Below, piece after piece: positions 1-64,000 of a stretch of 64,000 nt of DNA (within the stretch, counting starts at the first letter, position 1; each line of letters starts with the position of its first letter). Below the pieces are notes generated by a model that saw only the letters and a list, made by a program, of their open reading frames with translations, had not been told where the DNA came from and made no database searches. Origin of the DNA: Sulfurimonas hydrogeniphila (GTDB lineage Bacteria > Campylobacterota > Campylobacteria > Campylobacterales > Sulfurimonadaceae); assembly GCF_009068765.1 (NCBI RefSeq), contig NZ_CP035534.1:1240001-1304000 (forward strand). The letters are read 5' to 3'. A program made the position numbers and the translations under genes.

Positions 1-1
1 C

Positions 2-673
2 ACGATAGAAAAAATAGATGAAGTGCGCTACATCTCAAACTTTTCAAGCGGAAAAATGGCATCGGCTTTGGCAACGGCACTCTATTTAAAAGGGGCAGAT
101 GTTAATCTCATCGCCACAAAATTTGACCGTGACCTGCCTGTCAATATGCATAAAATAGACGTAGAAGACACACAGGAGATGCTTGAGTATCTTGTCGATT
201 CCATACGCATTGCAAAAAAAGGCAAGCTTTCAAAAGCGACACTCATACGTGACGAGCATATTCATCTTATCCAAAAAAAGCCTTATCTCTTTATGGCAGC
301 GGCGGTGAGTGACTATGTTCCTGAATTTCCTCAAAATACCAAACTTAAAAAAGAGGATTTGGGTGAAAAGTGGGAGTTGCATCTCAAAAAAAATATTGAT
401 ATTTTAAGTACCATCGACAAAGAAGGCATTACAGTCATAGGTTTTAAAGCAGAAATGGACAAAGAAAAAGCCGAAAAAAATGCAAAAAAGATGTTACAGG
501 AGAAAAAACTTGACGCGGTCTGTCTCAATGTTTTACAAAATGCCTCAAGCTTTGGCAGTGACGAAAATGAAATAGACTTTATTACACCACAAAAAAATGT
601 GCACATACCAAAAGCGGACAAATTGCATGTATCTTTTGAAATAATCAAAAATGCAAAAGAGCTGCAAGAATAG
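2..673 (+). CDS. coaBC: Phosphopantothenate-cysteine ligase part of CoaBC, 5' truncated by window edge
   Basis: The reading frame is open from base 2, so this is the 3' part of a longer gene. The first residues seen include VRYISNFSSGKM, the conserved segment at the start of the CoaB (ligase) domain. A later AAAVSDYVPEF segment and a GFKAE segment also fit CoaB, which joins cysteine to 4'-phosphopantothenate in coenzyme A synthesis. Bacterial CoaBC is about 400 residues, so the flavin-dependent decarboxylase half lies before the window. The stop is followed directly by uppS, suggesting an operon. The family call is secure; whether the upstream CoaC domain is present cannot be seen. Confidence 0.93.
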   Translation, partial: TIEKIDEVRYISNFSSGKMASALATALYLKGADVNLIATKFDRDLPVNMHKIDVEDTQEMLEYLVDSIRIAKKGKLSKATLIRDEHIHLIQKKPYLFMAAAVSDYVPEFPQNTKLKKEDLGEKWELHLKKNIDILSTIDKEGITVIGFKAEMDKEKAEKNAKKMLQEKKLDAVCLNVLQNASSFGSDENEIDFITPQKNVHIPKADKLHVSFEIIKNAKELQE

Positions 674-1354
674 ATGATGAACAAGGCCAGACATATAGCC
701 ATCATAATGGACGGAAATGGACGATGGGCAGAGCAACAGGGCAAAAAAAGAGTCAAAGGGCATGAAGCAGGTGCAAAAGTCGTCAAAGCAATCACAACCT
801 ATTGTTCAAATGATGAAGATATAGAACGCCTGACACTTTATGCCTTTTCAACGGAAAACTGGAAAAGACCACGTCTCGAAGTTGAGTTTTTAATGAAACT
901 TTTGGAAAAATATCTCAAAGACGAATTGCCCTCTTACTTACAGAACAATGTCAGATTTGAAGCTATCGGTGACATTCGTGCTTTTTCAAAATCACTGCAA
1001 AAAACCATACAGACGGTAGAAGAAAAAACGGCGCATTGTGACGGATTGGTGCAGAGTCTCGCCCTGAACTACGGTGCACAGGATGAGATTCTTCGTGCTA
1101 TAAATTCTTTAAAAAAACAGGATGAGAACATCACACTGGAGATGCTTAACAATGCACTTGACTGCAAAGTAGCCGTAGATATACTCATTCGTACCGGAGG
1201 AGACAAGCGGCTTTCAAACTTTCTGCTTTGGCAGTCGGCATATGCAGAGCTTTTTTTTACAGATACGCTCTGGCCGGACTTTACATGTAAAGAATTAGAA
1301 AAAATTCTACAAAAATTTACAAAAATTGAAAGACGATTTGGTGGTTTAAAATGA
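674..1354 (+). CDS. uppS: Undecaprenyl diphosphate synthase (cis-prenyltransferase)
   Basis: A 226-residue protein. It condenses isopentenyl diphosphate with farnesyl diphosphate to give the C55 lipid carrier used for peptidoglycan and surface polysaccharides. The family signature HIAIIMDGNGRWA is at residues 7-19, with the catalytic Asp at 13, and FSTENW and the C-terminal RTGGD...LSNFLLWQSAYAE block are present. Length is normal for the family. It begins immediately after the coaBC stop and overlaps the following prepilin peptidase gene by four bases (ATGA), so the genes are probably co-translated. Two adjacent ATG codons make the exact first residue uncertain by one. Confidence 0.96.
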   Translation: MMNKARHIAIIMDGNGRWAEQQGKKRVKGHEAGAKVVKAITTYCSNDEDIERLTLYAFSTENWKRPRLEVEFLMKLLEKYLKDELPSYLQNNVRFEAIGDIRAFSKSLQKTIQTVEEKTAHCDGLVQSLALNYGAQDEILRAINSLKKQDENITLEMLNNALDCKVAVDILIRTGGDKRLSNFLLWQSAYAELFFTDTLWPDFTCKELEKILQKFTKIERRFGGLK

Positions 1355-2169
1355 TGGAACTTGGCATAGCTTTTATACTCGGTATACTTTTTGGTTCTTT
1401 TTTAAATGTTGTCATTCTTCGCATACCAAAGGGAGAAAGCGTTGTTTTTGATGCGTCACACTGCCCTGCATGCAATGAAAAGCTCAAACCCTGGCATAAC
1501 ATTCCGCTTTTTTCATGGATTTTTCTAGCAGGAAAATGTGCCTACTGCAAATCACATATTTCTGTGCAGTACCCGCTTATAGAACTTCTCTCAGGTTTTA
1601 TTTTTGTCATTCTTGCCAATAAATTCGGACTGAATCTACCGGCATTTTTCATAGCTTTGAGTTTTTTGATGCTTTTAGCGCTTTCGGTTATAGATTTCAG
1701 ATACAAAATGGTACCCGATTCACTCAACCTCTTGGCTATTTTCTTTGCCATACTCGGCGCATGGAGTATTCAAGGTTTTGTTCTTAACCTGGAAAACGCC
1801 CTCCTTTTTGCCGGTGGTTTTACACTCCTGCGTTTTACTCTTTCTTATTACTTAACATCATCTGTATTTAGAGCCGGACTAAAAACGAAAACATCCTGGA
1901 ACAGGCACTATGACAGAACACCTTTTATAGAAGCTATGGGAGAAGGCGACATTATGGTAGCGGCTGCAATGGGCGCACTTTTGGGAGTCAAACTTGGTCT
2001 TGTTGCCATTTTTCTCTCAGCCCTCTTGGCTTTGCCGGTTATGCTCTTGCTTCTTAACAAATCAAAAGAGGAACAACGCGTCCCCTTTGTGCCTTTTTTG
2101 GCACTTGCAACTTTCATAGTCTATGTGTATGATTCTCAAATACTCAGATACATCGAGGCAAACTACTAA
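1351..2169 (+). CDS. Prepilin peptidase (type IV leader peptidase, A24 family)
   Basis: A 272-residue polytopic inner-membrane aspartic protease that cleaves and N-methylates type IV prepilin-like or type II secretion pseudopilin precursors. The N-terminal cytoplasmic loop carries two Cys pairs (C38/C41 and C63/C66), typical of the methylase/zinc part. The two catalytic aspartates are visible at D115 (in IDFRYKMVPD) and D200 (in GEGD). Several hydrophobic helices follow. The start overlaps the uppS stop by four bases and the stop overlaps the next gene by one base (TAATG). No pilin substrate gene is in the window. Confidence 0.94.
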   Translation: MMELGIAFILGILFGSFLNVVILRIPKGESVVFDASHCPACNEKLKPWHNIPLFSWIFLAGKCAYCKSHISVQYPLIELLSGFIFVILANKFGLNLPAFFIALSFLMLLALSVIDFRYKMVPDSLNLLAIFFAILGAWSIQGFVLNLENALLFAGGFTLLRFTLSYYLTSSVFRAGLKTKTSWNRHYDRTPFIEAMGEGDIMVAAAMGALLGVKLGLVAIFLSALLALPVMLLLLNKSKEEQRVPFVPFLALATFIVYVYDSQILRYIEANY

Positions 2170-3188
2170 TGCTGAGATTAAAAAAATATATACTGAGTAA
2201 CTTTTCTGCTCTTTTTATGTCCATATTTTTGCCATTGTTTGTCATAGCATCGGTAATATTTTTAATTAAACTCTCTACCTATACGGCTGTTATTCAACTG
2301 ACTATTTTGGAAATGGGCAAACTGTATCTTTTCATACTGCCTGAAATTCTTTTTTATACGCTGCCTATTACATTTTTTGTCGCAGCAACACTTTCTTTGT
2401 TTAAACTCTCAAATGACAATGAAATAATCGTTATTTTTTCACTTGGCATTGCACCGGGTTTTATCATCAGAACCTTTTTCAAACCTGCTTTCATATTAAG
2501 TCTGCTGCTGGCATTTAACTTCCTGGTTGTTGCACCCCATACGACTACTTTGTCAAAAAACTTCCTCTCCTATAAAAAGAGTGAAGCAAAATTCAATCTT
2601 GCAGCAAGTGAATTTGGAAACAGTTTTGGGGACTGGCTTTTATACATCGGAGCAAAAAACGAAGACGGTACCTTTTCCAAGGTATTTTTGTTTAACAAAA
2701 AACAGGAAGAAGAGATACTCATTGCTGCAAAAAAAGCCAAAGTTATTAACGATTCGGGAATTTTACGTCTTCAGTTAATGGATGGAGAAGGTTACAGTTA
2801 TTCAAAAGAAAAATTTTCTCAGATAAATTTCCAAGAGATGCTTATCAACGATACGCTCAAAGCAGACTTGACCACCTATGAACAACCCTTGCAGTACTGG
2901 CTCTCAAAAGAGAATGCCGGGAGAAAAAAACATATCTTCATTAAAGATACCTTGCTGAGTCTCTTTCCGATGATAACACTTTTTTTAATCGCAAGCATCG
3001 GTATAGTTCAGGTAAGACATCAGAAGTCTAAAGTCTATTTATATCTCTTTGTAAGCATAGTTTTATTTTATGGAATGACAATAGGTTTGGAAAAAATGTT
3101 TCAATACTATACGATTCCTGTTGTTGCACTTTCATGGCTGATAATAACATATGCCATCTATAGAAAAACCATCGTCAATAAGTTTTAA
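2169..3188 (+). CDS. LptF/LptG family lipopolysaccharide export permease
   Basis: A 339-residue membrane protein of the YjgP/YjgQ (LptF/LptG) family, the inner-membrane permease half of the ABC machine that pulls lipopolysaccharide out of the membrane. It shows the family layout: an N-terminal block of transmembrane helices starting KKYILSNFSALF, a central periplasmic beta-rich region (about residues 130-240), and a C-terminal set of helices. I cannot tell LptF from LptG with confidence. It overlaps the prepilin peptidase stop by one base and is followed five bases later by truA, in an apparent operon. Confidence 0.88.
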   Translation: MLRLKKYILSNFSALFMSIFLPLFVIASVIFLIKLSTYTAVIQLTILEMGKLYLFILPEILFYTLPITFFVAATLSLFKLSNDNEIIVIFSLGIAPGFIIRTFFKPAFILSLLLAFNFLVVAPHTTTLSKNFLSYKKSEAKFNLAASEFGNSFGDWLLYIGAKNEDGTFSKVFLFNKKQEEEILIAAKKAKVINDSGILRLQLMDGEGYSYSKEKFSQINFQEMLINDTLKADLTTYEQPLQYWLSKENAGRKKHIFIKDTLLSLFPMITLFLIASIGIVQVRHQKSKVYLYLFVSIVLFYGMTIGLEKMFQYYTIPVVALSWLIITYAIYRKTIVNKF

Positions 3189-3193
3189 TTCAC

Positions 3194-3904
3194 ATGAGAG
3201 CAGCATTGCATTTAGCCTATAACGGCACTCATTTTTTTGGTTCTCAAACACAAAAAGAGACATCTGATACAGTCCTTGGTGAGCTTGAAAATGTTTTGAA
3301 AAAACTGGGAATTGAGCAGAAAGTCGTGGCAAGCGGGCGAACTGACAAAGGCGTCCATGCTACTATGCAGGTCTGTCATATAGATTTACCGCCCTACTGG
3401 GATGATATGGAAAAACTCAAAAAAGTTCTCAATAAAATGCTCTGTGATGCTTTACATGTAAAAAGAATCATACATGTAAAGGATGATTTTCATGCACGAT
3501 ACAGTGCAAAAAAAAGAAGCTACCGTTACATCATTAAAACAAAACAGAAAAATCCTTTTGAAAGTGATTTTGTTACTTTTTTAGAGGATGTAAACCTGCA
3601 ACAGATACAGCAAAACATCGCTCTTTTTGTCGGAGAGCATGATTTCAGACAGTTTATGAAAACAGGCAGTGACGTAAAATCTACTACAAGAATTATATAC
3701 AGAGCTTTTGCCTATCAGTACAAAGGCTACATTGTTTTATACTTTGAGGCCAACGGATTTTTGCGCAGCCAGATCAGACTGATGGTCGGTGCACTTTTGA
3801 CACTCCCTAAAGATGCAATACAAGCACAGCTCAACTGCACCCAAAAGTACAAAATCAAACCGGCACCTCCAAACGGGCTTTATCTTGCAAAAATCAAATA
3901 CTAG
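3194..3904 (+). CDS. truA: tRNA pseudouridine(38-40) synthase TruA
   Basis: A 236-residue enzyme that isomerises uridines 38-40 in the tRNA anticodon arm. The active-site motif GRTDKGVHA is visible with the catalytic Asp at residue 51, preceded by the typical N-terminal AYNGTHFFGSQTQ segment. The later GFLRSQIRLMVGALL segment matches the conserved C-terminal part of the family. It is the last gene of the plus-strand run from coaBC. Its 3' end overlaps by four bases the 3' end of the convergent RND transporter gene. Confidence 0.96.
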   Translation: MRAALHLAYNGTHFFGSQTQKETSDTVLGELENVLKKLGIEQKVVASGRTDKGVHATMQVCHIDLPPYWDDMEKLKKVLNKMLCDALHVKRIIHVKDDFHARYSAKKRSYRYIIKTKQKNPFESDFVTFLEDVNLQQIQQNIALFVGEHDFRQFMKTGSDVKSTTRIIYRAFAYQYKGYIVLYFEANGFLRSQIRLMVGALLTLPKDAIQAQLNCTQKYKIKPAPPNGLYLAKIKY

Positions 3905-6900
3905 ACTTCCTTCGGTTTCACGCTCCAGATAAATACAAGCGGTATAAACAGCAGAGTCAAAAAGGTACCTACAATCAAACCGCCAATTGCTACCGTTCCA
4001 AGCGGTGCCAAACGCTCCAACCCAATGGCAGATCCAAGCGCGACAGGCAGCATACCGGCAGAAGTTGCAAACGCTGTCATAAGAACAGGCCGCGTTCGTA
4101 TCTTGATACTCTCAACCATTGCTTCAAAAGTACTGTATCCTTCTTTCATCTTTTCGAGTGCAAAATGGATTAGAAGGATCGCATTGTTGACGATAATACC
4201 ACTCAAGAGGATAAATCCCATCATTGCCGGCATAGAGGTATGGTAGTGCATAAGAAGCATCATCCACGAAGCCCCTATAATGGTAAGCGGTATCGAAAAG
4301 ACTATCATCATTGAAATTTTTACAGAGTTGAACATGGCGATGAGGGTAAAAAGTATCAATATAACTGCAAAACCAATGGCCCCTACCATTCTTCCTGCAG
4401 AGTTTTTAAACTGTTTTATATCTCCCGTCTGCTCCATTGTCACACCATCGGGCAATACTTTACCCGCAAAGGCTTTATCAAAGTTTGCCATTATATGAGA
4501 AATTGCCGCCTTTTCCCGAAAACCGTACACATTCAGAGTATATTGCAATCCTTCTCTTGTAATCAGAGACGGCTCCTGCACCATTGTGATCTTTACCATA
4601 TCACGCAAAGGTATTTTTCCTCTTTTTGTCGTAACAAGATAGTCTTTAATTTCTTCAATACTTTCTCTCTTTTTCTTGTCTACCCATACTCTTATGCCAA
4701 AATCCGCACTGTTTTGCAGATAAAATGAAGCTGCTTTTGCCCCGCGTACAAAGAGTTGGAGTTGTTTGGCTATCTCTTCGTTGCTTAAACCGTAATAGGC
4801 GGCTTTTTTCTCGTCTATACTGAATTCATAAACTCTTTTGCTCGCAAGCCAGGTTCTTGAAACACTGACGACCCCGCCTGTATGTTGCATTGCATCCGCA
4901 ACAATGTCACCGGCCTTTTGCAGTTTTGTCACATCATCGCTGTAGAGTGTTACATCAATATTTGCACGAAGACTCGCAATCGCTGTTGCACCATAATCTA
5001 CAACATCCACACTGTTTACATTTTTTATTTTATTCAGTGCTTCACGCAGTTTGCGTTCTATCTGCCAGATACTCTCTTTTCTTTTGTATCTGTCTACATA
5101 GGTTGCCGATATGCTGATGTGGTCTATAGAACTGCCGCTTCCTATACTCATAACACCCGCTTCACTTCCAATGGCACTTGAGAGATACAAAAGTTCTCCC
5201 TGTTTTGTTATGATTTTGTTTGCCTCTTCTACTACTTTTTTACTCGCTTCTATAGGCAGATTCGGATCCACTGTGATGCTGATTCTTACTCCTCCTGTAT
5301 CCATAGGCGGCATCAGTTCCTGTCCGACAGTTGGCATAACACCTTTGACACTTGTAAAAAAGAGCAGAAAAAGTACCGCCACATACAACAATGCAATGCT
5401 TTTTTTCTTTGCACCCAAAGAGACGGCACGCACAAAAAAATCGGCGATTGCACTGCTGAATCCTCCTGTGATTTTTTCAAAAAAAGCTTCGCTCTTTAAA
5501 ACAAAAGGAGATTTGATGGTAAGAATTTTCAGTGACAGCAAAGGAACTGCCGTTATAGATATAACATATGAAGCTGCCAGTGCCAAAAGCAGTGTTGCTA
5601 CAAGCGGTTGGAAAATTGTCTGCGGATATCCTCCTACAAAAAGCATAGGAGAGAGGGCTATCATCGTTGTGATCGTTCCACTCAAATCTGCAAACATAAT
5701 CTCTTTGGTTCCGTTATAGACAGCTTTGTGTATCTCATCATGGAGTTCTCTGTAATGCCTTTCAATGTTTTCCATCACGACTACAGCATCATCCAAAAGA
5801 AGTCCCAGTGCCAATATAATGGCGGTAAGCGTGACAACATTAAACTCTATATCCATAATCCACATAAGGGCTATAGTGGTAGCATAAACAAGTGGAATGG
5901 TAACCAAAACAACCAAAACCTGACGAAAAGATGCCAAAAAGAAAAAAACAACAAGCGTCGACATAATGATGGCATCGCGCAAAGATTCAAACATATTGTT
6001 TGTACTTTGCACTATAGTGTCTTTTTGCGTATCGGTAATTACAAAAGAGAGATTTTTATATTTGTTTTGCAGTTTTTGTATCTCTTTCTCTACTCGTGCG
6101 ATTGTTCTTATTACATCAGCATTACCGGTTCTCTGTACAGCAATGGCGATAGCATTTTTTGAATTTCCATAGTATTCGGCACTGTTGTCATAATGTCCAA
6201 AATAGATTTTTGCGATATCTTGCAGTTGTATCTCTTTGGTAATACTGACTTTTTTCAGCTTGGCTACAGTATCACGTTTTCCATGGGCCCGCAAAAGATA
6301 TCTTTTGTCTTTTCCTGTAATAAATCCAATAGCAAAGTCATTATCATTTGCCCGTAATTTGGCAACAACCAGGGCTATATCAAGATTGTAGCGCTCAAGT
6401 TTTTCTTTATCGACGATAACCTCTATCTCTTTTTCATAGCCGCCAAATACATCCACATTGGCAACACCCTGTACTTTAATAAGCTTATGCTTTATCTGTG
6501 TTTGCACAATTTGCCTGATATCTTCCAAAGAGGCATTTCCCTCTTTTGCACTGACTGCATATGTCACTATCGGGGCAGTTGCTTCTGTTATTTTTATAAT
6601 CTGGGGATTTAAAATGGATGCAGGCAGTTTGGCCCTGATTTTATCAAGCGCATTGGAGACATCACTTGTAGCACTGTCAATATTTTTTGTATACTCAAAC
6701 TCGGCAGAAATCACACTCACTTCATCAATGGTTGTTGAGTAAACTCTTCTTATTTTGTCCAGTGTATACAGCTCCTCTTCCACAGGAATGGAAACATTCG
6801 CCGCCAAACCTTTCGCTGATTCTCCCGGTTCTACAATTACCACAGCTACAGTTGGATAATTGGAATCCGGAAAAAGTTTTCTGTCTATTTTGTTGTACCC

Positions 6901-6993
6901 GACAAGGCCCAAAAATAAAAACAGTGCCAAAAATGAAATAATAAAATAGGGTCTTGAAAGTAAAAAATCCACTATGGAAAAACTATTTTTCAT
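3901..6993 (-). CDS. RND-family efflux pump inner-membrane subunit (AcrB-like)
   Basis: A 1030-residue resistance-nodulation-division transporter. It shows the family's internal duplication: one N-terminal helix, a large periplasmic loop, six helices, then the pattern repeated. The LLLDDAVVVMENIERH stretch near residue 400 contains the paired aspartates of the proton relay. It works as a homotrimer that exports substrates using the proton gradient, docking to the adaptor and outer-membrane channel encoded just upstream. The start overlaps the adaptor stop by 11 bases, so this is the last gene of a three-gene operon (TolC-like, adaptor, RND). The substrate cannot be told from sequence; the form looks more like a drug/organic-compound (HAE) pump than a metal pump. 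Confidence 0.95.
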   Translation of the reverse strand: MKNSFSIVDFLLSRPYFIISFLALFLFLGLVGYNKIDRKLFPDSNYPTVAVVIVEPGESAKGLAANVSIPVEEELYTLDKIRRVYSTTIDEVSVISAEFEYTKNIDSATSDVSNALDKIRAKLPASILNPQIIKITEATAPIVTYAVSAKEGNASLEDIRQIVQTQIKHKLIKVQGVANVDVFGGYEKEIEVIVDKEKLERYNLDIALVVAKLRANDNDFAIGFITGKDKRYLLRAHGKRDTVAKLKKVSITKEIQLQDIAKIYFGHYDNSAEYYGNSKNAIAIAVQRTGNADVIRTIARVEKEIQKLQNKYKNLSFVITDTQKDTIVQSTNNMFESLRDAIIMSTLVVFFFLASFRQVLVVLVTIPLVYATTIALMWIMDIEFNVVTLTAIILALGLLLDDAVVVMENIERHYRELHDEIHKAVYNGTKEIMFADLSGTITTMIALSPMLFVGGYPQTIFQPLVATLLLALAASYVISITAVPLLSLKILTIKSPFVLKSEAFFEKITGGFSSAIADFFVRAVSLGAKKKSIALLYVAVLFLLFFTSVKGVMPTVGQELMPPMDTGGVRISITVDPNLPIEASKKVVEEANKIITKQGELLYLSSAIGSEAGVMSIGSGSSIDHISISATYVDRYKRKESIWQIERKLREALNKIKNVNSVDVVDYGATAIASLRANIDVTLYSDDVTKLQKAGDIVADAMQHTGGVVSVSRTWLASKRVYEFSIDEKKAAYYGLSNEEIAKQLQLFVRGAKAASFYLQNSADFGIRVWVDKKKRESIEEIKDYLVTTKRGKIPLRDMVKITMVQEPSLITREGLQYTLNVYGFREKAAISHIMANFDKAFAGKVLPDGVTMEQTGDIKQFKNSAGRMVGAIGFAVILILFTLIAMFNSVKISMMIVFSIPLTIIGASWMMLLMHYHTSMPAMMGFILLSGIIVNNAILLIHFALEKMKEGYSTFEAMVESIKIRTRPVLMTAFATSAGMLPVALGSAIGLERLAPLGTVAIGGLIVGTFLTLLFIPLVFIWSVKPKEV

Positions 6994-8056
6994 GCGTCTG
7001 CGCCTTGTCGATTATTATCTTTCCATAGGCTGGAAGCATAGAAAGTTTTGCTTCAGAACCCAGAGCCACTCTATACTTTGGACATGGAGATATGACAGCC
7101 GCTCTGTTGTCTTCCAAAAGCAGGTCAACGGCAAGTTTTGAAAATTTGCCTTCTTTGTATTGCATTACATATACACCCTCTTGTGTATGCAAAAGTGCAT
7201 TTAAAGGAACACTGCATCCCTTTGCATTTGCAATTTCAACGTTGATATGAACAAAAGATTTGTTTGCAAAATCTATGCGTTTTTGCAGTGTGACTTCGGC
7301 AACGAGCAGAGCATTTTTTGCATCATCATAAATCTTGCTGACTCTTCCTATCAAGCTTTTTTGCAGGTAAACCTTTTGTCCTTTGGCTATTGGTATCTGA
7401 TTTTGGGAAAAAGAAAAAGTCAGCTTTTGCTTCTGTGTATTGAGTGTGACAACAGGTTTTCCTGCCGGAGCGATGGACCCTTCATCCAGGAGTTTAGAGC
7501 CGATAACACCGTCAAAAGGGGCTACAAGATTCAGGTAATTCAACTGTACCTTTGTTTGTGTTATTTTTGCCTCCGTCGATTTGACAGCTGAACGTTTTGT
7601 CTGATACTTTGCATTCGAAGCATCAAGTATCTCTTTGGAAACAGCTTCGATTGCATAAAGCTTTTTATTTCTTTGCAAAATATCCTGAGCATTTTTTAAA
7701 TCAAGCATAAATGCTTTTTTCTGTGCTTTGAGTGATGCAAGATTTGCTAAAATATCCTTATCATCAAGCGTCACCAAAAGTTCCCCTTTTTTTACTTTGT
7801 CATTTTCATGCACATATATTTTTTTGATATTTGCTGTAAATTTTGAAGCGATATCTGCCTGCTTCAAAGAAAACACCTCTGCCAGAAATTCTCTTTTACG
7901 AGAAACATTTTTTTCCTTTGCTACAGTAGTCTCCACACTTTTACTATACTCTTTTGCTGCAGGCAAAGCAGCCACATGCTCTTTTTGTTTTTTCAAAAAA
8001 ATTCCTGCGCCTGCTATTACAATAACACCAAAAACAATCAATACAGTTTTTTTCAT
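6983..8056 (-). CDS. RND efflux periplasmic adaptor (membrane fusion protein)
   Basis: A 357-residue adaptor. It has an N-terminal hydrophobic anchor or signal (residues 5-20), then the lipoyl-like segment with IKKIYVHENDKVKKGELLVTL. A helical hairpin rich in Lys/Glu/Gln follows, then the second lipoyl half with LVAPFDGVIGSKLLDEGS, and a beta-barrel domain. It links the inner-membrane pump to the outer-membrane channel in the periplasm. It starts directly after the TolC-like gene stop and overlaps the RND gene by 11 bases. Confidence 0.93.
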   Translation of the reverse strand: MKKTVLIVFGVIVIAGAGIFLKKQKEHVAALPAAKEYSKSVETTVAKEKNVSRKREFLAEVFSLKQADIASKFTANIKKIYVHENDKVKKGELLVTLDDKDILANLASLKAQKKAFMLDLKNAQDILQRNKKLYAIEAVSKEILDASNAKYQTKRSAVKSTEAKITQTKVQLNYLNLVAPFDGVIGSKLLDEGSIAPAGKPVVTLNTQKQKLTFSFSQNQIPIAKGQKVYLQKSLIGRVSKIYDDAKNALLVAEVTLQKRIDFANKSFVHINVEIANAKGCSVPLNALLHTQEGVYVMQYKEGKFSKLAVDLLLEDNRAAVISPCPKYRVALGSEAKLSMLPAYGKIIIDKAQTHEK

Positions 8057-9391
8057 CTACTTCACTTCCTTTTCTAAAAGATATTCTTTATAGTATTTCG
8101 CCTTTTGATACCCGTATTTTGCTTCTGTCATTTGGGCATAGACCAGCTCTTTTTTTGCCTGTGTATCCAACAAATCCACAAGAGAAAGCGCATTGTTTTC
8201 ATACTTGATTTGTTGGGCTTTTTCTATCTCCTGCAAAAGTTCATACTGACTTTGCAAAGCTGTATAGTCTGCCTGTGCGATTTCTATTTTGGAATTTGCA
8301 ATTTTTAAATTTTTTTCCAACTCCAACCGTGTTATGCTTTTGTCTATTTTTGACTGCATCAGAGCAATCTTTTCTTTGGCTACATCTGCACTTTTTGCTC
8401 CGAAATCATAAAGGTTCCACTGCAGGTGCAAACCTATCTGCCATACATTTTCACTGTTAAAGTCATTTTTGTTTAAATATGTCACACCTGTCTGAGCAAA
8501 AGTATTTGTCGTTGCATTGGGTCCCATACTGTAGCCGTAATATGCACTGAAATCCACCTTTGGATAGTACAGTGCCTCTGCGGTACGAACTCTTTTTTGT
8601 GCTATATTGCTTTTTAGTGCAGCAATTTTTAATCGGCTTAAGCTTTTAAGGTCCGGTTCGCCCTCTTGCAATCCCTCAAAAGTGACACTGACCTCTTCTG
8701 CTTTGTCAAATTTGTCCGAGGCAATCATTTGCGAAAGAGAAGCTTTTAAAATTGCTATATTTGAGGTTATCTTATTTTTATTTGCCACTGCTTCCACATA
8801 GGCATTTTTTGCCTCCAGCATGTCAAGTTTTGATTTTCCTCCAAGCTTATATGCTTTTTGTATATACATGTAAAGACTCTTTTTTGCCTCTATATACTTT
8901 TTTTGTGCTTTGAGCTGCTCCTGCAGTGATAAAAGAGAGAGATAAATATTTTCTACATTGTAAATGAGCTCTGCTTTTGCAAGTTTTATTTTAAAAAGAC
9001 TGTTTTTATATGCCAAATCCGATATTTTATAGCTGTTTTGTTTGGCAAATCCGTCAAAAAGCGTCACATTGTAAGAGATACCCGTAGAGACCAAATCATT
9101 TGTTGTTGGCATCTCATAGGCACCTGTTGGAGAAGAAACGATTTGCATTGGTGTTAACGGCACCAGTGTTCGTGCATTGTTGTAATGGTCATAATTGAGT
9201 GTAGCATCAAATCGACCAAGGTTCTGTGCCTGCTTTATACGCCTGCTTTTTTGTGAAACCTCTTTATCCAAAAAGATTTTTTTCAAAGAGTTATTGTGCT
9301 GTAATGCCTCATCTATTGTCTCCTGCAGACTCATCGCTTGCAGCGAAAGAGGCAAAAGAAAACCTAAAACCAGTTTTTGTATCATGTTCAT
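8057..9391 (-). CDS. TolC-like outer-membrane efflux channel
   Basis: A 444-residue protein with a cleavable signal peptide (two possible ATG starts, residues 1 and 3; hydrophobic core LVLGFLLPLSLQA). It has the two-fold repeated helical layout of the outer-membrane efflux protein family, with long Ala/Lys/Leu-rich coiled coils and short beta segments. Trimers form the outer-membrane barrel and periplasmic tunnel. It is the promoter-proximal gene of the efflux operon; the 127 bases before it separate it from the divergent rubredoxin gene and should hold both promoters. Confidence 0.92.
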   Translation of the reverse strand: MNMIQKLVLGFLLPLSLQAMSLQETIDEALQHNNSLKKIFLDKEVSQKSRRIKQAQNLGRFDATLNYDHYNNARTLVPLTPMQIVSSPTGAYEMPTTNDLVSTGISYNVTLFDGFAKQNSYKISDLAYKNSLFKIKLAKAELIYNVENIYLSLLSLQEQLKAQKKYIEAKKSLYMYIQKAYKLGGKSKLDMLEAKNAYVEAVANKNKITSNIAILKASLSQMIASDKFDKAEEVSVTFEGLQEGEPDLKSLSRLKIAALKSNIAQKRVRTAEALYYPKVDFSAYYGYSMGPNATTNTFAQTGVTYLNKNDFNSENVWQIGLHLQWNLYDFGAKSADVAKEKIALMQSKIDKSITRLELEKNLKIANSKIEIAQADYTALQSQYELLQEIEKAQQIKYENNALSLVDLLDTQAKKELVYAQMTEAKYGYQKAKYYKEYLLEKEVK

Positions 9392-9465
9392 CCAGACCTT
9401 GTAAAAAATATAGCTAATTCTAACACTTTCGTATTAACTCATTGTTAAGAGGACATAATTCTGTA

Positions 9466-9492
9466 TTGACTCTTTTTATGATATGATATAAC
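9466..9492 (+). promoter_or_regulatory. Candidate sigma-70 promoter of the rubredoxin gene
   Basis: TTGACT at 9466-9471 and TATAAC at 9487-9492 resemble -35 and -10 boxes, with a 15-base spacer (slightly short). They lie 27 bases ahead of the rubredoxin ATG. The region is AT-rich, so a chance match is possible. Confidence 0.4.
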
Positions 9493-9518
9493 TGATTTTT
9501 ATATATGAAGGATATTTC

Positions 9519-9686
9519 ATGCAAAAATACAGATGTACCGTATGTGATTATATTTATGATCCTGAAGCGGGTGATGAAGAGAATGGCATACCTGCAGGCA
9601 CACCCTTCGAAAATTTGCCTGAGGATTGGGTATGTCCGGAATGCGGCGAACCCAAAGATGTTTTTGAACCTTTGGAAGATGAATAA
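9519..9686 (+). CDS. Rubredoxin
   Basis: A 55-residue small iron protein with the classic two CxxC-type knuckles: C6/C9 ([10 protein letters not shown]) and C39/C42 (WVCPECG). The conserved acidic and Gly/Pro-rich loop lies between them. The four cysteines bind a single iron for one-electron transfer in the cytoplasm. Possible partners are oxygen- or superoxide-detoxifying enzymes; a superoxide reductase is encoded at 19.5 kb in this window. An AAGGA-like ribosome-binding site precedes the ATG. It stands alone, divergent from the efflux operon. Confidence 0.95.
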
Positions 9687-9836
9687 TCTCCTTGTTACAA
9701 ATATCTATGCAGCACATAACAGGAATGATGCATCCAATGTCATAAAATTGCCAAAAAGAAATTGAATTTCAAGAGTAAATTTATGCTTTTCTTGCTACAC
9801 TTATAAAAATTATAAATATTTCAAAAGAGAAAACAA

Positions 9837-10310
9837 ATGTTTGAAAATGTAAAAATGCCAGAAGGCTTGAATCCTGAAGTCCTGGAACACCTGATGAATC
9901 CGAAAAATTACGGAAAACTGGATGATGCCGACGGAGTGGGTGTGGCTCTGGATGAAAAAACAAAAGAGTATGTCATCTTTTATACAAAACTTGATGACAA
10001 CATCATAAAAGATGTAAAATTTGCAACGAACGGATGTCAGGATACCGTAGTTATCGGATCGATGTTTACGCAGATGATAAAAGAGAATGATTTGGACTAC
10101 GCAAATACTGCTGTCGAAAAAATACATGAAAAACTGGGAAAACTCTCAGCACAGCAACTTATCTGTGCAGAGATTGTTTTTAGTGCCTTTTTGGCATCAC
10201 TTCAAAATTTTAAAAACAGAAAGAACGGCGCAGATGAAGAACTGCATCTGTTTAAAATGAAAGAGAGTTGCGAGACGGCACCTGTGCAGAAGGATAAAGA
10301 AAATGAATAA
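9837..10310 (+). CDS. IscU/NifU N-terminal-like iron-sulfur scaffold, cysteine-depleted
   Basis: A 157-residue protein with the IscU-type fold signature: EHLMNPKNYGKLDDADGVG near the N terminus, NGCQDTVVIGSMFTQMI in the middle and a C-terminal QQLICAEIVFSAF helix. Canonical scaffolds use three cysteines. Here only C67 and C110 correspond; the first cluster ligand position (after ADGVG) has no Cys. It may therefore have a different cluster mode or a regulatory or carrier role. It overlaps the next gene by eight bases, indicating co-translation with a ferritin-like protein and a shared role in iron handling. Confidence 0.8.
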   Translation: MFENVKMPEGLNPEVLEHLMNPKNYGKLDDADGVGVALDEKTKEYVIFYTKLDDNIIKDVKFATNGCQDTVVIGSMFTQMIKENDLDYANTAVEKIHEKLGKLSAQQLICAEIVFSAFLASLQNFKNRKNGADEELHLFKMKESCETAPVQKDKENE

Positions 10311-11112
10311 AAGATACCAAAAAAAACATGAACTCTGGCTTGCTGTACTTTTTGCCTCATTTGCCATAAACGATGAAACAATCAAGTCCCGTTTGTATGA
10401 TTTTTCACAAATTGCCTTTCGGCATATGAAATGGCTTGGCGAAGAGGCTTTGGAAACAGGAGAGGATTATAATTATGACAGAGATATGCTCTTGTATAAG
10501 CGTAATACAGTTTTTGAAGTCATTACAACTCTCAAAGAACAAATAGAAGAGACTCAGCCATTTTATCCACAAAACATTTTAGGTGAACGCATCAAAACGG
10601 ATGACGCCTATCTCTTAGAGTATCTTTCTCAAATTTTAAAAGATGAGAAAAACAATCAAGAGGTTACCGCATTTAATATGCAGCGTAAATGGGGAGACAA
10701 AAACCTTTCTCAGGAGCAAATTGACGCATTGACACTCTTTTTGTTTGAAGAGTCGTACAAAGAGTATGAGCTTATCTTAGTCTATGCCTACATGCAGGCA
10801 CGAACCAGAAACGTACTGCATTTTAATGTTTTTCAAGATTTGGTTGACGAGTCACACTTTCATCTCAAATCATTTGGCAACATGATGGCAAAATTAGGCA
10901 TTTTAGCACTTCCGAGAGAATTGCACACTATGACCTATGTCGTCAAAGATTTGGAAGAGTTTGTCAAAGACGGCATTGCCGAAGAAGAGGCTGCAAAAAT
11001 TATGTGCAAAGAGTTAAGCGATGCTATCAAAGATGAAGAGCTTGCCAGGTTTTTTGATTTTATCAATTATCAGGAGAGTTATCATATTGAGTTGATGAAA
11101 AAACTTTTATAA
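10303..11112 (+). CDS. Ferritin-like putative diiron/iron-binding protein
   Basis: A 269-residue all-helical soluble protein. Carboxylate/His motifs of the ferritin-like type are visible: DESHFHLKSF in a central helix and QESYHIELMKK at the C terminus (both ExxH-like), with Glu-rich helices before them such as FRHMKWLGEEAL. This suggests a four-helix diiron site but not which enzyme family. It starts inside the last codons of the IscU-like gene. I do not recognise a precise orthologue; an iron-binding or oxidase-like role is inferred from motifs and partner only. Confidence 0.6.
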   Translation: MNKRYQKKHELWLAVLFASFAINDETIKSRLYDFSQIAFRHMKWLGEEALETGEDYNYDRDMLLYKRNTVFEVITTLKEQIEETQPFYPQNILGERIKTDDAYLLEYLSQILKDEKNNQEVTAFNMQRKWGDKNLSQEQIDALTLFLFEESYKEYELILVYAYMQARTRNVLHFNVFQDLVDESHFHLKSFGNMMAKLGILALPRELHTMTYVVKDLEEFVKDGIAEEEAAKIMCKELSDAIKDEELARFFDFINYQESYHIELMKKLL

Positions 11113-11143
11113 GTTCTTTTATCTTGAAAGACGCAAAGCCCGC

Positions 11144-12569
11144 ACTGAAGTCATAAGTATCTACACAACTCAAAAAAGCAAAGAAAGCGGAATAGATATT
11201 GCATAAGATTTTAAAAAACAAGAGAGTTTATGCAATGGAAGAGCGTTTAAAAAAAAAGATATATGAGACTGGTAAAAAGTCATATGAATCATAAACAACA
11301 CAGTACCAATGGATTAAACCTGCTACAAAAGACTGAAGGATTTTCACAAGCACAAAGTGCTTGGAGATTTTACAATAATGAGCATGTAGATATAGAGTCA
11401 CTCAATGAGCCAATGCTTACAAGAGGGATTAAAACTATTAATAAAAGCAGTGATGAATATATACTTGTAGCCCATGACTGGTCACTCATAAATTATAAAA
11501 ACCATACGGCAAAAACAGATTGTATACGAAAACGCAGAAGCAATGTAAATAATGCTTCATCAAGAGGATATGAGTTGCAAAGTTCCCTTGCAATTGAGAG
11601 CAGCAGCGGCAAACCAATCCTTCCCTTGGTACAGAACCTAAAGACACAAGATAAAGTGCTCTCAAGCTATAATCCTACAATGAAGAGTCATCTTACCCAT
11701 CTCGGTGAATTAACACAAAGAATAGCTTATATCAATCAATCCCTCAACATACAAAAGAAAATTGTACATGTAATTGACAGAGAAGCAGACAGTGCGGGGT
11801 TTTTCAGAGGACTGCAAAAAGAGGATTTATATATAGTACGAGCATTAGACAATGTCAAAGTCAGGTATGAAGATGAAGATATTACCCAAAAAGAGTTGTC
11901 CAAAAAAATGGATAAAGGCAAATATGTAAAAACTATACAGTATCAAAATAAAAAAGTAAAAATTTATGTTAATACGGTAGATATACTTATAACAAGAGAC
12001 AGCTATCAAAAGACAGATACGCCACAAGGTAAAACAATAAAACAAAAAGTAAAAGGCAAGCCAATAAAAAACAGATTTATAGTCCAAAGACTCATAGATG
12101 AGAAGAACAATACAGTTGCTACCTGGCTTCTGTTAAGCAATCTTCCAAAAGATGTTGATATAACAAGGATAGGATTGTGGTATTATTACAGATGGAATAT
12201 AGAAACGTATTTTAAACTGTTAAAAAGCTCAGGGTTTAATTTGGAAAAATGGCAGCAAGAGAGTGCACAGGCTATATTTAAACGCTTGTTTGTTGCCTCT
12301 TATGCCTGTTTGCTTGTATGGGAAATTGAACATACAAATAGTAAAAACATGCTGGCAATTAGAAAGTTTTTAGTTCGATTAAGCGGGAGATTGGTAGCAA
12401 GAAAGAAGATATCTACCTCTCCGGCTCTGTTAGCAGGTTTATGGAACTTCTTCTCTGCTATGGATATGCTTGAACTTTATGATATTGAAGAACTCCATAG
12501 CATTAAAAAAGAACTCAATGACTTTATGCAGATGGAGTTTTAAGTTGTGTAGATACTTATGACTGAAGT
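11144..12569. mobile_element. IS4-family insertion sequence with terminal inverted repeats and 8-bp target duplication
   Basis: The ends are perfect inverted repeats: CATAAGTATCTACACAACT at 11152-11170 and its complement at 12543-12561. They are flanked by the direct repeat ACTGAAGT at 11144-11151 and 12562-12569, the expected target duplication. Removing the element rejoins GCCCGC-ACTGAAGT-ACGGGTTCCGA, which closely matches the intact repeat at 12623-12649. That independently confirms both ends. The element encodes one transposase and is inserted between the ferritin-like gene and the ElyC-like gene without breaking either. Confidence 0.9.
11263..12543 (+). CDS. IS4-family transposase, N terminus probably frameshifted
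   Basis: A 426-residue DDE transposase of the IS4/Tn5-like group. The first Asp is in AHDWSLINY, the second in VIDREADSAGFF, and the C-terminal Y-(2)-R-(3)-E-(6)-K signature is visible in YYRWNIETYFKLLKSSG. The apparent ATG at 11263 starts inside the conserved DNA-binding N terminus (RLVKSHMNHKQHSTNGLN). In another frame, bases 11205-11250 encode KILKNKRVYAMEERLKK, which would join it after a one-base shift at the A9 tract 11249-11257. The copy may be disabled or may use programmed frameshifting. The stop overlaps the right inverted repeat. Confidence 0.88.
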   Translation: MRLVKSHMNHKQHSTNGLNLLQKTEGFSQAQSAWRFYNNEHVDIESLNEPMLTRGIKTINKSSDEYILVAHDWSLINYKNHTAKTDCIRKRRSNVNNASSRGYELQSSLAIESSSGKPILPLVQNLKTQDKVLSSYNPTMKSHLTHLGELTQRIAYINQSLNIQKKIVHVIDREADSAGFFRGLQKEDLYIVRALDNVKVRYEDEDITQKELSKKMDKGKYVKTIQYQNKKVKIYVNTVDILITRDSYQKTDTPQGKTIKQKVKGKPIKNRFIVQRLIDEKNNTVATWLLLSNLPKDVDITRIGLWYYYRWNIETYFKLLKSSGFNLEKWQQESAQAIFKRLFVASYACLLVWEIEHTNSKNMLAIRKFLVRLSGRLVARKKISTSPALLAGLWNFFSAMDMLELYDIEELHSIKKELNDFMQMEF

Positions 12570-12720
12570 ACGGGTTCCGAATTTGGGTGCCGACTGTTTT
12601 TTTTTGCTTTCATGCCACTCTTGCCCGTACTGAAGCACGGATTCCGAAGAACTGCACACTCTCTTGGAATCGGTACTTCAGTGCCGACTGTTGCTATTTC
12701 CTTGTCACTCTTGAGGCACT
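12562..12720. repeat. Dispersed repeat cluster interrupted by the IS4 element
   Basis: Three related units are visible. One is ACTGAAGTACGGGTTCCGA at 12562-12580, whose left part is at 11138-11151 beyond the IS. The second is ACTGAAGCACGGATTCCGA at 12629-12647. The third is inverted, TGGAATCGGTACTTCAGTG at 12665-12683. GTGCCGACTGTT occurs twice and CACTCTTG twice, so the whole is a degenerate unit of roughly 70-110 bases with direct and inverted copies. Units two and three could form a hairpin. No credible protein is encoded here. Confidence 0.7.
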
Positions 12721-12731
12721 AAAATACCAAT

Positions 12732-13481
12732 TCAGAAAAAACTCCTTTTTGCCCAGAGTATCCCCAGGTATTCATGAACTGCTATACTTGAAATATAAAA
12801 ATAAACAGGTTTGGGAACCTGCAGATACCCTCTGAACTCACTTTTGTAATAATTTGTCGGTGCAGCTATGGGATACATACCGAGTGAGCGAAAAAGCAGC
12901 ATAGCCCGTGGCATATGTGTGGCAGAGGTTACCAGTACAAAAGGCTTATCTGTGACAAGTGTTTTGGTGAAAATTGCTTCTTCTTTTGTATCGGCCGGTT
13001 TGCCGTTTATAATCATATCTTTATATGCCACACCCAAAGCATGTGCCAGTTTTGCATTCATCGCTGCATTTGTTGTATTTGTATCTCCCTCGTATCCTGT
13101 AAAAATCAATTTTGATTCCGGCATCTTTTTATGTATGAGTATTCCTTCTAAAACTCTTTTTGTGCCGGTACTGCTGATTTGGGAAGAGAGTGGCTGAGCA
13201 GGATCCGTATTATGTCCGTTGCCGAGTACATGTATATATTTAACCTGCTGTTTATAATCAAATTTTGGGTACTGGTTTTCCAGATTCTGTACCAAAAAGT
13301 TTGCAAAAGGCGGATAGGAAAAAAGTAACAGTAAAAACAGGCCCGAAAAAAACAGTATTTTTGCAAAACGAATCTTCTTTACATGTAACATGTAAAGCCC
13401 GACTGCCAACAGTGTAACAATCAAGCCAAGCGGTTCTACAAAAAATGTTAGAAATTTTTTCAGATACAAACCTGCACTCAT
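12732..13481 (-). CDS. ElyC/SanA/YdcF-type (DUF218) membrane protein
   Basis: A 249-residue protein with two N-terminal transmembrane helices (about residues 12-35 and 42-60) followed by a soluble DUF218-type domain. That domain carries VLGNGHNTDPAQP, then LIFTGYEGDTNTTNAA, and near the end LVTSATHMPRAMLLF. This is the ElyC layout; ElyC acts in cell-envelope and lipid-carrier metabolism in Enterobacteria. The start overlaps the stop of the alpha/beta hydrolase gene by four bases (ATGA), so the two form an operon. The exact substrate is unknown. Confidence 0.85.
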   Translation of the reverse strand: MSAGLYLKKFLTFFVEPLGLIVTLLAVGLYMLHVKKIRFAKILFFSGLFLLLLFSYPPFANFLVQNLENQYPKFDYKQQVKYIHVLGNGHNTDPAQPLSSQISSTGTKRVLEGILIHKKMPESKLIFTGYEGDTNTTNAAMNAKLAHALGVAYKDMIINGKPADTKEEAIFTKTLVTDKPFVLVTSATHMPRAMLLFRSLGMYPIAAPTNYYKSEFRGYLQVPKPVYFYISSIAVHEYLGILWAKRSFF

Positions 13482-14245
13482 GTGATAACTTCATTGATTT
13501 TATTTGTAACACGCGGATCCCAAAACAGTTCCGTATGCGAAAGTCCTTTGAACTCTTCATAATGCACTAAATTTTTTATATGCTTTTTTAAATTTCTGGA
13601 ATTTTGCAAAGGAATAAGTTCATCATCCCGACTCACAAACAAATAAGTATCGGCTTTTACATTTTCAATATAGTGCATCGTTTTGAATTTATACCGTAAA
13701 AGCTTTGCCATATAAGAAATTTTAGAATATTTTTGGCGTAAAAGCTGTCCTATGGAGTCAAAGGCCCCTATCAAAAAGAGTGCTGATACTTTATGTTTTG
13801 AAGCAACATACGCAGCAACACTTGAACCTAAAGAGTAGCCCAAAAGATAAAAATCACCATAGTTTTTCTGCACCAACTCTGCAATTTTCAGACTGTCTTG
13901 CAAAATATTTTTCTCATTTGCCACACCTTCGCTTTTACCGTAACCACGATAGTTAAAGACTACTATTCGTGACTTTGGATAAACCTGGGATAGCCTGTTA
14001 AGAAGGGCCACACCGTCATGACTCCGACCTACAAACATAAGCAGGGTATTTTTCGGATTTTTCGGCTCATACACAGCACCCTCAAGTTCTATACCGTCAT
14101 CCATTTTCGCACTTAAAAGGGAGCAGTCTTGGCACAAACGCCTCTCTTTTATATATGTAGGACGAAAAATCATAAAATATTGCCATTGATAAAAAGCAAA
14201 CAGTAATATTAAAAAAGTGAAAATTAAAAAAGCTATATAAATCAT
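13478..14245 (-). CDS. Membrane-anchored alpha/beta hydrolase
   Basis: A 255-residue protein with an N-terminal hydrophobic anchor (residues 3-24) and an alpha/beta-hydrolase domain. The nucleophile elbow GYSLGSS places the Ser at residue 138. A FNYRGYGKSEG strand-turn precedes it, DDELIP suggests the acid, and SHTELFWD gives the likely catalytic His. It resembles the YfhR/BEM46-like group of envelope-associated hydrolases. It is the first gene of a two-gene operon with the ElyC-like gene. Confidence 0.85.
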   Translation of the reverse strand: MIYIAFLIFTFLILLFAFYQWQYFMIFRPTYIKERRLCQDCSLLSAKMDDGIELEGAVYEPKNPKNTLLMFVGRSHDGVALLNRLSQVYPKSRIVVFNYRGYGKSEGVANEKNILQDSLKIAELVQKNYGDFYLLGYSLGSSVAAYVASKHKVSALFLIGAFDSIGQLLRQKYSKISYMAKLLRYKFKTMHYIENVKADTYLFVSRDDELIPLQNSRNLKKHIKNLVHYEEFKGLSHTELFWDPRVTNKINEVIT

Positions 14246-14293
14246 GAAAAGAATTATAGTATAATTCGCCTAATAAGTGCCAGAGGATAATAA

Positions 14294-15028
14294 ATGCAAG
14301 TATTTGGAAAATTTTCAACAAACTTTGATATGGACTATTTAGTCGAACAGTATATGTATATCAATGAGAACGAAGAGGAAAAAATCACCGTTGATGATTT
14401 AGAAAACATGCTTAAGAAAAAACGCAAAACTGTCGCAGGAACTGTTTTTTTGTATAACCCTGAAGTCAGTCCGGTCGGTTATAAAATGAGCCGTTTTTTG
14501 CAAGAAGAAGGATTTGACAAGTATGATGAATTTGTCCCTCTGAATGAAAGTCCAAAAGACTATGTTTTAAACGCAGGCTTTAAAGAACACTACAAAGGCA
14601 AACTTGTCCAGATCAGATATCTGTTTAATTATAACAGGGAAAACATCGAACCTACTCCTATTTTAGAAGAGTTTGATGCTGACCTGGACAAAATCACCTC
14701 TTCTCAGCTTACACGATATGACAAGCAGCTGAACTATATTGATATACCGAACATCAGACTCAGCGGAAAATTTGTCTTTTTCGGCATAGGAAACAAATAC
14801 GACAGACACCACAAATCCATCATCGCCTATGCAAGAGCACTCTCTTTACATGTAAACAAACTCGATAAAAACGTGGTCTTTATGTATGACAACAATTATG
14901 ACCTGGACGAGTGTATAGAGAGAGCCTACTATCTTTCTCCTTTTGCCGGCGGAAAAGCAAGAGAGGTCCGTGCCAATGCAGTCAAAGCAATTTTCAAAAC
15001 GCTCCCGCCGCAACGCGTAAAAATCTAA
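14294..15028 (+). CDS. Conserved hypothetical protein
   Basis: A 244-residue soluble protein with no signal peptide or membrane segment. It starts at an ATG preceded by AGAGGATAATAA, a fair ribosome-binding site. The N-terminal 60 residues are acidic; the C-terminal half is basic and contains the phrase YDRHHKSIIAYARALSLHV and a Gly-rich FAGGKAREVRA segment. I do not recognise the family. It is divergent from the hydrolase operon and convergent with the MnmC-like pseudogene, so it is probably monocistronic. Confidence 0.7.
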   Translation: MQVFGKFSTNFDMDYLVEQYMYINENEEEKITVDDLENMLKKKRKTVAGTVFLYNPEVSPVGYKMSRFLQEEGFDKYDEFVPLNESPKDYVLNAGFKEHYKGKLVQIRYLFNYNRENIEPTPILEEFDADLDKITSSQLTRYDKQLNYIDIPNIRLSGKFVFFGIGNKYDRHHKSIIAYARALSLHVNKLDKNVVFMYDNNYDLDECIERAYYLSPFAGGKAREVRANAVKAIFKTLPPQRVKI

Positions 15029-15037
15029 TCTCTCTGA

Positions 15038-16155
15038 TTATCTCTTTTTAGCCCAACGCGCAAAAAACCTTGCCGGGCTGATTCTCTCACTGATGTTTTT
15101 TCCGTGCAGTATATGTTCTGTCAGTATTTTTGCCAGATACGGTGCCAAGACAAAACCGTATCCGCCGCTTCCGTTTATCATAAAAAGATTTGGATAATAG
15201 ACATACTCTGAATAATCAGGCTTTTTCGTATGCAAAGAGCCTTTACATGTAAGCAGTGTTTCGCTTGAAAGTACCAAAGAACCAATCATCGGCAGATAAT
15301 CAAAAGAACCCGAACGCAGTCCCGTATAATCTTTTATGACTTTCACATTTTCCAACTGCATAGTTTGTGAAGCTTTTTTCAACAGCTCTGCTCTGCCCTG
15401 CTCAGCGTTATACGCTTCTTGATTTTTTTCGGGATGATAATGCACATTATGTGTGGCACCTATGGCTATTTTTCCATTCTTTGAAGGGGAGATAGAGACA
15501 TGCTGATGCACAGAACAGCAGTTTTGCGTTGTTGTTGTGACATCTATGCGATGTCCCCAAACACCACGGAGTTTGATGTATGGCTCTTTAATGAGCATAT
15601 CATATGCTCCTGTTGCCAACACAACATTTTTGGCGCTGTAACTTTCATTGATTACCCAATACTCATCATCAAACACCAGTGTCTCTGTTTTTTCTTGAAC
15701 AAATGTCGCTCCGCAGGACATATCACTGCATACTTTTTGGGCATCGACGACACCGGCATCTATAGAAACACTCTCTCTTTTTTTGCCTCTGCACTCAATT
15801 GCGAGTATAAATCAAGCGGAATGTTTTGCAGTGGCAGCGGTGCACTTTGTTTATATATATCCAAGCCTGCATCATCCGCTTCCTCTTTTGCAATGTGAAC
15901 AAGCTGTGCTTTTGTGAAGGTTAAAGGGAAATTTTTATCGTAAAAATCATAAGAGTAGACAAAGGCTTCTTGAAGCAGCTCTTTAAGCTCGCCGGCTTTG
16001 GAAAATTTTGGAGATATAAAAGCACCTGCAGCACCGCTTCCTCCACTTGCTATGCCTTCTTTGTCCAAAAGAAGCACACGCTTACCCTCTTTTATAAATT
16101 CATACGCCACAGAACAGCCGTTTATGCCGGCTCCGATAATGGCTATATCATACAT
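15038..16155 (-). pseudogene. MnmC C-terminal-domain-like FAD oxidoreductase, frameshifted
   Basis: Two minus-strand frames together make one FAD-dependent amine oxidoreductase. The first (16155-15760) has the dinucleotide-binding IIGAGINGCSVAYE and LLLDKEGIASGGSG segments. The second (15721-15038, open upstream from about 15770) has NVVLATGAYD, RGVWGHRI and the C-terminal GSGGYGF. This pattern matches the MnmC oxidase domain that matures the tRNA wobble modification mnm5s2U; the methyltransferase half is absent. The break lies at an A7 tract followed by GAGAGAG (revcomp of about 15770-15783). Adding one base or removing two restores a continuous protein of about 370 residues. It is a pseudogene, a slippage-switchable gene or an assembly error. 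Confidence 0.75.
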
Positions 16156-16250
16156 GTAAATCCATCTAAAAGCTTATATTTTGCAGTCTCTTGAAAAACT
16201 TTCTCTGGGATTTCTCCTTTTTTTATCAGAGTATTTTCTTTGTAAAGCAT

Positions 16251-16541
16251 TTAAGAAAGTCTTTCATTAACATAGACAGGGTTGCTTCTTGTGTCCAAAA
16301 CTGCATAAATATAGATTGTTTTGTTATCATATTTATAATAAATTGCATATGGGAAACGTTTTGATAAAAGACGGTAGTAATTTTCAATTTTGATATGAAC
16401 TCCGCAATATATTCGCAATGATTCTATATCTGAAAAAATTGTATTTAAAAAGTACTGTCCCAATCCCTGTGATTGGCACTCATAAAAGTCAGCACCACTA
16501 GAAATATCAATCTTCGCGGAAGTTAATATTTGTATATTCAT
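16251..16541 (-). CDS. RelE/ParE-family toxin
   Basis: A 96-residue protein of the RelE/ParE superfamily. It has an N-terminal strand, two helices (QGLGQYFLNTIFSDIESL), then the strands with RFPYAIYYKYDNKTIYIYAVLDTRSNP, which is the usual toxin core. The start follows the antitoxin stop directly with no gap. ParE-type toxins poison gyrase and RelE-type toxins cleave mRNA on ribosomes; sequence alone does not decide which. Expression is probably autoregulated by the upstream antitoxin. Confidence 0.88.
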   Translation of the reverse strand: MNIQILTSAKIDISSGADFYECQSQGLGQYFLNTIFSDIESLRIYCGVHIKIENYYRLLSKRFPYAIYYKYDNKTIYIYAVLDTRSNPVYVNERLS

Positions 16542-16760
16542 TTATGAGAATTTTTTTAATAAATCTTGTTTAGCATCATCAAAGTTCTCAAATACTACTT
16601 CGCCACTTACAATTTGCTTTTCTCTTTCATGTAATACAGCTTTGTGCCACTGTGGTGTCAGAGATTCATCATTTATGTTTTTGCTCATATCTTCCCAAAG
16701 CTCTTCCATTGCCATAAACTTTTGCGATGTTGTCATAGTATTGAGATTTAATATTGACAT
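16542..16760 (-). CDS. Addiction-module antitoxin (unstable antitoxin, TIGR02574-like)
   Basis: A 72-residue antitoxin with the family phrase MAMEELWEDMSK in its first half and the conserved tail with WHKAVLHEREKQIVSGE. It is the first gene of the toxin-antitoxin pair and abuts the toxin gene. It sits on the chromosome between glyS and the MnmC-like pseudogene. The 120 bases upstream should contain the shared promoter and operator. Confidence 0.88.
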   Translation of the reverse strand: MSILNLNTMTTSQKFMAMEELWEDMSKNINDESLTPQWHKAVLHEREKQIVSGEVVFENFDDAKQDLLKKFS

Positions 16761-16879
16761 TTTAACTTCCTTGTTCTTGGTTCTCTATTTTATCATACAA
16801 TTGTTTTACTTTTCACATAGACAGTAGGTATATGCTTTGCACACCAAGTTCGACTACAAAAAGTTTTTAATATAATGAA

Positions 16880-18898
16880 TTATATACTTACTTCTTTAAT
16901 GTCGGCAATCTTCAGAATACTTTTATAGATGGATGCGACCAATGCTTTACGGTTGTTTTTCAGCTTTTCATCTTCTGCATTGACCATAACATTGTCAAAA
17001 AATGCATCCAATTCAGGTTTAAGCCCAAGGAGTGCATCCAACTCTTCTTCATAGCTTTCATAAGTTTTTGATATCACTTCTTTGTATCTTTTGTATAGTA
17101 TTTTTTCAGCTTCTTCTTCAAACAGGCTTTCATCTACATGTAAATCAGCATTTAGGTCAATATCTTTCGTGATATTTGCCACACGTTTAAAAGTAGATGA
17201 GACTTCATCAAAACCTTCCGAATTGACCAAAGTATTGAGTGCTTCTATTTTTCTACCGAGTGCCAGGAGTTCTCTCTCACCGGAAGCCAAAACCGCTTCA
17301 ATAATAGACGGATTGACTTTGTAATATCTTCTGATGCGCTCTATAATGAAATTTTCAAGTTTTTCCAAATCAATTGCATCATAATTTGCGGACAACTCTT
17401 TTAAAGTCTTAACAATGTCAAATTCAAAACCGTACTCATTGACAATACGGATAATGCCGTTGACTGCACGACGCAAGGCAAAAGGGTCTCGAGAACCTGT
17501 CGGGATTTCATTGACAGAAAAAAGTCCAAGCAGTGTATCAAGCTTGATGCTCATCGCCACTATGGCACTCAAAGGCGCAGAAGGGAGTTCGCTCTCTTCA
17601 CCCTCAGGCAGATACTGCTCTTTTACAGCCAAGGCAACAGCCTCGTTTTCGCCTGCTTCTTTTGCATAGTAGTAGCCCATCAATCCCTGAAGTTCTGTAA
17701 ACTCATACACCATTTCACTCATCAGATCGGCCTTTGCAAGCTCTATAGCTCTTTGCAAATCCTCTTTTTTTACATCAGGCTGATACATATCATATAAAGC
17801 ACTGGCAATTTTTTCTTCACGCTTTATTTTGTCCGCAACACTGCCCAAGCCTTTAAAAAAGGCAACTTTTTCCAGTCCTTTTGTACTCAAACCGTTTTTC
17901 AAGTCATTTTCATAAAAGAAAAGCGCATCTGCCAAACGAGGACGAAGCACACGCTCATTTCCGGCTATTACTTCAGAAAAATCATCTGTCAGGGCATTGG
18001 AGACAACTACAAACTTATTGATAAGTCTGCCCTCTTTAAATACAGGAAAATAACGCTGATGCTCTTTCATAGAAGTGATAATAACCTCAGGAGGCAATCG
18101 TAAAAATGCTTCATCAAACAAGCCTAACAACGCCGTCGGATTTTCCGTAATAGCAACCACTTCCGCAAAAAGATCTTCATCTATCTCAACATTGACACTG
18201 TTCTCATCTTCAATTGTTCTAATGTCAGCAAGTATTTTTTCTTCTCTTGTCTGTTGAAAAAGTGTCACACCAGCATTTTTGAGTGTTTCAAAATACTCTT
18301 TTGTCCCTGTTATTTCTACAGGATTAAAATTTGCTATACGGTGAACACGTGTAGTTTTGGCAGCATCGATGCCATACATGTGCATAGGAACAAGCGTATC
18401 ATCCAGTTGCACATTTATCCATCGTACAGGACGAATAAAACTCTCATGCAAACTGCCCCATCGCATAGATTTGCCAAAATCAAGCGACTTGAGCCATGCA
18501 TGTATAATCTCTGGCAAGAGTTCCGCCGAAGGTTTTCCTGCAACATCTTTTTTATAGTAAAGTACCTCTTTACCGCCTTTTTCTACCGTACTGAGTTCGT
18601 CTAGTGAAACTCCGCATTTACGGGCAAATCCCTCAGCTGCTTTGGTAGGGACGCCATCTTTGTAGGCAACTGCCAAAGGCGCACCAAAAAATTCTTCTAC
18701 ACTGTCAGCCTGCTGCATTGGAAATTCTCTGTGCCACATTACCAAACGACGAGGCGTATAATAAAATTCAAATTCACTCAAGAGAGCATATTTTTCTAAA
18801 ATATCGGCATATTTTTTTTCAATATTCTTCATCTCTTTTAAAAGAGGAACCGCAGGAAGCTCTTCAACACCGATTTCAATTAGTAATGGTTTTAACAT
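16880..18898 (-). CDS. glyS: Glycine-tRNA ligase beta subunit
   Basis: A 672-residue beta subunit of the tetrameric bacterial glycyl-tRNA synthetase. The N-terminal LLIEIGVEELPA motif is diagnostic, with YTPRRLVM soon after and GSRDPFALRRAVNGIIRI in the second half. The beta subunit recognises tRNA while the alpha subunit (GlyQ, not in this window) carries the aminoacylation site. Length is typical. It appears monocistronic here. Confidence 0.97.
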   Translation of the reverse strand: MLKPLLIEIGVEELPAVPLLKEMKNIEKKYADILEKYALLSEFEFYYTPRRLVMWHREFPMQQADSVEEFFGAPLAVAYKDGVPTKAAEGFARKCGVSLDELSTVEKGGKEVLYYKKDVAGKPSAELLPEIIHAWLKSLDFGKSMRWGSLHESFIRPVRWINVQLDDTLVPMHMYGIDAAKTTRVHRIANFNPVEITGTKEYFETLKNAGVTLFQQTREEKILADIRTIEDENSVNVEIDEDLFAEVVAITENPTALLGLFDEAFLRLPPEVIITSMKEHQRYFPVFKEGRLINKFVVVSNALTDDFSEVIAGNERVLRPRLADALFFYENDLKNGLSTKGLEKVAFFKGLGSVADKIKREEKIASALYDMYQPDVKKEDLQRAIELAKADLMSEMVYEFTELQGLMGYYYAKEAGENEAVALAVKEQYLPEGEESELPSAPLSAIVAMSIKLDTLLGLFSVNEIPTGSRDPFALRRAVNGIIRIVNEYGFEFDIVKTLKELSANYDAIDLEKLENFIIERIRRYYKVNPSIIEAVLASGERELLALGRKIEALNTLVNSEGFDEVSSTFKRVANITKDIDLNADLHVDESLFEEEAEKILYKRYKEVISKTYESYEEELDALLGLKPELDAFFDNVMVNAEDEKLKNNRKALVASIYKSILKIADIKEVSI

Positions 18899-19007
18899 AT
18901 TTAGACTCTTTATGTATTAATTAACGCGATTTTATCTCTTTATTGGTTAAAAACTCTTAAAATGGTTCACATATGTCTTAAATAAATTTCAGTTAGGAAA
19001 TATAAGT

Positions 19008-19400
19008 ATGCAAGAAAAAAAATCTTCTATCGACCCGAAAGACTTAATGGCAGTAGAAAGAGCGACTACCGCACTTATCGGAACCTCTATCTCCCTTATT
19101 ATTCTCGGTTTTATTATTGAAAAATTTGAACTGTTTCTGCATATTATATCTGTCGAGTTAACAGGAAAAAAACATGATACCATACCGCAGTTGACACATA
19201 TTGCCTTTTACAATTATCTGGGTATATTTATCACGATATGCGGCATACTTCTGGCTGGATACACCTATAAATACTACCTCACATGGATCACACATCTGGA
19301 AAAAGGAGAAATAGATACCGACAAAAACATCTATTTTTATCTTTCATTGACAGTTTCACTTGTCGGTTTTGTACTTTTACTCAGTATGATCTTTATTTAA
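19008..19400 (+). CDS. DUF202-like small membrane protein
   Basis: A 130-residue protein with three predicted transmembrane helices (about residues 22-40, 63-88 and 108-129). The N-terminal segment DLMAVERATTALIGTSISLIILGF fits the DUF202/YidH family hallmark of an ERT/N-type motif just before the first helix. Function in the family is unknown. An aGGAaa ribosome-binding site precedes the ATG. It is divergent from glyS. Confidence 0.75.
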   Translation: MQEKKSSIDPKDLMAVERATTALIGTSISLIILGFIIEKFELFLHIISVELTGKKHDTIPQLTHIAFYNYLGIFITICGILLAGYTYKYYLTWITHLEKGEIDTDKNIYFYLSLTVSLVGFVLLLSMIFI

Positions 19401-19544
19401 ATAGAATCCGAGTTAAAAAGAGTGTTAAAAAAAACAAATAATCTTAGTATAAACTTAGACAAGATAAATATGCTCTGATTTATGATAATGCTAAAGATTT
19501 TATAGATACAATAACGTTAAATAAATTAACACAAGGAATTTAAT

Positions 19545-19931
19545 ATGCCAAAGATTAACAAATACGTTGACATTGACACAGTAGAAAGAGAAGCAAAGAA
19601 AGATTTAATTGACCGTCACTCACCATTCATTACCGTACCTGGTGTTGCTAAAAAAGGCGAAATGCTTGCAGTAAACGTAAAAATGGGTAACGAATATACT
19701 CACCCGGATGATTTCGATCACTACATCGAGTCTATCACTCTTTATGACGGTGACACTAAATTGGCAACGGCTACTTTTGTTCCTGGAACTTTAGGAAATG
19801 AAAAATCTCATGCTGAAGTAACTTTCAACATCAGACCGATGAAGAAAAAACTTACTCTTGTAGCACATGGTTACTGTACTAAGCACGGCATCTGGGAAAG
19901 TACGCCTGAAATCGTAGAAGTTACAGAATAA
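19545..19931 (+). CDS. Superoxide reductase, neelaredoxin type (class II)
   Basis: A 128-residue iron enzyme that reduces superoxide to hydrogen peroxide without releasing oxygen. The five ligands of the square-pyramidal Fe(His)4(Cys) centre are visible: H25, H53, H59, C111 and H114. There is no N-terminal desulforedoxin domain, so it is the one-iron form. The usual Glu-Lys pair before the first ligand (EKH) is replaced here by Asp-Arg (D23-R24-H25). It is preceded by AAGGAA at a good distance and followed by a strong hairpin terminator. Rubredoxin (9.5 kb) is a plausible electron donor. Confidence 0.93.
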   Translation: MPKINKYVDIDTVEREAKKDLIDRHSPFITVPGVAKKGEMLAVNVKMGNEYTHPDDFDHYIESITLYDGDTKLATATFVPGTLGNEKSHAEVTFNIRPMKKKLTLVAHGYCTKHGIWESTPEIVEVTE

Positions 19932-19941
19932 CTTAAATTCT

Positions 19942-19968
19942 TCAGATAGAATTTTTAATTCTATCTGA
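19942..19968. terminator. Bidirectional intrinsic terminator between superoxide reductase and HD-GYP gene
   Basis: A perfect 12-base stem, TCAGATAGAATT (19942-19953) and AATTCTATCTGA (19957-19968), with a three-base loop lies between two convergent genes. The right arm overlaps the last codons of the HD-GYP gene. The A/T-rich stem base can supply the U-tract in both directions. Confidence 0.75.
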
Positions 19969-20896
19969 GCATTTCTATCATTTTATTTAAAATATTCACA
20001 TCCAGCTGTTTACTCATTTTCGTTTTCATCAACAACAATGCTTCAAAGACTCCCATTGCTTCTTTATAGGATCTTCTGCTCGTTAACGCATCAAAAACAT
20101 CACATACAGCTATAATTCTTGCTATATAAGGAATATTTTCTCCATTGAGTCCTGCAGGATACCCTGAACCGTCCATTCTTTCCTGATGATACTTGATACC
20201 CATGAGAATATCTTTGTTTTTTATTCCCAGTTTTAATCCGATGGCATAGCCAAACATCGGGTACTTTTTCATTTCAGTAAATTCTATTTCTGTCAAGCGT
20301 CCTTTTTTTTCAACAATTTCAGGATTGATTTTACTTTTTCCGATATCGTGCAAGAGTGCCGCTTCTCCCAATGCCTCAAGCATTTCTTTGGAAAATTTCA
20401 AGTAAGTGCCAAGATTTAATGCGTAAATGCAGACATTAATAGAGTGTGTCATTATTGTATACTGATGTTCAGCTATATTTATAATAGAGTCAATAGAAAA
20501 ATTCTTATCTGCAACAGTTTCCACAAGCTCATATATCACATGTTTGGATGTTTTATAAGTCTCGAGATCTTCCGGATTTGAAAACAGAGTATGAAGGATA
20601 ACAGTCGCTTTATGATATATTTTAGCTGCTTTTTCTTCAAAGTTTATGTATTTTTTTTGAGCATGTGCAACTCTTTGGTTGTAATATCTGAGATAATATG
20701 CCCGCTCTTTTTCATTGATATAAACAGCGTTGATATCTTTAAGCTTTTCTACATCCTCTGCAGTCACCAAAGTGCCTGCATGTTTAAAATAGTGCATCTT
20801 TTTTTCTTTCTCTGAAGGAATAAAAAGATTAAACTCAAATACTGCATTTTCTTTTATGATATCTTTGTCTATTGAAATATATTTAGTTGACTTCAA
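19961..20896 (-). CDS. HD-GYP domain cyclic-di-GMP phosphodiesterase
   Basis: A 311-residue cytoplasmic protein. An N-terminal part (1-110) is followed by an HD-GYP domain: HD metal ligands at residues 183-184 in LLHDIGKSKI, and the HQERMDGSGYP signature at 237-247, so the catalytic elements appear intact. Such enzymes hydrolyse c-di-GMP fully to GMP. There is no sensor or receiver domain of a recognised type. It follows the GGDEF-EAL gene by 15 bases on the same strand, so both probably control the same second-messenger pool. Confidence 0.9.
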   Translation of the reverse strand: MKSTKYISIDKDIIKENAVFEFNLFIPSEKEKKMHYFKHAGTLVTAEDVEKLKDINAVYINEKERAYYLRYYNQRVAHAQKKYINFEEKAAKIYHKATVILHTLFSNPEDLETYKTSKHVIYELVETVADKNFSIDSIINIAEHQYTIMTHSINVCIYALNLGTYLKFSKEMLEALGEAALLHDIGKSKINPEIVEKKGRLTEIEFTEMKKYPMFGYAIGLKLGIKNKDILMGIKYHQERMDGSGYPAGLNGENIPYIARIIAVCDVFDALTSRRSYKEAMGVFEALLLMKTKMSKQLDVNILNKMIEMLR

Positions 20897-20911
20897 ACAT
20901 ACTGCCTGTTA

Positions 20912-22504
20912 TTATAAATTTAATTTCACAGATGGTTCATCTATATAAAATCCTTGTGAATAGTCTATACCCAATTCACACACTCTGTCCATAACAACAC
21001 TTGAATGCACATATTCTGCTATTGTTTTTATTCCCAGTTTTTTAGCAAACTGAACAATTGTATCGACAACAATTTTTGAAGCCTCATCCACATCAATATT
21101 TTCTATAAGTGAACCGTCGATTTTTATATAATCTGCATCAATTTTTGTTATATATGAAAAATTGGAGTAGCCGCTTCCAAAATCATCTATCGCTATTTTC
21201 GCGCCATACCTGACAACTTCACTGACAAACCTGTCTACCCTTTTAAAATCCTGCACGGCTTCTGATTCCAAAAGCTCAAATGTTACTCTTGAAGCTGCGT
21301 GAGAGTTTTTCAGTTTATTCAGGATAAAATTAAATATTTCGCTGCTCATGATGTCTTCTATGGAAAGGTTAATACTGAATTCAAACTCATTCTTTTCAAA
21401 AACAGCAAAGGATTTGTTGATTATTTTTTTTGTCACTTCATTATAAATTTTAATATTTTTAGCAATAGGAATAAACAACAAAGGAGAAAGAATCTTTCCG
21501 TTCATATCTACGAGTCTTGCCAGGCACTCGTATTTTGTAATTTCTTTCGTTTTGTTGTCACGAATTGCCTGAAAATATGGAATGATTTTGTCATTTTGCA
21601 CCGCTTCGCGAACAATTGAAGAGAGTTGTAAATTACGCCGATATTCATCTTCAAAATGCATTTTGTCTTCATAAATCCAAAAGGGAACACCCTTTTTCTT
21701 TGCATACATCAAGGCCATGGAAACTTTGGAAAAAATATTATTGTTTATTCTGTCTGATGACGATGCCAAAGTAAAATCAACAAAAATTTGTGTTTCCTGA
21801 TAAGTGACTTTTATGTTTTTTATCTTTTCGTAAAGTTCACTCAGATAACTCTTTAAATGATAAAAACCAAGATTTTCATCCAGTGAAATGGCAAATTCTG
21901 CACCTGAAAGACGATAAACCTGATTTGGCGAAAGGACTTTTTTTAAGTATTTTCCGACATATTCCAAAACATAATCGCCAACTACAAATCCGTAAAAATT
22001 ATTGATTGTCTGAAAATTATCAATTTTCAAGAGAATCAAACCGCACTGCTCACAGTTTTCCAGGTCTTTGCGAAGTTGATACAAGTTTGGAAGATTAGTC
22101 AGGTGGTCTGTAAAATAACGTTTAAAAAGTTCTCTCCTGTACTCTTGAATACTCAAATTTTTGCTTGAATGGTCTTTATAAAGCTCTTTGAGCACTTCAT
22201 CACTTATATGCTCTGTATCATCCGTATCTATCGTAAAAACCACAACAGAAGTTTTTTGCTTGTCATCATGCTTTAAAAGTACTATTTTTGCATCCGGTAC
22301 TGCCTTATTGATCTCTCGTACTAGAGTTTGAACCAATACAGTATTGTGTATATATGAGAGGATATGAATCAATACTTTATGTTTCGCCAAAAGCCCAATT
22401 TCATATATTACATCTGGAACTTCAGCGGATGAACTTAATGTAAAATTTTCAACTTCAAAAGTATCACTATTCATACTGTCTTTGCCTTTATACCTGTGTT
22501 TCAT
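20912..22504 (-). CDS. GGDEF-EAL protein with degenerate cyclase site
   Basis: A 530-residue protein. Residues 1-110 form an unassigned sensory-like region, about 130-290 a GGDEF domain and about 295-530 an EAL domain. The cyclase signature is SGAEF (200-204) rather than GGDEF, so cyclase activity is doubtful. The EAL domain keeps the substrate and metal residues (ECLAR at 326-330, then DDFGSGYSN, DYIKIDGSL, AEYVHS and QGF), so phosphodiesterase activity is likely, although EAL reads ECL. An alternative start is Met11. It is upstream of and close to the HD-GYP gene. Confidence 0.9.
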   Translation of the reverse strand: MKHRYKGKDSMNSDTFEVENFTLSSSAEVPDVIYEIGLLAKHKVLIHILSYIHNTVLVQTLVREINKAVPDAKIVLLKHDDKQKTSVVVFTIDTDDTEHISDEVLKELYKDHSSKNLSIQEYRRELFKRYFTDHLTNLPNLYQLRKDLENCEQCGLILLKIDNFQTINNFYGFVVGDYVLEYVGKYLKKVLSPNQVYRLSGAEFAISLDENLGFYHLKSYLSELYEKIKNIKVTYQETQIFVDFTLASSSDRINNNIFSKVSMALMYAKKKGVPFWIYEDKMHFEDEYRRNLQLSSIVREAVQNDKIIPYFQAIRDNKTKEITKYECLARLVDMNGKILSPLLFIPIAKNIKIYNEVTKKIINKSFAVFEKNEFEFSINLSIEDIMSSEIFNFILNKLKNSHAASRVTFELLESEAVQDFKRVDRFVSEVVRYGAKIAIDDFGSGYSNFSYITKIDADYIKIDGSLIENIDVDEASKIVVDTIVQFAKKLGIKTIAEYVHSSVVMDRVCELGIDYSQGFYIDEPSVKLNL

Positions 22505-22581
22505 ATGTATAATAACATATTTTTAATCCATAAAGTAGAATTTAACCGCAGTTTGACTATACTCTTGTCATATTTTCAGAA

Positions 22582-23247
22582 ATGGTGGCAGTATTGAAAT
22601 CCTATCAAAATCTTGTTTTACTTCAAAACCTGTACCGCTTAAAAGCTATCGGTTTTGAATATATAGAACACTTTAATATAAATGATAAAACAAACTATGA
22701 AACGCCAACAACATTAGCGGCTCTGTCTCAAAATATATCCTCATGTCATCTGTGTGATTTGAGCAAATCAAGAACGCAAAGTATGAGCGGATACGGAAAC
22801 CGGAATGCAAGCTTGTTTATAATAGATTTCAGTGTTTCACAGGCACAGGACCGTGCAAATGCATACTATACAGGCCGATCCGGAGAAACATTAAAAAATA
22901 TGATAGAAAAAGTTGTACATCTCAGTATAGAAGATGTTTTTATAACACATGCTGTCAAATGCAAACCCCTGCAATCAAACAAGCCTTCTGCCTCCGAATT
23001 CAATTCCTGTAAAAATTATCTGTTTTCTCAGCTGGATTTTATAAAGCCAAAGGTCATTGTAACACTTGGAGAAGATGCCTATACTCACCTGACAGGTGAT
23101 GTGAATTTTAAAAATGTAAGAGGGCATGTTATAGACTACAAAGAGTATAAACTCATCCCTGTTTATCATCCCCAGTATCTTTTGAGAAACCCCGAGTTGA
23201 AAAAAATCACATTAAATGATCTAAAAACCATAAAGAGTTGCCTATGA
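22582..23247 (+). CDS. Uracil-DNA glycosylase family 4-like protein
   Basis: A 221-residue protein of the family 4/5 uracil-DNA glycosylases that remove uracil from DNA. Four cysteines for a 4Fe-4S cluster are visible at C55, C58, C127 and C143. The C-terminal HPQYLLRNPE matches the HPxxLL motif. The usual GEAPG motif I is replaced by a diverged IDFSVSQAQDR segment, although YTGRSGETL follows as expected. Activity is therefore likely but not certain. The last four bases overlap the start of the following periplasmic-protein gene. Confidence 0.82.
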   Translation: MVAVLKSYQNLVLLQNLYRLKAIGFEYIEHFNINDKTNYETPTTLAALSQNISSCHLCDLSKSRTQSMSGYGNRNASLFIIDFSVSQAQDRANAYYTGRSGETLKNMIEKVVHLSIEDVFITHAVKCKPLQSNKPSASEFNSCKNYLFSQLDFIKPKVIVTLGEDAYTHLTGDVNFKNVRGHVIDYKEYKLIPVYHPQYLLRNPELKKITLNDLKTIKSCL

Positions 23248-24515
23248 AAAAACTACTATTTCTGCTTGCGCCCTGTATCATTTTTGCACAAAGTTTTATA
23301 ATATCCAATATTCCTATTCCAAAGATATATATTCAGGACCTTGACCCTTATACATGTAACGACAAATGTATGAAAGAGCTTTTACAAAACGGGCAGATAT
23401 TCTCTTTTCTCTCCCATGCAAACAAGAAACTGACAGACAAAGAGTTGGATGAGGCACGCATTATTAACATTGCCGTACTCAATCTTGGCGCATCAAACGC
23501 CGGCATGAAATTAAAAATAGCCCTGCTCCTGCCTTACAAGAAAATAGGAAAATACGCATCCACCACCACAAATGCGGCTTTTGCCTATCTGATGACAAAA
23601 AGTAACTCTTTTATGCTCAAAAGCTACAAAATTCCGACAGAAAACAGATCAGATTTGCAAGAAGCTCTGACGCAAATAGAATCAGATGGATTTGAGTATG
23701 TCATAGCACCGCTTACAGCACAGGGAGTAAACAACATTATTGAGATTGATCCAAATATAAATATATATTTTCCTACTATGAACAAAAAAGATGTTCATAC
23801 TGTCTCTTCTTCTCTTGTTTTTGGAGGTATTGACTACAAACAGCAAAGTAAAATGCTACTTCATGAAGCAGTTTCACCTCTGGTTATTTTTTCTGACAAG
23901 TCACAGACAGGCAGAAAGTTGGCATTTTATCAAGAAGACGAGTTTTTGCACCCTTGCGCTGATATAAACGATACTATGTATTATAATGATGAAATCAGTG
24001 TTTATAACGAAGATGTCAATCTTTCAGAAGAAAAAAAAATATTTACCTATTTTATTTCACGAAGAACAACCAATCTTGAAAGATATTTAAAAGAAAATAA
24101 AGACATTGTCAATGCTTCATTTTTTGTCAATACCCCAATCATCAAAACAGGAATGATATTATCACAACTGACACTTTACGATGTAAATGCTACAAACATC
24201 CTCTCAACACAGATCAATTATGACCCATTGCTGCTCTCTATGACGCAGTACAATGACAGAAAAAACATGATTGTAGCAAATTCTATAACCAAAGATAATA
24301 ATATTTTGATTGAGACAAATTCACTGTTGGGAAATGACATTGTGTATGACTGGATTAACTACACTACAACTGTCGGAATAGATTACTTTTATGCACAAAT
24401 CACCGGTGAAGAAAGAGAATACAATATCAACCTTCTGGACAATCAAATGATGTATGATATAGAACTTTTACGCCCTGGAATATCGAGATTTTTCAAATAT
24501 ATTCCAGACGAGTAG
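23244..24515 (+). CDS. Secreted protein with LppC/periplasmic-binding-like fold
   Basis: A protein of about 423 residues. I place the start at ATG 23244, which overlaps the glycosylase stop (ATGA), giving MKKLLFLLAPCIIFAQS, a convincing signal peptide. Residues 85-330 resemble type 1 periplasmic-binding/LppC-like domains, alternating strands such as KIALLLPYKKIG and EYVIAPLTAQGV. Two Cys early in the mature part (YTCNDKCMKEL) may form a disulfide. LppC proteins activate peptidoglycan synthases in some bacteria, but that role is only a suggestion here. It converges with the MFS transporter, overlapping it by 48 bases. Confidence 0.65.
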   Translation: MKKLLFLLAPCIIFAQSFIISNIPIPKIYIQDLDPYTCNDKCMKELLQNGQIFSFLSHANKKLTDKELDEARIINIAVLNLGASNAGMKLKIALLLPYKKIGKYASTTTNAAFAYLMTKSNSFMLKSYKIPTENRSDLQEALTQIESDGFEYVIAPLTAQGVNNIIEIDPNINIYFPTMNKKDVHTVSSSLVFGGIDYKQQSKMLLHEAVSPLVIFSDKSQTGRKLAFYQEDEFLHPCADINDTMYYNDEISVYNEDVNLSEEKKIFTYFISRRTTNLERYLKENKDIVNASFFVNTPIIKTGMILSQLTLYDVNATNILSTQINYDPLLLSMTQYNDRKNMIVANSITKDNNILIETNSLLGNDIVYDWINYTTTVGIDYFYAQITGEEREYNINLLDNQMMYDIELLRPGISRFFKYIPDE

Positions 24516-25622
24516 TGTCAAGAACATTACTCCCATGCCTCCTTCACTTACTATCACTGCATTTTCAAAACCGTAATTTTTCCAAATATACCCTATAACA
24601 ATTGCTCCCAAAGCACTAAAAACAGCAATGCCGCCATAAAAAATACCGTAAACAAATCCTTTGGAATTTGCATATTCAGAAATGTAGGCACGGGTAGCAT
24701 TTAAACTAAAAACAGTAAATAGACCCAAAAAAGCAAATGCCAGCCATAGATTTATATTTAACATAGATATAGAGACAATACCAAAAACAAAAGAAAGCAA
24801 CAACACCCTGATAACACCTATCTTGTCACTTAAAACTCCGCCATAATAACTCATAAGAGTCTGTACAGCCGTCAGCATCATTACAAGAAGCGGAATAGTT
24901 GCCAAAGAAAAACCCTCATTTCTCGCCTTTAAAATAAAAAACTGGTCACTCATGATAAAAAACAAAAATCCGAAATAGATAAACAGGACCGGAAGTAACT
25001 TATAATCCTCCTTGTTAATAACCTGCTTATCTTTTTTTATCTTTTTTGGTGCATCTTTTACAAGAAAGACTACTATGGCAACCGCAATCAACCCTGGTAT
25101 GATCGTCAGTTCAAAAATGAATCTTATTGATTTTTCATCTTGCGCAATAAACATAAAAATGACAAAAATTAAAAATGCTCCACTCAATTCTCCGGCAATA
25201 TCGAGCATTTTATGAAAACCAAAAGTTCTGCCATGCGCATTGTTTTTAACATAACTGCTGATAAGCGAGTCTTTTGAAGCACTTCGTATGGCTTTACCCA
25301 TTCTTTCGACCCCCTGCAATAATGCGACACTTATAAAACTGTGTGAAAAACCCAACAATGGTTTAGAAACAGTCGATAAAAGATACCCTGCAACAAGAAA
25401 CGGTTTCACTATTTGATATTTATCACTTAAATATCCAAAAAGAATTCGAAAAGCATAGGATATAAATGTTGCAATAGCGATAATAATTCCAAGCTTATCA
25501 ACCCCTTCATTCAAAACATAGACGACAAAAACAGGTAAAAGAGTAGTAACCATGTTTGATGACATATCTGTAAAAAAACTGACCCAGCCTATATATACTA
25601 CATTTTTATCTATACTTTTCAT
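24468..25622 (-). CDS. MFS transporter
   Basis: A 384-residue major facilitator superfamily protein with about twelve transmembrane segments. The loop 2-3 signature is partly visible as FGYLSDKYQ, and the second half has YYGGVLSDKIGVIRV in the equivalent place. Long hydrophobic stretches alternate with basic cytoplasmic loops, for example KKIKKDKQVINKED in the middle. The substrate cannot be deduced. It is followed upstream by the thioesterase gene on the same strand, eight bases away, so the two may be co-transcribed. Confidence 0.88.
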   Translation of the reverse strand: MKSIDKNVVYIGWVSFFTDMSSNMVTTLLPVFVVYVLNEGVDKLGIIIAIATFISYAFRILFGYLSDKYQIVKPFLVAGYLLSTVSKPLLGFSHSFISVALLQGVERMGKAIRSASKDSLISSYVKNNAHGRTFGFHKMLDIAGELSGAFLIFVIFMFIAQDEKSIRFIFELTIIPGLIAVAIVVFLVKDAPKKIKKDKQVINKEDYKLLPVLFIYFGFLFFIMSDQFFILKARNEGFSLATIPLLVMMLTAVQTLMSYYGGVLSDKIGVIRVLLLSFVFGIVSISMLNINLWLAFAFLGLFTVFSLNATRAYISEYANSKGFVYGIFYGGIAVFSALGAIVIGYIWKNYGFENAVIVSEGGMGVMFLTLLVWNIFEKSRYSRA

Positions 25623-25630
25623 ATAATTTC

Positions 25631-26005
25631 CTAAAATAAAGAGAGAATGAGTTCTTTGCTTTCATTATCTAATTTCTGTACTTTCCCGTCAAAATCAATA
25701 TATACCAAAAGAATTTCCAATTCAAATATTTTTTCATTTTCTTTATAAATTTCCTGACTCAGTGTAAAGGAAGCTGCTTTCATTGTAACTAGTTTTGTAT
25801 ATATCTCAAGCATATCACCAAGTTTAGCACTTTTATAAAAATCTGCGGTAACTTTACGGGCCACAAAATGCCCGTTTTCCAAAACAGGTGTCATATTTTT
25901 TTTAAAAAAAGCTTCACTGCGTGCTCTTTCGCAAAAATTTAAATAGTTTGAATGGTACACGACACCACCGGTGTCTGTATCTTCGTAATAGACTCGTATT
26001 TGCAC
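25631..26005 (-). CDS. ybgC: YbgC-type acyl-CoA thioesterase
   Basis: A 124-residue hot-dog fold thioesterase. The signature YYEDTDTGGVVYHSNYLNFCERARSE at the N terminus contains the catalytic Asp and the conserved HxNY. I take the GTG at 26003-26005 as start because the family begins within a few residues of this motif; GGGAG lies upstream. YbgC-type enzymes act on short acyl-CoA or acyl-ACP and often accompany Tol-Pal genes, which are not seen here. The integrase gene of the island ends 11 bases before this start, so the native upstream region has been displaced. Confidence 0.92.
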   Translation of the reverse strand: MQIRVYYEDTDTGGVVYHSNYLNFCERARSEAFFKKNMTPVLENGHFVARKVTADFYKSAKLGDMLEIYTKLVTMKAASFTLSQEIYKENEKIFELEILLVYIDFDGKVQKLDNESKELILSLF

Positions 26006-26016
26006 CTTATAACTCC

Positions 26017-27216
26017 CTATTTATTGGACTTTTTAGCCTCTTCTAAAATATTCGCTCCAAAATTCGCTCCAATTTTAGAAATATTATCTAGTCTTACATC
26101 ATCATTCTCTTGAATATATTTGGCATAAATTTTTAATGTAATTTGCGGATTTTTATGTCCAAGCATTTTACTGACCCATAAAATATCAATACCTTTGCTT
26201 ATCATTTGTGATGCAAATGTATGACGCAGATTATACAATGTTCTAACTTTTACGCCACTGTTTTTTAATAACACTTTAAATTGCACAGCAATAATATCGT
26301 GCGAATAAAATCGCTTATGAAAACTACTTAAAAACACAAACTCCTGACATCCTGTCAACTGAAATTGTTTTTTTAATGCTATTTCAGCCTGAGGTAATAT
26401 ATCAACATCTCTATCTGATGAATCTGTTTTTGTATCTCCTTCTATTCCATTAACTATCGTTTTACCAATACTTATTTGCTTTTTATCAAAGTCAATATCT
26501 TTCCACCTTAAAGCTATAATTTCACCTGGTCTTATCCCTGTTGTATACATAAGAGCAATAAAGTTTCTTAAGTAACCTGTAGCACTTGAAATAATTATTT
26601 CCATTTCTTTTTCTGAAAAAGGATTTAAAACCGTCATTTTTTTGCTTTCATCATTATCCTTCTTTTTTGCTAAAACTTTTGGTGATTTAACTTTTCTTAC
26701 AGGGTTTTTTCTAATGATGTCATTATCTACGGCTTTATCCAGTATAGAGAGAAAGACTGAACGATATTTTTGCACTGTCGAATATTTATATTTTTCCAAA
26801 AGTTTATTTTGCCATTTTTCAATTTCTATTGGTTTTATTGATTCTAGTTTTCGGTGATCAAAATATGGTTTTATCTGATTCAAAAAATGTCTATGATTCC
26901 GCTTAAATACATGAGGACGAACGGTTCCCTTGTAAACTAAAAAAAATTCTTCAGCCCATTCTTCAACAGTATACTCCTTATTTTCCTCATCTTCAAAATT
27001 TTTAATTTTACCTGTAAGAACCTCCACTATCTGAGGAATAATTTCTTTTTTAATGATAAGTAAATTTGAAGGTGTTGCCTTTAACCCAGTAGTTTTTTTC
27101 TTCGGAGATTTTCCTTTTTCAAGGACAAACGAAAGTTGCCATATATTATACTTTTCAAATATCGTGAATGTATATTCTAAATAATTCACTTTTTCTCTTT
27201 TTTTTGATTTAGCCAA
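26017..27216 (-). CDS. Tyrosine site-specific integrase of the island
   Basis: A 399-residue phage-type integrase with an N-terminal arm-binding part, a SAM-like core-binding domain (about 90-190) and a C-terminal catalytic domain. Catalytic residues seen are Arg in TGIRPGEI, the YNLRHTFAS box with Arg and His, His in LGHKN and the nucleophile Tyr in KIYAKY. It overlaps the small excisionase-like gene upstream by eight bases. Its 3' end points at the chromosome (ybgC), so the attachment site should lie in or just after the 26005-26017 gap. No tRNA gene is there. Confidence 0.93.
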   Translation of the reverse strand: MAKSKKREKVNYLEYTFTIFEKYNIWQLSFVLEKGKSPKKKTTGLKATPSNLLIIKKEIIPQIVEVLTGKIKNFEDEENKEYTVEEWAEEFFLVYKGTVRPHVFKRNHRHFLNQIKPYFDHRKLESIKPIEIEKWQNKLLEKYKYSTVQKYRSVFLSILDKAVDNDIIRKNPVRKVKSPKVLAKKKDNDESKKMTVLNPFSEKEMEIIISSATGYLRNFIALMYTTGIRPGEIIALRWKDIDFDKKQISIGKTIVNGIEGDTKTDSSDRDVDILPQAEIALKKQFQLTGCQEFVFLSSFHKRFYSHDIIAVQFKVLLKNSGVKVRTLYNLRHTFASQMISKGIDILWVSKMLGHKNPQITLKIYAKYIQENDDVRLDNISKIGANFGANILEEAKKSNK

Positions 27217-27553
27217 CTTTTAGTCCTTGAATTATATTTTGAACAGATGGATGATAAATTTTTTTTTCTGTCTCAAGTTTTTTCTCTTCTTTTTTCCTAT
27301 TTTTATTTCTTTTGTAATCTAAAATTCCAGATGGTATAAACTCTTTTTTCCCTTTTTCATTTATAAAATAATGTACACCGTCTTGGAATGTTCCATTTTG
27401 TATGTAATAATCTATCATTCTATCTGTTTTGCCTAGTAAATTAGCAACCGCTTTTTTAGTAGTAAGTGTTGAAACAGTAAGAAATAGTAACTCTTCTTGT
27501 TCTTCCAGCTTTTTCAAAATTAAATATAGAATTTTTTCAGAATTTTCACTCAT
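27209..27553 (-). CDS. Small excisionase/HTH-like protein
   Basis: A 114-residue protein. A helix-turn-helix-like segment (about residues 27-70, TTKKAVANLLGKTDRMIDYYIQNGTF ending in GVHYFINEKGKKEF in two pieces) resembles the MerR-like fold of excisionases and AlpA regulators. It is followed by a very basic tail. It lies between the RepA-like ATPase and the integrase, overlapping both by a few bases, which fits a role as recombination directionality factor. The assignment rests on motif shape and position only. Confidence 0.55.
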   Translation of the reverse strand: MSENSEKILYLILKKLEEQEELLFLTVSTLTTKKAVANLLGKTDRMIDYYIQNGTFQDGVHYFINEKGKKEFIPSGILDYKRNKNRKKEEKKLETEKKIYHPSVQNIIQGLKVG

Positions 27554-28869
27554 AATCTTTTCTCCTGTAAAACTGGTATATCTATATTCATATTTTCACC
27601 TGTATGCACTTGTACTGTCGTATTACTATTATCATAACGCCCTAAAATAGGACTTGTACGACTTATATCACTTGTACGAGGGGTTTTTATAATTTGTTCA
27701 TTTCTTTGTAAATTATTATCAGCATCAAGATACTCAATCTCGACAATATTTGGTTTTTGAGGAATTAGGAAATAGACTGATTTATTATTTTGTGTTAATT
27801 TCTCTTCTTGCCAGTATCTACCCTTACTGTTTTGTAATGCTTGATTAGATTTATTTCTACTATACCCTGCTTTTTGTAAGTGCTGCATTATTTGTGAGTA
27901 TGATGGCTTTTGGGATTGTTTTTCGAGAAATTCGATGACTACCTCATTGATCTCAACTATTTCTTGTGTTTCACTTGCCTCTATAAAATCAACTTCTGTT
28001 AGTGTATGGTTATCTCCATATTGAAAAGCGATATCAGTTAAATCACCAGTTCTTGCCTTAAAATTTTTAAAAATAAAACTTTGTTTATACTCATTTTTTT
28101 GCATAATATAAGCATTTCCAGTATCCTCTTGAAAAGCACTACTTCCTGCATATACAAGCTCTTGCAAATCCTTATTTGGTTTATTAGTATGATGGAGGAA
28201 AAGAACTGTTGCTCCTCTAGCTCTTAGTGACTTTAAAACCTCCATCACTTTACTTACATCTCTATTTTTATCTCGGTCGCCTCCAATCATGAAGTTTTTA
28301 ATCGAGTCAAAGACTACAAGTACATTTTTTAAATTAGTTTTTTTTAATTGATTTATTATTTGTAACATCTGAGCTTTAGTTATTTGACTTTCATGAAAAT
28401 AACGAAATTTTTTAATCCATTTTTTCTTTAGTTTATGAATGTTTCTTTCTTTAAGTGTAGCTGTTCCATTGTCAGCATCAAAATAGATAATTTGATTAAT
28501 TCTTTTTTCAAGTAGAAAAATATTACACAGAGCTACACTAATAAGACTTTTTCCACTGCTTGGTGGTGCTGCAAACATTGTAATCTCATTTTTTACGATA
28601 AAATTCTGATATAGATACTCAAATTTTGCATTTTCAATTTTTTCATATTCTAAATCGAAACCATCTAAAAAATTATCTAAGTCACTCAAATTTTTTTCAG
28701 TTTTTAATTTTAGTTCATTTTGAATAGAAATCATCTCTTTCTCAATTACCATAATGTCATGGTCTTTAATGTAGTCTGATAGTTTTAATTCTTCAAGATA
28801 CATTAGTCTGGCAACTTTTGCTTCTGTTTTCTTTACTTCTTTTTCTATTTCAGATATACTCTTCCTCAT
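27550..28869 (-). CDS. RepA-like RecA-fold ATPase of mobile element
   Basis: A 439-residue protein. A central RecA/AAA_25-type ATPase has Walker A PPSSGKS near residue 105, an IIYFDADNG strand, Walker B VLVVFDSIKNF and a FLHHTNKPN sensor segment. This resembles hexameric RepA/DnaB-like helicases of plasmids and satellite elements, and suggests the element can replicate after excision. The C-terminal third (about 300-439) has a winged-helix-like part (KPSYSQIMQHLQKAGYSRNK). It overlaps the following small gene by four bases. Confidence 0.78.
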   Translation of the reverse strand: MRKSISEIEKEVKKTEAKVARLMYLEELKLSDYIKDHDIMVIEKEMISIQNELKLKTEKNLSDLDNFLDGFDLEYEKIENAKFEYLYQNFIVKNEITMFAAPPSSGKSLISVALCNIFLLEKRINQIIYFDADNGTATLKERNIHKLKKKWIKKFRYFHESQITKAQMLQIINQLKKTNLKNVLVVFDSIKNFMIGGDRDKNRDVSKVMEVLKSLRARGATVLFLHHTNKPNKDLQELVYAGSSAFQEDTGNAYIMQKNEYKQSFIFKNFKARTGDLTDIAFQYGDNHTLTEVDFIEASETQEIVEINEVVIEFLEKQSQKPSYSQIMQHLQKAGYSRNKSNQALQNSKGRYWQEEKLTQNNKSVYFLIPQKPNIVEIEYLDADNNLQRNEQIIKTPRTSDISRTSPILGRYDNSNTTVQVHTGENMNIDIPVLQEKRL

Positions 28870-28894
28870 ATTTAGTCCTTTTTCTACATTTGGA

Positions 28895-29473
28895 TTAAAA
28901 AATTAAAATCATCTGAGTCCTGCCAGACTCAGTGGATTCACCACCTATTTGTCCATTTCCCACCATCTTTATTAAATTTTTATCCCATTTTTTTATCTCC
29001 ATTTGTTGTTGTTTTTCATATTCTAATTTTTCTTCCTCTTTTATCATCAACACTAAAGCATCTTCAGAATAACTTATGTTTTCATTAAGTTCTAAACCAA
29101 TTGATCCAACATCTATATAAGCTTTATATTTAGAATTTGTGGAAATATTCATAAAAATATTTATCCATCGCTCTATGAACCATTTGATTGTACTTTCAGA
29201 ATTAACCAAAGCATTCGAAAGTGAATTTTTTCCTTTTTTCGCATTTTTAAGCATTTTAAACCGTTTATCATACATATATCTATCAACCTCACTACCCACA
29301 TCATCTATTTTTCTTACTAAATCTTGTCGGTTGGGATTTTTCTGAAATAATTCTCTACAAGACTCCCTAGACCAAAAACAAGCATTTTCAAAAATCACAT
29401 CAATCAAAAAGATATCTTCCGGATTTACTATTTTTTTTATAAAATATACACTTGCTATCTCCAGTGCTTGCAT
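28895..29473 (-). CDS. Hypothetical protein of the integrative element
   Basis: A 192-residue protein if started at ATG 29473, which has an AAAAGG ribosome-binding site eight bases away. An upstream in-frame ATG at 29521 would place the start inside the operator palindromes and is less likely. The protein is rich in Lys/Glu and Asn, with no recognised motif. It contains the phrase CFWSRESCRELFQKNPNRQD and a long helical tail. It is divergent from the XRE repressor and is the first gene of the probable excision/replication operon. Confidence 0.6.
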   Translation of the reverse strand: MQALEIASVYFIKKIVNPEDIFLIDVIFENACFWSRESCRELFQKNPNRQDLVRKIDDVGSEVDRYMYDKRFKMLKNAKKGKNSLSNALVNSESTIKWFIERWINIFMNISTNSKYKAYIDVGSIGLELNENISYSEDALVLMIKEEEKLEYEKQQQMEIKKWDKNLIKMVGNGQIGGESTESGRTQMILIF

Positions 29474-29514
29474 ATATAAACCTTTTCGTATATAATACTG
29501 AGATAGTATATAAA

Positions 29515-29538
29515 ATACCATTTGGTATATTATATACC
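29515..29538. promoter_or_regulatory. Overlapping palindromic operators between divergent genes
   Basis: ATACCatttGGTAT (29515-29528) and GGTATATTATATACC (29524-29538) are two palindromes sharing the GGTAT half-site, in the 100-base gap between the XRE repressor and the leftward operon. The spacing ATACC/GGTAT/ATACC is what a dimeric XRE repressor would bind to control both divergent promoters, as in lambdoid switches. Confidence 0.65.
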
Positions 29539-29574
29539 ACTATTATTAAATATGTCAAGGATTTTTTTAATATT

Positions 29575-30321
29575 ATGAATATTTCTGACAAAATTAGCTT
29601 TATAAGAAAACAATTAAATTTAAATCAAAAGGATTTTGCAAAATTATTAGATGTTACACAAGCAGCTATTAGTCGGTATGAAAAAGGTGATAGAAAACCA
29701 GATTTTGCTTTCTTAGAAACATTAATAAAAACTTTAAATATTAATCCTATGTGGCTTTTTCTTGATTATCCAGATATGTATACTAGTATTGAGCTACTTT
29801 TTATATCGCAAGAAAATTTAGATTTACTTAAAGATATAAACGCAGCATTAACTCAAAAAGAACTTAATGAAAAACTCACTGAAATTTTAATAGAAGAGAT
29901 ACTATCAAAATTTGAAACATCTGATGAAGAAAAATCACCAATTTATAAATTTTTAGAAGCTCTTAAATTAGAAGGACATATACCTGTCAGACCGTTCTTA
30001 TTTCTATATTACATTTTTCAGTTCATTCTACAAGATCAAAATAAAGCTTTAATAAAATCTTATAGAAAATATCTTCTTGATATAATATTCTCTTTTAAAA
30101 CTTTATCATGGAACAATAATCCTGTATTTACTCAAAGAATCAAGAATGAAATATCTGCAAAGTTTGAGCTAGAATTATCTGAAGAAGAGTGTAAAGCTTT
30201 AGTTGAAAATGCAAACATAACACTTAAAAAGCTAGAAGGAAAAATGCCAGCGAGCATGATTAAATATCATAGAAATATTAAGCTAAAAGCACTTTTTCCA
30301 AGTAAATTCAAAACAAAGTAG
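29575..30321 (+). CDS. XRE-family repressor of the integrative element
   Basis: A 248-residue regulator. The start chosen is ATG 29575, because residues from there give a standard helix-turn-helix at 1-60 (FIRKQLNLNQKDFAKLLDVT then AAISRYEKGDRKPDF). The C-terminal 180 residues are helical and unrecognised, with no visible LexA-type Ser-Lys protease pair, so induction is not obviously RecA-dependent. It is divergent from the integrase/RepA operon, with palindromic operators between. It is probably the lysogeny-type switch that keeps the element quiet. Confidence 0.82.
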   Translation: MNISDKISFIRKQLNLNQKDFAKLLDVTQAAISRYEKGDRKPDFAFLETLIKTLNINPMWLFLDYPDMYTSIELLFISQENLDLLKDINAALTQKELNEKLTEILIEEILSKFETSDEEKSPIYKFLEALKLEGHIPVRPFLFLYYIFQFILQDQNKALIKSYRKYLLDIIFSFKTLSWNNNPVFTQRIKNEISAKFELELSEEECKALVENANITLKKLEGKMPASMIKYHRNIKLKALFPSKFKTK

Positions 30322-30352
30322 TACTCTCAGTGCTATAATATTGGAAATTTTT

Positions 30353-31710
30353 GAGCCTGTAAACTAAACTGTGTAAATCACCTCCAGCCCATTTAACTAC
30401 CTTGTATATTTTTCCATAATTTCACTGAAAAATATACAAAGTTGAGGGTAAATTTCACTCCAATTTCTAAGTCCGTTACGATTCCATTTTTCCTGAACCT
30501 CCTGAGTTGAGAGATAAAGCACCTTAAAAGCTGCATCAATCGTAGGAAATGAGCCTTTGGATTTTGTGCGTCTTTTAATGCTTGAATTGAGCGATTCAAT
30601 AGGATTTGTGGTATAAATCAACTTTCTGATCGGCTTAGGATATTTGAAAAAAGTTGCCAGCTCATTCCAGTGATTTGTCCAAGACTGTGTAATATGAGGA
30701 TACTTATTGCCCCAAATATCATTAAATTCCAAAAGTGCCTCTTGTGCATCTTCTTCAGTAGTTGCTGTATAGATCATTTTTAAATCAGCTGCTACTGCCT
30801 TTCTATCCTTCCAAGAGACATAACGAAGTGAACTTCTAATCTGATGGACAATACAACGTTGTATCTCTGCTTTTGGGTAAACAGCCTCAATAGCTTCATT
30901 GAAACCGTTAAGTCCGTCTATGGCAAAAATAAGTACATCATCCACACCACGGTTTTTTAGTTCGTTAAGTAGTGAGAGCCAATATTTGCTTGTTTCATTT
31001 TCACCAATCCAAATACCTAATATCTCTTTTTTTCCTTCAAGTGTGACTCCTAGCATAATATATGCAGCTATGTTTTTTACAACTCTCTCCACTCTTATTT
31101 TGAGCACAGTAGCATCCATAAAGACTATTGGATAGATTGGTTCGAGTGGACGGTTCTGCCACTCTTTTGCTTTCTCTATAATTGTATCGGTGATATTTGA
31201 GATTGTTTGTTCTGAAAGTTGATAACCGTAAAGATCATCAAGGTGGTGCTGTATATCTCTGACACTCATCCCTTTAGTATAAAGTGAAAGTATAAGATCT
31301 TCACTGCCGTTTAGAAGTGTTTCCCGTTTCTTTACAAGCTGTGGTTCAAAACTTCCATCTCTATCTCGTGGTATTGCAACATCTACATCACCATATTTCG
31401 ATTTTAGAGTCTTTTTATTTGTACCGTTACGATAGTTGAAGTTATCTGACTTCTGATGCTTCTCGTAACCTAAATGATCATCAAGTTCTACTTCAGTCGC
31501 TGTTTGAATTGTTTCTCGAAGAAGAGTTTTAAAATCATCCAATATCCCATCGAGTGAAATCTCTTTGCCTTCTTTTATTTGTCTACGTAGCTCTTCTTTA
31601 TTTAAAATATCTATCTGTAAATCCTTCAAATAAATTTATCGCTAATAGCAATTTTTAAGCCTATCTGATAAATTAGTTTTTTGGATTTACACAGTTGTTT
31701 TTACACCCTC
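30353..31710. mobile_element. IS256-family insertion sequence
   Basis: Imperfect terminal inverted repeats are visible: GAGCCTGTAAAC...AACTGTGTAAATC at 30353-30379, and at 31684-31710 GATTTACACAGTT followed by the matching arm ending in CTC. The inner 13 bases are identical. One transposase gene lies between. I find no matching target duplication outside the ends (ATTTTT on the left versus GATAAA on the right), so the element may have recombined after insertion. It separates the integration module from the degenerate WYL/macro region. Confidence 0.82.
30397..31629 (-). CDS. IS256-family (mutator-type) transposase
   Basis: A 410-residue transposase of the IS256/Mutator group. The N-terminal part carries the LGYEKHQKSDNFNYRNGTN segment. 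The DDE residues appear in order: Asp in IVFMDATVLKIR, Asp in IFAIDGLNGFNEA and Glu in NPIESLNSSIKRRTKSKG. Length matches full family members and no frameshift is seen, so the copy is probably active or recently so. Confidence 0.95.
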   Translation of the reverse strand: MKDLQIDILNKEELRRQIKEGKEISLDGILDDFKTLLRETIQTATEVELDDHLGYEKHQKSDNFNYRNGTNKKTLKSKYGDVDVAIPRDRDGSFEPQLVKKRETLLNGSEDLILSLYTKGMSVRDIQHHLDDLYGYQLSEQTISNITDTIIEKAKEWQNRPLEPIYPIVFMDATVLKIRVERVVKNIAAYIMLGVTLEGKKEILGIWIGENETSKYWLSLLNELKNRGVDDVLIFAIDGLNGFNEAIEAVYPKAEIQRCIVHQIRSSLRYVSWKDRKAVAADLKMIYTATTEEDAQEALLEFNDIWGNKYPHITQSWTNHWNELATFFKYPKPIRKLIYTTNPIESLNSSIKRRTKSKGSFPTIDAAFKVLYLSTQEVQEKWNRNGLRNWSEIYPQLCIFFSEIMEKYTR

Positions 31711-31728
31711 GATAAACCCTATCTTCTT

Positions 31729-32667
31729 TTATTCCAAATGCTCCCGATTTGAAATATCATTTAAATATTCTTTTAAATCATCATCAATAATATCTTGAAT
31801 CCATTGTGGTTCTATAATGTGCAAATGAGGTATCCAATATTTAACTATGGGCAGTATCTCCATCTCATGTGTTATCTTAATACTAAACTCCATTGTTCCA
31901 TCACTATTGAGACACTCAACTATTTGTGTGGAAAGTGGTCTTCGCTTAAAATATTTTGCAGCATTTTCATCAGCATACAATTTTACTTCAAAAGGCTCTG
32001 TACTTTTACTAAACCAGATAGATAGAGAGTTTTGAAGTAACTCTTCAAGCTCAGTCTCCACCGCAAAGTGTTTATTCAATCAAATCGGTTGTGAAATATT
32101 TTTAAGATAATATTTTCTTAGTTCATCATCTTTTTTTGTAATGAGATACCAAAAGCCCTCATAGTTTGCTATTTTCAAGGGCTGTAAGGTTGTTTTATAA
32201 GGCTTTTTACGTTCATTATCATAAATACACTCTATCTCTCTTTTTTCTTTTATGGCTTGTTCTAAGATCTGTATATCTGCTAGTTTATCACTGATATCTT
32301 CAATATTGAGTTTTGCATAAATAGGATTAAAATCTTCATTTTTGATTTTTGAGAGAAGTGCATGCGCTCTTGCAGAAAAAGAACCGCCTATGCCCTCTGT
32401 GATCTTCTCAAGAATATCCAAGATAATCTCATCTTCTAAAGATCTGCTCTTTTCTATTTTATACCCATCTTGCATCTTCCATTTTTTCTTCTCTTGATAA
32501 ATTGGAAATGAGACTAAACGCTCATTAAAATCTCTTTGTATGGTTCTTTCACTTGTATTAAACTCTTTTGCAAGTTCTTTCACTGAAAGAGCTTCTCCAT
32601 CATTTAGTCGTGAAAGAATAGTTGTAAGTCTCGTCAAAATCTTGTCATAGTCGTGTTTATATGCCAT
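31729..32667 (-). pseudogene. WYL-domain transcriptional regulator interrupted by an in-frame TGA
   Basis: The minus-strand frame from 32667 encodes a winged HTH (LSVKELAKEFNTSERTIQRDF at about residues 23-43), then the WYL-like region with IECIYDNERKKPYKTTLQPLK and YEGFWYLITK. It hits TGA at 32082-32080 after ISQPI and continues in the same frame (LNKHFAVE...) to 31729 through the C-terminal domain. One base change separates it from an intact protein of about 312 residues. WYL regulators often control phage-defence operons. It overlaps the upstream macro-domain gene by 11 bases. Readthrough is possible but unproven. Confidence 0.8.
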
Positions 32668-33220
32668 TATCTTCTATCCTCATAATTTTGCATATCTTCT
32701 TATAATCTTCAATATTATACCCATATATGATTACTTCACATTCAAATGCCACATCTCTATAGAAAAAATTTTTATAAAGTTTTATAACATCAGTTTTATC
32801 TAGTCCACCAACACCACAACCCATTAATGGTAAAACTAACTTCATACTATTTGATTTATTTTTAGCATACCAGAGTAGATAATTTTCTATATTTTGTAAA
32901 GCTTTTTTAATAATTTCTATCGTTGGATTTTTCTTATTATATTTAACACCTTGATTGTAATTCATTATGGCAACATGCAACGAGTATTTAAAATTATTAG
33001 CTTTTCCAGATGATGTAGCGACAACATCTCCTTGCTCCAAATCACTATCAATAGAGATTAATACACTACTCATCTCATTTTGCAATTCAATGCCACAGTG
33101 TCTTTTAAAAGCCATAGAAACACCACTACCAAGTATTAACTTCGTATTTGAAGCATTGACAATAAAGTCTGCTTCTTCATTTAGTAAATTTCCTTGTTTT
33201 ACAACTATTGAATATGGCAT
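32657..33220 (-). CDS. Macro-domain (ADP-ribose-binding) protein
   Basis: A 187-residue single macro domain: VVKQGNLLNEEADFIVNASN near the N terminus with the ligand-contacting Asn, LGSGVSMAFKR, and the phosphate loop LPLMGCGVGGLDK around residue 130. Macro domains bind ADP-ribose and some remove it from proteins or nucleic acids, for instance as the antidote in DarTG. No ADP-ribosyltransferase (DarT) gene is beside it. It overlaps the WYL regulator gene, and the start lies 37 bases after the P-loop gene. Confidence 0.86.
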   Translation of the reverse strand: MPYSIVVKQGNLLNEEADFIVNASNTKLILGSGVSMAFKRHCGIELQNEMSSVLISIDSDLEQGDVVATSSGKANNFKYSLHVAIMNYNQGVKYNKKNPTIEIIKKALQNIENYLLWYAKNKSNSMKLVLPLMGCGVGGLDKTDVIKLYKNFFYRDVAFECEVIIYGYNIEDYKKICKIMRIEDNGI

Positions 33221-33257
33221 ACTAGATCTCTACTTTATAATGTGTTGGTACATCAAT

Positions 33258-33638
33258 CTAAGCATCATTTATATAATCATTAAATATATTCTTTCTGACA
33301 ATACCATTCCTATCCATTTGTTGCAATGCAATAATTCTAAGCTTAGTATTTATCAATGGATATATGTATTTAATAATAAATTCATTATCGAGCAAGTCAA
33401 TATAATCAATACATAATGTTTCATATTTGGAAATACTTACACTTTTAAATATCTCAATATCATCTATAACTATTATTTCTTTAGATAATCCTCGATTTAG
33501 TAATTGCTCCTTAGAATTTTCTTGAGTTAAGACCATTGTGCTTTTTGGATATATATTTGCATATGCTATCATCATTGCTGTTTTACCAGAGGCTGGTCTT
33601 CCTGAGAGTAATATTACATTACTTACTGTTGGGTCCAT
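33258..33638 (-). CDS. Mini DnaB/RecA-like P-loop protein
   Basis: A 126-residue protein that begins almost at the Walker A motif (LLSGRPASGKTAMMIAYAN, residues 10-28) and has a Walker B-like strand CIDYIDLLDNEF. These resemble the DnaB/KaiC RecA fold (GRPxxGKT and IDYLQL), but the protein is about half of a normal domain and lacks the N-terminal and C-terminal parts. It may be a stand-alone ATPase remnant or a modulator. It lies upstream of the macro and WYL genes on the same strand. Confidence 0.6.
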   Translation of the reverse strand: MDPTVSNVILLSGRPASGKTAMMIAYANIYPKSTMVLTQENSKEQLLNRGLSKEIIVIDDIEIFKSVSISKYETLCIDYIDLLDNEFIIKYIYPLINTKLRIIALQQMDRNGIVRKNIFNDYINDA

Positions 33639-33677
33639 AATTAATCCTTATAATTTTTTGGTATTAGTATCATTTGG

Positions 33678-33842
33678 TCATTGATTTAAGGTATCTTTCA
33701 TATCTATAAATCTAGCTTCAAATTTTGGGTTTTTAAGTTTTTTCATTGCTATCAATAGAACTTGTCGGCATTTTTCTTTAGAGATATTTAACTCTTTATC
33801 TCCTTTAATTTTAAGTTAAATGATATTTAGTCCTCTTGACAT
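33678..33842 (-). pseudogene. Degenerate sigma-region-4-like small gene with in-frame stop
   Basis: Reading down from ATG 33842 gives MSRGLNII, a TAA, then in the same frame GDKELNISKEKCRQVLLIAM and KKLKNPKFEARFIDM before a final TGA. The second part aligns by eye with the intact sigma-4-like protein at 38992-39153 (GITRERVRQIEAQALKKLKSPK). A GGAG ribosome-binding site precedes the ATG. I read this as a decayed paralogue; the similarity is short, so confidence is limited. Confidence 0.4.
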
Positions 33843-33854
33843 CTTTATGTCTCC

Positions 33855-34183
33855 TTATGACAAACTTTGTATTTTATAATGCGCATCATATTGATATTTA
33901 AATTAAATGCTTTTACTATTAATTTTTTAGCTTTATCTGAAGTAATGATGTCGTTATTTGAATATACAATATGCTGTGTATTTTTAACATCATAAACAAC
34001 TCTACCCCTTGGAATATCTTCATACTCATAAAGATAAAATTCTTTGTTTTGTGCGGATATTTCATCCTATACTTGATAGTGTGAGAAGTTGCTGTCAATA
34101 AAACAATTTATTTCTTTTACTTCATCGGATTTAATAGATTTTAAATATATTTGAGATTTGTGTATCCCAAATACTTCAATCAT
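33855..34183 (-). pseudogene. Decayed duplicate of the 116-residue gene at 42073-42423
   Basis: Translation from ATG 34183 gives a protein clearly matching the intact gene: INCFIDSNFSHYQV against INGFIDSNFSHYQV, and FYLYEYEDIPRGRVVYDV against FYLYEYEEVPRGRVVYDV. The Trp after HYQV has become TAG, and near the end a frame change is needed to recover YDAHYK. It is therefore a pseudogene produced by duplication and later decay inside the island. Confidence 0.8.
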
Positions 34184-34197
34184 AATTATTCCTATAA

Positions 34198-34902
34198 CTA
34201 AATTTCTTCAATTCTGGCAATAAAGGATACAAAAGGATAAATACGATTTCCGTTTATAAATTCATGCTTATATACTACAGGGTCAATGAACTTCATTGTT
34301 CCTATAAAATTTGCTCTATATTTTTCAGCATTATAGCACTCATATTCTTGAAATAATTTATTTACATAGTCATGTGCCTTCATATCTAAAATACTATGTT
34401 TTTTATCGCTAAATAAGTATGTAGGCATAATCATCAAAGCTATCTTAAAAACATTAAATTCTTCGTAATTAAAATAATCTCCGATCGTTTTTCTATTAAT
34501 ATCAGAAATTTGTTCAATCGCTTTTTCCCATTCAGAATCTGTATATTTTGCGATAGCATTATTTTTACTATTAAAAGAATGTTTTAGTTCAATTAGATAA
34601 ATATTATTTCCTTTTGTAGTAGCAATATCTAAAAATCTTTGATTATTTTTTGCTTTTTTAAAGGGTTGTTCCAACCAAATGTTACCTGTATATTTGTGAA
34701 TTGCTGGAATGATTACAGAATTAACTTGTTTTTCACCATATATGAAAGGAAACTCTCCCCAGTGTTTATAAAATTCTAATGATTCTTCAGCAAATAACTC
34801 TATTGTACTATGTAAAAACTTTCTCATACTTCTAATTCCATTGCCATCAACTAATGTATCTTTTGTACTTATCTCAATTATATCATTCATGTTTATCTCC
34901 AA
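34198..34902 (-). CDS. Hypothetical protein with possible PD-(D/E)XK-like core
   Basis: A 234-residue soluble protein. The middle segment QRFLDIATTKGNNIYLIELKHSF (residues about 88-110) has the spacing of a PD-(D/E)XK nuclease site: an Asp, then a strand ending Glu-Leu-Lys. The rest is not recognised. It overlaps the DUF2779 gene stop by 20 bases, so the two are co-expressed. Met5 is an alternative start. A nuclease role in defence or repair is an inference from the motif and neighbours. Confidence 0.55.
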   Translation of the reverse strand: MEINMNDIIEISTKDTLVDGNGIRSMRKFLHSTIELFAEESLEFYKHWGEFPFIYGEKQVNSVIIPAIHKYTGNIWLEQPFKKAKNNQRFLDIATTKGNNIYLIELKHSFNSKNNAIAKYTDSEWEKAIEQISDINRKTIGDYFNYEEFNVFKIALMIMPTYLFSDKKHSILDMKAHDYVNKLFQEYECYNAEKYRANFIGTMKFIDPVVYKHEFINGNRIYPFVSFIARIEEI

Positions 34903-36367
34903 TTAAATTATGTAACTTCTCCCAAATCCGAACCATTGCCAAAGTATCTAACCGACAATAAGCAAGTAAGTCCTTTTTTATCTCAGCTAATTGATTTTTA
35001 TCTTTTAGCAAATATAAATTAGCAAAAGTATCCATGGCATCACCACCATTTTGAATACTTCCAAGCTTTTTATAGTCTAGTTCATCATCATCTGGAAACA
35101 GTGTTGGTAAAACAACTTTTATGGAGTATTTACCATTAAATTTTGGATGATAGTAATGTTTGTGCTGGAATGGGTATGCAAGGTCTATAAACCTCTCATT
35201 TAAAGCTAAAAGTTTATCACTCAAATCTGGAAAGAGTAAAGCCAAGTTTTTAATCTGTGTTATTTCAAATGATTGGTTAAAAGCGATGATTGAACCAGTT
35301 GGTGTAATATCTTTAAGCATTTGTTCTGAAAGAGCTCTTCTTGGATCACTATTTTCATCTCCTAAAAACTCTTTATGCTCTAATTTTCCATTTTCATGCA
35401 ATATATGGAGTGAATACTGAAAAGGCATCTGTGCATAAGGTCGTTGATTGTCAAATCTTGGTATGGCATTTTGAAAAGTCTCAAAATCAAAGAAATTTAT
35501 AGGATATTCAATCGTGTCTAAAAATTCTTTTATTTTAGGTTTATCTATTTTTATCTTTTGTGACTTATGATGTTGTACCTGTAATGATGCATTGGATCCT
35601 AAATGAAAATCATCAGGTATGTCATCTATACTTAGTATTCCTTGTTCATACAGTTTCCACTGCTTTCCCATTGCATACGAGAGATCAAAAACAGAGTTCT
35701 TTTTAGGTATATGTGCCCAACAATATGAAATAAAATCACATTGATTTGGACTGCTACAGTGTTTTCCAATATCTATCGCAGGCATTTGATTTTCCAACAT
35801 TTGCTCATAAATCTGAAGATTTTTCAATACATCTGATTGTTTTTGTAGAACTTCTTGTGTAATATTTACAATTGTAAAGAGCTTTTGTACATCGAGAGCA
35901 CCATCTCTTACATAATTGTTATTAATATGTACAATATAAGCATTTTTCAGTGAAATAGTTTGAGAAAGAGCATACCATTGAACAGATGCATCATCTATAT
36001 AGTAATCTTTTACCTCCGTACTTCCCTTCACCTCATAGATATCCCAAGCATCACCATTTTTTACCAAAATATCTGCCATAGCAAAAACACCACCTGCACT
36101 AAAAGCAGCTTCATATATAACTTTAGCTCCATTATCTATATGCTCTTGTGTCTTTTCCATCATCCTATTAAAATTGAAATTATCAAACTCAATCTCAACA
36201 CCATTTGGAAACAACTCTTTTGCCAAATCTCCTACTTCATAACCTTTGTCAAATAAAGACTCTTGCGCTTTATCTGGAGTATCACGGAGTTCTGGTTTGT
36301 GTTTGTAGAGCCATAGGAATTTGTGACATTGTAAGCCTCTTATGTATTGGGATTTAGAGAGGGTCAT
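34883..36367 (-). CDS. DUF2779 protein (RecB/Cas4-like plus DnaQ-like nuclease)
   Basis: A 494-residue protein. The N-terminal half begins LSKSQYIRGLQCHKFLWLYK and has a RecB/Cas4-like layout, with an Asp and EVKGS strand (DAWDIYEVKGS) and a cysteine cluster around residues 205-220 (CSSPNQCDFISYC) that could hold an iron-sulfur cluster. The C-terminal half has INFFDFETFQNAIPRF and IAFNQSFE, typical of the DnaQ-type exonuclease DEDD core found with DUF2779. It is probably a DNA-processing nuclease of a defence module. Confidence 0.82.
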   Translation of the reverse strand: MTLSKSQYIRGLQCHKFLWLYKHKPELRDTPDKAQESLFDKGYEVGDLAKELFPNGVEIEFDNFNFNRMMEKTQEHIDNGAKVIYEAAFSAGGVFAMADILVKNGDAWDIYEVKGSTEVKDYYIDDASVQWYALSQTISLKNAYIVHINNNYVRDGALDVQKLFTIVNITQEVLQKQSDVLKNLQIYEQMLENQMPAIDIGKHCSSPNQCDFISYCWAHIPKKNSVFDLSYAMGKQWKLYEQGILSIDDIPDDFHLGSNASLQVQHHKSQKIKIDKPKIKEFLDTIEYPINFFDFETFQNAIPRFDNQRPYAQMPFQYSLHILHENGKLEHKEFLGDENSDPRRALSEQMLKDITPTGSIIAFNQSFEITQIKNLALLFPDLSDKLLALNERFIDLAYPFQHKHYYHPKFNGKYSIKVVLPTLFPDDDELDYKKLGSIQNGGDAMDTFANLYLLKDKNQLAEIKKDLLAYCRLDTLAMVRIWEKLHNLIGDKHE

Positions 36368-36395
36368 TGTTAAATTCTTTTCAAATTTTTCATCT

Positions 36396-38354
36396 CTATT
36401 TGGAGGCTGTATCTATGAAATCAAGTAGTAACAAATCTTCTTTGTCAGTTTCCCATCCCTCAAAATCGATATCCCATCTTTTTACTAAAAAATCAAGTGA
36501 TTGTTCACCTCTATCTTTTATTGTACTTGGTGTCCAATTAGAATAGCTTGCAATTTCTATTTCACTATATGACCCATTAAAAAATCCAACCTTGTTACCT
36601 TTTTTATCAATATGACTCTTTTTAAAATCAAAACATTTATTTTGAAGTTCAGAGTTTTTTGAACGAGCAAGCAAAACTAAATTTCCGAGGTTATGTAATA
36701 GTTTTATTTTCTCTTTTTTAGTATAAGTGTCGAATACTGATTTCCAACATTTATCGTTAGGTGTTTGAGGATAAATATGTTCGATAGTATCTTCTTTTTT
36801 ACGCTTACTAAAATCAGACCAGTGAACTTTTTGGTTTCCTTTGGCTTTTTTTTGTAAATATAATTCATACTCATACAAAAAATATCTTAATCCATTCCAA
36901 CTAAAATATCCTTCATCTTTTTCAAAGCGCTCTTTTATGTAACTACTAAACTTATCAAGGTTAAACCAACCATAATAAGTGTACTCATCCCCTTCGCCAT
37001 CTTCACCATCTGTCAATTGCTCTATAATTTCAATAACTTTCTGTAAAGTTAAATCATCCTTTTTAAAATAGAAATCATTTGCTAGTCTATAAAAATAATT
37101 ATTCTGAGTATTTGACGATCTTTGAGAAAGTTTAAAAACGAGAAAAATAAATCGTTCAGCTGCTTTCAAAAGAAGTAAAAAATCTTCTTCATCATGCTTG
37201 GCCATTGATGCCATAATTAAGGGAGGGAATGCCCCCATTCCTACTCTGTTAAGTTTTTGAAGCCACTCTTTGGTTTCGTCAGTATAGGTAGAAAATTCTG
37301 GATTAGAAATATAGAACCAAGACTTAACACTATCTGAAAGGCTATCAATGTACTTTTTGATATCATCAAGTGTTACATTTCCTTCGATTGTTTCCTTCGC
37401 CGTAAATTTTTTGTTTAGCAAAAATTTTGCATAAGCATTGGCTTCATTTCTGTCATACTTGAAATACATAATCCAATGGTTCCGTAAAAAATCGTCATCA
37501 TCCATCGCATTATCTTTATTTTTTCCAAGGTATTCATAGATAGTTTTCCATGTTTCATTAATGTCTTTTCTAAGTCTTGTTCTTAATGATTCATTTACTT
37601 CCAACAATGTAGATAAATAAATAAGTCTATTTTTGAGAAGTTCTAAGCTTGACAAAGCCTTACCTCTGTTATTCATAGTTTCAAATGTAACATAAACATC
37701 TAGTTCGTCATCAATTTCATACAGATTAAATTTAAACATTGTATTTATTTTTTTAAAGATGGAACCAAGTGCATCTCTATCCAAGTTTTTTAGTTTTTTA
37801 TGAAAATATTCTTTTGCTCTCTTGAGATTCGCAGTATAGAGAGTTTGCTCTGGCACTTTGTCAGAAGATGATGATTTCTGAGCTAAAATTTTTGTTTTAA
37901 AATACTCATCACTAGGATTATCACGTTCATACCCAAAAATATATGATTTATAGTTTTCTCCAAATGCTTGATATAAATATTTCTTTATCCAATATGTTTT
38001 TTCATTAAAATTAATACCTTTATCATCTGGAATAAAGTTTAATATTTCATTGATTAAAATAATGGCTGTAGTTAATCTTTGCTGACCATCTATAAGATAA
38101 AAGGCTTTAAAACCTCTTTCAAACAGCCACAAATCATCTTTCCATTGTTCATTATTAAGTATATTACTTTTGCTAACCTGTTCAACGGTGAGAAGACCAG
38201 TATAATGAATCTTATCATTTTTTAAATTCATTAAATCTTCCCAAAAATCATCCAATTGAATTATTCCCCAAGAATATCCCCGCTGAAAATCAGGTATTCT
38301 AAAAAACTTATCATTAAAAATTTCACTGAGAGATAGAAGTTTATTATCTGACAT
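36396..38354 (-). CDS. GmrSD-like DUF262/DUF1524 protein
   Basis: A 652-residue protein. The N-terminal DUF262 (ParB/Srx-like) domain has FRIPDFQRGYSWG at residues 17-29 and YLIDGQQRLTTAIILINEI near 90-110. The C-terminal DUF1524 His-Me finger nuclease domain has DTIEHIYPQTPND, then a LLHNLGNLVLLARSKNSELQ block around 575. This domain pair is that of the GmrSD/BrxU modification-dependent restriction enzymes that attack modified phage DNA. It lies about 100 bases after the FtsZ-like gene on the same strand. Confidence 0.88.
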   Translation of the reverse strand: MSDNKLLSLSEIFNDKFFRIPDFQRGYSWGIIQLDDFWEDLMNLKNDKIHYTGLLTVEQVSKSNILNNEQWKDDLWLFERGFKAFYLIDGQQRLTTAIILINEILNFIPDDKGINFNEKTYWIKKYLYQAFGENYKSYIFGYERDNPSDEYFKTKILAQKSSSSDKVPEQTLYTANLKRAKEYFHKKLKNLDRDALGSIFKKINTMFKFNLYEIDDELDVYVTFETMNNRGKALSSLELLKNRLIYLSTLLEVNESLRTRLRKDINETWKTIYEYLGKNKDNAMDDDDFLRNHWIMYFKYDRNEANAYAKFLLNKKFTAKETIEGNVTLDDIKKYIDSLSDSVKSWFYISNPEFSTYTDETKEWLQKLNRVGMGAFPPLIMASMAKHDEEDFLLLLKAAERFIFLVFKLSQRSSNTQNNYFYRLANDFYFKKDDLTLQKVIEIIEQLTDGEDGEGDEYTYYGWFNLDKFSSYIKERFEKDEGYFSWNGLRYFLYEYELYLQKKAKGNQKVHWSDFSKRKKEDTIEHIYPQTPNDKCWKSVFDTYTKKEKIKLLHNLGNLVLLARSKNSELQNKCFDFKKSHIDKKGNKVGFFNGSYSEIEIASYSNWTPSTIKDRGEQSLDFLVKRWDIDFEGWETDKEDLLLLDFIDTASK

Positions 38355-38458
38355 TTATTATTTTCCTTTCATGCTCTAATAATTAAATTTATCTTACCTA
38401 TTTGTAAATTTATGCATGCTTAATATTAATTTTACAAATTAAATTTATAAAAAGTTAT

Positions 38459-38992
38459 TCATTTCCCGTAGTCAATATTATTAGCAACTATATATTTATT
38501 GCCATTTTTTTCAAATCCCGTGAACAAAATACTAGCCTTTACATAACTCTTACTAACTGATTTGTCCGTTGTAGTTCCCCACATAATGTCAGATTCATCG
38601 TGAGCATTTTCATGTATTATTTCCATTGCTTCAGCAATATCCTCAATAGAAAAATCAGGATGTATAGTAAAATGTATTAATATGCCTGACATTTTATTTA
38701 TCAAGTTATATTCCAATGATGAGTTTTCAATCGATCGCCTTATAGCTTCAGCTGCTGAATTTTTGCCATCAAATTCTCCAATACCACTAAATGCTACACC
38801 ACCATGATTGACAATAACTTCAAAATCAGCCAAATCAAGACTCATATCATTATCTCCACTCGGTAAAACTACTCCGAGCATTCCTTTTACAGCTTTTTTT
38901 ATTTCATCACTGAACTCTGTATTGTCTATATATGCACATAGCTCTTTCTTGTGTAAATCTGCATCTGCTTGGGTTGTTTCAACTTTTTTCAT
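38459..38992 (-). CDS. FtsZ C-terminal-domain-only protein
   Basis: A 177-residue protein from ATG 38992. Residues about 27-162 align by eye with the second half of FtsZ. FSDEIKKAVKGM matches the end of the core helix, SLDLADFEVIV (51-61) the T7 loop, GVAFSGIGEFDGKNSAAEAI the next helix region, GILIHFTIHPDF and EIIHENAHDESDIMWGTTTD the activation domain, and ILFTGFEKN the last strand. The GTP-binding half (GGGTGTG) and the C-terminal FtsA-binding peptide are absent. The T7 loop keeps both Asp but has Ser for the usual Asn. It could bind a host FtsZ nucleotide face and cap filaments; that is inference. Its ATG overlaps the stop of the sigma-4-like gene. Confidence 0.8.
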   Translation of the reverse strand: MKKVETTQADADLHKKELCAYIDNTEFSDEIKKAVKGMLGVVLPSGDNDMSLDLADFEVIVNHGGVAFSGIGEFDGKNSAAEAIRRSIENSSLEYNLINKMSGILIHFTIHPDFSIEDIAEAMEIIHENAHDESDIMWGTTTDKSVSKSYVKASILFTGFEKNGNKYIVANNIDYGK

Positions 38993-39153
38993 CAACTTTC
39001 TCCTGACACATATTCTCTTAATTTTTTACCAATCTTTGGAGACTTGAGTTTTTTTAAGGCTTGTGCTTCTATTTGTCTCACTCGTTCTCTGGTAATCCCC
39101 AATATCTTGGCTATCTCTTCTAGAGTATAATCCCCATTTTTTATTGATTTCAT
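38992..39153 (-). CDS. Sigma-70 region 4-like small HTH protein
   Basis: A 53-residue protein consisting almost only of a sigma region 4.2 helix-turn-helix: TLEEIAKILGITRERVRQIE at residues 10-29, then AQALKKLKSPK. GGAGGGAGAA upstream is a strong ribosome-binding site. The TGA stop shares its A with the ATG of the FtsZ-like gene (TGATG arrangement), implying translational coupling. It lacks sigma region 2, so it cannot be a full sigma factor. It may bind -35-like DNA or RNA polymerase as a regulator of this operon. Confidence 0.8.
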   Translation of the reverse strand: MKSIKNGDYTLEEIAKILGITRERVRQIEAQALKKLKSPKIGKKLREYVSGES

Positions 39154-39204
39154 ACTATTCTCCCTCCTATTTTATATAAGATATAAGCTTAAACTCGCCA
39201 TTAA

Positions 39205-41337
39205 TTAAGCCAAAAAACCCATAACATTTTTATGCACTTCATTTTTAACAGCCACTTCATCTTCAAGCCTTTGGATAAAATCTTCAACACTTTTAAGAGG
39301 ATTAAATCTATTTTGTCTTGCAACAGCTGCAAAATCCCCTGGTGCCAGATTTCTCAAAGATTTTACTTTTTGTTTTTGCATATCTGCAAGTTTTTTAAAC
39401 CCAAACTCTTTTACATATTCGCTAAAGAGTTTGAGTGATTGTTCTGCTTTGAGATACTCAAACTCTAGTTTTAAATCAAATCGTCTTAGACTTGCTTTAT
39501 CAAGATTGTCCATCAGGTTTGTGGTGGCTATGAAGATACCATTAAAATTTTCCATCTGCACCAACATCTCATTTACCTGTGTCACTTCCCATGAGTTTTG
39601 AGCCTGTGTTCTGTCACTTAAAAAGCTATCTACTTCATCAAAGACAAGTACGGCATCTTCAGCTTCAGCCTCTTTAAAAGCATTAGCAATATTTTGTTCG
39701 GTGCCTCCTACCCATTTACTTATGAGGTCACTTCCCTTTTTTATAATACATGGTTTGTTGAGTTGTTTGGCTATATACTTCCCATAAGCACTCTTTCCTG
39801 TTCCTGGTGCTCCATAGAGACAAAGCCTTGCGTTTTTACTCTCTTTTATCCCAAGTGTAAGCTTCTCTAAATCTGTACTTGTGTTGATATAGCTCGGATT
39901 ATAAATATTTTTCGCAATCTCTATGCCACTACCTTTTTCTAACTCTTTATGCCCCTGGGCTTTTAGCGTATTGCTTACAAGATGTATAAATGCATCAGAG
40001 TTTTTCTCTTCACCTATAACTTCCAACACTTTAGATGCTCGTGTGATAAGTGCTGGAGCTACATCTTCATGCTCTGCTAATGTCTGAATACTTGCCGTAT
40101 CAAGATGCCCATTGCTATAACTCTCTATAATTTTTTCCCGTTTAGATTTTGGAGGGATTGGCAACTCTATACTCATATCAAATCTTCTTACAAGTGCAGG
40201 GTCTAAGGCATTAATGTTATTAGTAATCCAGATAGTTGGAATTGTATTTGTCTCTAACACTTTGTTAATCCATGCTTTATCTTTTTGACGGCTTGAACTA
40301 CCAAAAAGCATACTAAAAAAACTACTTCCACCACCTTGAAAGATATCTTCTGCTTCATCATACATTAGAAGTGTCTTTTTATCTCCAAGGAGTGCTTGAG
40401 CTAACCTATAGGATTTGAGTCTCTTCTCCCCATCTATAGACTCATCATCTTCATCTGTGTAGCTTACTTCAAAAAGATTAAGTTTGAGTTTTTTAGCCAA
40501 GGTTTTAGCAAGTTCAGTTTTTCCTGTTCCAGGTGCGCCATATAGAAGTATGTTGACACCCTCTTGTTTTTGTTTAATACTTTTTTTAAGATAAGGTAGT
40601 AACAGATTAATATCTTCTTTGATATGCTCATAATCTTTAAGCTTCAAACTCCCTTTTGAGCATCTACTTACTGATTCTTTGAGCATTACAGATATATCTT
40701 CATCCAGATTCAAGAGATTATCTATAAAAGTATCACTAATTGAATCTAGTTTTCTATCGAGTGAATTTGTATTGCGTTTATCTATAAGTACCAAAGAAGA
40801 TTTGGTAAGTTTAGCTTTTGAAGAGAGCGCTTTTTTTACTTCATCTTTTGGAATATTTAATATGATACTTAAAGCTCTTTTAACTTGTGTCGTATTGAGT
40901 TCATGTCCCAAAAGCTCTACAGCATCATCTAAAATCTCATACTGTTTTATTAAAACACTAAACTCTAAAATTTGCTCTTCATAACGATTTAGATTCATCA
41001 AAGAGGAGATTTGCGCGATATTTGTTGACAAAATTGGATGTGAAGAGAATCTTTTTTGTTGTTCGAGTTTTTCAAGTTTTTGTGCAAAATATTCTAAGAT
41101 ATCCTCACGCGTAAACTTTTCATTTTCTAAAAACTTATTTCCACCCAAAAAAGCGAAAATATTATCTTTTAAAATATAGTCATCTTTATCGATAAACTCC
41201 TTATGTCCTCCCAATTTTAAAAGTATTCGTAGTGTCCATAAGCTTGCCTTATCGATAAGGTTTTTGTCTATATAATCTTCTTTATTTATCTCTAATGTAT
41301 ATCTTCTTTGTTCTCTTTTTCTTATAGTTTTCATCAT
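39205..41337 (-). CDS. Double-AAA ATPase
   Basis: A 710-residue protein. An N-terminal helical part (1-250) is followed by two AAA modules: Walker A LLYGAPGTGKTELAK near 267 with Walker B LLMYDEAEDIF and WITNNINALDPALVRRFD. The second has CLYGAPGTGKSAYGK near 505 with VLVFDEVDSFLSDR and ATTNLMDNLDKASLRRFD. Both modules keep the DE Walker B and arginine-finger-like residues. It resembles CDC48/FtsH-type remodelling ATPases. It lies 51 bases upstream of the sigma-4-like/FtsZ-like pair on the same strand and could remodel or load one of the neighbouring proteins. Confidence 0.85.
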   Translation of the reverse strand: MMKTIRKREQRRYTLEINKEDYIDKNLIDKASLWTLRILLKLGGHKEFIDKDDYILKDNIFAFLGGNKFLENEKFTREDILEYFAQKLEKLEQQKRFSSHPILSTNIAQISSLMNLNRYEEQILEFSVLIKQYEILDDAVELLGHELNTTQVKRALSIILNIPKDEVKKALSSKAKLTKSSLVLIDKRNTNSLDRKLDSISDTFIDNLLNLDEDISVMLKESVSRCSKGSLKLKDYEHIKEDINLLLPYLKKSIKQKQEGVNILLYGAPGTGKTELAKTLAKKLKLNLFEVSYTDEDDESIDGEKRLKSYRLAQALLGDKKTLLMYDEAEDIFQGGGSSFFSMLFGSSSRQKDKAWINKVLETNTIPTIWITNNINALDPALVRRFDMSIELPIPPKSKREKIIESYSNGHLDTASIQTLAEHEDVAPALITRASKVLEVIGEEKNSDAFIHLVSNTLKAQGHKELEKGSGIEIAKNIYNPSYINTSTDLEKLTLGIKESKNARLCLYGAPGTGKSAYGKYIAKQLNKPCIIKKGSDLISKWVGGTEQNIANAFKEAEAEDAVLVFDEVDSFLSDRTQAQNSWEVTQVNEMLVQMENFNGIFIATTNLMDNLDKASLRRFDLKLEFEYLKAEQSLKLFSEYVKEFGFKKLADMQKQKVKSLRNLAPGDFAAVARQNRFNPLKSVEDFIQRLEDEVAVKNEVHKNVMGFLA

Positions 41338-41435
41338 CTACTCCTCATATTTTATAAAGAAGTATATGATTACATTATGACAGCTTTATGTCTGGAAGAT
41401 AAAAGCTTAAAAGGACTACTCATTTTTTTAATATC

Positions 41436-42038
41436 TTAAATATCTATTGTGCAATAATTAGGGATGTCGTTATACTTATTGGTACCAGGGTTATAAATAG
41501 TTGTATTGAAAAGTGTATCCATAGATTTAATAGGTTTGTGCATATGACCACAAAGTAATATTTTGGGATTTATTATTTTATTTTTAATTGCATTGTATAA
41601 TTCCTTATCTCCCCAGTCATTATCCTTTTTGTTCATTGAAGTTTTTGTGTTAGCAGGTGGTACATGAGTAATGATAACATCACATTCATCAAACTCAAAG
41701 TAACCATCAGCACCAATGTATGGGTAGCAACCAAACTTTAAATTATCTATGGTTGTAATTGTATTATCAGGATAATAATTTGAAGTGTCTATTCTATTTA
41801 GCCAGTCTTCATTATCTAGTTCACCTATATCGTGATTGCCACTACATGTAAAAAGTGGTTTTTGAAACTTTTTAATCCAAGTTGTTATCCAATTAATTTG
41901 CTCCAGAAGCGTTTCATTTTTTGAGCTTTCTAGAAAATCTCCACTGATACAAAACATATCAAAGTTTTTTTGTTGTAGCGCTATCCATTCAAACCATTTT
42001 TTATTAAAATGTAAATCTGTAGTGTGTAAAATTTTCAT
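41436..42038 (-). CDS. Calcineurin-like metallophosphoesterase
   Basis: A protein of 200 residues starting at ATG 42038 (MKILHTTDLHFN). The five metallophosphoesterase blocks are visible: TTDLHFN, ISGDFLES, CSGNHDIGEL, IITHVPPAN and LLCGHMHKP. This family includes nucleases and phosphatases such as Mre11/SbcD, YfcE and Icc; the short length and lack of an SbcC partner argue against SbcD. It follows the 116-residue gene on the same strand and precedes the double-AAA gene, after a gap of about 100 bases. Confidence 0.85.
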   Translation of the reverse strand: MKILHTTDLHFNKKWFEWIALQQKNFDMFCISGDFLESSKNETLLEQINWITTWIKKFQKPLFTCSGNHDIGELDNEDWLNRIDTSNYYPDNTITTIDNLKFGCYPYIGADGYFEFDECDVIITHVPPANTKTSMNKKDNDWGDKELYNAIKNKIINPKILLCGHMHKPIKSMDTLFNTTIYNPGTNKYNDIPNYCTIDI

Positions 42039-42072
42039 TAACAACCTTGTTTTTTATAGCAATGTTAAACGG

Positions 42073-42423
42073 TCACCTATGTCCGTTGCATATTATTTCA
42101 TAATGCGCATCATATTCAAATAATACATTCGCAGATGATAAATCAAAAGCATTGATGATGAAAGATTTTGATTCATTTGAGTTAATAATATCCTCATTAG
42201 AATATACAATATACTGTTTATTGTCTACATCATAAACAACTCTACCTCTTGGTACCTCTTCATATTCATAAAGATAAAAATCTTTGTTTTGTAAGGAGAT
42301 TTCATCCCATACCTGATAGTGTGAAAAGTTACTATCAATGAATCCATTAATTACTTTTACGGCATCTATTTTAACAGTTTTAAAGTAGATTTTAGAATTG
42401 TAAATCCAAAATATTCCTATCAT
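42073..42423 (-). CDS. Hypothetical protein, intact member of a duplicated island family
   Basis: A 116-residue soluble protein with no recognised domain. It starts MIGIFWIYNSKIYFKTVKID and has the conserved block FIDSNFSHYQVWDEISLQNK and the segment FYLYEYEEVPRGRVVYDVDN. A decayed copy lies at 33855-34183 in this window. It sits three bases after the 217-residue gene and 34 bases before the metallophosphoesterase, and is evidently part of the same operon. The function is unknown. Confidence 0.68.
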   Translation of the reverse strand: MIGIFWIYNSKIYFKTVKIDAVKVINGFIDSNFSHYQVWDEISLQNKDFYLYEYEEVPRGRVVYDVDNKQYIVYSNEDIINSNESKSFIINAFDLSSANVLFEYDAHYEIICNGHR

Positions 42424-42426
42424 CTA

Positions 42427-43080
42427 TTACACTGTTTTTATCAAATCATCAATATAGTTTTCCGCCTTCCCTTTAGAAAAAATATCAGTAATATGAACTA
42501 ATTTTATTTTTGCCTGTTTGTACCATCCTTCATATCCTTTTTTAACTTGTTTATCATCAAAACAATCAATTTCAATATCAAGCCATTTGTCATATTCTAT
42601 AGCATCCTTTTTATAATTACTCCATCCTTCTGTAAATTGTAATATTTCATCAACATAGTGGTTACCATCAGAGTCGTCTAATTTAATATTTTGTGAATCT
42701 ATTGGTGAATAAACTCCCAAAATACAAAGCAGGGGAGTATTTAAATTAATATTTGCATCTAATAGTTTTAAAAAATTTGCATAATCAACATCTTCTTCAT
42801 CATAGCATACACTAATTACAAAAGTAAAGCCTACCACCTTTTCTTTATATAAACCATAACAATTTAAGTAGTACCAATCCTCTCCATCAAAAAAACTTGT
42901 ATAATCTGCATAGTCTTCTTTTGCATTTTTATTCCCTTTTTCCCATTTTTTCCATTGCTCAAAATCATTTTTAGATTCTAACCTCTCACTCATAATATTA
43001 AATGCTTTTCTTATATCTTTATTGATTAATCTAAAAGCATTCAGAATGTCTGTAATTTGTTTTTTTTCATTTGTTTTCAT
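42427..43080 (-). CDS. Hypothetical protein
   Basis: A 217-residue, acidic, soluble protein. It starts inside the last codons of the PD-(D/E)XK-like gene (overlap 14 bases), a typical arrangement for partner proteins. It is rich in Asp, Trp and Tyr (WYYLNCYGLYKEKVVGF in the middle, DEEDVDYANFLKLLD after). No catalytic signature is seen and the family is not recognised. The tight overlap suggests it works with the upstream nuclease-like protein, perhaps as inhibitor or specificity factor. Confidence 0.6.
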   Translation of the reverse strand: MKTNEKKQITDILNAFRLINKDIRKAFNIMSERLESKNDFEQWKKWEKGNKNAKEDYADYTSFFDGEDWYYLNCYGLYKEKVVGFTFVISVCYDEEDVDYANFLKLLDANINLNTPLLCILGVYSPIDSQNIKLDDSDGNHYVDEILQFTEGWSNYKKDAIEYDKWLDIEIDCFDDKQVKKGYEGWYKQAKIKLVHITDIFSKGKAENYIDDLIKTV

Positions 43081-43753
43081 AAAATCCTCCTGTAGTAATT
43101 TCTATGTCATACTCTTTTTTATAGTGAAAACCTTTCCAGTATTCAAAGCCCTTAAAATCTAAATATTCAATTATTTTATGTATTACTTTCTTTTCTATAC
43201 CTTCAAGATTTTGAATTTTTTGTAAATATTCATTAAATTCATCCCAATGAATATGATAAATTTTGTTTAAACAATTTTTACTGCTACTATTACTTTCTTT
43301 AATATATTTCATACTTTGATAGTCAGCAGTTAAATAAATAATAAAATCACTTTTTTGTTTATCAATTTCTATTTCTAAATATCTAGCCAATTGACCATTT
43401 TCCTGATATTCCTTTACATCATCGGAACTATTTTCTTCCATTGCTTTATCTTTATTGTTATGTTCATGACTAAAATATTTTACTTCAATAATAAAAAATG
43501 TTCCATCATCTAATTTTACTAGAATATCCGGTTCCCCAATATTTTTAAAGTGTTTCCATAATTGAACAGTCTTTATTTTCTTATCTTTTATTTTATTTGC
43601 AACCTTCTCGTTCTTTTCATTTTTAGCTATTGATATAACATTCAATAAGTGCTTATACTCAATTAATTCAAGTACCCCAAATACATTGGAAGTTAGAATA
43701 TCTTCCCATGTTTCAAGTTTTGGGATTTTATTATTCATTTCTGCATCAATCAT
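43067..43753 (-). CDS. PD-(D/E)XK nuclease-like protein
   Basis: A protein of 228 residues from ATG 43753, with AAAGGA at the right distance. The segment EPDILVKLDDGTFFIIEVKYFS (about residues 70-92) is a textbook PD-(D/E)XK site: Asp, then a strand with Glu-Val-Lys. The C-terminal part (FEYWKGFHYKKEYDIE) is unrecognised. Basic residues around the site fit DNA binding. It is the first intact gene of the run 43753 to 38459, leading through two small proteins and the phosphoesterase to the AAA and FtsZ-like genes. Confidence 0.7.
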   Translation of the reverse strand: MIDAEMNNKIPKLETWEDILTSNVFGVLELIEYKHLLNVISIAKNEKNEKVANKIKDKKIKTVQLWKHFKNIGEPDILVKLDDGTFFIIEVKYFSHEHNNKDKAMEENSSDDVKEYQENGQLARYLEIEIDKQKSDFIIYLTADYQSMKYIKESNSSSKNCLNKIYHIHWDEFNEYLQKIQNLEGIEKKVIHKIIEYLDFKGFEYWKGFHYKKEYDIEITTGGFYENK

Positions 43754-43780
43754 CAATATCCTTTAACTATTACAGTCATT

Positions 43781-43966
43781 TTATTTTAGCCCAGTAAAGA
43801 AAATAGTAACTTTAGCATAGTCTTTATTAAGAGCTTCATCAGTAGTTGTCCCCCAAGCTATATCGACTTTATAGTCAATATTTTCGTGTATAATACTCAC
43901 TGCTTCAGGAATATTCATCAGAGAAAATAAATCATACCTTGTCTAATATGTTTTATTAAGAAACAT
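43781..43966 (-). pseudogene. Remnant of a second FtsZ C-terminal-like gene
   Basis: The last 46 codons (from ATG 43918) read EAVSIIHENIDYKVDIAWGT and TTDEALNKDYAKVTIFFTG, matching by eye EAMEIIHENAHDESDIMWGT and TTDKSVSKSYVKASILFTG of the intact FtsZ-like protein. Upstream, weaker similarity (LNKTY, then TRYDLFSL) is interrupted by TAG. Only the end of the domain survives. It shows the family was duplicated within the island. Confidence 0.72.
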
Positions 43967-44138
43967 CCCTAAAATTACAACTAGGTACTCTAGAAATTAT
44001 AACTGGCAATTCAGGAAGCCTATCATCAATCTTTTTATATTTTTGGTTTTCTCTATGTCTACAGCGTATTCCAATACCTAAAGCAACCTGCCATATAACA
44101 AACTTACAATATTTACAATCACTTGACAGCATTTTCAT
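43956..44138 (-). CDS. Small putative zinc-ribbon protein
   Basis: A 60-residue protein with Cys at positions 8 and 11 (DCKYCKF), then CRHRENQKYK, and a last Cys near residue 54 (SRVPSCNFRD). These ligands could bind one zinc. AAAGGGG five to six bases before the ATG is a strong ribosome-binding site, supporting a real gene. The stop overlaps the FtsZ-like remnant. Function unknown; small size and Cys/His content suggest nucleic-acid or protein binding. Confidence 0.5.
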   Translation of the reverse strand: MKMLSSDCKYCKFVIWQVALGIGIRCRHRENQKYKKIDDRLPELPVIISRVPSCNFRDVS

Positions 44139-44305
44139 CCCCTTCGAAAGTATATTGAATATCTTTCTATCAGATCTCTATACAAATTAAATTTTTATTT
44201 ATAACATAAAACTAAAAAATGTTCCTTTTTTATACAAGAGTGCTACCTCTAGCTACAAGATTGATTCATTGTTACCATAATCACATATCAAACTTCATCC
44301 TCATT

Positions 44306-44407
44306 GTCATCTGCATAGAGGTAGTCTGTCGTAGCCTCTTTGTACCAAAAATATAATGTCATCGTAACCCCAACAAATGCCATAAAATATACAATATACT
44401 CCACCAT
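44306..44407 (-). CDS. Possible 33-residue membrane miniprotein, perhaps frameshifted
   Basis: From ATG 44407, preceded by GGAGAAAAC, the frame gives MVEYIVYFMAFVGVTMTLYF, a single hydrophobic helix, then a short basic tail. Dropping one base from the T-run at about 44338-44341 would instead give an acidic tail ending DDNEDEV (stop at 44287-44289). So the gene may have lost its proper end. The stretch 44139-44425 otherwise shows nothing. Confidence 0.3.
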
Positions 44408-44425
44408 GTTTTCTCCTTTTGTTGT

Positions 44426-44812
44426 CTATACTATTTCAGTAGTAAAACTCCCTTCATCATAAAAAGAGACGATTTTTTTATCCTTACCTATATACTCAAC
44501 ATTATAGGACTCTTGAATCTCCCTCTTATAAAAAGCTCTTAACTCATGGGTCAACTCTATAAAGATACATTTTTCAAGCTCTTGCTCATACTCTTTACTG
44601 ACTCCTGCAAGCATAAAGAGTGTAAAATCATCCTCTTGGAGCTGTACAAACAATTCAGTAGGGAGTTGTGTCGGGTTATTTAGATTTGAGAAGTTTTTTA
44701 TGATCTGTATTACTTCCCTGTGCGCTTCTTTGAGTGGTTTTTTGATAGTAATATCTTCAACTCTAAACTCAATAAAACTGTTTGTTTTTTCATTCGTATA
44801 TAAAAACTGCAT
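44426..44812 (-). CDS. Hypothetical soluble protein
   Basis: A 128-residue protein without signal or membrane segments. It has alternating charged strands and helices (EFRVEDITIKKPLKEAHREV and later FVQLQEDDFTLFMLAG). The family is not recognised. It lies 36 bases after the three-helix membrane gene at 44849-45211 and is the last sizeable gene of the DUF2130 cluster. Confidence 0.55.
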   Translation of the reverse strand: MQFLYTNEKTNSFIEFRVEDITIKKPLKEAHREVIQIIKNFSNLNNPTQLPTELFVQLQEDDFTLFMLAGVSKEYEQELEKCIFIELTHELRAFYKREIQESYNVEYIGKDKKIVSFYDEGSFTTEIV

Positions 44813-44848
44813 CTGTTTAAAAAAACCTCCTCATATATCTGCTATGCA

Positions 44849-45211
44849 TTAAAAGAGCCATCCAAACTTCTCATCAAGATAGGTTCTAAAATCTTCAAAT
44901 ATATCAAATATTGCTACCGCAAGAACAATAAGAACAAAAGCTGTAAATAAAAGCACTTCTGTATATTCATGAAAATATATTCCTATAACAATTGGTCCCA
45001 CTACAACTATACTCATTGTAAGCAGTGTTATATGATCTTCATACTTATCAAGTATGCCACTTGCAACAACTATCTTTTCAAATCCAAATATTAAAATTGC
45101 TGTTGTAAAAATATTCATAAAAAAATCAAAACCGGTGATGTAGGGGTGATTAATACCCAAGCGTGTTAATCCTTCATTATAATCAAAAAGCATTGTCTCA
45201 AATCCAACCAT
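44849..45211 (-). CDS. Hypothetical membrane protein
   Basis: A 120-residue protein with about three transmembrane helices (residues 28-45, 57-76 and 83-104) and a short acidic C terminus (FEDFRTYLDEKFGWLF). No family recognised. AGGAG-like bases precede the ATG. It belongs to the run of small envelope proteins transcribed with the DUF2130 gene. Confidence 0.55.
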   Translation of the reverse strand: MVGFETMLFDYNEGLTRLGINHPYITGFDFFMNIFTTAILIFGFEKIVVASGILDKYEDHITLLTMSIVVVGPIVIGIYFHEYTEVLLFTAFVLIVLAVAIFDIFEDFRTYLDEKFGWLF

Positions 45212-45232
45212 TTCTCTTCTCTCCTTCTTTTT

Positions 45233-45565
45233 TTATTGTAGCTCGCACTCATCGGCACGAATCATTAAAGAGTCATGAATAAAATAACTCTTATGCACTC
45301 TCCAACCCTCTGCTTTAGAGACACTGTATTTTTGTACACCACCATAAGCACCACCACCACTTCTGCAAGTAAGTGTATTTCCATATTCAAAAGCTTTCAA
45401 ATTACTCTTGGCATCACTATATGATGCGTAAGCATCATATACTATCAGGACTAATACCAATATGAACAGTCCATAAAGCGGTGCTATCTCCTCTCGCATT
45501 TTAAAACTTATCAGCATTAAAAACACCAAGAAAAAAAATCCACCATAATTAAAATACTCAAACAT
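45233..45565 (-). CDS. Small membrane-anchored protein, two-Cys/GW family (copy A)
   Basis: A 110-residue protein with two N-terminal transmembrane helices (about 8-20 and 30-46) and a C-terminal extracytoplasmic domain. Its conserved pattern, YGNTLTC...YSVSKAEGWRV...YFIHDSLMIRADEC, recurs in three other genes of the cluster (45593, 47676, 48692). The two conserved Cys could form a disulfide in the periplasm. It also shares the N-terminal MFEY with copy B. Function unknown. Confidence 0.62.
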   Translation of the reverse strand: MFEYFNYGGFFFLVFLMLISFKMREEIAPLYGLFILVLVLIVYDAYASYSDAKSNLKAFEYGNTLTCRSGGGAYGGVQKYSVSKAEGWRVHKSYFIHDSLMIRADECELQ

Positions 45566-45592
45566 CTTTGTTTACTCCTTATTTTTGTTTTA

Positions 45593-45967
45593 TTATTTTT
45601 TCTTGATCTGTAACACTTCACACAAACTATTGGCAATAATAGCGTCCCCATTGCTAAAGTGGTTGGTATCAAGCAGATACCACCCTTTGGCTTTAGAGAT
45701 GATACGCTTGAGTCCAGCAGCTTGACAAGAGAGGGCTCTGTTTGCATTGAAGGCTGTAATATTATTATGGATTTTATGTTTTGTGTCAGTTGCATCCCAA
45801 ACAAGCATAAAGAGTAAAAGAGCAGAAGCGCCATACATAAAATAGGGAGCTTTAAAGTTTGTACCTTTTGCTTGCTTTTCTCCTATTGCATAAAACGTCA
45901 ATAAAAGAGTGACAAATATAACCAAAAGCAGCATCACCCCAAAAAATGGATTGATATACTCAAACAT
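45593..45967 (-). CDS. Small membrane-anchored protein, two-Cys/GW family (copy B)
   Basis: A protein of 124 residues from ATG 45967, which overlaps the DUF2130 stop by eight bases and gives MFEYINPFFGVML, like copy A. There are two transmembrane helices and then the family domain: ANRALSCQAAGLKRIISKAK, then GWYLLDTNHF and a final ANSLCEVL. It is translationally coupled to the DUF2130 gene, so the two products may act together at the membrane. Confidence 0.62.
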   Translation of the reverse strand: MFEYINPFFGVMLLLVIFVTLLLTFYAIGEKQAKGTNFKAPYFMYGASALLLFMLVWDATDTKHKIHNNITAFNANRALSCQAAGLKRIISKAKGWYLLDTNHFSNGDAIIANSLCEVLQIKKK

Positions 45968-47225
45968 CTTCGCCCTCCTCCTCAAAGTGTTCTAATTCTA
46001 AAGCTTCTACATTGGCAATTGCATTACCGGCAATGCCTTTTATATTTCCATACATATTGGTAGTATTGAGCAGTACGGTATCGATCTGTTTTTGTTGTCG
46101 ACTCCAGCTTGCCATAACAGAGCGTTTTTGCTTGTTGAGTTCTTCTTGCATCGCCATAAAACCAGATACTATTGCCTGGAGTTGCATACTAAACTCATTG
46201 CCGCTAAAGTAGTTATACAGCAGTGTCATCTTATCTGTTTTATTCTCCTGGCTTTTTGCAGCCATATAACTTGCAATAATTCCCTCTCTAATTAGAGCAG
46301 CACTCCCTTTAAACTCATCGTAAGAGCAAACCCAGATACCATCAATAAATCCCATCTGCTCCATACCCTTTGGTTTGGCGGCAGTGACTAAGACTCCAAC
46401 ATCGGCTTTGGCATCAAGCATATCGGATTTGAGTTTGGCAATCCAATCATTGGAGAAGGTTTTGGTATTTTTAGACTCATAACAGATTTTTCCACAGTTT
46501 GTAAAATCAGGGGTGTTGATGGTTTGGATACAATCAGCTCCAAAGGCTCCTTTTTTTATCTCTGTTATTTCATCATATTTAAATGTGAGGCTAAGATACT
46601 CCTCTATACTTTTTTCCTGTGCTTCACCCTGGAGTTGTTGACTCCCCTGCTCTGCTTTGCGTTTGGCATCTTCAAGCTGTTTTTTAATCTGGTCTAACTG
46701 CTCCTCTTTGGCTTTGAGTTTCATCTCATTTGCCTGGGCTGCCTCCTCGATTGCTTTTTGGCGTTCTAGTTGGATTTTTTTATTAAGCTCAATTTGTGCT
46801 TCAGCTTTTATTTTAGAGGAGAGTTCCTCCTTTTCTCGCTCTAGTTGGGCCACCTTTGCTTTTTGCAAATTGAGCTCCTGGAGCTGTTTGGACTTTTGGT
46901 CGAGTTCGCTTTGGAGCTGTTTGAGTTGCAGAGCGTTCTCCTCTAAAAGGTTTTTCTTGATACTCTCTGTGAGTTCGTACTGCATTTTTGTCTTCTCTTT
47001 GCTTAGTGTTTGACTAAGTGCCTCTTGGAGTTTATGCTCAAAGGCTGCTTCTTTTTCCTCGATTGCCTCTTTTTGGGCAGAGAGGTTTTGCATCGCAAGT
47101 TTATATTTCTTGCGCTCACTCTCCCTGTCTACATCAAACTTTGTTTGAAGTTTGGAGTAGAGTGCTTCTTCTATGTTAATTTCACTGCCACAGTTTGGGC
47201 ACTTAATTGTTGCTGCTGTATTCAT
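45960..47225 (-). CDS. DUF2130 coiled-coil nuclease-like protein
   Basis: A protein of 421 residues starting at ATG 47225 (MNTAATIKCPNCGSEINIEE), so the N terminus is a CxxC motif of a zinc ribbon. Residues about 30-215 form a long Gln/Glu/Lys-rich coiled coil. The C-terminal DUF2130 domain has GAFGADCIQTI, then CGKICYESKNTKTFSNDW, a PD-(D/E)XK-like Asp...Glu-Ser-Lys core, and VLVTAAKPKGMEQM. The family resembles RmuC in layout; its function is not established. It overlaps the small RHH-like gene upstream by 23 bases and copy B downstream by eight. Confidence 0.82.
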   Translation of the reverse strand: MNTAATIKCPNCGSEINIEEALYSKLQTKFDVDRESERKKYKLAMQNLSAQKEAIEEKEAAFEHKLQEALSQTLSKEKTKMQYELTESIKKNLLEENALQLKQLQSELDQKSKQLQELNLQKAKVAQLEREKEELSSKIKAEAQIELNKKIQLERQKAIEEAAQANEMKLKAKEEQLDQIKKQLEDAKRKAEQGSQQLQGEAQEKSIEEYLSLTFKYDEITEIKKGAFGADCIQTINTPDFTNCGKICYESKNTKTFSNDWIAKLKSDMLDAKADVGVLVTAAKPKGMEQMGFIDGIWVCSYDEFKGSAALIREGIIASYMAAKSQENKTDKMTLLYNYFSGNEFSMQLQAIVSGFMAMQEELNKQKRSVMASWSRQQKQIDTVLLNTTNMYGNIKGIAGNAIANVEALELEHFEEEGEDV

Positions 47226-47409
47226 AAGTTTTTTCTCCTCTTTCTTTGTAATACTCATCTTTTGTGTAGTTTTTATATTTTTTAACAAATGCCTCCAGGG
47301 CTGCTATTGATATATCCTCTATACTCATATCTGAACTCTCTGCTAAGTGTTTGAGTTGTTCATAGAGCTCTTTTGGCAGGGTAAATTCTATCTCTTCATC
47401 TTTCATTGA
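47203..47409 (-). CDS. Small ribbon-helix-helix-like protein
   Basis: A protein of 68 residues from ATG 47409: MKDEEIEFTLPKELYEQLKH then LAESSDMSIEDISIAALEAF. The pattern of one strand, then two helices, is typical of CopG/MetJ-type DNA-binding antitoxin-like proteins. It overlaps the DUF2130 gene and the WGR-like gene upstream by 14 bases, so it is inside the operon and may regulate it. No toxin-like partner is obvious. Confidence 0.6.
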   Translation of the reverse strand, partial: SMKDEEIEFTLPKELYEQLKHLAESSDMSIEDISIAALEAFVKKYKNYTKDEYYKERGEKTYEYSSNN

Positions 47410-47671
47410 TACACTCCTTGTAGCCTTTTTTATACTTTTGTTGGAGTTTGCTTTGCAGGTGGGTGTAGGCCTCTTTATAGCTTTTATAATACTCCTCAAT
47501 TACCCGTGTTGGTTTAGGGCGTTTAAGCGAGCCGTACTCTTTAGAAAAAATAAACTCACCAAAGAGGTTAAGCATCAGTGAGAGTTTGTAGTATCTGATT
47601 TTATGGTTAACCTCTCTGTAGAGGGTGATCCTATAATGCTTGTTGCTTTGGTTTAGGATATCAGCGCTCAT
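47396..47671 (-). CDS. WGR-domain-like small protein
   Basis: A protein of 91 residues from ATG 47671. YRITLYREVNHKIRYYKLSL, GEFIFSKEYGSLKRPKPT and a C-terminal helix ending KLQQKYKKGYKE follow the WGR layout: strands ending at the W/YG-R region, then a helix with Lys-rich KKGY. WGR domains bind DNA ends or breaks in PARPs and in some bacterial proteins. The similarity is by eye only. Confidence 0.5.
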   Translation of the reverse strand: MSADILNQSNKHYRITLYREVNHKIRYYKLSLMLNLFGEFIFSKEYGSLKRPKPTRVIEEYYKSYKEAYTHLQSKLQQKYKKGYKECINER

Positions 47672-47675
47672 ACTA

Positions 47676-48020
47676 TTATCTCCTCTCACACCCATCTGCT
47701 CGAATCATTAAGGAGTCTTTTACGAAATAATACCCATCAACACTCCAGCCATCTTTTTTACTGACACGGTAGAGGTTTTCACTGTTTTTACAGACAAATA
47801 CACTTTTATGCAAAAATGCTTTTGTATTTGCAATAGCATCCTCTTTATTGTTATATGCAACCACAAAAATAGATATGATTGCAGTAATTGCTATTGTATG
47901 TATCACTTTTAAAAGAGATGGTTTTGAACCATCCAAACTCAGACTTCCATAGAATACATATATGGTTAGAATCAACAATATAACGGCTTTTATCATCTCC
48001 TGATCTATAAATGCAAACAT
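47676..48020 (-). CDS. Small membrane-anchored protein, two-Cys/GW family (copy C)
   Basis: A 114-residue protein with two transmembrane helices (about 11-25 and 38-55) and the shared C-terminal domain: HKSVFVCKNSENLYRVSKKD, GWSVDGYYFVKDSLMIRADG, then a last Cys. It is nearest to copy A (45233-45565), with an almost identical DSLMIRAD-x-C end. It sits five bases before the WGR-like gene on the same strand. Confidence 0.62.
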   Translation of the reverse strand: MFAFIDQEMIKAVILLILTIYVFYGSLSLDGSKPSLLKVIHTIAITAIISIFVVAYNNKEDAIANTKAFLHKSVFVCKNSENLYRVSKKDGWSVDGYYFVKDSLMIRADGCERR

Positions 48021-48038
48021 ATTTTTCCTCTCTTTTTT

Positions 48039-48365
48039 TTATTTTACATCTCTTATAATATCTATACCCTCTCCTATCGCATCAATCTTTTGCTCTATGG
48101 TATCTAAACGCCTGGAGAGTTGTTTGTCTGTAGCATCATTTGAGAGTGCATTATATTTTTCTAACTGCTGGCAAAGATATTCATACTCGTTAATATCAAG
48201 CATGACTGCTTCTGCGGAACTCTTTTCATTTTTTGTGATGTAAATTGCCTCACACTTTTTTTCTCTAATAGTTGCAAGCGCTTTTTCTAAAGAGCCTGCA
48301 AGCCTTTCTCTTGAATAGAGCTCTGTATTTGATCCTTGAGTATTAAATGACTTCGTTTTTTGCAT
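48039..48365 (-). CDS. Phd/YefM antitoxin-like protein
   Basis: A protein of 108 residues from ATG 48365. The central part (LAGSLEKALATIREKKCEAI then SAEAVMLDINEYEYLCQQLE) fits the Phd/YefM fold, in which a MLDINEYEYL-type segment is diagnostic. The C-terminal 35 residues form a short coiled coil (LSRRLDTIEQKIDAIGEGID). No RelE/Doc toxin follows, so it may be an orphan regulator. It overlaps the upstream membrane gene by 23 bases. Confidence 0.6.
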   Translation of the reverse strand: MQKTKSFNTQGSNTELYSRERLAGSLEKALATIREKKCEAIYITKNEKSSAEAVMLDINEYEYLCQQLEKYNALSNDATDKQLSRRLDTIEQKIDAIGEGIDIIRDVK

Positions 48366-48690
48366 CTGATTCTCCTTGTGTATAGTTTTCAATAAGCAGG
48401 AGCATATCACTCCCCTTATCAATCTTTAAAAATGCGTCACCACAATATTGGTGTGAGAGAAGATAAAGCGTTTGACTAAAATGCGACACATAACAATCTC
48501 TGTATTCTAAAAGCACTTCACCACTTGCATTGAAGAGCTTGATGCTCTTTTGTGGTAAAGGAGCTGACTCGTTTTTATTCTCTTTACTCTCTTTTTTAAA
48601 TGGATTTTTTAATAAGAGTGTATAAGTAAGTGCTATAGAGATAGCTCCTAATATTCCCAAAATTATTATTAAAAAAATTGTACTGTTCAT
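48343..48690 (-). CDS. Small membrane-anchored hypothetical protein
   Basis: A 115-residue protein with a single N-terminal transmembrane helix (residues 4-26), a charged linker (KKESKENKNESAPLPQKS) and a C-terminal domain with two Cys (YRDCYVSHF and SHQYCGDAF). It differs from the GW family but has the same general build. The start follows the copy D stop by one base. Confidence 0.52.
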   Translation of the reverse strand: MNSTIFLIIILGILGAISIALTYTLLLKNPFKKESKENKNESAPLPQKSIKLFNASGEVLLEYRDCYVSHFSQTLYLLSHQYCGDAFLKIDKGSDMLLLIENYTQGESDAKNEVI

Positions 48691-48691
48691 C

Positions 48692-48973
48692 TTACTCTCC
48701 TGTTTCTACTAAAGTACAGTATGCAATATTTAGCAGATCATTCTCTTTTTTAAAATATTGCTTTTTATAGAGATGCCAACCACCTTTTTTATTTACCAAT
48801 ACTGAGGCCCTTCCTCCAAGAGAGGCTTGACAGATTAAGCTCTTACCTCTTTGAAAAGCGAGAATTGTTTGTTTTTTGGTGGTTTGAGTGTTATTTGTAA
48901 ACCCTAATTGCATAAGTATGATGCCTCCCAGTAAAAAAATTATTATTGCCAGTACCCTTTTAGCATTTCGCAT
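48692..48973 (-). CDS. Small membrane-anchored protein, two-Cys/GW family (copy D)
   Basis: A 93-residue protein with one N-terminal transmembrane helix (residues 6-24) and the shared domain: RGKSLICQASLGGRASVLVN, KKGGWHLYKKQYF, then NIAYC near the end. It is the shortest of the four copies. AGGAG lies before the ATG. Confidence 0.58.
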   Translation of the reverse strand: MRNAKRVLAIIIFLLGGIILMQLGFTNNTQTTKKQTILAFQRGKSLICQASLGGRASVLVNKKGGWHLYKKQYFKKENDLLNIAYCTLVETGE

Positions 48974-49044
48974 TATTGACTCCTTTTTTATATTATAATT
49001 ATTTTTTTATGCTAATTTATATTTTATGGCAAATTGCCAAATCA

Positions 49045-49458
49045 TTAATCTATTCTATACACCGGCTTTGCTTGAGCATATACTGCAAATAATAATACAA
49101 GTATAAAAAGACCAGCTGCACCTACTACTAAATAAAGTACCTGTTGTATAACAGTAAAAATAGCCCCAGTGAATAAACCTGTTTTATCGATATTGGTATA
49201 AATTGTCCAGAGTAATAAAATTGCACCTATTGCCATTAAAATTTGACCATTTAATATATCACCATGTTGGCTGAGAGCATTTACATACCAGTTATAGCCA
49301 AAGAATGACGCGCCATATCCTGATAATGAAGTAATAAGAGTAATTTTATTGAGAAATAAATATCTATACTTCTTTTGCGTGTATTTATTGATTTCTACGG
49401 CGATCATATACAGTGCATACAATACAGCTAAAGCAACGAGAATTTTTATAATCAGCAT
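49045..49458 (-). CDS. Hypothetical membrane protein
   Basis: A 137-residue protein with about four transmembrane helices (residues 2-22, 36-55, 70-88 and 103-128). No family recognised. It appears to be the first gene of the leftward DUF2130/small membrane protein cluster. The gap 49459-49602 upstream, shared with the divergent HsdS-like gene, should contain both promoters. Confidence 0.55.
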   Translation of the reverse strand: MLIIKILVALAVLYALYMIAVEINKYTQKKYRYLFLNKITLITSLSGYGASFFGYNWYVNALSQHGDILNGQILMAIGAILLLWTIYTNIDKTGLFTGAIFTVIQQVLYLVVGAAGLFILVLLFAVYAQAKPVYRID

Positions 49459-49602
49459 TTTATATCCTTTTTAATAACTACCATATAAATATATTGGTAG
49501 TTATTGTATTCAACAGAAGTATACTCAAAATATTACAAAAGTACAAATCATAAATATCAAATAGTAAAAACAGTATAATTACAACTATGTAAAGGGGTTA
49601 AT

Positions 49603-50367
49603 TTGTTTGACTTAAAAGCCAAATTAGAAGAAGAGTTTCATGATGTTCCAATTGTCAAGCTTAAAGATTTAACAAAAAAAATCGCTGTCATCTCAAAAGT
49701 GCGTGTTGGTACAAAAAGAGATGTTCTCGATTATAATGAGGTCACACTTGCGAATATCGATGCGTATGGTGTCATTCAAGTTAATTCTAGTAAGAAAAAA
49801 CCGGCACCGGCAAATGCCAGTGCAATTGCATCACAAGCACTGCATAAAAATGATCTTTTAGTTTCCTACAGAGGATTAGATATTCAAGTTGGTCGGATTG
49901 ATAGAGAATATAAGCATCCTGTTGTAAGTAACAACAGTGCAATACGTATTCAATTTGAATATGAAGATGCACAGAAGGAAGAAGAAGTCTCCTTGTTTGT
50001 TCAAACATATTTACAACTTCCATATGTCAAAGAATATATAGCAAAAAGACCTCAAAGCACTGAAAACAACAGAAAAATTCTCAGTCCTCTTTTTTTAGCT
50101 AATCTTCCTATTCCGCTGTTTTATTCAAGAGATTATGCGTTTAAAGATTTTATATATAAGCGTTTAAAAGTAATAAATACAGCAAAAGCAATTATCAAAG
50201 ATATGCAACATTGGATGAAAAATCTTGAAAAATATAAAGATGAAACTCTTTCTTTATATTTAACAAACACGAAAAAAACTTCAAAAATCGATGAAAAAGA
50301 TATTAAAATATTAAAATCTTTAGAAATAGCTAGAAAACAACTTAATAATATGGCTGAAGAATTATAA
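49603..50367 (+). CDS. Solitary HsdS-like single-TRD protein
   Basis: A 254-residue protein starting at TTG 49603 with a strong AAAGGGG site. It resembles one half of a type I specificity subunit. HKNDLLVSYRGLDIQVGRID and the SNNSAIRIQF strand fit a target-recognition domain, ILSPLFLANLPIPLF its end, and a helical segment (IKDMQHWMKNLEKYKDETLS) the spacer helix. One TRD can dimerise to give a palindromic target. It is on the plus strand, convergent with hsdR and outside the hsdM-hsdS operon, so it may be an alternative specificity module or regulator. Confidence 0.62.
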   Translation: MFDLKAKLEEEFHDVPIVKLKDLTKKIAVISKVRVGTKRDVLDYNEVTLANIDAYGVIQVNSSKKKPAPANASAIASQALHKNDLLVSYRGLDIQVGRIDREYKHPVVSNNSAIRIQFEYEDAQKEEEVSLFVQTYLQLPYVKEYIAKRPQSTENNRKILSPLFLANLPIPLFYSRDYAFKDFIYKRLKVINTAKAIIKDMQHWMKNLEKYKDETLSLYLTNTKKTSKIDEKDIKILKSLEIARKQLNNMAEEL

Positions 50368-50487
50368 TGTCAAATATACTATCCTAATAAGTCAAGACAA
50401 CATTTCCGTGCTTTAGCCAAAATTGCTATTAATAAATTTATATAGTCAATCCTTGAGAACGAATTTTAATATCTCTTATTCTGTGTC

Positions 50488-53400
50488 CTAAATATAGTTA
50501 AATAATCTTTTTACAGTATCTTGCATAGCACTTTTGAAAGCATCATCCTGTGCAATTTTTTTATAAAGTTCTAGTTCATTACGTCTTTGTTGTTGCATCA
50601 CCTCATCAAATATCTTTTTATACGCTAAATCCCTATTTTGTTCATCAGGGTTATCTAAATATTTACTTCGATAGTCTGGATGCTCTTGAATTTTTCTGGC
50701 TATATTAACACATCGAACTCTTTGTTCTTCAGGTGTGGCATCCCACCCTTGGAACCACTTATCATTAAAGCTTTTTATAATCTCATCAAGAGGATCTTTG
50801 TCATTTTTATCTTCATACACTCCTCTTGGATTTGGGTTTTGTGAATCAAGTTCTGCTTGACTATCGTCTAAGCCTATAGTTGTGTTTAGTTTAGTTCTCT
50901 CTAACCCATATGTTGAGAGATCTACTGATTCTAACAAAGCATCTATAGCATCAGCTTCTTTATCTTGGACTATCAATTTTGGAATCAAAAATTTCAAAAA
51001 CCAAAAAAGCTTCTCCCAAGCAACTATCTCATAAGGCAAGATAGAGGCCATTTGTCCATAAATCTTTACAAATTGTTTTGCTTTTATTTTAAAATCAGCT
51101 TTTTGAGTATCTTCTAATACCAATGTACTGTTAAATCGCTCTGCTGCCGTATCTATTATGGGACTTAATTCACTCGCTTCAACTCCAGAAAAATATTTCT
51201 CTATAAATAGCTCCACTTCATCCAATTCATAAACACCTATGTTATCGAGGTGTTCTTTGAGCTCATGAAGTACATTAACATCTGTAGCGGAGCTAAGAGT
51301 AGTTGCTGTATAAAAAGGATCAAAAGAAGCTTTTATATCATCCACTGTATTAAAAAAATCCAAAATAAAAAGATCTTCTGTCTTTTTTCCTAAACTATTG
51401 GCTGCACGATTAAGGCGTGAAAGTGTTTGTACTGCTTGAACACCTTGAAGCCTCTTGTCTACATACATTGCTGTAAGCTTTGGCTGATCAAAACCTGTAG
51501 TAAATTTATTGGCTACTACTAATAGTCGATATTCATCTGTATCAAACTTATCAGCTATATCTTTACTTGCAAATCCGTTTATGCTATCTTCTGTGTACTC
51601 TATGCCATCCACCGTTTTCTTACCTGAAAAAGCTATAAGAATTTTAAAAGGCTTACCCTTTTCCCTAAGCTTTGCTTGAAATGCTTGATAATAAAGAATA
51701 GCAGACTCTATACTCTGGGTAACCACCATTCCTTTTGCCTTGCCTTTGAGCTTCTTTCTATTTACTACATGGTCAATAAAATGCTCAAGCATAATATCAG
51801 CTTTAGTAGCAATAGTTTGCTTATCTCGTTCTACATAGGCTCTCAGTTTTTTCTGTGCTTTTGCGGTATCAAAAAGTGGGTTATCTACTATAGACTTCTC
51901 TATCTCATAATAGCTTTTATAGGTTGTATAGTTTGCCAACACATCAAGAATAAATCCCTCTTCAATCGCTTGTTTCATCGAGTAAAGATGAAAAGGTTTA
52001 AAGCTTCCATCCTCTTGTTTTTGACCAAATTTTTCAAGTGTTATCGGCTTAGGTGTAGCCGTAAATGCTAAATATGAGGCATTACCCTTCATCTTTCTGC
52101 TCTTCATCGCTTCCACTATGGCATCTTGTGCATCCAGTTCTCTATCTCCAAAAGCACTATTCATACTATCGTGTGCAGAACCACTTTGTGAGCTATGGGC
52201 TTCATCTATCACCACTGCAAACCTTCTATCACTCAAATCTGACATACCATCCATGATAAATGGAAACTTTTGAATCGTAGTTATTATAATTTTCTTTCCA
52301 CTCTCCAAACTTGCTTTTAGATCTTTTGCTGAATTTGCAGGTGCAACAATATTCTTTACTTCACTGAACTCTTTAATATTATCTCGAAGTTGCTTATCTA
52401 GCAATCTTCTATCTGTTACAACTATCACAGAGTCAAACAGAGGATTTTGTAAACCTTTACTTCCAGGAAGACTCTCTTTTTGTGGATATGTCTCTATAAG
52501 CTGATAAGCTGCCCATGTAATAGAGTTTGACTTTCCACTCCCTGCACTATGTTGTATAAGGTATGTTCGCCCTACACCATGTTCGCTGGCATCCTTCATG
52601 ATTTTTCTTACAACATCCATCTGATGATAACGAGGGAAAAAGAGTGTACGCTTAGAAAGAGTATCACTTTTTGTACCATCAAGTCGTACAAAATGCTGGA
52701 TTATATTTGCTAACGACTCTTTGGTAAAGACCTCTTCCCAAAGATAAGAAGTTTTATGTCCGTGTTCATTAACAGGATTGCCCTTACCGTGGTTATTGCC
52801 TTTATTAAACGGTAAAAAGAATGTTTTGCTGCCATTAAGGTGTGTGGTCATATAAACTTCATCTGTATCAACTGCCATATGAACAATACACCTTGCAAAC
52901 TGTAAAAGTGTTTGCTTAGCATCTCTATCTTCTCTGTACTGCTTTTGCCCATGCACCCTGGCTGTCTGCCCTGTCCATGCATTTTTAAGCTCCATTGTCA
53001 CAATAGGCAGACCATTTAAAAATATCACCATATCAATCTCTTCACCAGGATTACTCACAGAATATCTGAGCTGTCTGGTGACACTAAATTCATTACTGGA
53101 GAATCGTTTTTTGATCTCGTCTGAGCTTGATGGTAGAGGAGCAACATACATCAAAGTAAAATGAGCATCTTCAACAGATAAACCTTTTTTCAAAACATCG
53201 AGTATGCCATACCTCTTTATCATCCTATCAAGGCGTTGAATGATTTTTAGTTTGTACTTAGGATCTCGTTTGAGCTTCTCTAACTCTTTAGCTTGTGTAG
53301 TTTCCAAAAAGTGCCAAAATCTTTTGGTATCGATGGCATACTCTTTATCAAAATCATTGGGGTCGCCCATATAAAACTTGTTATTATTACTATTTAGAGG

Positions 53401-53505
53401 TAAAGGTTTCGTTATTTCATTTGATAACTCTTCAAGCGAAACACCTACCAACGATTTTTCAATGCTACTCTCCAACGCTTGTTCATTTGTTTTACTTTTT
53501 TTCAT
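50488..53505 (-). CDS. hsdR: Type I restriction enzyme R subunit
   Basis: A protein of 1005 residues from ATG 53505. The N-terminal HSDR_N nuclease has MVIFLNGLPIVTMELKNAWTG with the PD-(D/E)XK Glu-Leu-Lys. The SF2 motor has Walker A HSAGSGKSNSITW, the DEAH box VIDEAHSSQSG, AFTATPKPITL, and a QTLSRLNRAAN helicase VI block. The subunit translocates and cuts DNA lacking the host methylation mark. The start lies inside the end of the HigA-like gene (overlap 14 bases), so it is expressed with the inserted cassette. Confidence 0.95.
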   Translation of the reverse strand: MKKSKTNEQALESSIEKSLVGVSLEELSNEITKPLPLNSNNNKFYMGDPNDFDKEYAIDTKRFWHFLETTQAKELEKLKRDPKYKLKIIQRLDRMIKRYGILDVLKKGLSVEDAHFTLMYVAPLPSSSDEIKKRFSSNEFSVTRQLRYSVSNPGEEIDMVIFLNGLPIVTMELKNAWTGQTARVHGQKQYREDRDAKQTLLQFARCIVHMAVDTDEVYMTTHLNGSKTFFLPFNKGNNHGKGNPVNEHGHKTSYLWEEVFTKESLANIIQHFVRLDGTKSDTLSKRTLFFPRYHQMDVVRKIMKDASEHGVGRTYLIQHSAGSGKSNSITWAAYQLIETYPQKESLPGSKGLQNPLFDSVIVVTDRRLLDKQLRDNIKEFSEVKNIVAPANSAKDLKASLESGKKIIITTIQKFPFIMDGMSDLSDRRFAVVIDEAHSSQSGSAHDSMNSAFGDRELDAQDAIVEAMKSRKMKGNASYLAFTATPKPITLEKFGQKQEDGSFKPFHLYSMKQAIEEGFILDVLANYTTYKSYYEIEKSIVDNPLFDTAKAQKKLRAYVERDKQTIATKADIMLEHFIDHVVNRKKLKGKAKGMVVTQSIESAILYYQAFQAKLREKGKPFKILIAFSGKKTVDGIEYTEDSINGFASKDIADKFDTDEYRLLVVANKFTTGFDQPKLTAMYVDKRLQGVQAVQTLSRLNRAANSLGKKTEDLFILDFFNTVDDIKASFDPFYTATTLSSATDVNVLHELKEHLDNIGVYELDEVELFIEKYFSGVEASELSPIIDTAAERFNSTLVLEDTQKADFKIKAKQFVKIYGQMASILPYEIVAWEKLFWFLKFLIPKLIVQDKEADAIDALLESVDLSTYGLERTKLNTTIGLDDSQAELDSQNPNPRGVYEDKNDKDPLDEIIKSFNDKWFQGWDATPEEQRVRCVNIARKIQEHPDYRSKYLDNPDEQNRDLAYKKIFDEVMQQQRRNELELYKKIAQDDAFKSAMQDTVKRLFNYI

Positions 53506-53785
53506 CAAAATATCCTCTCTCTATTACATGTTCTCTGCTCAATACACATTGATATTCATTGTCCAAACCTATCCAAATGTGAGCAGGAATAACCAACACA
53601 TCCTCCAAGGCAGAAGCTATTTTCGAATCAATTCCCATTACTCCTTCTATGATTTTATCTACAGTCCCCTTTGATATGTTGGTTCTAGATGAAAGTTCAA
53701 AGCTACCCATATGGATCTCATCCAGCACCTCTTCAAGAAGTTCTCCTGGATGAATGGCTATGTCTGATTGATATGTTTTGTTCAA
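53492..53785 (-). CDS. HigA-like XRE antitoxin/regulator
   Basis: A protein of 97 residues. I choose TTG 53785 because AAGGA is eight bases upstream and the product then begins just before the HigA signature HPGELLEEVLDEI. Residues about 30-70 (GSFELSSRTNISKGTVDKII) make the helix-turn-helix. Together with the HigB-like tail of the preceding gene this suggests a toxin-antitoxin or autoregulatory pair. It overlaps hsdR. Confidence 0.75.
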   Translation of the reverse strand: MNKTYQSDIAIHPGELLEEVLDEIHMGSFELSSRTNISKGTVDKIIEGVMGIDSKIASALEDVLVIPAHIWIGLDNEYQCVLSREHVIERGYFDEKK

Positions 53786-53804
53786 ATTTTTTATCCTTAT
53801 TCCA

Positions 53805-54698
53805 TCATAGAGACAAATGCTTACCGATATATCCAATATAAATTTTTCCCTCTTTCTCCAAAAAATAAATCCTATACCCATTGGAGAGATTTTTAAGATG
53901 ATTGTCAAAATATACTTTTTCTCCATCAATAGTAAACAATCTAAACTTTCTTAAATTAGCGTTATTTTTCACTGATTGACTCTCAGGACTATGATTGTAA
54001 TCCGTAATCTGCTTTTTTCCACTATCTATATCCCTCAATACGCCTACAGCTTGCCTAAAGATAGCAGTATCCATTGTTTCAATTTGCTTTTTGACTTCTT
54101 CACAAAAAATAATTTTCTCAGGAAAAAATGCTTCTCTTTTATCCCAAAAATTATTTTGGTCAATCCTTTGTCGCTGCTCACTCTCAATCTGAACAAAAAA
54201 ATCTTCATGTGCATGCATATGAGGTGGAAGCGAAATATGACGTACAGGTATATTCTCTGTGCCTTTATTGATATCAATAAATGTGCTCTTCCATTTATTA
54301 TCGGAACAAAAACTCACAGTAATACTATTCCACATCTCACAACATGCCAACCCGCCTATGAAAGGATCGTCTCCATTATAAATATAGTGCCTATCCAATA
54401 ATGAATTTTCATCATCTTCATTATCAACCAATGGTGATTCAATAATCACTATACCATTAGTCACAAAGCTTCTTACTCTCTGCTTTAGTTCTTTATGTTC
54501 AATTTGCCCAAAAAATTGAGGAAAATAAATACCCTGTATAATCTCAAAATTTTTAAAATCTTTATCCATGCGGATATTATTGAGATTTTTTTGTTTAAGT
54601 AAGGAAATACATTTAAAAAACGAAATAAAAGAATCCTCCACTCCTGTATCATCCACAAAAGGCAAAGAGAGCTCATTAAAAACGGAAAAATCTACCAT
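53805..54698 (-). CDS. Unknown protein with HigB/RelE-like C-terminal segment
   Basis: A 297-residue soluble protein. Residues 1-220 are unrecognised, with an acidic loop (VDNEDDENSLLD) and a His-rich stretch PPHMHAHEDFF. The C terminus (LRKFRLFTIDGEKVYFDNHL then NGYRIYFLEKEGKIYIGYIG) looks like the beta-sheet end of HigB/RelE toxins. It overlaps the ATPase gene by seven bases and lies 19 bases before the HigA-like gene. It could be the effector of the DUF262/ATPase cassette, kept in check by the HigA-like protein. Confidence 0.55.
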   Translation of the reverse strand: MVDFSVFNELSLPFVDDTGVEDSFISFFKCISLLKQKNLNNIRMDKDFKNFEIIQGIYFPQFFGQIEHKELKQRVRSFVTNGIVIIESPLVDNEDDENSLLDRHYIYNGDDPFIGGLACCEMWNSITVSFCSDNKWKSTFIDINKGTENIPVRHISLPPHMHAHEDFFVQIESEQRQRIDQNNFWDKREAFFPEKIIFCEEVKKQIETMDTAIFRQAVGVLRDIDSGKKQITDYNHSPESQSVKNNANLRKFRLFTIDGEKVYFDNHLKNLSNGYRIYFLEKEGKIYIGYIGKHLSL

Positions 54699-55789
54699 AA
54701 CAGTTCATCTAACCTATTATCCCACTCATCAAAAAAGCCTTTGGGCCACTCTTGATTAATTCTTCCATTTTCATCTATTCTCAAATTATCTACAATAGTT
54801 TCTAGGGAATTTTTTTCTTTTCTAAAGTAATAAATTTGTGATTGTTCGGATTTAATAAATTTCTTTTTTGTTGCAACTCTCAAACCATTAAGAAAATGAT
54901 CACTATGAGTTTCCACAAGTATCTGTACACCATTTGTTGAAGCAACAGCGCACAACTCTGCTATCTTTGCTTGTCCTGCCGGATGAAGGTGAGACTCCGG
55001 ATTTTCAACAATAAGTAAATCCCCTGGTTTTGCTTTTAGAACTGCTACAATGATTGGTAATGCATAAGTCACACCAAAACCAATATTGAGTGGAGTAAAA
55101 TCATTGGTAGTCGTATCTCCATACGCATAACTATAGGTTAAATTGACATTCTGAAGCTCTTCATAAACCTTTGCTTTTACCTCAATGCCATCACTAATAT
55201 CTCCTAGCCATAAAGAAATATTTTCAAGCAATTGTTCTGTTTTGCTATCAGGATGTTTTAATGCCTCTATTGGAATTTTTTTATGTTTGTTTTTAGCAAG
55301 ATAATGTGCAGTATATTCTCCTCGTATCCCTATAAGATTTTTTTCGATATTTTCATCAGAGAGTCCGTATGTAATACTTGGAGCAATGCGATCTGTAGAG
55401 ATATATTGAAAATCATCATTAAATAAGTTAAAGCTCTCCTCCAATCCAAGCAATGGAAAATCTGTTATCATCTTTAAGTCTTGATTATTAAAAACAAAAC
55501 TACCCGTTCTCTCTTTTGAACTTATCTCTATAGATATATTTTCATCAAAGGCTTCTTGAAATAAGATATCTCTTTTATTACCAAGATCTAAATAATCACC
55601 CTTAATATTTACAATAGGATTTTTTACTATGTTTATTCTATTTTCATTCTGCTTTAACAAAAGTAATGTTTGGATAAATGATGATTTACCACAACTATTT
55701 ACCCCTGTCAAAAGCGTTATATTTGCAAGTTCTATATCTACATTTTTTAAGCTTTTAAAATTTTGGATTTTTACGTTATCAATCTTCAT
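54692..55789 (-). CDS. AAA15/DUF3696-type ATPase
   Basis: A 365-residue ABC/SMC-like ATPase. It starts KIDNVKIQNFKSLKNVDIEL, with Walker A GVNSCGKSSF at about 29-38. The signature helix region is followed by Walker B LLIVENPESHLHPAGQ near 255, the D-loop region and the TIDHOR-like LVETHSDHFLNGLR. The end, RINQEWPKGFFDEWDN, is characteristic of DUF3696. Such ATPases act as sensors in several anti-phage systems. It overlaps the DUF262 gene by 11 bases and the next gene by seven. Confidence 0.88.
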   Translation of the reverse strand: MKIDNVKIQNFKSLKNVDIELANITLLTGVNSCGKSSFIQTLLLLKQNENRINIVKNPIVNIKGDYLDLGNKRDILFQEAFDENISIEISSKERTGSFVFNNQDLKMITDFPLLGLEESFNLFNDDFQYISTDRIAPSITYGLSDENIEKNLIGIRGEYTAHYLAKNKHKKIPIEALKHPDSKTEQLLENISLWLGDISDGIEVKAKVYEELQNVNLTYSYAYGDTTTNDFTPLNIGFGVTYALPIIVAVLKAKPGDLLIVENPESHLHPAGQAKIAELCAVASTNGVQILVETHSDHFLNGLRVATKKKFIKSEQSQIYYFRKEKNSLETIVDNLRIDENGRINQEWPKGFFDEWDNRLDELLW

Positions 55790-56900
55790 CTATCACCTCT
55801 TTTATCAATTGATTCATGATTCTAAATCTAGTCTCTATAGCACCTTTGCTACTTGTTCCCTCTGTGATAGATTTAAAAAACTCACTCTGCTCATCTTTCA
55901 TGAGAGTGATTAGTTTATCTTTAAAAATCTTTTTTTGGTTCCAAAAGATAGTTTTATCCGATATCTCACTAAAACAAACCGTAATGACATCAAAAAGTGA
56001 TCTGTTTAATGTATTGGTTCTTCTATCATCCGCAATAGCACGACTAAAGTGATGATTTTCACCCAATACTTTTTCTGAAAACTCTAGTGTTGCCAAAAGG
56101 CTTTCACGAAGCTCTGTTAGTCTCCCCTCATCGATACTATCAAGTTTCTCCATCGAATCATCCAAAAATTCACCCATATTACTAAATGGAAAATTTTCAG
56201 AGGCACTAGAGGTCAATTTAAACGCAACAAATCTTAAAATCAATTCTCTGTCAAGCATGCGCTTGGAAGGAACACTCACTACCCTCTTAAAGACCTCCTC
56301 CTCGGAGCACTCTCCTAAAAATGTAATTCCATTTCCCTTTTGATTGAGAGCTTGTCGTATCTCTTGGGCATTGAGAGATAAGCCTCCTGTGTTGATACGA
56401 TTAAAAATAGAATATCTTACTTTTTTGGGAGTTTGAGCCTCTATCTGATAAGTCACTATTTGTGTTTCATCAATAATACGCTTCAGATTTCTCTCCAAAT
56501 CATCATAAGATTTACCATCAAGTTCTTTAAGAAACTCAAGATTTTTTAATTTTAACTTCTTATCAACAACGAACTTTTTAATGGTAGATAGCCGTTGCAG
56601 TCCATCTACTACAATCCACCTATCAGGATCACTCACATCAAAATAGAAAATAGGCAAAGGTAATTTGAGCAAAATAGACTCAATGAGCCGTGACATATTG
56701 GTAGGGCTCCACAGATTAGCATGTCTCTGAAAGTCAGGATTTAGATCCACTTCACTATACTTAAGGCGATTAATAAGACTAGAAAGAGAAATCACTGCAT
56801 TTGAAATCTTAATATCTTTGGTAGAGAAAGGATCGGTAATATATCCATCGGTTTCTGATTTGACAATATCCTCTTCTATCTCTATTTGATTATCTTCCAT
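55779..56900 (-). CDS. DUF262 (ParB/Srx-like) protein
   Basis: A 373-residue protein. The DUF262 core has LNPDFQRHANLWSPTNMSRL at about 58-77 and DRWIVVDGLQRLSTIKKFVV at about 100-120; the helical remainder includes IFNRINTGGLSLNAQEIRQAL. No DUF1524 nuclease domain follows, unlike the GmrSD-like protein at 36.4 kb. DUF262 domains bind or hydrolyse nucleotides in defence proteins. It is the first gene of the four-gene cassette between hsdS and hsdR, 39 bases after hsdS. Confidence 0.87.
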   Translation of the reverse strand: MEDNQIEIEEDIVKSETDGYITDPFSTKDIKISNAVISLSSLINRLKYSEVDLNPDFQRHANLWSPTNMSRLIESILLKLPLPIFYFDVSDPDRWIVVDGLQRLSTIKKFVVDKKLKLKNLEFLKELDGKSYDDLERNLKRIIDETQIVTYQIEAQTPKKVRYSIFNRINTGGLSLNAQEIRQALNQKGNGITFLGECSEEEVFKRVVSVPSKRMLDRELILRFVAFKLTSSASENFPFSNMGEFLDDSMEKLDSIDEGRLTELRESLLATLEFSEKVLGENHHFSRAIADDRRTNTLNRSLFDVITVCFSEISDKTIFWNQKKIFKDKLITLMKDEQSEFFKSITEGTSSKGAIETRFRIMNQLIKEVIDED

Positions 56901-56939
56901 AAGAAAACTCCTTGTGAATAATTATATCTAATTTACATC

Positions 56940-58214
56940 TCATACTACCCTCACCTTCCCAGTCACCACACTATCTATCAACGAAGCCTTATACTCTTTG
57001 AGTTTTTCTATCTGTTTTTGTTGAAGAGAAATAGCTTTATCAATTTTTTGAGTATTTTCTTTTATATATTCTATAATCTCCACTTGCTCTTTTAGGGGAG
57101 GAATAGGCATGAAGAAATTATAAAAATTATCAGAAGGAAATCTCCATCTTCCAAGCATGGATACTCCTTGTCCATAAGCATAAAAAATTCTATTTTTATA
57201 TCCCATTTGCAATAAATACAAAAAATACTCTTTGCTGCAACTTCTATGCTCTAGCGTAAAAACCCTATAATCAGGACTAATTACACCATCATATTTTGAT
57301 ATATCTACATACCCTGTTAATAAGTCCATGTGATTCATGGCAAATTCATTTTTATATACAAGTTGATATTTCGAGTAGTCCATAGACAATTGTCCCTCAC
57401 CGCTTGTAATATCTTTAATTTTAATACCTTTTTGCGTAATGGACAAAACATCATACCCTAATATTCCAACTATTCTTTTCCTAATTTTAAAGATATATTT
57501 TAACCTTTTAACTTCCCAATCCACAGGCACTTTTCCCAACCACTCAACCCCACTATCTTTCATCTTGACATTTGGGTCAAGTCCTTTGGTGACGGCATCG
57601 TTGATGAGGATTTGTCGTCGCTCTTGTAGTTTCTCTATCATCTGTTCTTTTAAAGAGATGGCTTTGTCTATCTGGGCTGTTTTTTGATCGAGGTAGTTGG
57701 CGATTTTGGTTTGTTCTTGTTTTGGTGGTTTAATATATAGAATATTTAACAAGTCTGTTGGACCTAAAGTTGATCTTACCCCTGATCCTAAATTATTATA
57801 TACTTGATTTAAATACAAATTATAAAAGTAATAATATGCAAATCTCGGCAATGAATTCTTACCTACTTTTAATCTTATATAGGCAGAGCTCATTATTCCC
57901 TTTTCATGAACTAATCCAACACGGCTTGTTGATATATTCTCTAAATCAATTAATTTGAAAACTAAATTATCTTTTTCAAATATTTGGTAAGTAGCATAGT
58001 CTTTTGGAACTAAGCCCTCGGGAGAATCAATATTATTATTTACAACCCCTCGCAATGTTAAAGATAAAACATTATCGCAGTTTCGTTTTGTGTTAATTTC
58101 CTTCTTGTTTTTATGAAATCTTTTGGTGGGCTTTACTTCCCAATGTTCAGGCACTTCTCCAAGCCACTCAACCCCACTATCCTTATACTTCGGATACTTC
58201 TCTAGTTTACTCAT
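56940..58214 (-). CDS. hsdS: Type I restriction-modification specificity subunit
   Basis: A protein of 424 residues from ATG 58214 (MSKLEKYPKYKDSGVEWLGE), overlapping hsdM by eight bases. Two target-recognition domains each begin with a DSGVEWLGxVPxxWEV repeat (residues about 11-25 and 220-235). Each ends with the spacer-helix repeat of the DKAISLKEQMIEKLQERR type (about 190 and 400). This gives a bipartite DNA target read by the two domains. Confidence 0.93.
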   Translation of the reverse strand: MSKLEKYPKYKDSGVEWLGEVPEHWEVKPTKRFHKNKKEINTKRNCDNVLSLTLRGVVNNNIDSPEGLVPKDYATYQIFEKDNLVFKLIDLENISTSRVGLVHEKGIMSSAYIRLKVGKNSLPRFAYYYFYNLYLNQVYNNLGSGVRSTLGPTDLLNILYIKPPKQEQTKIANYLDQKTAQIDKAISLKEQMIEKLQERRQILINDAVTKGLDPNVKMKDSGVEWLGKVPVDWEVKRLKYIFKIRKRIVGILGYDVLSITQKGIKIKDITSGEGQLSMDYSKYQLVYKNEFAMNHMDLLTGYVDISKYDGVISPDYRVFTLEHRSCSKEYFLYLLQMGYKNRIFYAYGQGVSMLGRWRFPSDNFYNFFMPIPPLKEQVEIIEYIKENTQKIDKAISLQQKQIEKLKEYKASLIDSVVTGKVRVV

Positions 58215-60561
58215 CACCAAGCCCCAATATCTCTTTGATAAGCCCTTCACTTTGCTTTTCAAGCTCAAGTATATCTGCCGTTACATCTTCGATACTTCGT
58301 AGTGGTTTATGCTTATAAAAGTACTTGTTAAAACTTATCTCATAGCCTATCTTGACACTATCTAGGTTTATCCACGCTTCCTTTACATGTGGTTTGACCT
58401 CTCTGAGGAAATAGCCGTGAATATCGTCTGAGAGAGGGATATTTTCACTATCTCTCAAGTCACCCTCGCTCTCATACTCTATATACTCTCCTACTTTATC
58501 GGTAGCATAGAGTCCAAAGTCTGCCAAATCTTCCTCTTTGCATCCCAAATGCTCCAGTTTCTCCTCTAGCTTATCGCCAGAGAGTTTATGTATCTTTTTG
58601 ATAACCTTGTGAGCACGCTCATCATACCAGCTCACAGCAGAGAGGATGATATTTTTCTCACTTGCGGAGAGTTTTATCTTTTGGTCTTTGAGTACCTTAT
58701 CTACCTCTTTTTTGAAGAGGTTGAAATCATCATACTCTTTGTCCCCTATCTCAACAGAGAGTAGTGTAGCTACTTCTAAAAGGTTTTTATGTTTACTCCA
58801 GAGATTTTGGCTAACGAGTGCATTTTTCTGTTTGGTTTTGAGGTTTAGTTCTTGCTTTTCGCACCACTCCAGTATCTCTTTTTCATATGGTTTTACATCT
58901 TCATACAACACATCCCCATACTCACTATATGCCCACTCCATAGGCTCTTGTAGCCCTTTATCATACCGCAAAGTCTCTCTGCGCTCACGAGTGAATTGTG
59001 CTTTAAGTCTTTTTGGTCTTTCGATATTTACCTTGTAATAGCCAAAATCTTCATTGTCAAATACCTTGCTGGCAATACAGCTATCGCACTCTCGCTCTAT
59101 CTCGGCAAACTCTCTATATGTGTTAACTATCTGTTCTATATGCTCCGGAGTAAACTCACAGTTCTTATCTCCCAGATTTTTACGAAGTTTTTTATAGAGC
59201 TGCCCTGCATCGATGAGTTGCACTTTGCCTTTTCTTTTGGCTTCTTTGTTATTACTGAGTATCCAAATATAGGTAGTGATACCGGTATTGTAAAAGAGGT
59301 TATTGGGTAACTGGATGATGGCTTCAAGCATATCATTCTCGATGATATATCGACGGATGTTGCTTTCTCCACCACCGGCATCACCTGTAAAGAGGCTACT
59401 TCCGTTGTGCACAGAAGCTATACGACTCCCAAGAGGACTTTGAGAGAGTGACTTCATCTTGCTTACCATCTCCATGAGAAAAAGCAGCTGCCCATCTGAG
59501 CTTCGTGGTGTAGCATCTGCTTCAGCTTCATCTGCCCAGTAGTCCTTAAGCCTCACCACAAAACGGGGATCGATGATCTCTTTACCATCTTTGATATTTT
59601 TGAGTTCACTCGCCCAGGACTTACCATAAGGAGGATTGGAGAGCATAAAGTCAAACTGCTCTCCTCTAAACTCATCAGTAGAGAGGGTTGAACCGTTACG
59701 AATATTTTCTGGGTTATCCCCTTTTATCATCATGTCTGATTTACAGATAGCATAAGTCTCATCATTGATCTCTTTACCATAGAGATAGACATCTCCACTG
59801 GCTCGTATCTCTCCTGCTTCATCTTTGATGAACTTCTCCGACTCAGTAAGCATCCCTCCACTACCACAGGCAGGATCGTATATTTTCATAACCGGTGGCA
59901 ACTGATCTTTGACAGGAATAAAGACAATATGTGTCATCAATTCTATCACTTCTCTAGGCGTGAAATGCTCTCCCGCCTCTTCGTTGTTCTCCTCATTAAA
60001 CTTGCGGATCAATTCCTCAAAAACATATCCCATCCCCAAATTAGTCAAGGCAGGAAGCTTTCGCCCCTCTGGGTCTAGCACTTCATGGTTGGTGAGGTTA
60101 ATAGTAGGGGAGGTAAATTTCTCCAACACTTCCAAAAGAACATTTTTATCTGCCATATGCTTTATCTGAGAGCGAAGCTTGAACTTCTCTATAATCTCTT
60201 TCACATTAGGGCTAAAACCCTCAAGATACTCACTAAAATTAGCCTCTAACATCTGCTGAGAATTGGTAGCAGTATCATAAAGTCTTTTAAGTGTCCAAGG
60301 GGAAGTGTTGTAAAAGAGATAGCCACTAGCATCTCTAAGTCCACCCACCTCATACTCAGTCAGTCCTACCTCTTCTCTTTGAAACTTAACTTCTTCAAGT
60401 ACTGCCTCTTTAGTAGGTTCAAGCAGTGCATCAAGCCGTCTAAGCACCACCATAGGCAAGATTACATCTCTATATTTTCCTCGGACATATACATCTCGCA
60501 AACAATCGTCTGCGATACTCCATATAAAAGATACCAATTTATTGTGTGCTGCTTGATTCAC
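58207..60561 (-). CDS. hsdM: Type I restriction-modification methyltransferase subunit
   Basis: A 784-residue N6-adenine methyltransferase. It starts at GTG 60561, sharing one base with the TAG of the upstream gene. Motif I is KIYDPACGSGGML near residue 230 and motif IV is SNPPYGKSW near 310, both intact. It is longer than usual HsdM (about 500) because of a C-terminal helical extension of some 250 residues ahead of hsdS. It methylates the host target and forms the core of the restriction complex. Confidence 0.94.
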   Translation of the reverse strand: MNQAAHNKLVSFIWSIADDCLRDVYVRGKYRDVILPMVVLRRLDALLEPTKEAVLEEVKFQREEVGLTEYEVGGLRDASGYLFYNTSPWTLKRLYDTATNSQQMLEANFSEYLEGFSPNVKEIIEKFKLRSQIKHMADKNVLLEVLEKFTSPTINLTNHEVLDPEGRKLPALTNLGMGYVFEELIRKFNEENNEEAGEHFTPREVIELMTHIVFIPVKDQLPPVMKIYDPACGSGGMLTESEKFIKDEAGEIRASGDVYLYGKEINDETYAICKSDMMIKGDNPENIRNGSTLSTDEFRGEQFDFMLSNPPYGKSWASELKNIKDGKEIIDPRFVVRLKDYWADEAEADATPRSSDGQLLFLMEMVSKMKSLSQSPLGSRIASVHNGSSLFTGDAGGGESNIRRYIIENDMLEAIIQLPNNLFYNTGITTYIWILSNNKEAKRKGKVQLIDAGQLYKKLRKNLGDKNCEFTPEHIEQIVNTYREFAEIERECDSCIASKVFDNEDFGYYKVNIERPKRLKAQFTRERRETLRYDKGLQEPMEWAYSEYGDVLYEDVKPYEKEILEWCEKQELNLKTKQKNALVSQNLWSKHKNLLEVATLLSVEIGDKEYDDFNLFKKEVDKVLKDQKIKLSASEKNIILSAVSWYDERAHKVIKKIHKLSGDKLEEKLEHLGCKEEDLADFGLYATDKVGEYIEYESEGDLRDSENIPLSDDIHGYFLREVKPHVKEAWINLDSVKIGYEISFNKYFYKHKPLRSIEDVTADILELEKQSEGLIKEILGLGDE

Positions 60562-62294
60562 TATTTTTCTCCTAAAAAGTTGCTATGTATTTTTCTTATA
60601 CTATTATTTATTTTCTCAATCTCATTATACAATTCTATCTCATTATTAAAGTTTAATAAAACTTGTTTTTTTTCATCTTTTGACAATATCGGTATTTGCA
60701 TTTTTTTTATTTCACTTGTGGCAATTTGAGGCATTGCCGTGCCTGCCACAAGTTGCTTCAACATCGCTTGACCAATGTCAGATTTAAAAAACATATACAA
60801 CTCTATTGCCATTTGTTTATCTTTGACTCGTATTACTTGTGAAGCTTGTGAAGCGAGTAAAGGTTCATTTATCTCTCCAATAATTGCTACCTTTCCAATG
60901 GTACCTTTCGTACTAACAAGCACATCATAGGCTTGTAGCTTATATGTTTGATATTTATTATACTGACTACCTATCTTTTTTAATTTGCCACCCCCTGTTG
61001 TAAAACCTGCTTTCGCAAAGTCTGATGGGGAAATTTCATACACTTCCTTACCCTCGCCCTCGTCTTTAAAGAGTTGTGATCTTCTTACTTCTGCAATTTT
61101 TTGCAACTCAATAGTCTTATAAAATGCTAATATCTCTTGTATTTCCTTAGCCTCTTGCGAGATTACATATCTATCTATCGATAAAGAGTAACTGTTTTTT
61201 TCTATTTCATCAATAGAGATGATTGTTGAAATAGCATTTATCTCTTCTTTATTTTTATATATATCAATAATTTTATCAATATTATTAAAAATAATTTTTC
61301 TTCCGTCTCTTTTTAAAAACTGCTCATTTTTTAGATTGATAAATAGTACTTCATAATCTTCTTTTTCCTTATTTATTACAAAAAATGTTGTTTCTATAGA
61401 TGTTGCACTATGTATATTTGGGGGTAGCTGTACAATTGCCTCAAGATAATTTTTTTCTATAAGGTACTTTCTAAATAACCCTTCTGTGCCACTTCTATAT
61501 GTAAAGCCAACAGGTAGTAAAACGACAGCTTTTCCTTTACATTGTGCTAATATATGTTCAAAGTGTGCAACATCAAGATTGCTTCCTTTATGTATCTTAA
61601 AACGATTAAACCTATCATTGGAAAAATCTATCTTAGCTCTTAATCCAAGCGGAGGAAAAGAGAGAACTGATTCATACTGTTGTAAAAGGTGTGGAGCATC
61701 AGGCTTGATATATGCGGGAGATTCTAAAGGATTGTTGAATTGAAACTCAATATTCTTATGATCGATTATCTTTACAAGTTCAGCAATAAAAGCGTTTTGA
61801 GGGATTAGATTTTCTGCATATATTTTCTTATCTGTTTGATATACATACGAAAATCCATTTGTAAATGGCACATAAATATTTTCGCTATTATTGTTAAGCA
61901 GTTTGACACCAAGTTCCGCTACCTGATGAGATACACAATAATCATGAATTACTTTTTGAGTACAAAAAGTATCATTAACATTCATTTTAAAAGTATCATC
62001 TTCTACAGTATTATATATCGCTACCAACACATTGCTATCTATCTTTAACAGATTACTGTTTTGATTTAGATAGAATTTAAATAGATTATGCTCTTTAGAT
62101 AGTGTTTCAAATATCTTTAGCAGCTTTTTTAACTCAACCTTTTGAGCAAAAAATGTATCATATCGTAAATTATCGTCTTTAATGTCATTAGCCGATATAA
62201 TTTTCCATGCTTTTAATAAATAATAGAGTTCTATCGCCTGTTCTTGTGCTAAGTTTAATGTACCTAGAATATCAAATATATTTTTGTTTTTCAC
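60561..62294 (-). CDS. HsdM-HsdS-like fusion with degenerate methyltransferase motifs
   Basis: A 577-residue protein. Residues 1-390 have the N6-methylase layout, but the SAM-binding motif reads YVPFTNGFSY (141-150) instead of YDPACGSG, and motif IV reads SFPPLG (212-217) instead of NPPY/F. The catalytic Asn and the glycine loop are gone. Residues 390-577 are an HsdS-like single target-recognition domain (YKLQAYDVLVSTKGTIGKVA, later AGTAMPQIATSEIKKMQIPI) with a terminal helix. It is probably not a methylase but a DNA-reading partner. Its stop overlaps the hsdM start by one base. Confidence 0.75.
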   Translation of the reverse strand: MKNKNIFDILGTLNLAQEQAIELYYLLKAWKIISANDIKDDNLRYDTFFAQKVELKKLLKIFETLSKEHNLFKFYLNQNSNLLKIDSNVLVAIYNTVEDDTFKMNVNDTFCTQKVIHDYCVSHQVAELGVKLLNNNSENIYVPFTNGFSYVYQTDKKIYAENLIPQNAFIAELVKIIDHKNIEFQFNNPLESPAYIKPDAPHLLQQYESVLSFPPLGLRAKIDFSNDRFNRFKIHKGSNLDVAHFEHILAQCKGKAVVLLPVGFTYRSGTEGLFRKYLIEKNYLEAIVQLPPNIHSATSIETTFFVINKEKEDYEVLFINLKNEQFLKRDGRKIIFNNIDKIIDIYKNKEEINAISTIISIDEIEKNSYSLSIDRYVISQEAKEIQEILAFYKTIELQKIAEVRRSQLFKDEGEGKEVYEISPSDFAKAGFTTGGGKLKKIGSQYNKYQTYKLQAYDVLVSTKGTIGKVAIIGEINEPLLASQASQVIRVKDKQMAIELYMFFKSDIGQAMLKQLVAGTAMPQIATSEIKKMQIPILSKDEKKQVLLNFNNEIELYNEIEKINNSIRKIHSNFLGEK

Positions 62295-62303
62295 AACTTA
62301 CTC

Positions 62304-62564
62304 CTAATGTCTATTGTAGCTGTTTGTATTATATGCAGTAATAAGAGCATCATTATCAAAAACAATGGTCACTCCACCCTTATCCATAATTTTTAGCAAC
62401 TCTTTTCTCATACTATCAATCTCTCGTATCACTTTTTGTGTATTTTTCTTATTTAAAATAAGCTTGTCACCCTTTGCTTTTCCATACTCATAAACTAAAT
62501 CTACAAGCTTTTTAGAAATTCCTCTTTGAGACATTCTAGCTAATATATGGTTAGTAGTTGTCAT
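62304..62564 (-). CDS. DUF4258-like small protein
   Basis: A protein of 86 residues from ATG 62564, which has AAAAGGAAA before it. The pattern H...RMSQRGISKKLVDLVYEYGK followed by a strand and a final VTIVFDNDALITAYNT fits the DUF4258 / RelE-like small domain. It is the first gene of the leftward restriction-modification operon, ten bases before the HsdM-HsdS-like fusion. It may be a toxin-like or regulatory protein; a strong palindrome lies upstream. Confidence 0.65.
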   Translation of the reverse strand: MTTTNHILARMSQRGISKKLVDLVYEYGKAKGDKLILNKKNTQKVIREIDSMRKELLKIMDKGGVTIVFDNDALITAYNTNSYNRH

Positions 62565-62633
62565 AATATTTCCTTTTAGTTTGGTATTTACTAAATATGT
62601 GAGAAAATTATAACAGTTTTTAAAATACATGTC

Positions 62634-62656
62634 AAGTAGTTTGAACCAAACTACTT
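62634..62656. promoter_or_regulatory. Perfect inverted repeat upstream of the restriction operon
   Basis: AAGTAGTTTG (62634-62643) and CAAACTACTT (62647-62656) form a perfect 10-base inverted repeat around AAC, 70 bases before the DUF4258-like start. The lack of a following U-tract in the leftward direction and the position suggest an operator for a dimeric regulator (a C-protein-like role). A transcript hairpin is possible. Confidence 0.5.
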
Positions 62657-63335
62657 TAATTTGTTGTAAAATTACTATTTTATTCCAAAAAACTGATCTA
62701 ATGTATTAATTTTGAAGATATTTTCGAGCTAAAATATATGCCATGATTATTCCTAAGCATGTTTACAATATTTTTGTTCTATTTCTATGAAACTTAAAGC
62801 CTGTTTCATTAAGGCAGTTTGTGTTAAGTCAATCTGCTTTTTTATATGAAGCCTAACATATTAACTATTTTCGAGCAGAACCAAAGTTACGGTCAAATCT
62901 TATCTATAATATAAAAGCTCTTGCACTAATGAGTAGTACCAACCCTATCAACCTTTTATTAGACCAACTTCTCACACCTGTGATATCTGTTTGAAAAATT
63001 GCGCTTCTTTTGATTACGATGGCCAGATCACTCCGTAGAGAGATGGAAGCTTCCACCGATTCTTTTCTATGGTTAAGTTTTATGTTTTAAAAATAAAGAA
63101 TACAAAATAATAACACATTTTTGTATTGTATTTTGAACAATAGCTTTTTAATATGTATTCTTAATTTGTTCCAGTTTCCTTTTCCCTATAGCAATGCTTT
63201 CAAAATCTCTTAAATAGGGGAAAAATTGTAATTGAAAAAAATTATACATTACTAAGAAAAATACATAAAACTTACACTCAAAAAAACAAAAAAATATGAA
63301 TATAGATGAGACATAATAAAAAAGGAGTCAAGATT
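62657..63335. other. AT-rich intergenic region without recognised genes
   Basis: About 680 bases with no credible protein, tRNA or rRNA. Small inverted repeats are present: AATACAAAA (63099-63107) with TTTTGTATT (63119-63127), and TTTTCCCTAT near 63180 with ATAGGGGAAAA near 63217. The slightly more GC-rich patch around 63020-63060 might be a remnant or a small RNA, but nothing supports that directly. This gap may contain an old element boundary. Confidence 0.4.
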
Positions 63336-63860
63336 ATGTATGTAAATATTGTTACACAATGGTGTAAAATCTCTTCGGATGATGTGCAGAAACTATTGAA
63401 ATACTTTGCAAAGCAACCATTAGAGATTCAAATTCAAATTTTAAAATCTCACAGAGAGGTTCTTTTTAGGGGCAAAGATCAGATGAAACAGCAATCTATC
63501 GCAATTGAAGTAGCATCTTATATTGCTTTGATTCTTGCCGTTAAATACCATTATGCACTCGAGAGAAAACTTACAAGTGCCAAATTTGAAGAGTTGTCTA
63601 TCGATGAGTTGAAGAATGTGACCATGTTAAAGATTAAAAAGCATGACGCAAAATATGCCACCAAAACCAAACGCGATAAACTTATACACTACTGGAGTGT
63701 TGTCAAACAACTTAAAAAAGAAAATCGGAGCTTTCGATACATTGCGCTTTATCTGAGAAATGAACATAGCTTCAGTATTTCTCATTCTGAAATTCATAAA
63801 GCGTGGAATAAGATTGAAGATTATGAATATATACAAACAAAGCAATCCTATAAAGAATAA
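63336..63860 (+). CDS. Hypothetical protein
   Basis: A protein of 174 residues from ATG 63336 (MYVNIVTQWCKISSDD), chosen because AAAAGGAG lies just upstream; an earlier in-frame ATG at 63306 has no such site. It is basic and helical. The C-terminal part (RSFRYIALYLRNEHSFSISH then SEIHKAWNKIE) resembles a helix-turn-helix of plasmid or mobile-element proteins. Function not recognised. It is on the opposite strand to the island operons. Confidence 0.6.
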   Translation: MYVNIVTQWCKISSDDVQKLLKYFAKQPLEIQIQILKSHREVLFRGKDQMKQQSIAIEVASYIALILAVKYHYALERKLTSAKFEELSIDELKNVTMLKIKKHDAKYATKTKRDKLIHYWSVVKQLKKENRSFRYIALYLRNEHSFSISHSEIHKAWNKIEDYEYIQTKQSYKE

Positions 63861-63926
63861 CTTAAACGGAGTAAAAAAATAAAAAAAACAATAGCCCAGT
63901 AACAATAAAACCTCAAAGAACATTTT

Positions 63927-63945
63927 CAAGAGTATAAAACTCTTG
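63927..63945 (+). terminator. Possible terminator after the 63.3-kb gene
   Basis: CAAGAGT (63927-63933) and ACTCTTG (63939-63945) form a seven-base stem with a five-base loop, 67 bases after the stop. The T-run that follows is interrupted (GGATTGTTTGATTTTT), so the call is weak. Confidence 0.35.
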
Positions 63946-64000
63946 GGATTGTTTGATTTTTGAAGCACTTTATTAAAGTCATTATCTAGAATTTGACTCA

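Follow-up and report, generated by a model that had tools for sequence, protein, structure and literature searches.

The ring at which a bacterial cell divides is built by FtsZ, a protein regarded as a polymer subunit that cannot be divided. The passages of PMC8936486 that deal with the filament place H10, S9, H8 and T7 among the contacts of the upper side, where the aspartates D210 and D213 of the upper subunit (S. aureus numbering) hold a water above the GTP of the lower one. According to the same passages, the catalytic water is placed by D210, the D213N substitution suppresses assembly, and mutations of the bottom (T7) interface are toxic, unlike those of the top interface. In the N-domain of FtsZ, the toxin CbtA attaches to the H6/H7 loop, which lies at the longitudinal interface, as reported in the sections of PMC5624674 on binding. 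Members of the FtsZ/tubulin superfamily have in addition been described as rare components of NTP-dependent conflict systems, in an account whose passages on these components name no split halves (PMC7159879).

The window analysed here, a stretch of 64,000 nt from the 2.34-Mb, single-contig genome of Sulfurimonas hydrogeniphila (G000), encodes a protein that is best explained as the C-terminal half of FtsZ, retained as a functional component of a module of defence type. The features of the window to which we refer are:

38459..38992, minus strand: FtsZ C-terminal-domain-only (FtsZ-CTD) protein, 177 aa from ATG, with Pfam FtsZ_C and the FtsZ fold
38992..39153, minus strand: sigma-4 mini-protein, 53 aa (Pfam Sigma70_r4, 6.2e-14)
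39205..41337, minus strand: tandem AAA ATPase, 710 aa (Pfam AAA, 1.1e-46, in two stretches)
36396..38354, minus strand: GmrSD-type restriction protein (Pfam GmrSD_N, 2.3e-28; GmrSD_C, 4.1e-17)
34883..36367, minus strand: DUF2779 protein, the gene after GmrSD
31729..32667, minus strand: WYL regulator, in reading frames of 195 and 116 aa with one in-frame stop
43784..43924, minus strand: second FtsZ C-terminal remnant, a 53-codon frame (47% identity over 58 residues)

In its longest form, the FtsZ-CTD open reading frame spans 38459-38995 on the minus strand, with 178 codons and a TTG start. The ATG one codon inside is the better start, giving 177 aa, because it is preceded by an AGGAG site that lies within the sigma-4 gene; the stop of the sigma-4 gene and this start overlap in the sequence TGATG, as the first-pass annotation of this DNA had read them. 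The Pfam model FtsZ_C matches residues 66-162 (E 5.6e-15; score 55.9 bits, cut-off 27), and we could not detect by Pfam a Tubulin/GTPase domain in the 178-aa form, nor any family besides FtsZ_C at a threshold of 0.1. Accordingly, the NCBIfam ftsZ model (TIGR00065) is covered at positions 192-329 of 353 only, with a score of 67.6 bits as compared with a cut-off of 295.2. An AlphaFold model of the protein (pLDDT 72.3, pTM 0.71), when compared with the PDB by Foldseek, retrieved FtsZ in 50 of the 50 matches listed (best E 1.1e-11), and a profile of eight members searched against the PDB found FtsZ chains exclusively (49 distinct sequences, best 1.5e-18). The resemblance to the C-terminal half of FtsZ, noted at first by eye, is thus borne out by both domain model and fold, as is the absence of the GTP-binding half. 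The chain begins in the second half of what we take to be helix H7 (helix names partly after PMC8936486), keeps the T7 loop and the entire C-terminal domain, and ends 14 residues past TGFEKN. None of the families of PADLOC-DB 2.0.0 matched it at 1e-3. The genome also carries an intact chromosomal ftsZ (G000:C1 898168-899280; 370 aa; L029), to whose product the window protein is 47% identical over residues 32-164.

Along the minus strand, the genes follow in the order AAA ATPase, sigma-4 mini-protein, FtsZ-CTD, GmrSD protein and DUF2779 protein, and Pfam upholds the earlier naming of a double AAA ATPase and a GmrSD-like protein as neighbours, in a neighbourhood of defence type. The sigma-4 mini-protein consists of sigma-70 region 4.2 (helix-turn-helix) alone; over residues 7-50 it shares 64% identity with what is presumably the RpoD of this genome, a 663-aa frame, and in PADLOC it matches the end of MzaA. 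The AAA gene lies 51 nt upstream of the sigma-4 gene, and its product, which has a helical N-terminal region, is closest to p97/Cdc48, Rix7 and NVL by both sequence and fold matches in the PDB, and matches IetA-type AAA profiles in PADLOC; its structural model is of moderate quality (pLDDT 72.8, pTM 0.49), and a tandem AAA fold is all it reveals. The GmrSD-type protein corresponds to HEC-06 in PADLOC (6.1e-48), and its membership in the module is uncertain. The interrupted WYL gene, 5.8 kb from the FtsZ-CTD gene, clusters with the WYL open reading frames of other loci; a transposase-like open reading frame (30397-31629, named by eye) adjoins it. The longer match of the remnant at 43784-43924 runs across stops. 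This remnant immediately precedes an REase-like gene (229 aa) and is separated by 4.8 kb from the intact FtsZ-CTD gene.

A profile search of 135 Sulfurimonas genomes found at least two FtsZ-CTD matches in 26 of them. Together with three proteins from other families of the same order (L018, L053, L054), the search results include at least 21 CTD-only proteins of 122-223 aa, 18 of which come from 17 Sulfurimonas genomes, making 21 open frames in 20 genomes. This class was defined with an upper length cut of 225 aa of our choice, and excludes a cut host FtsZ (L007), four cut or broken copies (L020, L021, L032, L044), a complete paralog and a weak match (both L045) and a tandem duplicate (L055). 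The count is a lower bound, as it covers regions retrieved from the matches listed, to the exclusion of the extra copies in four genomes (G062, G066, G003, G151). Four longer proteins that keep the CTD and have lost motifs in the GTPase half were counted separately: in L015 the second half of the Tubulin model is still matched (4.4e-18), in L038 the Tubulin match falls under the cut-off (8.7e-5), and in L016 and L019 no match to this model was found. The DIPAYMR-type tail motif was present in all nine Sulfurimonas host FtsZ proteins tested, as compared with 0/25 of the CTD-only or degenerate proteins, in line with the earlier observation that the tail binding FtsA/ZipA is missing.

The 21 CTD-only proteins are highly divergent (mean pairwise identity 26.7%) and carry N-terminal extensions of 0-97 residues. 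Among six close members, all 15 pairs gave dN/dS values of 0.19-0.38, so that the CTD half is under purifying selection in this close clade. Outside the genus, an extra copy was found in 3/76 genomes of an 81-genome phylum sample (G162, G186, G197), the G162 copy being a partial tandem duplicate adjoining ftsZ that we kept out of the counts, and in 2/23 genomes (G045, G048) of another search. In a tree of 37 CTD sequences, in which 4 of 34 inner branches are well supported and the bootstrap had not settled, the window protein groups weakly (82/85) with L022, L031, L033, L034, L035 and L036, outside the host FtsZ proteins. Three scans of viral contigs gave no relative; a phage collection held 12 matching records, at 25-32% identity and all unannotated, and a fold search of BFVD returned one match below 1e-3, a phage FtsZ. 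Of plasmid records, 34 were matched, the best one showing a complete ftsZ beside ftsA and rsmH in a C. jejuni plasmid record.

Aligning the window protein (numbered from the TTG start) with characterized FtsZ proteins places D57 at D213 of S. aureus and D212 of E. coli, and D54 at D210 and D209, respectively; the window protein itself carries both of these T7 aspartates. Across the 21 CTD-only proteins, the D57 column holds D in 20 and E in one, the D54 column D in 17, the F109 column F in 20, and column 139, which belongs to strand S9, an F or a W in 18. When the compared columns are ranked by majority fraction, D57 and F109 occupy the first two places; by relative entropy D57 ranks sixth. 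The asparagine equivalent to S. aureus N208, a residue needed for assembly, is kept in 8/21, with a serine in the window protein. Interface columns are modestly more conserved than the rest (p = 0.019, one-sided), for a set picked after the alignment had been viewed. The persistence of the aspartates in a protein that has no GTP site of its own points to an action on the site of another subunit, although these residues, located at the start of helix H8, could be partly structural.

The other half of FtsZ also occurs as a separate protein. We found five GTPase-only halves with GTP motifs (L021, L058, L059, L069, L071), four of which have a clear N-terminal membrane segment (best 19-residue hydrophobic segment 2.66, 2.72, 2.41 and 2.85 in L021, L058, L069 and L071); the segment in L059 is weak and doubtful, at 1.54 as compared with 1.42 for host FtsZ. 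Not included in the five are two halves with degenerate motifs and no membrane segment (L018, L061), the second half in L045 and the short half of L060. In the NCBIfam ftsZ model the three halves tested cover positions 4-199 (L059), 19-199 (L021) and 17-188 (L058), and thus end where the window protein begins (192-329): the split of FtsZ is complementary. At L021 (genome G071) the order is AAA, GTPase half, sigma-4 and FtsZ-CTD, the last gene being frameshifted, and the GTPase half there, 257 aa long, has a hydrophobic N-terminus and no part of FtsZ other than the GTPase domain (Tubulin, 4.7e-25). In L069 and L071 the GTPase half overlaps the end of the AAA gene, and in L018, from another family, a single 3.8-kb contig carries a sigma-4 gene, a CTD half and the GTPase half, which is unanchored and degenerate in its motifs. 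Two further arrangements were observed: at L045 (3715-5616, plus strand), a two-domain FtsZ paralog of 459 aa, 73% identical to the host FtsZ of the window genome over 354 residues, is followed by the second, short FtsZ GTPase half, which has an extra N-terminal stretch, and at L061 of genome G045 (604-1988, minus strand) the degenerate GTPase half is flanked on one side by a short gene and on the other by genes that look, by eye, like a helicase/HNH pair.

In the majority of carrier genomes tested (21/27), exactly one Tubulin-domain match was detected at E 0.001, that of the host's own FtsZ. Additional FtsZ GTPase domains were found in G071, G152, G095, G005 and G045, and the window genome has, besides the host match, a broken GTPase-half remnant (C1:469022-469228; L028), with a WYL gene at a distance of about 11 kb. 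Not all carrier genomes are complete (for example G146, 65%; G118, 80%; G093, 81%), so a second half may be missing from the assembly. As 21/27 have no second domain, most CTD-only proteins have no evident GTPase partner other than host FtsZ, which argues that it may be their partner in the cell.

To describe the genes recurring beside FtsZ-CTD genes, we considered 29 loci with flanks within 8 kb, 313 kb in total. WYL proteins often regulate defence genes, and a WYL-type open reading frame occurred in 20/29 loci (23 frames, two of them pieces of the window gene), where about 0.14 would be expected from the density of 25 matches in 25 genomes of the genus; the ratio is rough because the two detection methods differ. 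In the remaining nine loci none was found within the stretch covered, and in L035 the WYL gene is interrupted as well. Other neighbours were the AAA protein (7 loci), a PD-(D/E)XK nuclease (5), DUF2779 (5), a 159-aa protein with no name (4) and a GIY-YIG-like protein (3, by eye, with no Pfam match), as well as SIR2, LRR and weakly matching dynamin-like proteins in one or few loci each. A PcfJ-like gene overlaps the CTD gene in L036 (6608-8538) and L053 (5608-7160), which belong to two families; PcfJ-like-looking genes were also seen by eye after the AAA gene in L067, L068, L070 and L072, and after the GTPase half in L069. In L017 (94-2654, plus strand), a 141-aa FtsZ-CTD gene lies beside a dynamin-like gene (Dynamin_N 3e-5, under the Pfam cut-off). 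Conversely, at least 20 full-length AAA genes were found in the 135 genomes of the genus, a count that may be low since the best eight candidates per genome were scored, and in 8/20 cases an FtsZ half lies no more than 4 kb away; of the 12 others, five are on contigs of at most 6.3 kb.

The coupling of the sigma-4 mini-protein to the FtsZ half, which the first-pass annotation had put forward, holds in part. Homologs 84-87% identical precede the FtsZ-CTD gene in three other genomes, and the two genes are found together again in L020, L021 and L022, as well as in L018, which is from another family and has other genes in between; but sigma-4 is present in only 5/29 FtsZ-CTD loci. Within the genus we examined six small sigma-4 genes, all of which adjoin an AAA gene (broken in one case) and two of which have no adjacent FtsZ half, so that sigma-4 tracks the AAA gene at least as well as it does the CTD gene. 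In L022 the sigma-4 gene (8349-8501, minus strand) has an in-frame TGA in its recognition region, next to a CTD frame that is open; at the position of the GTPase half of L021, this locus encodes a protein that combines a hydrophobic N-terminus with a cyclic-phosphate receiver domain (cREC).

The reading that we tentatively favour, and which we rate at slightly short of an even chance, is that the CTD half docks on host GTP-FtsZ, sequestering it or triggering its GTPase, and would in this way halt division within a defence-type module. The half retains the face that completes the GTPase site of a neighbour (the T7 loop, the start of H8 and strand S9) and has lost the parts for filament continuation and for FtsA recruitment. 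Most likely it would bind the nucleotide face of host GTP-FtsZ, competing for subunits with the end of a growing filament, and/or supply the two T7 aspartates in trans, such that GTP would be hydrolysed without a filament; once the module was switched on, the Z ring would fail and division would stop. At loci with the p97-like AAA protein, the CTD half might serve as an adaptor bringing the unfoldase to FtsZ, with the sigma-4 mini-protein as a candidate promoter-binding regulator and WYL proteins possibly controlling expression where present. Host-FtsZ binding, division arrest and AAA recruitment are putative activities of the CTD half, as is a role in phage defence, suggested by the WYL, GmrSD, PD-(D/E)XK and SIR2 genes in the neighbourhood. 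This docking model is favoured by the retained T7 aspartates, the low dN/dS, the predominance of carriers with a single GTPase domain, the four longer relatives in which the CTD is retained and motifs of the GTPase half are lost, the enrichment of WYL genes and the proximity of AAA genes to FtsZ halves. In addition, occupying the nucleotide face can inhibit FtsZ, as proposed for CbtA from its binding to H6/H7 (PMC5624674, in the passages on its mode of action), and a docked CTD would, by analogy, cover the longitudinal interface bound by CbtA. Against it stand the frequent loss of N208, the broken copies and the interrupted WYL genes. Simple capping is disfavoured because a CTD-only protein resembles the top-interface mutants and not the toxic bottom-interface ones, as these are described in excerpts of PMC8936486, and a single mechanism for all members is not assured, because the partners vary (AAA, PcfJ-like, GIY-YIG-like, LRR, PD-(D/E)XK, SIR2 and dynamin-like proteins). 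A more elaborate version, doubtful as a whole, would unite a soluble T7 half, an anchored GTP half, AAA, sigma-4.2 and WYL proteins in a split-FtsZ conflict system that dismantles the Z ring on infection or stress, with the T7 fragment as trans GTPase activator, sequestering agent and unfoldase adaptor.

The complementary break points could also mean that the two halves form a two-part GTPase of their own, a switch or scaffold apart from the host ring with an anchored N-terminal half and a soluble CTD, in which case the CTD-only loci would have lost the other half or would borrow it. Consistent with this, the halves adjoin in L021 and share a contig in L018, and most of the GTPase-only halves with GTP motifs are clearly membrane-segmented; we nonetheless consider it rather unlikely, given the many carriers that have no second GTPase domain, the mere remnant in the window genome, and the ratio of 21 CTD-only to five GTPase-only proteins (in searches most of which used the CTD). 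A partnership with FtsZ of any kind would be absent if the CTD fold had been reused as a generic binding domain. The highly divergent partners, the variable N-terminal extensions and the loss of N208 in 13/21 proteins agree with such reuse, which the retention of D57 and D54 makes unlikely. The same retention of catalytic residues speaks against a decoy or bait, where the half would imitate host FtsZ and be bound by phage inhibitors, possibly with the AAA module sensing the binding. Inhibitors that bind one or the other FtsZ domain do exist: the binding sites of SulA, MciZ and the N-domain of MinC lie in the FtsZ CTD, and that of CbtA in the N-domain (PMC5624674). The rapid divergence at the two loci beside hisS fits a decoy as well: between L041 and L047, hisS is 87% identical, WYL 61%, the nuclease 39.5% and FtsZ-CTD 27.7%, a sign of fast change or replacement of the CTD gene. 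A bait should, however, resemble the host protein, and with members averaging 27% identity this explanation has a small likelihood in our estimate.

A toxin-antitoxin-like pair, in which the FtsZ-CTD protein would be the toxin and sigma-4 its repressor or antitoxin, would account for the overlapping genes with the small DNA-binding protein first, and for the pairing kept in L020, L021 and L022 (L018 having intervening genes). Such a pair should be constant, and the scarcity of sigma-4 among FtsZ-CTD loci, the sigma-4 genes that adjoin AAA without an adjacent FtsZ half and the stop in the L022 sigma-4 gene beside an open CTD frame make it improbable. Finally, ordinary gene debris, that is, truncated ftsZ copies left by insertions, would fit the broken copies in L021 (a frameshift), in L044, at 43784-43924 of the window and at G000:C1:469022. 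As an explanation for the window protein, debris is very improbable, and a truncated copy of the chromosomal ftsZ was rejected: 21 open frames persist in 20 genomes, dN/dS in the close clade is below 0.4 and the catalytic residues are kept. The concern, raised at the outset, that this might be a lone truncated copy is therefore answered by its conserved occurrence elsewhere.

Complementary stand-alone halves, with the CTD under selection, would show that the GTP-binding and the GTPase-activating faces of FtsZ can be separated by evolution, and would be naturally occurring tools with which to study how filaments are polarized and how subunits are added, an open question. Should the halves prove to stop division, they would constitute a new class of FtsZ inhibitor, made of a piece of the target and linked to defence-type loci. 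The occurrence of CTD relatives and separate front halves in defence-type neighbourhoods suggests that fragments of the division protein serve the bacteria that make it as a switch or brake.

Compared with FtsZ itself (TIGR00065; PF00091 and PF12327), the window protein shares the CTD fold, the T7 loop and both catalytic aspartates, and differs in having no GTPase domain, no FtsA-binding tail and helix H7 in part only; unlike ordinary FtsZ, it is an extra copy beside defence-type genes, with under half of its CTD residues identical to those of the host protein. The CTD-only protein is outside every family tested, and its novelty rests on that, its function being putative; since Pfam and NCBIfam recognize it through FtsZ models alone and PADLOC has no model for it, its gene is liable to be annotated as a partial ftsZ. 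A search of the open-access literature by title and abstract, which is weak evidence of absence, found no paper on stand-alone FtsZ halves. Among the described relatives are the FtsZl1 proteins of Makarova and Koonin (PMC2875224), which, like the proteins described here, are extra FtsZ relatives beside a normal FtsZ and, like the GTPase-only halves, have no recognisable FtsZ C-terminal domain. As far as the sections of PMC2875224 on these families go, they are defined by the GTPase domain, which is absent from the CTD-only protein, no CTD-only partner of FtsZl1 is described, and most FtsZl1 operons carry a vWA gene. None was noticed at the loci studied here, and for nine window neighbours no vWA was found among the Pfam matches listed (for the AAA protein, the best 25 of 54). 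CbtA is, like the CTD half, a small protein proposed to act at the longitudinal interface of FtsZ, but it is not an FtsZ fragment and is a member of a toxin-antitoxin pair (PMC5624674, in its account of the toxin). SulA, MciZ and MinC, as presented in parts of PMC5624674 and PMC8936486, are protein inhibitors of FtsZ assembly, the role proposed here for the CTD half; they bind in the CTD, for instance near T7, whereas the CTD-only protein would bind on the opposite, nucleotide side.
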